Part shown: positions 1 through 45,155 of the stretch, in pieces
Layout: each line of letters starts with the position of its first letter
How positions within the stretch are numbered: the stretch's first letter is position 1
Assembly (NCBI GenBank): GCA_019115525.1
Contig: DXDJ01000066.1
Coordinates: 1 to 45,155 of the forward strand
Source of the DNA: Candidatus Helicobacter avistercoris
GTDB taxonomy: Bacteria > Campylobacterota > Campylobacteria > Campylobacterales > Helicobacteraceae
DNA: 45,155 nucleotides
Direction of reading: 5' to 3'
Made by a program: the position numbers and the translations under genes
Notes under the pieces: model-generated
What the model saw: only the letters and a program-made list of their open reading frames with translations
Database searches by the model: none
What the model was told of the DNA's origin: nothing

Positions 1-16
1 GGGGGTGGAGGGGAGG

Positions 17-886
17 TTAGTGAACCTCTCTCCAAATTTTGCATTTCCACAAATAAGCTAGAACTGCCATAATCGCACAGAAAATCATAAGTTTAATTCC
101 CAAAGATTCTCTTTCTTCTTTCTTTGTGTCAGCGATACTTTCCATATAAGCCAATACTTGATGCTCGGCTTTTTGATTTAGCCCTACTCTAGGCATTGAA
201 GCACCCGGGAGCATTTTTTGAGGATCATTGATAAAGAGTGCAAGATAGTGCTCTCCTCGACTTCTATACATTGTAGAAAGATCTGGAGCTGGAGCGCCAA
301 GATACTCTTTTACAAGTTTTTCAGGAGTTGCAACCTTGATTCCCTTAAGACCATTGATACCATTGTATTTTACATCATGGCATCTTGAACATGCATCAAC
401 AAATACTTCACGATTGCTCATTTCTTTTGGAGCAATAGATTGAAGATATGCAACGATATCTGCAATTTGTTGATCATCAAGCGTGCCCGCAAGAGAACTC
501 ATTTGATATACATCTTCTCTACCTTTTAGTTTTTGTGCAAGCAAGGTAGCCTTCAAAGGATCTTTTAGGAATGCAGTCAAAAACTCAGGAGCATAAAGGT
601 ATCCCATAGTATCAAGATCTGGCCCCATAACACCATCAGCATTTCTAGCCTTAAGTTCGCTCTCTGGAGTTTTTGTATTGTGACATCCTGCACAATTGTC
701 CTCTACCAAAGTCTTTCCTGCTTTTGCATTCCCCTTAAGGGTAACTTGAATATCTTTAACATCAGCAAAAGTATAATCCGCTGGAGCTTTCGCAGGATGG
801 AATACAGAGTGAGCTAGAGGCTCTACTCCCCAATAAATTACACCAACAACAGCAATAATAATTGCTAAAGCCTTGAATTCTCTCAT
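17..886 (-). CDS. petC: Diheme cytochrome c1-type subunit of the cytochrome bc1 complex
   Basis: N-terminal TM segment, two CXXCH heme motifs (CAGCH, CSRCH), C-terminal TM; adjacent to petB and petA. Confidence 0.9.
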   Translation of the reverse strand: MREFKALAIIIAVVGVIYWGVEPLAHSVFHPAKAPADYTFADVKDIQVTLKGNAKAGKTLVEDNCAGCHNTKTPESELKARNADGVMGPDLDTMGYLYAPEFLTAFLKDPLKATLLAQKLKGREDVYQMSSLAGTLDDQQIADIVAYLQSIAPKEMSNREVFVDACSRCHDVKYNGINGLKGIKVATPEKLVKEYLGAPAPDLSTMYRSRGEHYLALFINDPQKMLPGASMPRVGLNQKAEHQVLAYMESIADTKKEERESLGIKLMIFCAIMAVLAYLWKCKIWREVH

Positions 887-2118
887 TAGTGACTTCCTCC
901 TACTTTTTCATTTTTTGTGATAAATGGAAGGATGATGAAGAGTGCAATAAAGATTGTTGATGCACCAAGTCCGATCCACTTATTAATCCCAATATCTGGT
1001 GGAAGTTTTCCAAAGATAGTTAGAACAATCATATCCACAAGCAAAACAATAAACCAAACAAGGAATGCAGGTCTTTTGTGAGCAGGTGCAACAACAGGAC
1101 TTCTATCAAGGAAAGGAAGAGCAAAGAAAATCACATTTGCCAAACCAAACATCGCAAGTCCAAAATCACTGCTAAAGAAGAAACCTCTAAGCACTTCGTA
1201 GCTCCACAAGAAATACCACTCAGGATAAATATGAGGAGGAGTTTTAAGATTGTTTGCAGGATCGAAGTTGATTGGATCGAGTGCAAAATTGAAATTAAAA
1301 CATGCCAAGAAGAAGAAGAGTGTCAAGAATACAAACACTACAAAAATATCTTTTGAGAGGAATACTGGCCAGAAAGGAATAACTTTTGATTCTTTTTTCT
1401 TACCTTCAAGATATTTTTTTGCTTCTGCTTCAAAATCAAGATGCTCACCCTCTTCATTATTAACATGAGGAACTCTAAGAGTATAGAAGTGGATTGCAAT
1501 AACAGCAATGATAAGGATAGGGATAAGACAAACATGAAGCATAAAGAATCTTGTCAATGTCGCATCAGCAACACTATAATCTCCTCTAACCCACTCAACT
1601 ACATCAGGACCGATAAAAGGGATTCCACCAAAAAGATTTGTAATAACTACTGCTGCCCAATAGCTCATTTGTCCCCAAGGAAGCATATATCCGCTAAATG
1701 CTTCAGCAGAAAAAAGAACAAAAAGAAGCATACCGCTAATCCAAATCACTTCTCTTCCACGCTTATAAGAACCATAATAAATCCCTACAAACATGTGGAT
1801 GTAGATGATAACAAACACCATACTTGCACTTACAGCATGAATATTTCTCCATAACCAGCCATAAGCCACCTCTGTCATAATTGTGTAATTCACGCTATCA
1901 AAAGCAAGATTGACATCGGGCTTGTAATACATCAAAAGGAAAAGTCCTGAGACAAAAAGCATTCCAAAAAGAACAAGACACAAAACACCCATAGCCCAAA
2001 GGAAATTGATGTTTTTTGGGATCCAATACTCAGTCATCAAAACTTTTGTCAAAGTTCTGATTGCAATTCTTTGATCCAACCAATCGATAAAACCATTTGC
2101 TTTTCTAATTTCAGCCAT
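886..2118 (-). CDS. petB: Cytochrome b of the bc1 complex
   Basis: Multi-TM protein with cytochrome b motifs (GYMLPWGQMSYWAA, PEWYFLWSYEVLR); adjacent to petC and petA. Confidence 0.95.
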   Translation of the reverse strand: MAEIRKANGFIDWLDQRIAIRTLTKVLMTEYWIPKNINFLWAMGVLCLVLFGMLFVSGLFLLMYYKPDVNLAFDSVNYTIMTEVAYGWLWRNIHAVSASMVFVIIYIHMFVGIYYGSYKRGREVIWISGMLLFVLFSAEAFSGYMLPWGQMSYWAAVVITNLFGGIPFIGPDVVEWVRGDYSVADATLTRFFMLHVCLIPILIIAVIAIHFYTLRVPHVNNEEGEHLDFEAEAKKYLEGKKKESKVIPFWPVFLSKDIFVVFVFLTLFFFLACFNFNFALDPINFDPANNLKTPPHIYPEWYFLWSYEVLRGFFFSSDFGLAMFGLANVIFFALPFLDRSPVVAPAHKRPAFLVWFIVLLVDMIVLTIFGKLPPDIGINKWIGLGASTIFIALFIILPFITKNEKVGGSH

Positions 2119-2121
2119 TTC

Positions 2122-2643
2122 TTACTCCTTCTCACTCAATTGATTGTATTCTTCACCAGCTTCACCAAGTAGAAGTTTTTTGCCACCATCGATCACTTTA
2201 AAAGGTGGGATCGTCATAGGAATTGGAGGAGGTGTTCCAGGCTCATTAACTCCTGAAGAATTGAATTTTCCTCCATGACAAGCACACACAAATTCTCTCT
2301 TTTCACCATCGTATCCAGGGATACAACCAAGGTGAGTACAAACTTGAACACCTACTGTGTAGATAGAATCACCGATTTTAAAATTTCTTTTTCCAAGATA
2401 TTTTTCTGCATCGGCATCATCTTTTGCCATTTTGAGGATATACACAGGTTTTTTTCTCCACTCAACTGTCATTAATTCCCCATCTTTAAGAGAAGAGATA
2501 TCAACAGTTGTAAAACCTGCTGAAACAACGCTTGGAAGTGGATCCCAAGTTTTCTTCATAGCAATTAGCGAAGCTACGGCACCAACAGCTGCACCACCAC
2601 CAAGAGCCATTCCGATAAAGTCGCGTCTTTGATTGTCTGACAT
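2122..2643 (-). CDS. petA: Rieske iron-sulfur protein of the bc1 complex
   Basis: Tat-like signal RRDFIG, Rieske motifs CTHLGC and CACHGG; start set at MSDNQRRDF (ATG 2643, GGAG upstream) rather than the longer 2697 ORF. Confidence 0.93.
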   Translation of the reverse strand: MSDNQRRDFIGMALGGGAAVGAVASLIAMKKTWDPLPSVVSAGFTTVDISSLKDGELMTVEWRKKPVYILKMAKDDADAEKYLGKRNFKIGDSIYTVGVQVCTHLGCIPGYDGEKREFVCACHGGKFNSSGVNEPGTPPPIPMTIPPFKVIDGGKKLLLGEAGEEYNQLSEKE

Positions 2644-2882
2644 CGTTACTCCTTGTTTGTGTTTGCTTAATTTTTGCCTGCACGAAGCACAAAACAAAAC
2701 CTAGGATTTTATCAAAAACTCTTCTGATTTTTTCTTGAAAAACTAGAGAAATAAGGGGATTGTGAAAAATCTAGATAAGGGTTTGTAAGAATTGTTTGTA
2801 AAACCCGTTTTATAATTGCTTAATCCTTTTTAAGCTTAAAACACCTTGAAAGGGACATATTTTAAGATTTTTAAATCAAGGT

Positions 2883-3650
2883 TTGAGAGTGAAAAAACTA
2901 AAAGAGAAAATGATTGATTTTTTATGTGATGAAACCCACAAAAGAGGTTTTCATAATGTTGTGTTCGGCTTAAGTGGAGGATTGGATAGTGCGGTAGTTG
3001 CAACATTGTGCAAAGAGGCTTTTGGAGTAAATGCCATAGCTGTTTTGATGCCTACTTCCAAAAGCTCTCCTCAACACTATCAAGATGCTCTTAAAATTAT
3101 TGAGATTTTATCTTTAAAGTATGAGATTATTAACTTAGAAAAATTTGAAGAGATTTTTTCAAGTTTTAAAGAGATGGATTCATTGCGTTTTGGGAATCTG
3201 TGTGCGAGAACTAGAATGATGCTTTTATATGATATTGCATCAAGGGAAAAAGCCCTTGTTATCGGAACAAGCAATAAGAGCGAAAGAATGCTTGGATATG
3301 GGACGATCTATGGGGATCTAGCTTGTGCAATTAACCCTATTGGCGAAATCTACAAGAGTGATTTGTATGAGTTTGCAAAATATCTTGGAATTCCTAGAGA
3401 AATTATTCAGAAAAAACCAAGTGCAGATCTTTATGAAGGGCAAAACGATGAAGATGAATTGGGTTATTCTTATGAAAAAATTGATCGATTCTTGAAAAAA
3501 ATTTTAAAAAATAATGGAGATATTGATAATTTACTCTTAGATTCTGCTATTATTGAAAGTGAATATTCTAAAGACTTTATTCAAAGTATTTTAGAAAGAA
3601 TTCAAAGAAATCGATTTAAGCTTGGCGTACCCAAAGTCTTTAATCCATAA
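2883..3650 (+). CDS. nadE: NH3-dependent NAD+ synthetase
   Basis: SGGLDSAVV PP-loop, GTSNKSERMLGYGTIYGD motif; TTG 2883 or GTG 2889 start. Confidence 0.9.
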   Translation: MRVKKLKEKMIDFLCDETHKRGFHNVVFGLSGGLDSAVVATLCKEAFGVNAIAVLMPTSKSSPQHYQDALKIIEILSLKYEIINLEKFEEIFSSFKEMDSLRFGNLCARTRMMLLYDIASREKALVIGTSNKSERMLGYGTIYGDLACAINPIGEIYKSDLYEFAKYLGIPREIIQKKPSADLYEGQNDEDELGYSYEKIDRFLKKILKNNGDIDNLLLDSAIIESEYSKDFIQSILERIQRNRFKLGVPKVFNP

Positions 3651-3670
3651 AACACAAAAAGGAGAATAAA

Positions 3671-4840
3671 ATGAGAAAAGTACCTTTTTTCCTCTACGGT
3701 TTTCAAGAGGGTGATCTTAAAGGGATTACTGATGTAATTGCGGAGCATTCAAGCTTTGGAAAAGAGAGAGGCATAGCTTTTGATCAAGTTCCAAACTATG
3801 TTGAAATCCTTGAGAAACAAGCTTCAGAGATTACAAAGGCCCCTCATACGATTGCTGTGAGTTCACAAATTTCTGCAACTCTACTTGCACTTCAAGCTTT
3901 GGAGATCAAAAGAAACCATCGAGTGATTTGCTCGGTTTATTGTCATCCATTTGTACCTGAGTGTATTAGATATTTTGATGCTGAGCCAGTATTTGTAGAT
4001 GTTGATCCTACGACACTGGCAATGCTTCCTGAAAAATGCGAAGAGCTTTTGCTTAAAAAAGACAAAGAAAGAATCAAAGCAATGATCGTCTCTCATATTG
4101 GAGGCACGCCCACTGAAATGGATCCATTCTATGATTTGAAAGAAAAATACAAAGTTGGATTGATTGAAGAGGCAAGTTTTGCTGTTGGAATGAAATATAA
4201 AGATGGAAGCTATGTAGGGAGCAACCCTAGATCAGATTTCACAATTGTTTCCCATTTTCTAGGAGGTAAGGAAAAACTTTTTAATGCAGGTATGCTTCTA
4301 ACCAATAACGAAGAGAAGGCAAAAAAGTGTATTTCTTTGCGATACCACTCTAAGGAGAGAGGGAGCAATAATTATGGATTATTTTATGACATTGTTGATA
4401 TGAGTTTGGATCATACAATGTCGATGCTTTCTGCTCGTATGGCACTCTATCTTGCCGAGAGATTGGAGATGCATAGAGAGAGAAGAACAGAGATTGCCAA
4501 GATGTATCGTGAGGGGCTTAAGGGGATTAGCGGTTTGACCCTTCCTGTCGAAAACAAGGATGATGTTCATACACTTTTTATTGTTAGATTGAAAAAAAGT
4601 CGAGATAGAATCTCATCTCTTTTGTATGAGGCAGGGATAGAGACTTCACTGCATTTTATTCCAATCAATCTTTTGAGCTATTATAAAAACAAATTCCAGC
4701 TTAAGGTAATGCAATTCCCCAATGCATTCCAAGCTTATCAAGAAGTTCTTTCGCTTCCTTTGTATGCAGGAATGAGCAATGAAGATGTTCAATATGTTAT
4801 TGACACACTCAAAGAAATTTTGGCTCAGGAGTTAGAATAA
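3671..4840 (+). CDS. DegT/DnrJ/EryC1/StrS-family PLP-dependent aminotransferase-like protein
   Basis: Fold-type I pattern resembling DegT proteins (AVSSQISATLLALQAL; VDVDPTTLAM; LIEEASFAVGMKYKDG; SHFLGGKEKLFNAGML); RBS ggag upstream. Confidence 0.8.
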   Translation: MRKVPFFLYGFQEGDLKGITDVIAEHSSFGKERGIAFDQVPNYVEILEKQASEITKAPHTIAVSSQISATLLALQALEIKRNHRVICSVYCHPFVPECIRYFDAEPVFVDVDPTTLAMLPEKCEELLLKKDKERIKAMIVSHIGGTPTEMDPFYDLKEKYKVGLIEEASFAVGMKYKDGSYVGSNPRSDFTIVSHFLGGKEKLFNAGMLLTNNEEKAKKCISLRYHSKERGSNNYGLFYDIVDMSLDHTMSMLSARMALYLAERLEMHRERRTEIAKMYREGLKGISGLTLPVENKDDVHTLFIVRLKKSRDRISSLLYEAGIETSLHFIPINLLSYYKNKFQLKVMQFPNAFQAYQEVLSLPLYAGMSNEDVQYVIDTLKEILAQELE

Positions 4841-4843
4841 CCC

Positions 4844-5755
4844 TTGAGACTGATTGATCGTTATTTTTATAAACCTCTTTGGTGGCAGAAGATTATTATC
4901 TTTCTTCTGCTTCCTCTTTCACTTTTTTATTGCATTATCTCTTATTTGAAGAGAAAAATTTCTTCTACTATTGATTTTGAAATACCTATTATTTCTATTG
5001 GCAATCTTGTAGTTGGAGGCAGTGGAAAAACCCCTTTTATCATCCATCTTGGAGGGGAACTAAAAGAGTACAAAATAGGAGTTATTTCAAGAGGATACAA
5101 GAGAAAAAGCAAGGGGTTGGTTGTTGTGTCTAGATTTGGAGAAATTTTATGCTCACAAGAGGAAGCTGGAGATGAGCCATATTTGATTGCAAAAAGTTTA
5201 AAACACGCAAGTGTTATTGTTTGCAAAAAAAGAAAAGAAGCAATTTCTAAAGCCAAGGAAATAGGGTGTGATGTTATTTTGCTCGATGATGGTTTTAGAT
5301 TTAATTTCAAAAAGCTCAACATTCTTCTTGAGCCAAAACTAAAGCCATTTTATCCTTTCTGCCTGCCAAGTGGAATGTATAGGGAATGGAGAAGAAGCTA
5401 TAAAGATGCAGATTTAATTATCCAAGAGGGTGAGGGGTATGTCAGGAGAGTGGAAGTTTTGGATCAGACACCAAGAATGCTTTTGCTTACAGCAATTGCA
5501 AATCCTATGAGATTGGATGAATTTTTGCCCTCTGTTGTTGGGAGAGTCTATTATCCAGATCATGCAAATTTTGATTATGAGAGTGTTAAGAAAGCTTTGG
5601 AAGATCATCAGGCAACCAGCTTGCTTGTAACAACAAAGGATTGGGTAAAACTTGAAAAATTTGATTTGCCTTTGAGTATTTTGTCTTTGAGGCTTGAAGT
5701 TGGGGAAGAAATTATGATCGCAATCAAAAAATATATTAAGGAGCAAAAATGCTAA
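4844..5755 (+). CDS. lpxK: Tetraacyldisaccharide 4'-kinase (lipid A biosynthesis)
   Basis: N-terminal TM, P-loop-like VVGGSGKTP, ISRGYKRKSKG, LLDDGFRF; TTG start. Confidence 0.9.
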   Translation: MRLIDRYFYKPLWWQKIIIFLLLPLSLFYCIISYLKRKISSTIDFEIPIISIGNLVVGGSGKTPFIIHLGGELKEYKIGVISRGYKRKSKGLVVVSRFGEILCSQEEAGDEPYLIAKSLKHASVIVCKKRKEAISKAKEIGCDVILLDDGFRFNFKKLNILLEPKLKPFYPFCLPSGMYREWRRSYKDADLIIQEGEGYVRRVEVLDQTPRMLLLTAIANPMRLDEFLPSVVGRVYYPDHANFDYESVKKALEDHQATSLLVTTKDWVKLEKFDLPLSILSLRLEVGEEIMIAIKKYIKEQKC

Positions 5756-6225
5756 AAAGAGGAGATAAAGCCCCTAATTTTGTTCTACAAAATCAAGATG
5801 GCGTAGATGTGGGGCTAAATGATTTGTTGGGAAAAAAACTTATTGTCTATTTTTATCCCAAAGATAATACGAGCGGATGCACGCTTGAAGCACAAGACTT
5901 TGGCGGTCTGCTTAAAGATTTTGAGAGTTGTGGAGCAAATATTGTAGGAATTAGTCCAGATAGTGTGCAAAGCCATAAAAAATTTATCCAAAATAAACAG
6001 CTCAAAGTAATGCTCCTAAGTGATACAAGCAAGAGCGTTAGCACAAGTTATGGAGCTTATGGAGAGAAAAAGATGTATGGTAAAGTTGTGCAAGGAATCA
6101 TTCGATCAACTTTTATTATCGATGAGGGCGGAGAGATTTTGGAAGCCTTTTACAATGTCAAAGCCAAAGAACATGCAAAAAAAGTATTGCAGAGATTGAT
6201 AGAAATACAAGAGGAGAGAGTATGA
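5749..6225 (+). CDS. bcp: Thioredoxin-dependent peroxiredoxin, BCP family
   Basis: GDKAPNFVLQNQDG, YFYPKDNTSGCTLEAQDF peroxidatic Cys motif, GIIRSTFIID. Confidence 0.92.
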   Translation: MLKRGDKAPNFVLQNQDGVDVGLNDLLGKKLIVYFYPKDNTSGCTLEAQDFGGLLKDFESCGANIVGISPDSVQSHKKFIQNKQLKVMLLSDTSKSVSTSYGAYGEKKMYGKVVQGIIRSTFIIDEGGEILEAFYNVKAKEHAKKVLQRLIEIQEERV

Positions 6226-6566
6226 ATATTTCAAGTGTTATTGTTTATGTGAGCAATTTTGAAAAAGTTTTTGAGGAGATTGAAAAAATCGAGGGGTGTG
6301 AGATTGGATTGAGCGATCGAGAAAAACAAGTCATTATTGCTGTGATTGAAGCTGAGGATGTGAATGCAGAGATGGAAATTTTGGGGAAAATTAGTGCAAT
6401 TGATGGAGTGATTGAGGCCAATATGCATTATAGCTATTCTCAAGAGGAGTTGCAGAAAGCTAGAGAGAATATCTCTGAGGAGATCTCAAGTGTTCTAAGT
6501 GATGAAGTTTCAATTGATGAAGTAAGATATAGTGGTAGTGTCTATAACCAAATGCATAGATCTTAG
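6222..6566 (+). CDS. napD: NapD-family chaperone
   Basis: Small ferredoxin-like protein (NISSVIVYV... EIGLSDREKQVIIAVIEA... GVIEANMHYSYSQEE); ATGA overlap with bcp. Confidence 0.7.
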   Translation: MNISSVIVYVSNFEKVFEEIEKIEGCEIGLSDREKQVIIAVIEAEDVNAEMEILGKISAIDGVIEANMHYSYSQEELQKARENISEEISSVLSDEVSIDEVRYSGSVYNQMHRS

Positions 6567-7387
6567 CGGTATCGTAGATAGTAATTGATGTAAAAGCGAA
6601 TGAGGGTTTTTGTTTTTGGATGAGGATAGTCTTTGTAAGCAATTTCAATGGTCTTGATACTATTGCGATCCAAGAGAATAAAACCGCTCTTTTTGATAAT
6701 TTTTAAATCACTAATATCTCCATTGGGATGGAGATAAAACTCTACGACATTTCCCCCACCTTGCTGAAGCATCGCAGCATTGGCTGGATAGCGTAAGTAT
6801 TTTTGAGTAATCCTTCCGATATAGGCAAGATTATTGATGATATATTCTTGCTCTTCTTTGCCCAAATACCCAAACTCTGGTCCATAAAACTCTGAAATAT
6901 TTTTCTTGGTTGTTGCATCTGCAAATTGATAGGCAAGAGATTGTTGGAAGTCGGGTATGGGTTGCTCTTGTGTGTTTTCATCTTGTGGAGATTGCAATTC
7001 TTGCAGATCTGTTTGAATTTCTTGTGCTTCTTCTTGCAAGACTTCTTGCACTTCATGTTGTTGCTCTTCAATGTTTTTTTCTCCCTCTTTGCTCTCTTGT
7101 GGGGATTCTTTTTGTAGGGCTTCTTGTGTGGTTTTTGGAGCTTCTTTTTTGATTTGTTCTATTTGTTTTTTAGGTTTTGTTTTTTTCTTTGGGGGAGAGG
7201 ATTTGGGAAGAGGGGCGGAGAGCTGGGTGTCAAAATCTGCAATCTGCTTGAATGATGCTTTGATTCTATGTTCGCCTATGCCTTTTTTGAAACCCAATTG
7301 AGGTTTTTGAATCAATAGATACAGCAGGGCAGTGTGAAGCAAAAACGAAAAAAAGAGAGTGAGAGCTAGACGATAGCGTTTCATCAA
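6563..7387 (-). CDS. tonB: TonB-like energy transducer
   Basis: N-terminal TM anchor, Pro/Lys/Glu-rich middle, C-terminal TonB domain (YPANAAMLQQGGGNVVEFYLHPNGDISDLKIIKKSGF). Confidence 0.85.
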   Translation of the reverse strand: MMKRYRLALTLFFSFLLHTALLYLLIQKPQLGFKKGIGEHRIKASFKQIADFDTQLSAPLPKSSPPKKKTKPKKQIEQIKKEAPKTTQEALQKESPQESKEGEKNIEEQQHEVQEVLQEEAQEIQTDLQELQSPQDENTQEQPIPDFQQSLAYQFADATTKKNISEFYGPEFGYLGKEEQEYIINNLAYIGRITQKYLRYPANAAMLQQGGGNVVEFYLHPNGDISDLKIIKKSGFILLDRNSIKTIEIAYKDYPHPKTKTLIRFYINYYLRYR

Positions 7388-7983
7388 TCCTCGCTAATAA
7401 GATGTGTAAAATCCTTATTATGAGTCTCCTTTGGATAATGATTGAGAAGTAGATTGCCTTTTTCATTGGAAAAGATGAGATATTTTGTGTTTTCATATTC
7501 AAAAGATATGATTTTACTTTTTGCAGAAAGAAGAATTTCTTGATAATTCTTATTTTTTGCATTTTGCTTTGTTTTGTTTTTTAGATATCTAAGGAAAACA
7601 ATCATTACCCCTAGAATCAAACACACATAAAGATAATTCCACCAAGAAACTTTTAGAACCTCAGATTTGATTTCTAATATCATTGCTTGATTTGTATTTG
7701 TTTGAGTGAGTGAGAGATTCTTGCCCCAAATAGTAATTTGCGTTTGTTGAGATGAGGTGGGAAGAATTTGTATTTTTTCAAATGGGGGCAAGAGGGTTTG
7801 AGTTTGTTCTTTTTGCACAAGCATTGAGGGGAGGGTAATTTGCAAGAAATCTTTATGATCTGTTGTGGCGATTTTTTCTTGTATAGGAATAGTAATTTGA
7901 AGTGTTTTGAGCTTTTGTGAAAATGTAATTTCTTGTGCGTGGGTGAAAAGAATAAAGAGAAGAAAAACAAAAAAATGTTTCAC
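7384..7983 (-). CDS. Flagellar biosynthesis protein FliO-like membrane protein
   Basis: Signal peptide, ~100 aa periplasmic region, one TM, small cytoplasmic domain; abuts fliN in the same order as the H. pylori HP0582-HP0585 region (recalled, not searched). Confidence 0.6.
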   Translation of the reverse strand: MKHFFVFLLFILFTHAQEITFSQKLKTLQITIPIQEKIATTDHKDFLQITLPSMLVQKEQTQTLLPPFEKIQILPTSSQQTQITIWGKNLSLTQTNTNQAMILEIKSEVLKVSWWNYLYVCLILGVMIVFLRYLKNKTKQNAKNKNYQEILLSAKSKIISFEYENTKYLIFSNEKGNLLLNHYPKETHNKDFTHLISED

Positions 7984-8333
7984 TAAATTCTCTCTCTTGT
8001 GATGTAATACACAATTGCATCAGAATCAAGGATTTCATTAATTCTGATTGCAAGATTTTTTTCATATACCATCACCTCACCCTTGCCTATGACTCTTCCA
8101 TTGACAAAGGCTTCAATACTTTCTCCAGCAGGTTTTTGCAAATCAATAATAGAGCCTTTTTCAAGTTTTAAAATATCCCTGAGAGTAAGTTTGGTAGAAG
8201 CAAGTTGTGCATCAAAAACAACATCCATATCCAAGAGTCCGGCATAATTTTCCATCATCCTTTCAAAGTTTTTGGCAAGCTCTACCTCTCGCTCTGTGTG
8301 TTCGTAATCCTGATTAAGGATCGAATCTAGCAT
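7983..8333 (-). CDS. fliN: Flagellar motor switch protein FliN
   Basis: SpoA/FliN C-domain: LTLRDILKLEKGSIIDLQKPAGESIEAFVNGRVIGKGEVMVYEKNLAIRI. Confidence 0.92.
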   Translation of the reverse strand: MLDSILNQDYEHTEREVELAKNFERMMENYAGLLDMDVVFDAQLASTKLTLRDILKLEKGSIIDLQKPAGESIEAFVNGRVIGKGEVMVYEKNLAIRINEILDSDAIVYYITRERI

Positions 8334-8728
8334 ACACTCTCCTTATACATACTGCATTTTCCTTCTTCTATTGCAAAATGTATTCCCTTTAGATTTGGAT
8401 TGGGTAGAGTGATTTCTCCTAAAAATGAAGGTGTATTGATTTGGATATGCACTCCTTGCTCAGCTAGAAGAACTTTTGCATGTCCAATGACAAGATTTGC
8501 AATCTCCTTGCTTAGATCATATAAATCATCCTTAGTTGGATTGTCATCAAAAAGCATTGCTGAAGAAATCGAAAGCAAGAAAGCATGATCAAAACAGAAA
8601 TAAAAATGAGCCTCTTGTGTAGAGATTTTACTGCAATAGCCTGTATGAATTGCAGTATGAGTTATATGAGGAGTGAGTGAAGTTGTGTTTTTGATAGTTT
8701 GAATAAAGCTCTTGGCATAGACATCCAT
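8327..8728 (-). CDS. CheX-like protein (CheC/CheX/FliY phosphatase fold)
   Basis: Segment LSKEIANLVIGHAKVLLAEQGVHIQINTPSFLGE resembles CheX and retains an ExxN pattern; overlaps fliN start by 7 bp. Confidence 0.65.
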   Translation of the reverse strand: MDVYAKSFIQTIKNTTSLTPHITHTAIHTGYCSKISTQEAHFYFCFDHAFLLSISSAMLFDDNPTKDDLYDLSKEIANLVIGHAKVLLAEQGVHIQINTPSFLGEITLPNPNLKGIHFAIEEGKCSMYKESVC

Positions 8729-8738
8729 AAAAAGTCCT

Positions 8739-9377
8739 TTATCGAGGTTTGAAATTTTGAGTACTTATACAGTATTGCTTAAGAAAGCACTGATGGCATT
8801 GCGGTTTGGAAGCCTTGCAAATATAGCGTCCAAAAAGAACAAAAGCTTGATGTAAGGCACTCAAATCATTTTTGAATAATTTTACTAATTCTTGCTCGGT
8901 TTTGAGTGCCGTTTTTGCTTTTGTTAGTCCAAGACGATGAGAAACTCTAAAAACATGAGTATCAACAGCCATAAAATTCTGTTCAAAATATTCGATCAAA
9001 ACAACATTGGCAGTTTTTTGTCCCACGCCGGCAAGAGATTTAAGCTCCTCTTGAGTTTGAGGAATTTTTCCACCAAAAGTGTGAACAACTTGATTTGCCA
9101 TTTTGATGAGATTGATTGCTTTGTTGTTGAAAAATGAACAAGATTTGATCAACTCTTTGATCTCATCAAGAGGTGCTTGAGCAAGGTGGACTGGTGTGGG
9201 AAAAGAAGCAAAAAGAGCAGGAGTGATGAGATTAACTCTTTTGTCCGTGCATTGAGCAGAGAGCATTACACTTACAAGAAGCTCATAGAGATTGCTGTAT
9301 TTAAGCTCAGTTTTTGGGTTGGGGTAAGCAAGCAAAAAGTGTTTTTTGATCTTTTGACTTTTTTCTTGCTTTGTCAT
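8739..9377 (-). CDS. nth: Endonuclease III
   Basis: HhH LAGVGQKTANVVL, catalytic D in AVDTHVFRVSHRLGL, 4Fe-4S Cys motif (CKASKPQCHQCFLKQYC). Confidence 0.96.
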   Translation of the reverse strand: MTKQEKSQKIKKHFLLAYPNPKTELKYSNLYELLVSVMLSAQCTDKRVNLITPALFASFPTPVHLAQAPLDEIKELIKSCSFFNNKAINLIKMANQVVHTFGGKIPQTQEELKSLAGVGQKTANVVLIEYFEQNFMAVDTHVFRVSHRLGLTKAKTALKTEQELVKLFKNDLSALHQAFVLFGRYICKASKPQCHQCFLKQYCISTQNFKPR

Positions 9378-9601
9378 ACTGCCTCAACAATGATATGTTG
9401 AGCTTCGCTAGAACGCAATGCAATTTTTGAATGATGAACTTGTATGGCTAGAGTGTCTTTGTTGGATGAAAATCTCTCCAAAAAGATTTCTGTATCTTTT
9501 GTGATTCCAAGTGCTAAGAATCGATCTCTTAATTCTTCATCTTGAGTTTGGATCGTGATAACTTTGTATTTTTTGTTTTCGTGTGCTTCAAAAAGTGTCA
9601 T
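9374..9601 (-). CDS. feoA: FeoA-like protein
   Basis: Small SH3-like FeoA domain (LRDRFLALGITKDTEIFLERFSSNKDTLAIQVHHSKIALRSSEAQHIIVE); start set at ATG 9601 with ggagaataaa RBS. Confidence 0.7.
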   Translation of the reverse strand: MTLFEAHENKKYKVITIQTQDEELRDRFLALGITKDTEIFLERFSSNKDTLAIQVHHSKIALRSSEAQHIIVEAV

Positions 9602-9602
9602 T

Positions 9603-12296
9603 TTATTCTCCTGTAAAAATTCTTTGGATAATTTTAAAAGGTGCACTCAAAATATCTTGAGCAACAGAAACTTCTGACTTAGGGTCTTGAAGTGTTCCTT
9701 TGATAACTACACCGGTAGATATTTTACCCTCTTTGCCCAACAAAAGATAACCAACAATAGGAATCTTACTTAAAACCTCAGAGAGAGCTTTGATGGTTGA
9801 AATAGAGAGAGCGATATCTAATTCTTTTGTTGAAAGATTGATCAATCCACTCCCCTCCACATCAATAGAACTTCCGACAAGATCAATCTTTTTTAATCCC
9901 AAAAACTCATCATTAAAATCAAAAGTGATTCTTCCATGATTGACTTCATAGCCATTAGCTCCAAGTCCTGGTTTTTTAAAAACTATTAGCGAGGGGATTG
10001 TGTCAATAAGAGCGATAACATTTTGTAGGGTTGCAAAGTTTTTAAAGATTGTGTTTTGCATCTGCACCTCTCCCCTCATCACTTTGTCTTTATAGATTCC
10101 CCTTGCACTAAACAACCCTCCATCAACAACAGATTTTTGTGCGATAGTATTGATGAAATTCCCACTAAAATTATCAGCATTGAATTTGACTATATTGTCG
10201 TATAGATCGATATTGGCAACCCCATTTTTGTGCGTAAAATCAATTTTAATTCCATGGTTTTGCATATTGACAATCACTTCATCTGCGGGGATTTTAAAAT
10301 CCTTGAAATTCACTTGAGAATCTTTGGCAATCATATAGAGATGGAAGTTTGATTTTTCTTTTTTTGGAGTCGGCGCTTTTTGAGTGGTTTGAGTGGTTTG
10401 AGTGGTTTGAGTGGTTTGAGTGGTTTGAGCAAGCAGAGGGATCGCGCTTTTGGAAAAAGCATCCAAATCAAAGTTTTTGTTTTCAAATTGGATTTTGAGC
10501 AAATCTTCTTGCAGATCAAAGATCATGCTCTCATCCAAGGATGAGGCATAGAGTCTATTGGGTGTGATTTTGAAAGTCATATTCAACTCGGTAATGGGTT
10601 GCCATTTTTTGTCAAAAATAGGGTATTTGAGATCAGAGAGCTGGGTTTGTAGAAAAATGGTTTTAAAATCTTTACTTTGAAGTGCAACTTCTCCTTGCGA
10701 GATTCCTAGATATTTAAGAAGATTTGAGTAGGGAGAGATTTTAGAGAGATTGCTTAAAAGAATATCTGTAGATTCTCCAAGAGTGATTTGAGTTTGAAAG
10801 TCAGGAAGTGTGATTTTGGGCGTAGAGATAAAATCAACAAAAAAACTTAGCTGAGGAAAAATTTGCTTATCAATGGAAAAAATTTCTCCAAATGGCGAGG
10901 AAGAGTCTTGAGTTTTGATTTGAAAAGAATCTAGATTCGCCTTGCCTTTGACTTGTTTTTTTTCAAGATTAATATCACAATTGATCAACCCCTCAAATTG
11001 AGGTTCTTGAAAGGATATTTTGCTGTCATTGACAAAGATGTGACTATGCGTTGGTGTAAGATCTAGCACAACATTGAGTGAGTTGGCAAAAATAGGGAAG
11101 CCAAAGAGATCGAAGTTTGCATCTTTGGCTCTAAAATTTCCCTTAGCACTGATATTGAGCTTTTCTTCTGTATCCTCAAAGCTCAACAAAAGATCGGTTT
11201 GCATTTTTGAATCCACCTGAGATACATTAAAATCGATATCATAGGCTCTAAGGAGTGCATGAAGTTTTGGATCCAAAGTCGCATCTTGAGATTTGATATG
11301 CACAAGAGTTGTGAGATTTTTATCAAAATGTTTTAACTCGACATAGCTCCCCTCGATACTAACCCCATCATAAAGTGGTGAAGTAAGAAAAAAACTGAGT
11401 GTGCCATCTTTAAATTGTGTTGTGAGGTGAGGTGTTGTGATGGGAGGAATTTTGGATTCTAGAGTAAGAGACACATCCTCAAGAGTGAGTTTGGCATAAA
11501 GGCTTTTAAGCAGTTTTGGCAAAAAAGAGTCATTAAGCGGAGCGGAAAAAAAGAGATTTTCAACTCTAATGTTTTTAAAACTTGCTTTTTGCATGAGCCA
11601 TTTGTGCAGTGCTGGGATCTTTTTGATTTGATTTTCAAAGGGTGCAAGTGTATGAATAAGAGTGCTAAAGGCACTCAAATGCAAAACATTAAGATCGGAA
11701 GATCCTTTGATAACAAGTTTTTCTTCAGGACTCATAAGGGGGTGAGTAGAATTAGAAATCAGTGCGAAATTGAGCTGATTCTTATCTAAGAGAAATTCAA
11801 ACTTGCCAACAGTGTTGATTTGCAATTTTTCAAAAAACAATTTTTGAATAGCAAGGCGAACATTGTTGCTTGTTTGAGTGAGCTGGAATCTAGCAACAAC
11901 AGAGGGAAACAAAAGCTCATAGCGTTTTCCATCATACAAAATCGAAGCTTGTTGCTGATCAGGAAGAATGATATTGCGAATTTCAAGAAGTTTAAAATAC
12001 GACATTGCTACCAAACTGCGATGAAACCACTTAATCGCATCTTGAATGGAAATATTGCTAGGAGTTTTTGTGCTGGGCTGAGAGATTTGGAGTTGGTTGA
12101 GGGTAAGAATAAACTTATTATCGAGTTTTAGATACAATCCTTTGAAATTAAGATTTACAACTTGGAATTCTTGAATATGGATTCCGCGATAGAGTGCAAC
12201 AAATAAACCCCCAATCAAGAGAAAAAAAGTGAAAAGTAAGGTAAGCAAGACAATTGATTTTTTACTGAGTGTTTTTTTCTTGTTTGTAACTTCCAT
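9603..12296 (-). CDS. AsmA-like / YhdP-type large periplasmic protein with N-terminal TM anchor
   Basis: 897 aa, N-terminal TM, C-terminal AsmA-like segment (VDGGLFSARGIYKDKVMRGEVQMQNTIFKNFATLQNVIALIDTIPSLIVFKKPG...GYLLLGKEGKISTGVVIKGTLQDPKSEVS). Confidence 0.8.
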   Translation of the reverse strand: MEVTNKKKTLSKKSIVLLTLLFTFFLLIGGLFVALYRGIHIQEFQVVNLNFKGLYLKLDNKFILTLNQLQISQPSTKTPSNISIQDAIKWFHRSLVAMSYFKLLEIRNIILPDQQQASILYDGKRYELLFPSVVARFQLTQTSNNVRLAIQKLFFEKLQINTVGKFEFLLDKNQLNFALISNSTHPLMSPEEKLVIKGSSDLNVLHLSAFSTLIHTLAPFENQIKKIPALHKWLMQKASFKNIRVENLFFSAPLNDSFLPKLLKSLYAKLTLEDVSLTLESKIPPITTPHLTTQFKDGTLSFFLTSPLYDGVSIEGSYVELKHFDKNLTTLVHIKSQDATLDPKLHALLRAYDIDFNVSQVDSKMQTDLLLSFEDTEEKLNISAKGNFRAKDANFDLFGFPIFANSLNVVLDLTPTHSHIFVNDSKISFQEPQFEGLINCDINLEKKQVKGKANLDSFQIKTQDSSSPFGEIFSIDKQIFPQLSFFVDFISTPKITLPDFQTQITLGESTDILLSNLSKISPYSNLLKYLGISQGEVALQSKDFKTIFLQTQLSDLKYPIFDKKWQPITELNMTFKITPNRLYASSLDESMIFDLQEDLLKIQFENKNFDLDAFSKSAIPLLAQTTQTTQTTQTTQTTQKAPTPKKEKSNFHLYMIAKDSQVNFKDFKIPADEVIVNMQNHGIKIDFTHKNGVANIDLYDNIVKFNADNFSGNFINTIAQKSVVDGGLFSARGIYKDKVMRGEVQMQNTIFKNFATLQNVIALIDTIPSLIVFKKPGLGANGYEVNHGRITFDFNDEFLGLKKIDLVGSSIDVEGSGLINLSTKELDIALSISTIKALSEVLSKIPIVGYLLLGKEGKISTGVVIKGTLQDPKSEVSVAQDILSAPFKIIQRIFTGE
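10381..10429. repeat. 9-bp tandem repeat (TGAGTGGTT x5 plus TGAG), in frame in the AsmA-like CDS, encoding (TTQ)n
   Basis: tgagtggtttgagtggtttgagtggtttgagtggtttgagtggtttgag read directly; gives AQTTQTTQTTQTTQTTQ on the minus strand. Confidence 0.97.
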
Positions 12297-13164
12297 TTTG
12301 TTTTATTTGAACTCCACTTTTTCTGCTCCAGAAATCCTTAATCTTCCCAAAGGTTCTATTCGTGCAATTGTATCACACTTGAATTCTCAAAACATCGCCC
12401 TAAACACTCTTGATGTGATGATTTTAAGGATGATGGGAAAACCTCAAAGTGGATGGATTGATTTAGGGGAACAGAAGATGAGCAGAGGAGATTTTCTCTA
12501 CAAACTCACAGTTGCAAAAGCTCCACTCAAAGAGGTCAAGCTCATCCCTGGGGAGAGTATGTATTTTTTCATTCAACAACTCTCCCAAACCCTTGATATT
12601 CCAACTCAAGAATTGTGGCGTATTTATGATGAGAAAGTAGATTGTCAGGAGGGGAATATTTTGCCCCAAACTTATAAGATCCCTTATGGGATCGCCCCTT
12701 CTAGAGTTTTTGATTGGATGTTGGAGTATTCGCAAGGAGAATACGCCAAGCTTGCTGAAGAATTAGGATATAAGCCAGGAAGCAAGGAGTGGAGAAGGGT
12801 TTTGAGCAAGGCCTCAATTATTCAAAAAGAAGCAGCCAATACAGAAGAGATGCCTATTATTTCTGCTGTAATTGATAATCGTATCAAAAAGGGAATGCCT
12901 CTACAAATGGATGGATCGCTCAATTATGGACAGTACTCACACCAAAAAATCACGCCAGAGAGAATCCGAAAAGATACAAGTTTGTTTAACACCTATATGT
13001 ATAAAGGCATTCCTCCATGCCCATGCGGGAGTATAAGTGTCCAAGCAATTAAGAGTGCTGTATTACCAAAAAAAGTAGATTATTTGTATTTTGTGAGAAA
13101 CAAAAATGGGGTTCATAGTTTTTCAACTACATATCAAGAACATCAAAAAAATTTTAAGAAATGA
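12229..13164 (+). CDS. mltG: Endolytic transglycosylase MltG
   Basis: N-terminal TM, YceG motifs (ASIIQKEAANTEEMPIISAVIDNRIKKGMPLQMD, YNTYMYKGIPPCPCGSISVQAIKSAV-like); GTG start 12229. Confidence 0.9.
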   Translation: MKSKVSKTIDFLLSVFFLFVTSILFYLNSTFSAPEILNLPKGSIRAIVSHLNSQNIALNTLDVMILRMMGKPQSGWIDLGEQKMSRGDFLYKLTVAKAPLKEVKLIPGESMYFFIQQLSQTLDIPTQELWRIYDEKVDCQEGNILPQTYKIPYGIAPSRVFDWMLEYSQGEYAKLAEELGYKPGSKEWRRVLSKASIIQKEAANTEEMPIISAVIDNRIKKGMPLQMDGSLNYGQYSHQKITPERIRKDTSLFNTYMYKGIPPCPCGSISVQAIKSAVLPKKVDYLYFVRNKNGVHSFSTTYQEHQKNFKK

Positions 13165-13231
13165 TGAGGTTTTGGTTTTTTGAAGTTTTTTATCTTTGAT
13201 AAAATGACGTAAATCGTCTTAAAGGAGTGCA

Positions 13232-14656
13232 ATGTTTAGACGGATCTTGATTGCTAATCGTGGTGAAATTGCTGTAAGAATCATTCGTGCGTGTAAAGAT
13301 TTGGGGATTGAGAGTGTTGCGATTTACTCTCAGGCTGATAGTAAATCTTTGCATGTAAAAATGGCAGATTTTGCCTACAAACTCAGTGATGATCCTATTG
13401 GGGGGTATTTGGATATTGATTTGATTATCAAAATTGTAAAAGAAAGCAAAGCAGAGGCAATTCATCCAGGGTATGGTTTCCTCTCAGAAAATGCAACTTT
13501 TGCAAAAAGAGTGCAAGAGAGTGGAATTGTATGGATTGGACCGAGTGCAGAAGTGATTGCAAATATGGGAGATAAAAATGTTGCAAGGGCTTTGATGCAA
13601 CAAAATGGAATCCCCATTGTGCCAGGTACAGATCCTCTCAATGACAAAAGCATGCAAGAGATTGCAGAGATTGCAAAGCACATTGGTTATCCCATTATTT
13701 TTAAGGCAAGTGCAGGTGGGGGAGGCAAGGGCATTAGAGTCGTGCAAAGAGAGGAGGAACTAAGTGAGAGTTTTGAGGCTTGCAAAAGGGAAGCAAAAGC
13801 CTTTTTTGGCAATGATGATGTGTTTATGGAAAAATGCATTACCAACCCTCGTCATATCGAGTTCCAAATCATTGCAGATAGCTATGGAAATGTGATTCAT
13901 TTAGGAGAGAGAGATTGCTCAATCCAGCGACGACATCAAAAACTTATTGAGATTGCACCAAGTCCAAGTATTGATGAGGGATTGCGTAAGAGAATGGGGG
14001 CTGTGGCAATTGCCGCAGCAAAAGCGACAAAATATGTCAATGCCGGAACAGTGGAATTTTTGGTAGATGAATATAACCATTTCTACTTTATGGAAATGAA
14101 TACACGCATCCAAGTTGAGCATGGGATTACTGAGGAGATTACAGGGCTAGATTTGGTTGTGCGACAGATTAGAATCGCAGGTGGAGAGATTTTGGAGCTT
14201 GAGCAAGGTGATGTAACTTTTCAGGGGTATGCCATTGAGGCAAGAATCAATGCAGAAAATGTCAATGCAGATTTTGCCCCAAATCCTGGAAAAATCACAA
14301 CTTACTATCCCGCTCTTGGCCCTTCTGTGCGGGTAGATAGCTGTATCTATAAAGATTATGAAATCCCTCCTTTTTATGATTCTATGATTGCAAAGCTTAT
14401 TGTTAGAGCTACAAGCTATGATCTGGCTGTAAAAAAACTCTCAAGAGCCTTGAGTGAATTTACAATTAGGGGGGTAAAAACTACAATTCCTTTTTTACAA
14501 AGAATTTGCCATGACTCTCAGTTTAAGAAGGGATTTTTTGACACTTCTTATATTCCCACAAATCTTGCCCACCTTATTCCTCAAGAACAAAAAGATGATC
14601 TAGAAATGGTTGCCATTGCCTCAGCACTATTTGCTTTGAAAAAAGGTCAAGAATGA
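13232..14656 (+). CDS. accC: Acetyl-CoA carboxylase, biotin carboxylase subunit
   Basis: MFRRILIANRGEIAVRIIRACKDLGI, KASAGGGGKGIRVV, MEMNTRIQVEHGITE. Confidence 0.95.
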   Translation: MFRRILIANRGEIAVRIIRACKDLGIESVAIYSQADSKSLHVKMADFAYKLSDDPIGGYLDIDLIIKIVKESKAEAIHPGYGFLSENATFAKRVQESGIVWIGPSAEVIANMGDKNVARALMQQNGIPIVPGTDPLNDKSMQEIAEIAKHIGYPIIFKASAGGGGKGIRVVQREEELSESFEACKREAKAFFGNDDVFMEKCITNPRHIEFQIIADSYGNVIHLGERDCSIQRRHQKLIEIAPSPSIDEGLRKRMGAVAIAAAKATKYVNAGTVEFLVDEYNHFYFMEMNTRIQVEHGITEEITGLDLVVRQIRIAGGEILELEQGDVTFQGYAIEARINAENVNADFAPNPGKITTYYPALGPSVRVDSCIYKDYEIPPFYDSMIAKLIVRATSYDLAVKKLSRALSEFTIRGVKTTIPFLQRICHDSQFKKGFFDTSYIPTNLAHLIPQEQKDDLEMVAIASALFALKKGQE

Positions 14657-16038
14657 AAAATGTGTTTAAAGATACAAGAGTATTAGACAAAAGGGCTATT
14701 GAGCGGTATTTTTTGAATGAAGAGATTTTGTGCGAGAATGCTTCTAGTGCTTTGAAAAAATTGATTGATGAAGTAACACACAAGCAGAGTCTGATTTATA
14801 TTGTATGTGGGAGCGGAGGAAACGGAGCTGATGGATTGGCATTGGCTCGAAAACTCCAAGGCGAATATCGAGTCAAGGTTTTTATGGCAAAAGATCCTAA
14901 AAGTTCATTATGCGAGAGAGAGTTTTTGCGTTGCAAACACTTAGGGATTGATTTTGTCAGAAAAATATATGCTTGCGATGTTGTCGTGGATTGTTTATTT
15001 GGAAGCGGTTTTTGTGGTGAAATTGATCTAGAATTTAAAGAGCTCTTAGGTGTGATGAATAAAATGGCGCGGATTAAAATCGCCTGTGATATTCCAAGTG
15101 GTGTTGGGGCTATTTTTAAGGGGAGTGCTTTTGAGGCAGATTACACTGTGAGTATGGGGGCATTAAGAATTGATTTGTTTGGGGAGTGGGCAAAGGATTA
15201 TGTCGGCAAGATCATCGTCGCTCCTTTAGGACTCCCAAGTCAAAGCTATGAGGTAAGCTCAAATGTCAAACTTTTAGAAGAATCTGATTTAAAACTTCCT
15301 TATAGGAAACAAGAAAATACTCACAAAGGATCTTATGGACACCTCGCAGTAAGAGTGCAAAATGGCAATGGAGATAAAAATGGTGCAGGAGTGTTATGTG
15401 CAATGGGGGCTATGGCATTTGGAGTGGGACTTTGCACATTGAGTGGGGAAATGGCTTACCCTCCGTATGAGATGATGCATTCTAGTCAAATCCCTCAAGA
15501 AGCCAATGTTGTAGCTATGGGGATGGGGATGAGTAGTCTTACTCAAAAAGATTTTGATGAGATTGCAAATAGAGCATGTGTGCTAGATGCAGGATCGTTT
15601 TATGCCCCTGAGATAAAAGACTTTCTTCTTGATGCCAAAAATGTTGTCCTTACACCCCATATCAAAGAATTTGCCTCACTTCTTAAGCTGTGCGGAATTG
15701 CGGATTTGAGTGTAGATGAGGTTAAGGAGAGAAGAGATTCTTTGCTTTTGGAGTTTTGCTCTCTTTATCCTGAAGTCGTTGTTGTCCTTAAGGGAGCAAA
15801 TACTCTTGTTGCACAAAATGGAAGAATTTGGATTTGCACACTTGGAAAAAATAATCTTGCCAAAGGGGGGAGTGGAGATATTTTGGCAGGAATGATTTCT
15901 GCACTTTTGGCTCAAGGTTATGAAAGTTCTGATGCTGGGATTCATGCTACCCTTGCTCATGCTTTGGCTTCAAGAAAAATCAAGTCAAGTTTTGGACTAA
16001 CCCCTATGGATTTGATTGAGGCAGTGAAGAGTTTATGA
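14653..16038 (+). CDS. nnr: Bifunctional NAD(P)HX epimerase / ADP-dependent dehydratase
   Basis: N-terminal YjeF-like domain (GSGGNGADGLALARKL) plus C-terminal kinase-like domain (VVLKGANTLVAQNGRIWICTLGKNNLAKGGSGDILAGMI). Confidence 0.9.
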   Translation: MKNVFKDTRVLDKRAIERYFLNEEILCENASSALKKLIDEVTHKQSLIYIVCGSGGNGADGLALARKLQGEYRVKVFMAKDPKSSLCEREFLRCKHLGIDFVRKIYACDVVVDCLFGSGFCGEIDLEFKELLGVMNKMARIKIACDIPSGVGAIFKGSAFEADYTVSMGALRIDLFGEWAKDYVGKIIVAPLGLPSQSYEVSSNVKLLEESDLKLPYRKQENTHKGSYGHLAVRVQNGNGDKNGAGVLCAMGAMAFGVGLCTLSGEMAYPPYEMMHSSQIPQEANVVAMGMGMSSLTQKDFDEIANRACVLDAGSFYAPEIKDFLLDAKNVVLTPHIKEFASLLKLCGIADLSVDEVKERRDSLLLEFCSLYPEVVVVLKGANTLVAQNGRIWICTLGKNNLAKGGSGDILAGMISALLAQGYESSDAGIHATLAHALASRKIKSSFGLTPMDLIEAVKSL

Positions 16039-16748
16039 AAGATACTCTATTTCAAACCAATATCAAAAAGCAATTTGAATTTGATGAGAGCGTTGCTAGT
16101 GTTTTTGACGATATGTTGGAGCGTTCAATCCCTTTTTACAAGGAGCAAATCGATCTAATTGCTCATTTTGCCTCTTTGTATTTAAAAGAGGGGGGCTTGG
16201 TTTATGATTTGGGATCTAGCACAGGAAATGCATTGTTTGCACTTCATTCTCTATCTCCGCAATCCCAGCTTGTAGGGATTGATAGTTCTAGTGCAATGTG
16301 TGAGAGAGCTTTGCTTAAGGCTCAAGCTTATGGAAGTAATGCAAGATTTATTTGTGAAGATTTTTTAACCTTTAGTTTTGATCCGTGTGATGTTGTGATT
16401 GCAAGTTGGACAATGCAATTTGTGCGTCCTTTAATGCGAGAGAAGATGATAAAAAAAATTTTTGAATCTCTAAAGAGTGGAGGAGTGTTTTTGATGAGCG
16501 AGAAAGTTTTGGGCTCAGATAAGGAACTTACCCACTCAATGATTGAATATTACCATCGCTATAAGATCGCTCAAGGTTACACACAGTTTGAAATCAATCA
16601 AAAACGAGAAGCTTTGGAAAATGTCTTAATCCCCTATACCTTGGATGAGAATATTGATATGCTTAAAAACGCTGGTTTTTCCTGTGTTGAGGTGTTATTT
16701 AAATGGGTAAATTTTGCACTCTTGATTGCAAAAAAGGAGGGAAAATGA
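16035..16748 (+). CDS. cmoA: tRNA uridine-34 carboxy-SAM synthase CmoA
   Basis: SAM methyltransferase fold (VYDLGSSTGNALFAL) with CmoA-like FDESVASVFDDMLERSIPFY and SWTMQFV. Confidence 0.9.
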   Translation: MKDTLFQTNIKKQFEFDESVASVFDDMLERSIPFYKEQIDLIAHFASLYLKEGGLVYDLGSSTGNALFALHSLSPQSQLVGIDSSSAMCERALLKAQAYGSNARFICEDFLTFSFDPCDVVIASWTMQFVRPLMREKMIKKIFESLKSGGVFLMSEKVLGSDKELTHSMIEYYHRYKIAQGYTQFEINQKREALENVLIPYTLDENIDMLKNAGFSCVEVLFKWVNFALLIAKKEGK

Positions 16749-17878
16749 ATCTAGAGATTGCAAGGAAGCTTATCTCCTATCCTACGATTACACCCCAAGA
16801 GTGTGGAATCTATGAGTATATTTCCACTTTGCTTAAGGGTTTTTCTTATGAAAGAATGGATTGTGAAGAGGTAAAAAATGCCTTTTTCTATAAAGATTTT
16901 TCTCCTCACAAAAAAGAGGGAAAAATCCATCTTTGTTTTGCTGGACATATTGATGTTGTCCCTGCTGGGGAAGATTGGGAGAGTCATCCATTTGAGCCAA
17001 CTCTAAAGGGAGAATATCTCTATGGTAGGGGAGCTCAAGATATGAAGGGGGGGATAAGTTCTTTTTTGGATGCGATTGGGAAGATTCAAAAGGAGGGGGT
17101 AGAGGGCAATCTTGCTATTTCTGTTCTTCTTACAAGCGATGAAGAAGGTGTTGGGATAAATGGCACGCGCTATGTGCTGGAGTGCCTAGCCAAAAACAAT
17201 CGCCTCCCTCATTTTGCCCTAGTGGCTGAGCCAACTTGTGAGAGTGTTGTGGGAGATATGATTAAGATTGGACGCAGAGGTTCAATCAATGGAGTGTTAA
17301 AAATTTTTGGCAAGCAAGGACATGTTGCCTATCCTAGCAAATGCATCAACCCCATTGAGCTCTTAGGCTCAAAACTCGGAGAGATTGCAGGAAAAGATTT
17401 GGATAATGGGGATGAAAATTTTGAGCCAAGCAAGATTGTTGTTACTGATATTCGTGGAGGTATGCAAGTATGCAATGTCACACCGAGTGAATTAACAATT
17501 ATGTTTAACATCCGCAACTCTACGCTCACAACACAAGAAAATGTCAAAAGACACTTTGAAAATCTTTTAGGCCACTTAGAATATGATTTGAAGCTCACAA
17601 TCAGCTCTTATCCTTTTTTAACTAGCAAAGAAAATAAGCTCACCCTTCATCTTCTGGATTGCATTGAAGAAATTGTTGGGATAAAACCAAAAGTGAGCTG
17701 TTCTGGAGGAACAAGTGATGCACGTTATTTTGCACCTTATGGGATTGGTGTAGTGGAATTTGGGGTATGCAATGATCGAATTCATGCAAAAAATGAACGC
17801 GTAAAATTGCAAGATTTGGATAACCTTACAAAAATATTTAAAAAGCTAATACAATCTTTTTGCAAGGAGAGTTTATGA
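16745..17878 (+). CDS. dapE: Succinyl-diaminopimelate desuccinylase
   Basis: M20 motifs CFAGHIDVVPAG, GRGAQDMKGGI, TSDEEG, SGGTSDARYFAPYGIGVVEFG; ATG 16745 overlaps cmoA stop. Confidence 0.95.
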   Translation: MNLEIARKLISYPTITPQECGIYEYISTLLKGFSYERMDCEEVKNAFFYKDFSPHKKEGKIHLCFAGHIDVVPAGEDWESHPFEPTLKGEYLYGRGAQDMKGGISSFLDAIGKIQKEGVEGNLAISVLLTSDEEGVGINGTRYVLECLAKNNRLPHFALVAEPTCESVVGDMIKIGRRGSINGVLKIFGKQGHVAYPSKCINPIELLGSKLGEIAGKDLDNGDENFEPSKIVVTDIRGGMQVCNVTPSELTIMFNIRNSTLTTQENVKRHFENLLGHLEYDLKLTISSYPFLTSKENKLTLHLLDCIEEIVGIKPKVSCSGGTSDARYFAPYGIGVVEFGVCNDRIHAKNERVKLQDLDNLTKIFKKLIQSFCKESL

Positions 17879-18474
17879 GAGAAGCAAGAATTGATGTTAG
17901 AAATGAAGTGTGTCAAGATCCTGCTAATAAAGTCAAGGGAGTTTTGGATCAACTCAAAGAACAAAATATCCAAGTTACAAAAATTGAAATCGTAGGGGAT
18001 TGTGAAAAAGCACTTGCAGAGGTTGAAAATTTTCTTATCAATCAAGGATATATTTTTGAGACAAGTGGCAATGAAAGTGAGTTTAGTATTGTTGTAAAAA
18101 GCAAAGAAGAAAAAAAGATTGAAGAGCTTGAGGAAAAGCCTATTGAAATAATCCAAAAAGCCTTTTTTCTCAAAGATGACAAAATGGGAGATGGAGATCT
18201 TGGAAGGAGATTGCTAGATGGTTTCTTTGCAGAACTTTCTCGCTCTTATAAAGTCCCACGATATATCATTTTGAGCAATCGGGCAGTTTTTCTTGCCCAA
18301 AATGATATTGCCAAGTCATTGCAAATTTTGGAGAGAAAAGGCGTAGAAATTTTGCTTTGCAAAACTTGCGTTGATCATTTTATGATCGAATCAAAAATCA
18401 TTGTAGGAAAAATCAGCAATGCCTTAGAGATCGCAGAAGTTTTTATGAGTGATATTTCTATTATCTCACTATAA
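17875..18474 (+). CDS. yedF: YedF-like selenium-metabolism protein (TusA-like + DsrE-like domains)
   Basis: N-terminal TusA-like domain (RIDVRNEVCQDP), C-terminal DsrE-like domain (YIILSNRAVFLA...LERKGVEILLCKTCVDHF); directly upstream of selD. Confidence 0.85.
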   Translation: MREARIDVRNEVCQDPANKVKGVLDQLKEQNIQVTKIEIVGDCEKALAEVENFLINQGYIFETSGNESEFSIVVKSKEEKKIEELEEKPIEIIQKAFFLKDDKMGDGDLGRRLLDGFFAELSRSYKVPRYIILSNRAVFLAQNDIAKSLQILERKGVEILLCKTCVDHFMIESKIIVGKISNALEIAEVFMSDISIISL

Positions 18475-18483
18475 GGAGAATCA

Positions 18484-19557
18484 ATGTCAAAAATGACTTC
18501 TTATGTTCGCTGTGTAGGTTGAGCTACAAAAGTGGGTCTGGAGGACCTAAGACAAATTATGAGTGGCATACAAACCTATCAAGATTCAAATCTTTTGGTG
18601 GGATATGAGCATAGCGATGATGCTGGAGTATATCAGCTAAGTGAAGAGATCGCACTTGTGGAGAGTGTGGATTTTATTACCCCAATCGTTGATGATCCTT
18701 ATGTGTATGGGCAAATTGCAGCTGCAAATGCCTTAAGTGATATTTTTGCAATGGGAGCTGTGGCAAAAACAGCAATGAATCTTTTAATGTGGGATCAAAC
18801 CCATATTAGCAAAGAGATGATTGGCGAAATCCTAAGAGGAGGGGCTCAAAAGCTCAAAGAAGCAAAGGTTACGCTTCTTGGGGGACATAGCGTTGGGGAT
18901 TTGGAGCAGAAGTACGGACTTAGTGTAAGTGGTGTAGTGCATCCTAAGAAGGTGTGGAAGAATCATAGTGCAAAAATTGGGGATGTGTTGGTTTTGTGCA
19001 AGGCTTTGGGAACAGGGATTGTATCAACAGCACTTAAAAATAATCATATTGCCTACTCTCCCAATCTTGAAGCTATCAAAAGTATGACACAGCTCAACCT
19101 TAAGGCTTCTTTGTGTGCTAGAGAATTTGAAATCCATGCTTGTACAGATATTACAGGTTTTGGGCTTGTTGGGCATTTGCTAGAGATGTGTTCAAGTGAT
19201 AAGAGTGCAAAAATTTTCTTTGATGATGTGCCTTTGTTTGATGGATTATCAAACCTAATCAATGCTGGACAAATTCCAAATGGGAGTAAAGAAAATTTCG
19301 CTTATCTTTCAAATTTTGTAGAAAATCACTTGCAAGAAAAAGATGCAATCGCTCTTTTTGATACGCAAACTTCTGGAGGATTGCTTTTTGCACTTCCAAA
19401 AGATCAAGCTCCAAAGCTTGTACAGTCTTTGAGATTCTTAGGATATGAAAAAAGTGCAATCATTGGTGAGATGATCGCATTGGGAGAGAAAAAGATCATT
19501 CTTGATTATTTCTCTCCCCCTACAATAACTCCTCCACCTAGCACGCAATCATCCTGA
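18484..19557 (+). CDS. selD: Selenide, water dikinase with selenocysteine at in-frame TGA (18520-18522)
   Basis: ATG 18484 after aaggag; [12 protein letters not shown]-(TGA)[13 protein letters not shown] continues in frame into a full SelD ([49 protein letters not shown]). The ORF track starts after the TGA and truncates the catalytic N-terminus. Confidence 0.93.
18533..18549 (+). promoter_or_regulatory. Putative bacterial SECIS hairpin
   Basis: TGGGTC-TGGAG-GACCTA: 6-bp stem (one G-U), 5-nt loop with G at loop position 2, loop starting 16 nt after the TGA. Confidence 0.7.
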
Positions 19558-20549
19558 TACACCACCAAAGCCTGTCCTTTGGCTACGCCATAGACAGGTT
19601 CTAAAAGATTTGCCACGATATTTCCTTGTGTATCAAGAGAGAGTAGGGCTTGTGATTTTGTGCTTCGATATCGAATCTTGATTTTATATTCCCCATTTTG
19701 AAAATTCATAGGCAGGCTTTTGTTGTGTGCAAAAACCTTGGATGTAGATAACTCTTCTTTTTTCCCTACAATAATTTCATTTTTCTTTGCATCAATAGCC
19801 AAAACATAATGAGGCTCTAAAGCTCCCCTAACACTAAACCCCTTGCGTTTTCCAATGGTGTATTGCATATATCCCTTATGCTCTCCGACAATCTCGCCCT
19901 TTAGATTTCTCACAACCCCTTTTTGATCTACTTCAAGACTTCTTTTGAGGATGTCAATGTAATCAGTTTCTACAAAGCAAATTTCTTGAGATTCTTTATA
20001 TGTTTCAAGACTTCCAAGCCAAGGCATTGCTTCAAAGGCTTCTTTTTTTACATTGACTTTGAGATAATCCCCCAGTGGAAAAATGAGGCGATCAATAGCA
20101 TCTTGAGAAAGTGCATAAAGAAAATAGCTTTGATCCTTGCTAGGATCTAGGGCTTCTCTAATTCTTTTTGCCCCATTGATCTCTCCAATTCTTGCATAAT
20201 GTCCAGTGGCGATTTTCTCGCATCCCATTTGTAATGCTCTCTCCAGTGCTAAACCAAACTTCATTAGTGGATTGCAAAGAGCACAAGGGTTTGGAGTTTC
20301 TCCTCGCTGATAAGATGCGATAAACTCATCATAAACTAAAGTTTTAAACTCTTCTTTTGCCTCAATAACATGAAATTCAATGCCTAAATTGCTAGAAACT
20401 TTATGGCAGTTTTGGATAAAGACTTGATGTTTTTCCTCTTTATCATGAAGTTTGAGATAGATTCCTATAACCTCATGCCCTTGGGATTTTAGCAAATACG
20501 CACAATACGAACTATCTACACCCCCACTCATTAATAACGCAATTTTCAT
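19506..20549 (-). CDS. mnmA: tRNA-specific 2-thiouridylase
   Basis: [27 protein letters not shown]-loop, [26 protein letters not shown]. Confidence 0.93.
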
Positions 20550-20575
20550 CTTCTTCCTTTCTGTATCAATCGTTT

Positions 20576-21769
20576 TTAATCACTGCTACGATAGCGGAAT
20601 TGTCCCTTTTTAAACACCATTTTTAATCCACCGATGCCAAAAAGCCAACGATTTTCAATGCTATTTTTTACAAATGCACTCATCTCTCCGCTAATTTTTT
20701 TGCCAAAAACGACACCCACACCATCAAGATGACCGATTGAGCAAACTGAGCCACGATTAATGAATCTAAAATCTTGGTGATTTGTTTTTCCCTCTAATTT
20801 ATCGCTTAAAAGATTGCCCACATACTCCCCCATTTGTGTAGCAAGCTGAGCTGTTGGGACATAAATCACATCTTTTTGAGCATAAATCGCACAATCTCCT
20901 ACAACATAGATGTTTTCATAATCCTCGCTTCTAAGTTGAGCATTGACTTTTAGTCTTCCTTTCTGATTTTGGATTTTTGAGTAAAACTCAATACTATCAT
21001 TTCCCTTTACTCCAGCACTCCATAAAATTGTATCGCCATAGATTTTGCTCTGCTCTCCATTGTAAGAGATGAGCACACCATCGCTTTGACACTCAAGAAC
21101 GCTAGTTTGGTTATAAAGAGTTACGCCCATAGAAATAAGCTTGCTCTCTGCCTTGTCTTTGAGTTTTTGAGGAAAAACAGGCAAAACATTGCTAGAGCGT
21201 CCAATACAGGAGATTTTCACATCTTTGGGATTGATTCCATAGATTTTGCAAAGTCTTGGCACATCGCTTGCAAGCTCTGCACTAAACTCAATTCCTGTTA
21301 AACCACTTCCACAAACAATAAAGGAGAGATCGTTTTTATCTTGAGTAATATGATAGTCTTTGAATTTTCGCTCAATATGCTTGCAAAGCCTAAGTGAGGC
21401 ATTGAGCGAGGAGAGCTTGTAGGCATGCTCTTTTACGCCCTTGATTCCAAAATCATCAGGCTTAAATCCTAATGCTACTACCAAAATGTCATATTCATAT
21501 TCACCAAGTTTTCCTATGACTTTATTTTCTTCTGGACAAAGCTCCATAACCTTATCTTTGATGAAAGAAACTTTGGGGAGAAGAGGACGATAATAAATTT
21601 TTGCTTTTCTCTCTCCTAAAGTCCCTACGGCAATCTTGTGCAGTAGTGTGGTTTGATAATGATAATCGTGTTTTGAGATCAGGGTAATTTGTGCATTTGG
21701 ATTGCGTTTTTGAAGTGTTAGAGCGGTTTTTAGACCACCATATCCACCACCTGCAATAAGAATTTTCAT
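20576..21769 (-). CDS. NAD(P)/FAD-dependent oxidoreductase, type II NADH dehydrogenase-like
   Basis: N-terminal [17 protein letters not shown], second [34 protein letters not shown]. Confidence 0.85.
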
Positions 21770-21954
21770 TATTTTCCTTTGAGATAAAAAATCGGAGGCA
21801 GAACTTTAAAATTTTTTAGTCAATAAAAGTGCAATTTTTTATAACTTATTTAGATTTTTGCATAAGAAATAGACAAAAGATGATTCGTGGATGCAAAACT
21901 TGCAAAATTCGATAAAATCTCCTCTTCCTTTTTGGCCTTGCCAAAGCAATACGC

Positions 21955-22001
21955 ACACGCTAATTCTTCAATGAGTTGCCCTAAGGGGCTAAGGAGCGTG
22001 G
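21955..22001 (+). promoter_or_regulatory. Candidate structured rpsB mRNA leader
   Basis: CACGC (21956-21960) pairs with GCGTG (21996-22000), enclosing GCCC-TAAG-GGGC (21978-21989); ~36 nt upstream of the rpsB start. Confidence 0.45.
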
Positions 22002-22036
22002 AGGAGAAAACTCAATTTATTTTAAGGAGAAGCCCT

Positions 22037-22831
22037 ATGGTTACAATGAAAGACCTACTAGAGTGCGGTGTTCATTTTGGACATCAGACAAGAAGATGGA
22101 ATCCAAAGATGAAGAGATTTATCTTTGGTGTGAGAAAAAATATTCATATCATCGATTTGCAAAAGACAATTCGATACTTCCGCTATACATATAACATTGT
22201 TCGTGATGCGGCAGCAGAAGGTAAGACAATTATGTTTGTAGGAACAAAGAAACAAGCAAGTGAGACTTTGAAGCAATATGCTGAGAGTGTAAATGTTCCT
22301 TATGTAAACTACCGCTGGCTTGGTGGAATGCTTACAAACTTCAGCACAATCAAGCGTTCAGTTAGAAAGCTAGAAGTGATTGAAGAAATGGAAGCAAGTG
22401 GGCAAATTGATTTGCTTACAAAAAAAGAAAAATTGATGCTTATGAGAAAAAAAGAGAAGCTTAACAAATGTCTTGGTGGTGTTCGCCACATGAAAAAAGC
22501 ACCTGATATGATTTTTGTAATTGATGCTGCAAAAGAGAAAATCGCAGTAGCTGAGGCTAGAAGACTTGGAATCCCTGTTGTTGCACCTATTGATACAAAC
22601 TGTGATCCTGATATGGTTGATTATCCAATTCCAGGAAATGATGATGCAATTCGCTCAATTCAACTTTTCTGTAAAGAAATGGCAGAGGCGATTACTGAAG
22701 GTCGTGCAATGGCTGGAGGTGAGGGAGAACAAGCTCCACTTGAAGTAGCTCCTGCAAGCGAGGAAGAGAAAAAAGAAGTGCTAGATGAAGTAACAGCTGA
22801 ACTTGAAAAAGAAATGAAGGGAGATGCGTAA
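22037..22831 (+). CDS. rpsB: 30S ribosomal protein S2
   Basis: [30 protein letters not shown]; start trimmed to ATG 22037 after aaggaga. Confidence 0.97.
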
Positions 22832-23892
22832 TGGAAATTAGCGCACAACTTGTAAAAAAACTTCGTGAGATGACTGATGCAGGAATGATGGACTGCAAAA
22901 AAGCTCTTGTAGAAGTTGCAGGAGATATTGACAAGGCTGTTGAGTATCTAAGAGAAAAGGGTCTTAGCAAGGCAGCTAAAAAGGCAGATCGTGTTGCGGC
23001 TGAGGGTGTGATTTCTGTAAAAGTTGCACCTGATTTCAAAAACGCTGTAATGCTTGAAATCAATAGCGAAACTGATTTTGTTGCTAAAAATGAGGGATTT
23101 GTAGCTTTAGTTGAAAAATCTACTAGCCTTGTAGAGCAAAACAAAATTGCAAGTGCAGAAGATTTGGCAAAAGTCAGTGTAGATGGATCTAGCTTTGATG
23201 ATTACCTCAAAGGGCAAATTGCAAAGATTGGTGAAAACATTGTTGTAAGAAGAATTGCAAATGTAAGTGCGGATTCTCAAAGTGTTGTAAATGGTTATGT
23301 TCATTCAAATGGAAGAGTGGGAGTGATCATCAAAATCGCTTATAAAGATGCTAAAAATGCACAAACACTAGCTGAGTTTGCAAGAAATCTTTGTATGCAC
23401 GCAGCAGCAATGAAGCCTCAATATCTAAGCTATAAGCAAATTGATAGTGAGTTTATTGCAAAAGAAAAAATTGCTTTGGTTGCTGAGCTTGAAAAAGAAA
23501 ACGAAGAGCTTAAGCGACTTGGAAAACCATTGCACAAGATTCCAAGCTATGTTTCACAAATTGAACTTACAGAAGCTGTGCTAAAACAAGCAGAAGAGAA
23601 TCTTAGAGCTGAGCTAAAAGCTCAAGGAAAGCCTGAGGCAATTTGGGACAAAATCCTTCCAGGTCAAATGGAGCGATTTATCGCTGATAATACATTGATT
23701 GACCAAAGAATGACGCTTCTTGGACAATTCTATGTAATGGATGACAAGAAAACAATCGCTCAAGTGTTAGAAGCTAAGAGCAAAGAGCTAGGTGATAGCA
23801 TTGAAATCACAGAATATGTGAGATTTGAGCTTGGTGAGGGGATTGAAAAAGAAGTTGTAGACTTCGCAGCAGAAGTGGCAGCTCAACTTTAA
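22831..23892 (+). CDS. tsf: Elongation factor Ts
   Basis: LVKKLREMTDAGMMDCKKALVEVAGDIDKAVEYLREKG; NSETDFVAKNEGF. Confidence 0.97.
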   Translation: MEISAQLVKKLREMTDAGMMDCKKALVEVAGDIDKAVEYLREKGLSKAAKKADRVAAEGVISVKVAPDFKNAVMLEINSETDFVAKNEGFVALVEKSTSLVEQNKIASAEDLAKVSVDGSSFDDYLKGQIAKIGENIVVRRIANVSADSQSVVNGYVHSNGRVGVIIKIAYKDAKNAQTLAEFARNLCMHAAAMKPQYLSYKQIDSEFIAKEKIALVAELEKENEELKRLGKPLHKIPSYVSQIELTEAVLKQAEENLRAELKAQGKPEAIWDKILPGQMERFIADNTLIDQRMTLLGQFYVMDDKKTIAQVLEAKSKELGDSIEITEYVRFELGEGIEKEVVDFAAEVAAQL

Positions 23893-23893
23893 A

Positions 23894-24541
23894 ATGCAAC
23901 TCCTCAAAGCTACGGATTTATCTCATAGCTTTGAAACTTTGCTTTATGAGGGGGTGGATCTTACTTGCAATGAGGGTGAGTCAATTGCGATTTTGGGTGT
24001 GAGTGGGAGTGGTAAATCTACCATCCTCAATCACCTCAGTACTCTTCTTCCTCCCAAAAAAGGCGAGATTGATTTCTTAGATAAGAAAAACATCTACTCT
24101 CTAAATCCTGATGAACTTCTTGCTTTGCGACGCTATGATGTTGGGATTATCTTTCAATCTCATTATCTTTTCCGTGGTTTTAGCACACAAGAAAATTTAG
24201 CCATTGCTTCATTTTTGGCTTCTACACAGATTGATATGGAGCTGTTAGAGAAGATGGGGATCGCTCACACACTTAGACAAAATATTGGAGAGCTAAGTGG
24301 AGGACAACAACAAAGAGTGTCAATCGCGAGGATTCTATGCAAAAAGCCTAAAATGATTTTTGCTGATGAGCCTACCGGGAATTTGGACAAAGCTACGGCA
24401 TTATCTGTGATGAAAATCATTTTGGAGTTTTTGCAAGATAGGGGAGCAGGAATGGTTTTGGCAACTCATGATGAAGAGATTGCAAAAAATTGCACTAAAA
24501 TTTATTTATTAGAAAATAAGATCTTTAAGCAAATTAAATAA
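23894..24541 (+). CDS. ABC transporter ATP-binding protein (LolD/FtsE-type)
   Basis: Walker [23 protein letters not shown], Walker [14 protein letters not shown]. Confidence 0.92.
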
Positions 24542-24551
24542 GGAGCAAGGT

Positions 24552-25844
24552 ATGGAAATTTTGCATAGTGTCAATGATTTCAATGAAGCAAAGCAGGTTA
24601 TTGTTGGAGGTGTAAATTCACCAGTGAGAGCTTTTGGAAGTGTAGGTGGGAATCCACGATTTATCGCAAAAGGTGAGGGAAGCTATCTTTATGATGTGGA
24701 TGGAAATAAGTATTTAGACTTTGTGCAAAGCTGGGGACCACTGATTTGGGGGCATTGTGATAGCGATATTGTAGAGGCTGTGATTGAGAGCGTAAAGAAG
24801 GGAATGAGCTTTGGAGCCCCAACAGAGCTTGAAACAACCTTGGCAAAAGAGATTATCGCTCTTTATGATGGAGTAGAAAAGGTAAGAATGGTAAGCAGTG
24901 GAACAGAGGCGACTATGAGTGCCATTCGCTTAGCTCGTGCTTATAGTGGCAAAGACAATATCCTTAAATTTGATGGATGTTATCATGGACATAGTGATAG
25001 TTTGCTTGTAAGTGCCGGAAGTGGTTGTGCGACTTTTGGCTCTCCTAGCTCTCCTGGTGTGCCTGAGGATTTTAGTAAGCATACTTTGGTAGCATCTTAT
25101 AATAGAATCGAAGGTTTAAGAGAATTTTTTGAGAAAGGTAGTATTGGTTGTGTGATTATTGAGCCAATTGCTGGAAATATGGGGCTTGTTCCTGCAAGCA
25201 AAGAATTTATTTCAACCCTTAGAGCTTTGTGTGATGAGTTTGGTGCGGTATTGATTTTTGATGAAGTAATGAGTGGTTTTAGAGCCTCACTCAAAGGCGC
25301 TCAGAGCTATTATGATGTTATCCCTGATATGGTAACTTTTGGAAAAGTCATCGGTGGGGGGATGCCATTGGCATGTTTTGGCGGAAAAGATGAGATTATG
25401 AAACTTCTCTCTCCTGTGGGGAAAGTATATCAAGCAGGAACATTGAGTGGGAATCCAGTGGCAGTGAGTGCAGGACTTATGTCAGTGTGCAAGCTCAAAA
25501 ACAATCCTGAGATTTACAAAAGATTACAAGCCTTGGCAGAGAGATTGATGGATGGATTTAGAAGTGAGGCAAATAAGCGAGGAATCGCACTGCAAACTCA
25601 AGTGAGAGGAAGTATGTTTGGCTATTTTTTCAATGATACTGAAGTAAAAGATTTTGATGATGCCAAAAGAAGTGATACTGTACTTTTCTCAAAATTTCAC
25701 GCAAAAATGCTAGAGAAAGGGATCTATCTTGCCCCCTCAGCTTATGAGGCTGGGTTTATTTGTAGCACAATGAATGAGAGCGAGATTGATAGTGCAATCA
25801 AAGCGTGTGCAGAGAGTTTAGAGGAGATTGTCAATGGAATCTAA
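24552..25844 (+). CDS. hemL: Glutamate-1-semialdehyde 2,1-aminomutase
   Basis: [71 protein letters not shown]. Confidence 0.97.
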
Positions 25845-26157
25845 TCAAAATATCAGCAATGAGGAAAAACATCTCACAAGTGTAACACGAGAGCCAAAGT
25901 ATGGGCGAGTCGTGAGTGCTGTGAGTGGTTTGTCATTGGGGATCTCTATTGTCATTGCGATATTGATAGGGATTGGGCTTGGAATGTGGTTAAAAAATCT
26001 TACAGGATGGGGTTGGACTCTTTGGCTTGGCGTATTTTGGGGGGTAGGGGGAGCAATATACAATCTCTATCTGGCTTACAAAAAACAGCAAAAAGAAATG
26101 AGTGAGCTTCAAAACGATCCAAAATACCGAGAGTATCAAGATATTGAAAAAAATTAA
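25834..26157 (+). CDS. AtpZ/AtpI-family two-TM protein
   Basis: Two TM hairpin [42 protein letters not shown] 25834 overlaps end of hemL. Confidence 0.65.
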
Positions 26158-26530
26158 TTTTTTAGGAGTGATGATTTTTTTTGTTGCTTTTTTTGGAGGA
26201 TTGATTTCTTATTTTATAACTTCAGAGTCTGGAGTTTTGAGCTTTGAGGTTGGATTTTTTTCTTTTCTCCTGATTTTTTTCTGTTTGTTTTTCTCGATGA
26301 ATAAACGCCTTGGGAATGAGAGTGAGATTGAAGATAAGCTTTCGCACAAAATTTCTTTGGGGTTGGGGATAAGCTTTTCTTTTGGAAGAATTTTTTCTTA
26401 TTTTATTGTTTTTGCAATGCTTGTGCTTTTATTGCATTTTGAACTCTTTATGCTCTATACATATATGATAGGGATTTTTTGCTCTCTCTTCTTGACGCTT
26501 TTATATATTAAAAGAAAATATATCAAATAA
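26102..26530 (+). CDS. Small multi-TM membrane protein of unknown function
   Basis: Four hydrophobic segments; ORF overlaps the end of the AtpZ-like gene (true start may be downstream, e.g. TTG near 26144). Confidence 0.55.
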   Translation: MSFKTIQNTESIKILKKINFLGVMIFFVAFFGGLISYFITSESGVLSFEVGFFSFLLIFFCLFFSMNKRLGNESEIEDKLSHKISLGLGISFSFGRIFSYFIVFAMLVLLLHFELFMLYTYMIGIFCSLFLTLLYIKRKYIK

Positions 26531-26576
26531 TAAACTTTTTTATTTGTTTCATTGCCTCTTATGATACTTTTCATTG

Positions 26577-26582
26577 TATAAT
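26577..26582 (+). promoter_or_regulatory. Putative extended -10 promoter upstream of trxA
   Basis: TTGTATAAT in an AT-rich intergenic region, 34 nt before trxA ATG. Confidence 0.6.
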
Positions 26583-26615
26583 CCCTCACTTTAATCAAAT
26601 CAAAAGGAGTAATAC

Positions 26616-26933
26616 ATGGGACATTACATTGAACTAACAAAAGATAATTTTGCAGAGCATACTCAAAGTGGAGTGGCATTGGTGGATTTTTGGGCACCAT
26701 GGTGCGGTCCATGCCGAATGCTTTCACCAGTGATTGATAAACTTGCTGAAGAATTTGAAGGAAAAGCAAAGATTTGCAAGGTTAATACTGATGAACAAGA
26801 AGAGCTTTCGGCTCAATTTGGAATCCGAAGTATTCCTACGATGCTTTTCTTTAAAAATGGAGAAGTTGTGGATCAAATGGTGGGTGCAACTTCAGAGCAA
26901 GTTCTCAAAGACAAGCTTAACGCTCTTCTATAA
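26616..26933 (+). CDS. trxA: Thioredoxin
   Basis: VDFWAPWCGPCRMLSPVID active site; SIPTMLFF. Confidence 0.97.
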   Translation: MGHYIELTKDNFAEHTQSGVALVDFWAPWCGPCRMLSPVIDKLAEEFEGKAKICKVNTDEQEELSAQFGIRSIPTMLFFKNGEVVDQMVGATSEQVLKDKLNALL

Positions 26934-26935
26934 TT

Positions 26936-26956
26936 TTTTGGGGATTCTCCCCAAAA
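26936..26956. terminator. Hairpin between trxA and trxB, possible intrinsic terminator
   Basis: TTTTGGGGA-TTC-TCCCCAAAA perfect 9-bp stem; U-tract after it is weak (tatgcttttt). Confidence 0.6.
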
Positions 26957-27018
26957 TATGCTTTTTGGTTAATTTAAATTCCATAGTATAGATAATAATT
27001 TTTATTAAAGGAGAGAAA

Positions 27019-27948
27019 GTGTTAGATTTGGCAATTATTGGTGGTGGTCCAGCAGGACTTAGTGCTGGACTATATGCAACACGAGGTGGTTTGAAAAATG
27101 TTACCTTATTTGATATGGGTATGCCTGGAGGACAAATCACAGGAAGTAGTGAAATTGAGAATTATCCAGGTGTTGCTCAAGTCGTGAGCGGAATTGATTT
27201 TATGCAACCTTGGCAAGAGCAGTGCTTTCGCTTTGGTTTAAAGCATGAAATGAGCGAGGTTACTAGAGTAAGTAAAAAAGGTAATGTTTTTGAAATCATT
27301 CAAGCTGATGGTAAAAAGGTTGAAGCCAAAAGTGTAATTGTCGCTACTGGAGGAAAACCTAAAAAAAGTGGAGTAAAAGGAGAGAGCGAATTTTGGGGCA
27401 AGGGAGTGAGTACTTGTGCGACTTGTGATGGATTTTTCTATAAAAATAAAGAAGTTGTAGTTTTGGGTGGCGGAGATACTGCACTAGAAGAGGCAATTTA
27501 TCTCTCAAGAATCTGCTCAAAAGTTTATTTGATTCATCGTCGTGAAGAGTTTCGTGCCGCACCTAGCACTATTGCCCATGCAAGAGAGAATGAAAAGATT
27601 GAGTTTATTACTTCAGCAACTATCGAAGAAATCGGTGGAGATGCAATGGGTGTGAGCTTTGTGGATATCAAAAAGAATAATGAAATCACAAGATTGAATG
27701 TGATGGGTGTTTTTATTTTTGTGGGCTATGAGGTCAATAACTCAGTCTTAAAACAAGAAGATGGAAATATGCTTTGTGAATGCGATGAGTGGGGAAGTGT
27801 TAAGGTTGATTTGTCTATGAGAACAAATGTTGAGGGATTGTTTGTTGCAGGTGATCTTAGAGTGCAAGCCCCAAGACAGGTGATATGTGCAGCAGGAGAT
27901 GGGACAACAGCAGCTTTGAGTGTGCTTGCTTATCTTGAGGGGCATTGA
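27019..27948 (+). CDS. trxB: Thioredoxin reductase
   Basis: [53 protein letters not shown]. Confidence 0.96.
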
Positions 27949-28712
27949 TGCTAAGAGTTGGAATTGTTGGCTTTTCTGGCAGGATGGGTCAGCTTATTAC
28001 CCAAAATCTCGCACAAGAGAGTGATTTGAAACTCTCTTGTATTTTCACCCACCAAAATTCTCCTTTGATTTCTCAAGAAGTTTTTTTAACAAATGATTGG
28101 AATATATTTTTACAAAGCTGTGATTGCGTGATTGATTTTAGTAATCACAATGCTACTCATCAACTTCTAAAAGCCCTACTTCATTCTCCCAAGCCCTCAG
28201 TGATTGGAACAACAGGATTGCAAGAAGAAGACAAATCTCTACTTCAAGAAGCGAGCAAAACTTCGGCTATTGTTTATGCGACAAATACAAGTCAAGGGAT
28301 TGCTCTGCTTAATCAGCTTGCTTTTTTGATCGCACAAACTCTTCAGGATTCAGACATTGAAATCAGTGAATTTCATCACAATAAGAAAAAAGATTCTCCA
28401 AGTGGCACTGCTATGACACTGGCTGAGTTTTGTGCTAAGGGGAGAGGATTGGATTTGCAGAGTGTGAGAGTAAGCGGAAGGGATGGCAATATTGGTGAGA
28501 GAAGCAAAAATGAGATTGGGGTGATGAGCTTTAGAGGTGGGGATATTGTGGGTAAGCATACTGTGGGGTTTTATTGTGATGGAGAGTATTTGGAGCTTAC
28601 TCACAATGCAACAAATCGCAATACATTTGCAAAAGGAGCGATTAGGGCACTTAAATGGGTAGCAGAGCAAAAGAGTGGTCTATATAGTATGCAGGATGTT
28701 TTGAAATTTTAA
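27948..28712 (+). CDS. dapB: 4-hydroxy-tetrahydrodipicolinate reductase
   Basis: RVGIVGFSGRMGQLI, VIGTTGLQ, EFHHNKKKDSPSGTA. Confidence 0.95.
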   Translation: MLRVGIVGFSGRMGQLITQNLAQESDLKLSCIFTHQNSPLISQEVFLTNDWNIFLQSCDCVIDFSNHNATHQLLKALLHSPKPSVIGTTGLQEEDKSLLQEASKTSAIVYATNTSQGIALLNQLAFLIAQTLQDSDIEISEFHHNKKKDSPSGTAMTLAEFCAKGRGLDLQSVRVSGRDGNIGERSKNEIGVMSFRGGDIVGKHTVGFYCDGEYLELTHNATNRNTFAKGAIRALKWVAEQKSGLYSMQDVLKF

Positions 28713-28722
28713 AGGAATCGCA

Positions 28723-30108
28723 TTGAAGCATTGGAATGAAGAGTGTGCTGTTGTTGGGGTTTATGGGGTAGAGAATGCAAGTTGGCTTGCGTATTATTCT
28801 TTGTTTGCAATGCAACATCGAGGACAAGAAGCTAGCGGAATGAGTGTTTTTGATGGAGAAGCCATCCAAACACACAAAGCCCAAGGATTGGTTTGTGAAG
28901 TTTTTAACCAATCAACACTAAGCAACCTTAAGGGGAATATTGCTATTGGGCATAATCGCTATGCTACCGCAGGAAAAAACTCAAGTCTTGATGCCCAGCC
29001 TCTTTATGCACGATGTTCTTTAGGAGAAATCTCTGTTGTCCATAATGGCAATCTAACAAATGCAGGAATCTTAAGGGAGAGACTCACTCAAGAGGGATCG
29101 ATTTTTCAGAGTTTTTTGGATACAGAAGTGATTTTGCACTTGATTGCAAAAAGCAAAAAAGAAAGTTTTGAAGAGTGTATTAAAGAGGCTTTAAAATCGA
29201 TTAGAGGTGCTTATTGTCTTATTTTTGTTTTGAGAGATAAGATGATTGTGGTAAGAGATCCTTGTGGATTGCGACCTTTGAGTCTAGGGAAGATAAAGAG
29301 CGAAAAGGGGGAGGGATATATTGTTGCAAGCGAGAGTTGTGCGTTTGATTTGTTAGGGGCAGAGTATGTGCGAGATGTTAATGCAGGGGAGATGTTAGTT
29401 TTCCATAATGACAAAATCACTTCTACTCAGCTGTTTTCACCCAAGGATTTTAAATGTATTTTTGAATACATTTATTTTGCACGCCCAGATAGTCAAGTTT
29501 TTGGGAAAAATGTTTATTCTATTCGCAAAGAAATGGGAAGAGAACTTGCAAGAGAGTGCAAAATAGAGGCGGATATTGTTGTGCCTGTCCCTGATAGTGG
29601 AGTGCCTTCAGCCTTAGGCTATGCATTAGAGAGCGGGATCCCTTTTGAGCTAGGGATTATTAGAAATCATTATGTAGGACGAACTTTTATAGAATCCGAA
29701 CAGAGCATTCGAGAGCTAAAAGTCAAACTCAAGCTCAATCCCATAAAAGAGGTGATTGAAGGGAAGAGGGTGATTGTACTTGATGATTCGGTTGTAAGAG
29801 GAACAACAAGTCGTCAGATTGTTAAAATCCTCAAAAATGCAGGAGCAAAAGAGGTACATTTGCTCATTTCCTCTCCACCTACAATTTCTCCATGTTTTTA
29901 TGGCGTGGATACACCAAGCAAGCAAGAGTTGATTTGTGCAACTCATACTTTGGATGAAGTGCGAAAATATGTCAGAGCGGATTCTTTGCATTTTTTGAGT
30001 CTTGAGGGGTTGGCAAAGAGCGTTGGGAGTAATGAAGGATATTGTCAAGCTTGTTTTGATGGAAAATATATTGAGAATTGTTTTAAAAGCGAGGATGAGG
30101 AGGAGTGA
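28723..30108 (+). CDS. purF: Amidophosphoribosyltransferase
   Basis: Short propeptide then CAVVGVYG, HNRYATAGKN, VVPVPDSGVPSALGYA, IVLDDSVVRGTTSRQIV; TTG start. Confidence 0.95.
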   Translation: MKHWNEECAVVGVYGVENASWLAYYSLFAMQHRGQEASGMSVFDGEAIQTHKAQGLVCEVFNQSTLSNLKGNIAIGHNRYATAGKNSSLDAQPLYARCSLGEISVVHNGNLTNAGILRERLTQEGSIFQSFLDTEVILHLIAKSKKESFEECIKEALKSIRGAYCLIFVLRDKMIVVRDPCGLRPLSLGKIKSEKGEGYIVASESCAFDLLGAEYVRDVNAGEMLVFHNDKITSTQLFSPKDFKCIFEYIYFARPDSQVFGKNVYSIRKEMGRELARECKIEADIVVPVPDSGVPSALGYALESGIPFELGIIRNHYVGRTFIESEQSIRELKVKLKLNPIKEVIEGKRVIVLDDSVVRGTTSRQIVKILKNAGAKEVHLLISSPPTISPCFYGVDTPSKQELICATHTLDEVRKYVRADSLHFLSLEGLAKSVGSNEGYCQACFDGKYIENCFKSEDEEE

Positions 30109-31070
30109 GAGAGCTTTTAACGCTAGGGAGGTATTTTAAAAAAACTTTTGGAGAAAGAGTAAGAAAAATCCCTATTACACTTGAGGGCTTTACTTGCCCA
30201 AATATCGATGGAAGAGTGGCAAGAGGAGGATGCATTTATTGTTCAAATGAGAGCTTTTCTCCAAGTATTGTCAAGCTCAAGGCTAAGCCAAAGAGTGTGA
30301 AAATGAATTTTGATTTGCAGGAGAATCCAATCCTCTCCTCACAAATTTCTCAGCTCAAAGAGCAGTTTTTTTGGCATGCAGATTTCCATAAAGAAAAGTT
30401 TTCTGTGGGAAAATATATGATTTATTTCCAATCTTATACCAACACTTATGCCCCTCTCTCAACGCTAAAAGCTCTCTATGATGAGGCTTTTTTGCTCCCC
30501 AATGTTGTAGGGATGAGTATAGGAACTAGAGTAGATAGTGTCAATGAGGGGATTTTGGATCTTCTTGGCTCTTATGTAAAAAGGGGATATGAGATTTGGC
30601 TTGAATATGGTGTGCAATCTGTTTTTCCTCAGACTTTGGAGTTGATTAATCGTGGAGAGGACATGTCAAAAGCCAAAGAGATTTTTCAAGCTACAAGAGA
30701 GAGGGGGATAAAGGTTTGTGCTCATTTGATCTATGGATTGCCTAATGAAACTCAAGAGATGATGATTGAGAGTTTGAAGAGAGTGTTGGAGTGGGGAGTG
30801 GATGGATTAAAGCTTCATCCACTCTATGTAGTTGAAGGCACACAGTTGGCCAAAATGTATAAAAAAGGAGAATATACCCCCATTGATTTACAAGCTTATT
30901 GTGATTTGATTTTGCATTCTATTGATCTGATTCCACAAAATGTTGTTTTACAACGCATTAGTTCAGGAGCTCATGATGAAACTCTACTTGCACCCAAGTG
31001 GTGCTTTGACAAAAATATTCAAATGCGTTATATTCGAGATAAGCTAAGGGAGAGAGGAATTGAGTATTGA
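30105..31070 (+). CDS. Radical SAM protein (TIGR01212/YhcC-like)
   Basis: GFTCPNIDGRVARGGCIYCSN cluster motif; YGLPNETQEMM; LKLHPLYVVEGTQLAKMY. Confidence 0.88.
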   Translation: MRELLTLGRYFKKTFGERVRKIPITLEGFTCPNIDGRVARGGCIYCSNESFSPSIVKLKAKPKSVKMNFDLQENPILSSQISQLKEQFFWHADFHKEKFSVGKYMIYFQSYTNTYAPLSTLKALYDEAFLLPNVVGMSIGTRVDSVNEGILDLLGSYVKRGYEIWLEYGVQSVFPQTLELINRGEDMSKAKEIFQATRERGIKVCAHLIYGLPNETQEMMIESLKRVLEWGVDGLKLHPLYVVEGTQLAKMYKKGEYTPIDLQAYCDLILHSIDLIPQNVVLQRISSGAHDETLLAPKWCFDKNIQMRYIRDKLRERGIEY

Positions 31071-31755
31071 GCTAAGCTCTGATGGAAGCTATACGCTTTT
31101 TAGTCAAGAATATCAAGAAAGCTATCATAGCCTAAGAGATGGGGCAATCAATGAAACGATGCATAAACACATTTTTCCAGCCTTTAAATATGCAGATTTT
31201 AAACAAAATATTAGGGTTTTGGATATTTGTTTTGGACTTGGTTATAATAGTTTTTTCACACTTAAGCATTTTTTATCTCAAAATTTTTGTTCCAAGCTTG
31301 AAATCTATTCTCCAGAAAAAGATTCAAAATTACTAGAGAGCTTGAAGCACTTCACTTACCCTCAAGAGATTAAGGATATAGAGGGGTTTGATGAGATTTT
31401 GCTATGTCTAATCAAAAATGGCAAATATCAAACCCCTCACTTTTCTTTAGAATGCTTCCTAGGATATGGGCTAAACTATATTGGGCAATTTGAAGATGAG
31501 TTTTTTGATGTTGTATATCAAGATGCTTTTTCTCCAAGGAAAAATCCCGAACTATGGAGTGAAGAGTATTTTGCTTTACTTTATAAAAAAATGAATAAGA
31601 ATGGAGTGGTTACAACATATTCTCAAAGCTCTTTTGTCAAAAACAATGCGAAAAAGGCAGGTTTTTTTGTCTATGAAATAGAGCAAGAATCCATACGCAA
31701 TAGCCGAATTTTCAGCAAAAAAGAAATAAATTGCAAAAAATTGAAGCAAAAATAG
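31060..31755 (+). CDS. MnmC-like methyltransferase-domain protein
   Basis: VLDICFGLGYNSF SAM motif; VVYQDAFSPRKNPELWSEEYFALLYKKMNKNGVVTTYSQSSFVK; no FAD domain in the ORF. Confidence 0.8.
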   Translation: MSIELSSDGSYTLFSQEYQESYHSLRDGAINETMHKHIFPAFKYADFKQNIRVLDICFGLGYNSFFTLKHFLSQNFCSKLEIYSPEKDSKLLESLKHFTYPQEIKDIEGFDEILLCLIKNGKYQTPHFSLECFLGYGLNYIGQFEDEFFDVVYQDAFSPRKNPELWSEEYFALLYKKMNKNGVVTTYSQSSFVKNNAKKAGFFVYEIEQESIRNSRIFSKKEINCKKLKQK

Positions 31756-31764
31756 ATTTTTCTC

Positions 31765-31793
31765 TTGACATTTAAAATCAAAATCTATACAAT
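31765..31793 (+). promoter_or_regulatory. Sigma70-type promoter of the tRNA cluster
   Basis: TTGACA (31765-31770), 17 nt, TACAAT (31788-31793), about 19 nt upstream of tRNA-Thr. Confidence 0.75.
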
Positions 31794-31812
31794 GCGATTT
31801 TTATTTTTAAAT

Positions 31813-31888
31813 GCTGGTTTAGCTCAGTTGGTAGAGCAGCTGCCTTGTAAGCAGCAGGTCGGGGGTTCAAGTCCCTTAACCAGCTCCA
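31813..31888 (+). tRNA. tRNA-Thr (anticodon TGT)
   Basis: Cloverleaf gctggtt...aaccagc with ggttcaa T-loop, loop cttgtaa, encoded CCA. Confidence 0.95.
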
Positions 31889-31924
31889 TTGTTTTTTGGT
31901 GTTTGACCGGTAATAAGCTATTTT

Positions 31925-32009
<85 letters not shown>

Positions 32010-32051
32010 CTTTCTAGCCGAGGTGGTAGTCGATTAGCTAATGTTAGAGAT

Positions 32052-32128
32052 GCGGGAATAGCTCAGTTGGCTAGAGCATCAGCCTTCCAAGCTGAGGGTC
32101 GCGGGTTCGAGCCCCGTTTCCCGCTCCA
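32052..32128 (+). tRNA. tRNA-Gly (anticodon TCC)
   Basis: gcgggaa...ttcccgc acceptor, cttccaa anticodon loop, encoded CCA. Confidence 0.95.
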
Positions 32129-32191
32129 TATCTGGGAGCCAATCTTCTTTCTTAGAAAATTATCCCAAATATTTTTATATTGTTGGAGTTT

Positions 32192-32266
32192 GCCCATATA
32201 GCTCAGGGGCAGAGCACTTCCTTGGTAAGGAAGAGGTCGGCGGTTCAAATCCGCTTATGGGCTCCA
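32192..32266 (+). tRNA. tRNA-Thr (anticodon GGT)
   Basis: gcccata...tatgggc acceptor, ttggtaa anticodon loop, encoded CCA. Confidence 0.95.
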
Positions 32267-32313
32267 GTCGGTGCGAGATGTTTTTGAAATTAACAAAGAA
32301 GTTATTTTTTTGT

Positions 32314-32319
32314 TATAAT
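32314..32319 (+). promoter_or_regulatory. Putative extended -10 promoter upstream of tuf
   Basis: TTTGTTATAATC, 38 bp before tuf ATG. Confidence 0.6.
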
Positions 32320-32356
32320 CTCAAGGCATTTAAATCTTAATAAGCTAGGAGTAATT

Positions 32357-33556
32357 ATGGCTAAAGAAAAATTTGTAAAGACTAAACCACACGTAAATGT
32401 GGGAACAATTGGTCACGTAGATCACGGTAAGACAACTTTGAGTGCGGCGATTTCTGCTGTTTTGGCAACAAAAGGTTTGGCAGAAATGAAAGATTATGAC
32501 AATATCGATAATGCACCAGAAGAGAAGGAAAGAGGGATTACAATCGCAACTTCTCACATTGAGTATGAAACTGAAAATCGACACTATGCTCACGTAGACT
32601 GCCCAGGACACGCTGACTATGTTAAAAATATGATTACAGGTGCTGCACAAATGGATGGAGCAATCCTTGTTGTTTCTGCTGCTGATGGCCCTATGCCACA
32701 AACAAGAGAGCACATTCTTCTTTCAAGACAAGTTGGTGTTCCTTATATCGTGGTATTCCTTAACAAGCAAGATATGGTTGATGATGCAGAATTGCTCGAG
32801 CTTGTAGAAATGGAAGTAAGAGAATTGCTAAGCAGTTATGATTTCCCAGGAGATGATACTCCTATTGTTGCTGGTTCTGCACTTAAGGCACTTGAAGAAG
32901 CAAAAGCTGGTAACGTTGGTGAGTGGGGAGAAAAAATCCTTAAGTTGATGGCTGAAGTTGATGCTTATATCCCAACTCCAGAGAGAGATACAGAAAAAAC
33001 TTTCTTGATGCCAGTTGAAGATGTATTCTCAATTGCAGGAAGAGGAACAGTTGTTACTGGAAGAATTGAAAGAGGTGTTGTAAAAGTTGGTGATGAGGTT
33101 GAGATCGTGGGAATCAGAGACACTCAAAAAACAACTGTTACAGGTGTTGAGATGTTTAGAAAAGAACTTGATAAAGGTGAAGCTGGAGATAACGTTGGTG
33201 TTCTCTTGAGAGGAACTAAGAAAGAAGAAGTCGAGAGAGGTATGGTTCTTTGTAAGCCAGGATCAATTACACCACACAAGAAGTTTGAAGGCGAGATCTA
33301 TGTTCTTTCAAAAGATGAGGGTGGAAGACATACGCCATTCTTTAACAACTATAGACCTCAATTCTATGTAAGAACAACTGATGTTACAGGTGCGATTACA
33401 TTACCAGAGGGAACAGAAATGGTTATGCCAGGTGATAATGTAAAAATCACTGTTGAACTCATTAGCCCAATTGCCCTTGAAGAAGGAACACGCTTCGCAA
33501 TCCGTGAAGGTGGAAGAACAGTTGGTGCAGGTGTTGTAACAAAAATCATTGAATAA
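32357..33556 (+). CDS. tuf: Elongation factor Tu
   Basis: [43 protein letters not shown]. Confidence 0.99.
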
Positions 33557-33567
33557 TTGGATTTATT

Positions 33568-33726
33568 ATGAAAGTAAAAATAGGTCTAAAATGTTCAGAG
33601 TGCGGTGATATCAATTATAGCACTACAAAGAATGCAAAAACCAACACCGAAAAACTGGAGCTCATGAAGTTTTGTCCAAGGCTAAACAAGCATACGCTTC
33701 ACAAAGAAGTTAAGCTCAAGAGTTAA
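33568..33726 (+). CDS. rpmG: 50S ribosomal protein L33 (52 aa, absent from the ORF track)
   Basis: [52 protein letters not shown] translated directly. Confidence 0.93.
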
Positions 33727-33755
33727 TCTCTTGGGTTTAACCCATAATATTAGAT

Positions 33756-33831
33756 AGGTCAGTAGCTCCAATGGTAGAGCGTCGGTCTCCAAAACCGAGT
33801 GTTGGGGGTTCGAGTCCCTCCTGGCCTGCCA
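33756..33831 (+). tRNA. tRNA-Trp (anticodon CCA)
   Basis: aggtcag...ctggcct acceptor, tctccaaaa anticodon region, encoded CCA; between rpmG and secE. Confidence 0.95.
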
Positions 33832-33856
33832 ATTTTAAAAAATGAGATGCTAAAAG

Positions 33857-34039
33857 ATGATAAAGAAAATTGTTAATTACTATCATAGTGCTAAAGAGGA
33901 ATTGTGGAAAGTAATTTTCCCCACAAAGCAACAACTCAAAATGGCTTTTATTGCTGTAATCGTTGTTGTGAGCGTTGTGACACTATTTTTGACATTAGTA
34001 GATTTTGTTTTATCAAATTCTGTAGCGAGCATTTTGTAG
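33857..34039 (+). CDS. secE: Preprotein translocase subunit SecE
   Basis: 60 aa, one TM, AKEELWKVIFPTKQQL; between tRNA-Trp and nusG. Confidence 0.93.
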   Translation: MIKKIVNYYHSAKEELWKVIFPTKQQLKMAFIAVIVVVSVVTLFLTLVDFVLSNSVASIL

Positions 34040-34062
34040 AATTTACTTAAGAGAGGTGTAGT

Positions 34063-34587
34063 TTGGATTGGTATGCTATACAAACTTACTCGGGTAGTGA
34101 GCAATCTGTAAAGAGGGCAATTCAAAATCTTTTTCGTGAGAGCAATATGCAATCAAGATTGCAAGAAATTGTTGTTCCAACGGAAGATATTATTGAAATG
34201 AAGAATAGCAAGAAAAGAGTAGTTGAGCGAAGTCTATATCCTGGATACGTTTTTATCAAGGTGGATTTGGACACAAAGTTGTGGCATATGATTCAATCTT
34301 TGCCTCGAGTTGGACGCTTTATTGGTGAAAGTAAAAAACCTACACCTCTAACAGAATCTGATATTAAGAATATTCTAGAGAAGGTTGAAAATAGAGCTGC
34401 TCCTAAGCCAAAAATATTTTTCGATGCTGGTGAAGTTGTTCGAATTGTTGAAGGACCATTTGCAAACTTTACAGGAATTGTTGAAGAATATGATATGGAA
34501 CATGAAAAACTTAAACTCAATGTTTCAATCTTTGGAAGAAATACTCCAGTGGAGATTTTGTATTCCCAAGTTGAAAAAATTATTTAA
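34063..34587 (+). CDS. nusG: Transcription termination/antitermination factor NusG
   Basis: WYAIQTYSGSEQSVKRAI; GEVVRIVEGPFANFTGIVEEYD KOW. Confidence 0.96.
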   Translation: MDWYAIQTYSGSEQSVKRAIQNLFRESNMQSRLQEIVVPTEDIIEMKNSKKRVVERSLYPGYVFIKVDLDTKLWHMIQSLPRVGRFIGESKKPTPLTESDIKNILEKVENRAAPKPKIFFDAGEVVRIVEGPFANFTGIVEEYDMEHEKLKLNVSIFGRNTPVEILYSQVEKII

Positions 34588-34607
34588 CTTATTGAAAGGA
34601 GAAAAGT

Positions 34608-35033
34608 ATGGCAAAGAAAGTTGTCGGTGAATTGAAACTTCAAATCCCTGCAGGAAAGGCTAATCCATCTCCACCAGTTGGACCTGCTTTGGGACAAAGA
34701 GGTGTGAATATTATGGAATTTTGTAAGGCTTTCAATGAGAAAACTAAAGATATGGGAGACTTCAATATTCCTGTAATTATCACGGTTTATCAAGATAAAA
34801 GTTTTAGTTTTATCACAAAAAAACCACCAGTAACAGATTTGATTAAGAAAGCAATTAAACTTCAAAAAGGATCTGATAATCCTTTGAAAAATAAAGTGGG
34901 TAAGCTAAGTAATGCTCAACTAGAAGAAATTGCAAAAACAAAAATGGAAGACCTCAATACAAAAGACATTGAAGCAGCAAAAAAGATTGTTGCAGGAAGT
35001 GCTAGAAGTATGGGCGTTGAGATTGTTGATTAA
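34608..35033 (+). CDS. rplK: 50S ribosomal protein L11
   Basis: [33 protein letters not shown]. Confidence 0.98.
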
Positions 35034-35046
35034 GGAGTAGAGAGCT

Positions 35047-35751
35047 ATGGCAAAAAAAGTATCAAAAAGATTGCAAAACCTTGCAGGTAAGGTAGATGCC
35101 AATAAAATTTATGATGTTGAAAGTGGTGTAGCAACTCTAAAAACTCTTGCTTCAACGAAATTTGATGAAACTGTTGAGATTGCTCTGAGATTGGGTGTAG
35201 ATCCAAGACATGCTGATCAAATGATCCGTGGTGCGGTTGTTTTGCCACATGGAACAGGAAGAACAGTTAGAGTTGCGGTATTTGCAAAAGGTATCAAAGC
35301 TGATGAAGCTAGAAGTGCTGGAGCAGATATTGTAGGTGATGAGGATTTGGCAGAAGAAATCAAAAATGGAAATACCAATTTTGATATGGTTATCGCAACT
35401 CCAGATATGATGGCTTTGGTAGGTAAAGTGGGAAGAATTCTTGGTCCTAAGGGATTGATGCCAAACCCAAAAACAGGAACTGTAACAATGGATATTCAAA
35501 AGGCAGTTTCCAATGCAAAGAGTGGGCAAGTTAATTTCCGTGTTGATAAAAAAGGAAATATTCACGCACCCATTGGTAAGGCTAGTTTTGGGACTGAGAA
35601 AATTAAGGAGAATATGCTAGAATTCGTTCGAGCAGTAAATCGACTTAAGCCTGCAAGTGCAAAAGGAAAATATATCAGAAACAGTGCATTGTCTTTGACA
35701 ATGAGTCCTGCTGTGAGAATTGATTCTCAAGAACTTTTAGAAGTAAAGTAA
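35047..35751 (+). CDS. rplA: 50S ribosomal protein L1
   Basis: [44 protein letters not shown]. Confidence 0.98.
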
Positions 35752-35770
35752 TCTCTTTACTTCATTTATC

Positions 35771-35827
35771 TTAGACTAAGATTATTGGTGCTTTAGGGCT
35801 TAATTTCCAATATATGTTTAAGTCTGA
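35771..35827 (+). promoter_or_regulatory. Candidate L10 (rplJ) mRNA leader
   Basis: TTAGACT (35771-35777) pairs with AGTCTGA (35821-35827), inner ATTGG (35784-35788) with CCAAT (35807-35811), just upstream of rplJ RBS. Confidence 0.55.
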
Positions 35828-35839
35828 AAGGAGAAGAAG

Positions 35840-36322
35840 ATGACCAAACAAGAGAAAGTTGAAATAGTTGAGTTTCTCAAATCTGAATTCAACCAATCAA
35901 ATGCAATTATTGTTTGTGATTATAAGGGCATCAAAACAAAACAGCTCGAAGATTTGAGAGACAAGTCAAGAGCTTTGGGTGTCAAGGTTCAAATCATTAA
36001 AAACAAACTTGCAAAGATTGCGATGAATGAAGCAGGTTTGCCTAATAATCAACTAAAAGATACAAATATCTTTATTTGGGGTGAAGATCAAATTGCTCTT
36101 TCAAAAGTAGTTTGTAAATTTGCATCTGATAACAAAGATCAATTCACACTCAAATTTGGATACTTTGACAAAGAACTTGTGGATGTGAAACACATCGAAA
36201 CAATCTCTAAGTTGCCAAGCAAAGACGAGCTTATTGGTATGTTGCTTTCTGTATGGACTGCACCTGCACGATATTTCGTTACTGGACTTGATAATCTTAG
36301 AAAGCAAAGAGAAGAACAATAA
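35840..36322 (+). CDS. rplJ: 50S ribosomal protein L10
   Basis: [30 protein letters not shown]; position between rplA and rplL. Confidence 0.96.
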
Positions 36323-36340
36323 AACCTTAAGGAGTAAAAT

Positions 36341-36721
36341 ATGGCAATTACAAAAGAAGATGTATTAGAGTATATTGGTAGTCTTTCTGTTCTTGAGCTC
36401 TCAGAGCTTGTAAAAGAATTTGAAGAGAAGTTTGGAGTTTCTGCTGCTCCTACTGTTGTTGCTGGTGCTGGTGTTGTTGCTGGTGGAGCTGCTGGTGGAG
36501 CTGAAGAGAAAACTGAGTTTAATGTTGTACTTGTAGATGGTGGAGCTAATAAAATCAACGCAATCAAAGCTGTAAGAGAGCTTACAGGTCTTGGTCTCAA
36601 AGAAGCTAAAGAAGCAGTAGAGCAAACACCTTACACAATCAAAGAAGGTGTAAGCAAAGACGATGCTGAAGCAATGAAGAAGAAACTTGAAGAAGCTGGT
36701 GCAAAAGTAGAAATCAAGTAA
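36341..36721 (+). CDS. rplL: 50S ribosomal protein L7/L12
   Basis: [47 protein letters not shown]. Confidence 0.98.
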
Positions 36722-36742
36722 CTTTTTTGCTCAAAAACCCAA

Positions 36743-36774
36743 AAAATGCCCCTAGAAAAATCTAGGGGCATTTT
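36743..36774. terminator. Perfect 14-bp hairpin between rplL and rpoBC (terminator/attenuator)
   Basis: AAAATGCCCCTAGA-AAAA-TCTAGGGGCATTTT. Confidence 0.8.
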
Positions 36775-36788
36775 GTATTTATAAAAAA

Positions 36789-36825
36789 GCCTCTAAATAA
36801 AGTGCTTTAGGGGCTTTATTTAGAG
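36789..36825 (+). promoter_or_regulatory. Overlapping alternative hairpins in the rpoBC leader
   Basis: Hairpin A: AGCCTCTAAA (36789-36798) with TTTAGGGGCT (36806-36815); hairpin B: CTCTAAATAAAG (36791-36802) with CTTTATTTAGAG (36814-36825); mutually exclusive. Confidence 0.6.
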
Positions 36826-36863
36826 TGCTTTACTCTTTGAAATCAACACTTGAGGATAGATAG

Positions 36864-45155
<8,292 letters not shown>

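Follow-up and report, generated by a model that had tools for sequence, protein, structure and literature searches.

The locus on contig DXDJ01000066.1 of Candidatus Helicobacter avistercoris raises the question of whether selD, the gene for selenide water dikinase (selenophosphate synthetase), is itself a selenoprotein gene whose catalytic residue is encoded by an in-frame TGA. The window, the whole stretch of DNA that was analysed, comprises 45,155 nucleotides and carries selD on the forward strand at positions 18484 to 19557. The mechanical ORF list, which treats TGA as a stop, takes GTG 18532 as the first start and gives a protein of 341 aa from which the SelD active site is lost, as the first-pass annotation of this DNA had pointed out. 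Translation from ATG 18484 confirmed the longer frame proposed there, with an internal TGA at 18520 to 18522 (residue 13) and an open frame thereafter up to the TGA stop at 19555 to 19557, encoding 357 residues with selenocysteine (Sec) at residue 13. The sequence AAGGAG precedes ATG 18484, marking it as the real start of selD.

The identity of the gene is supported by full-length family profiles. The product matches TIGR00476 with 356 bits (cut-off 125), with the TGA lying inside the match, as well as both AIRS domains (Pfam ID PF00586 and PF02769). The N-terminal motif reads G-U-A-T-K, with the Lys at +3 from the catalytic Cys/Sec, and is aligned in the relatives. Of the named species, H. 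cholecystus (85% identity in SelD) and H. brantae (70%) stand nearest to this Helicobacter, and the closest relatives with solved structures are all annotated as selenide water dikinases or selenophosphate synthetases. One of these is the SelD structure 2yye/2zod, which we take to be the Aquifex aeolicus enzyme; it aligns over residues 4 to 333, a stretch that takes in the N-terminal Gly-Cys(Sec)-Ala-x-Lys motif, although the similarity is moderate (245 bits) and the listed chain has Cys at the site. The TGA codon aligns under this N-terminal Cys of chain 2yye and with the catalytic Cys/Sec of the relatives, which places it where the first-pass annotation had put it.

In a comparison set of 99 related genomes, 61 SelD genes scored above the TIGR00476 cut-off. 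Their codon for residue 13 is TGA in 53, TGC in 5 and TGT in 3, so that the in-frame UGA has both Sec and Cys homologues at the same site, the pattern looked for in a bacterial selenoprotein. In Helicobacter, Campylobacter and related bacteria the TGA form of SelD is the usual one, judged by those relatives searched that carry the gene. Within the window, TGA is the terminal stop of 8 of the 27 frames checked; there is thus no general reassignment of TGA, and the codon at 18520 needs a local signal.

A candidate for this signal is a bacterial SECIS (bSECIS) hairpin at 18533 to 18549 on the forward strand, consisting of TGGGTC (18533 to 18538), the loop TGGAG (18539 to 18543) and GACCTA (18544 to 18549). 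The elements and spacings originally described for it were verified, with the stem beginning 10 nt and the loop 16 nt after the TGA and a G at loop position 2. Published limits for bSECIS elements (PMC13188914) are a loop of 3 to 9 nt, a stem of 4 to 16 bp, a distance of 16 to 37 nt from the UGA, a G in the first two loop positions and an energy of -7.5 kcal/mol or lower. The hairpin lies within all of them, with a loop of 5 nt (or 3 in the fold of lowest energy), a stem of 6 to 7 bp, a distance of 16 to 17 nt, the G in place and an energy of -7.5 kcal/mol, exactly at the threshold. Conservation of the outermost T-A pair is weak, and the second pair is G.U. The downstream stretch folded alone forms the hairpin, with an energy only modestly better than that of shuffles (-7.5 kcal/mol; 11 of 200 shuffles as good, z -1.7), but once the TGA is included the minimum-energy fold differs, pairing GGTTGA with the 3' arm of the hairpin, so that the single-sequence fold is weak evidence. 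This rival fold showed no covariation above shuffles on the alignment. A search of the hairpin region against Rfam matched no family, even at E-values up to 10.

It is the comparative evidence, not the single-sequence fold, that puts the hairpin beyond chance. All 53 TGA-SelD genes retain the four inner pairs and 52 of them a 5-bp stem, whereas synonymous resampling with each gene's own codon usage predicts about 7 (7.2) intact 5-bp stems. The Leu/Pro codon in the loop is CTG in 29 genes and CCG in 24, and never another, while elsewhere in these selD genes CTG makes up 6.6% of the Leu codons and CCG 9.5% of the Pro codons; in selD of the window, CTG is absent from the other 38 Leu codons counted. 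Position 2 of the loop (alignment column 33) is G throughout. Compensatory changes in the stem replace GC by CG or AU, and UA by CG, and do so even where the encoded residues are not the same (APEEL, DPSGL). At 0.301, the covariation score lies above all 500 shuffles (0.192 +/- 0.012) and above every slid version of the pairing (at most 0.147), with the reservation that related genes were counted as separate and are not independent, so that this score and the hairpin counts overstate the significance. The effect size leaves little doubt that selection acts on the hairpin as an RNA structure in addition to the protein that it encodes, and the bSECIS reading is borne out by conservation, resampling and covariation together. 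With more than 50 genes, the comparison is a clear demonstration of such selection.

These results also bear on the alternative in which the hairpin arises as a side effect of conserving the protein, and a near-cognate tRNA reads through the UGA. The encoded VG(L/P)xDL stretch is indeed well conserved, which together with the weak single-sequence fold speaks for such an origin; protein conservation would, however, account for few of the intact stems, and neither the fixation of a rare loop codon nor compensatory changes accompanied by different amino acids fits it. We regard this alternative as highly improbable.

The machinery for Sec insertion is complete. The selA gene (550 bits), selB (275 bits) and the gene for tRNA-Sec are immediate neighbours on another contig (C28) of the same genome, which excludes the absence of selA, selB and selC that the first-pass annotation had named as fatal to its reading. 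ARAGORN identifies the tRNA as tRNA-SeC with the anticodon tca (UCA); its Rfam tRNA-Sec score of 44.8 is just below the gathering score of 47, and the tRNA-Sec genes of the congeners score alike. The mnmH gene is found on contig C22. Among the relatives, selA is above the cut-off in 51 of the 53 genomes with TGA-SelD, the other two genomes being 58% and 61% complete, and in four of the eight genomes with Cys-SelD, the other four having none. This distribution is the pattern expected of a real Sec codon.

The TGT or TGC found at this codon in eight relatives could raise the suspicion that the TGA arose through a sequencing error or through a mutation that disables the gene, which would then be a Cys-SelD or a pseudogene. 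The same TGA, however, occurs in independent genomes, including 5 of the 5 congeners searched besides its majority among the SelD genes overall, and beyond this codon the frame stays open and well conserved, in a genome whose sel machinery is complete. The misread Cys codon considered in the first-pass annotation is thereby refuted, and we give this explanation practically no weight. The short 341-residue protein is the output of a default ORF caller and has a negligible chance of being the functional product, since it is without the catalytic Cys/Sec and the motif Lys kept by SelD family members, and GTG 18532 falls within conserved codons, whereas the AAGGAG motif stands before ATG 18484.

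The region from 18484 to 19557 is therefore, on the sequence evidence, almost certainly a Helicobacter selD encoding a Sec-containing selenophosphate synthetase, with predicted SelB-dependent Sec insertion at the UGA via the hairpin. Actual insertion of Sec and a catalytic role for Sec13 in this organism are what we infer from this. At UGA 18520, SelB carrying Sec-tRNA(UCA) would bind the hairpin so that Sec is inserted instead of termination, a step drawn from the known bacterial system (PMC13188914; PMC4561486). The Sec13 selenol would sit on the N-terminal loop of SelD and handle selenide for selenophosphate synthesis; a catalytic residue on a flexible N-terminal loop has been described for SelD generally (PMC13188914). 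Selenophosphate would then pass to MnmH for selenouridine in tRNA and to SelA for Sec-tRNA, serving FdhA and SelD itself, which would make SelD both maker and user of the Sec supply. Being dependent on its own product, SelD may be kept going by inherited SelD or by some background activity.

FdhA is the only clear other selenoprotein candidate in this draft genome. A search suggested by the first-pass annotation recovered the 5' part of fdhA (locus L017, C9:4634-5107), but the contig ends some 15 codons short of the position of the Sec codon in the congeners, and the remainder was not found in the assembly when searched with a congener's protein. The FdhA genes of the congeners contain the in-frame TGA; in one of them (G002) there are two fdhA copies (L086 and L090), both matching with an in-frame TGA. 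Searches of the Candidatus H. avistercoris genome for selenoproteins of the SelW and DUF466 types found none. It is nonetheless very unlikely that SelD is the main or only remaining selenoprotein, with a Sec machinery chiefly sustaining itself and selenouridine, because the break in fdhA is a contig end and the congeners have Sec-FdhA.

The E. coli SelD, which we take to be a Cys form with Cys17, and the Cys-SelD proteins of three genomes of the set (G074, G097 and G065) belong to the same family and share the reaction predicted here; they differ in having Cys for Sec (GAGCGCK motif) and no hairpin at the site. Four further Cys-SelD genes (L025, L027, L030 and L039, in genomes G085, G067, G078 and G012), all from genomes with selA, keep a SECIS-like hairpin with 5 intact pairs and a CCG loop codon, as though their change from Sec to Cys were recent. 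Fossil SECIS hairpins of this kind are known in other families (PMC1794560). In genus g7 (G011, G023, G032, G042 and G052), the SelA matches are without the first 46 to 69 profile positions, and four of the five genomes are without SelD, while G032 has a TGA-SelD with an intact hairpin. H. pylori is likewise reported to be without SelD.

Sec-containing SelD has been described in Epsilonproteobacteria (Genome Biol Evol 2015; PMC4607533), with a 5/6-bp SECIS hairpin shortly after the TGA whose loop G does not vary and which covariation supports, so the class is not new, as the first-pass annotation had stated. The gene of the window shares with that Campylobacterota system the selenoprotein nature of selD, the hairpin type and the partners SelA, SelB, SelC, YedF and MnmH; we see no substantive difference, and it adds one more species. 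The arrangement is well supported, ordinary for the group and already known. The same study noted that Sec-SelD genes are often truncated in databases; gene callers that treat TGA as a stop cut SelD at the active site here, and presumably in related genomes with that TGA.

Directly upstream of selD lies yedF (17860 to 18474, forward strand), encoding a TusA plus DsrE-like selenium metabolism protein (TIGR03527, 125 bits, cut-off 110), whose start is better placed at ATG 17875 than at the listed TTG; yedF and selD are likely part of the same operon. Convergent with selD is mnmA, encoding tRNA 2-thiouridine synthase (19506 to 20549, reverse strand; TIGR00420, 361 bits), and the 3' ends of the two genes overlap by 52 bases (19506 to 19557). 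A similar selD/mnmA overlap occurs in H. cholecystus (locus L098, 4014 to 4068). Near selD, an FAD/NAD-linked oxidoreductase (20576 to 21769, reverse strand) bears a weak resemblance to the oxidoreductase family that occurs as a fusion with SelD (TIGR03169; 83 bits against a cut-off of 310) and to a Sec-type sulfide quinone reductase. At the end of the window, one uninterrupted frame (36867 to 45155) covers at least 2763 residues and runs past the boundary; it is probably a fused rpoB-rpoC gene, a fusion known in Helicobacter.
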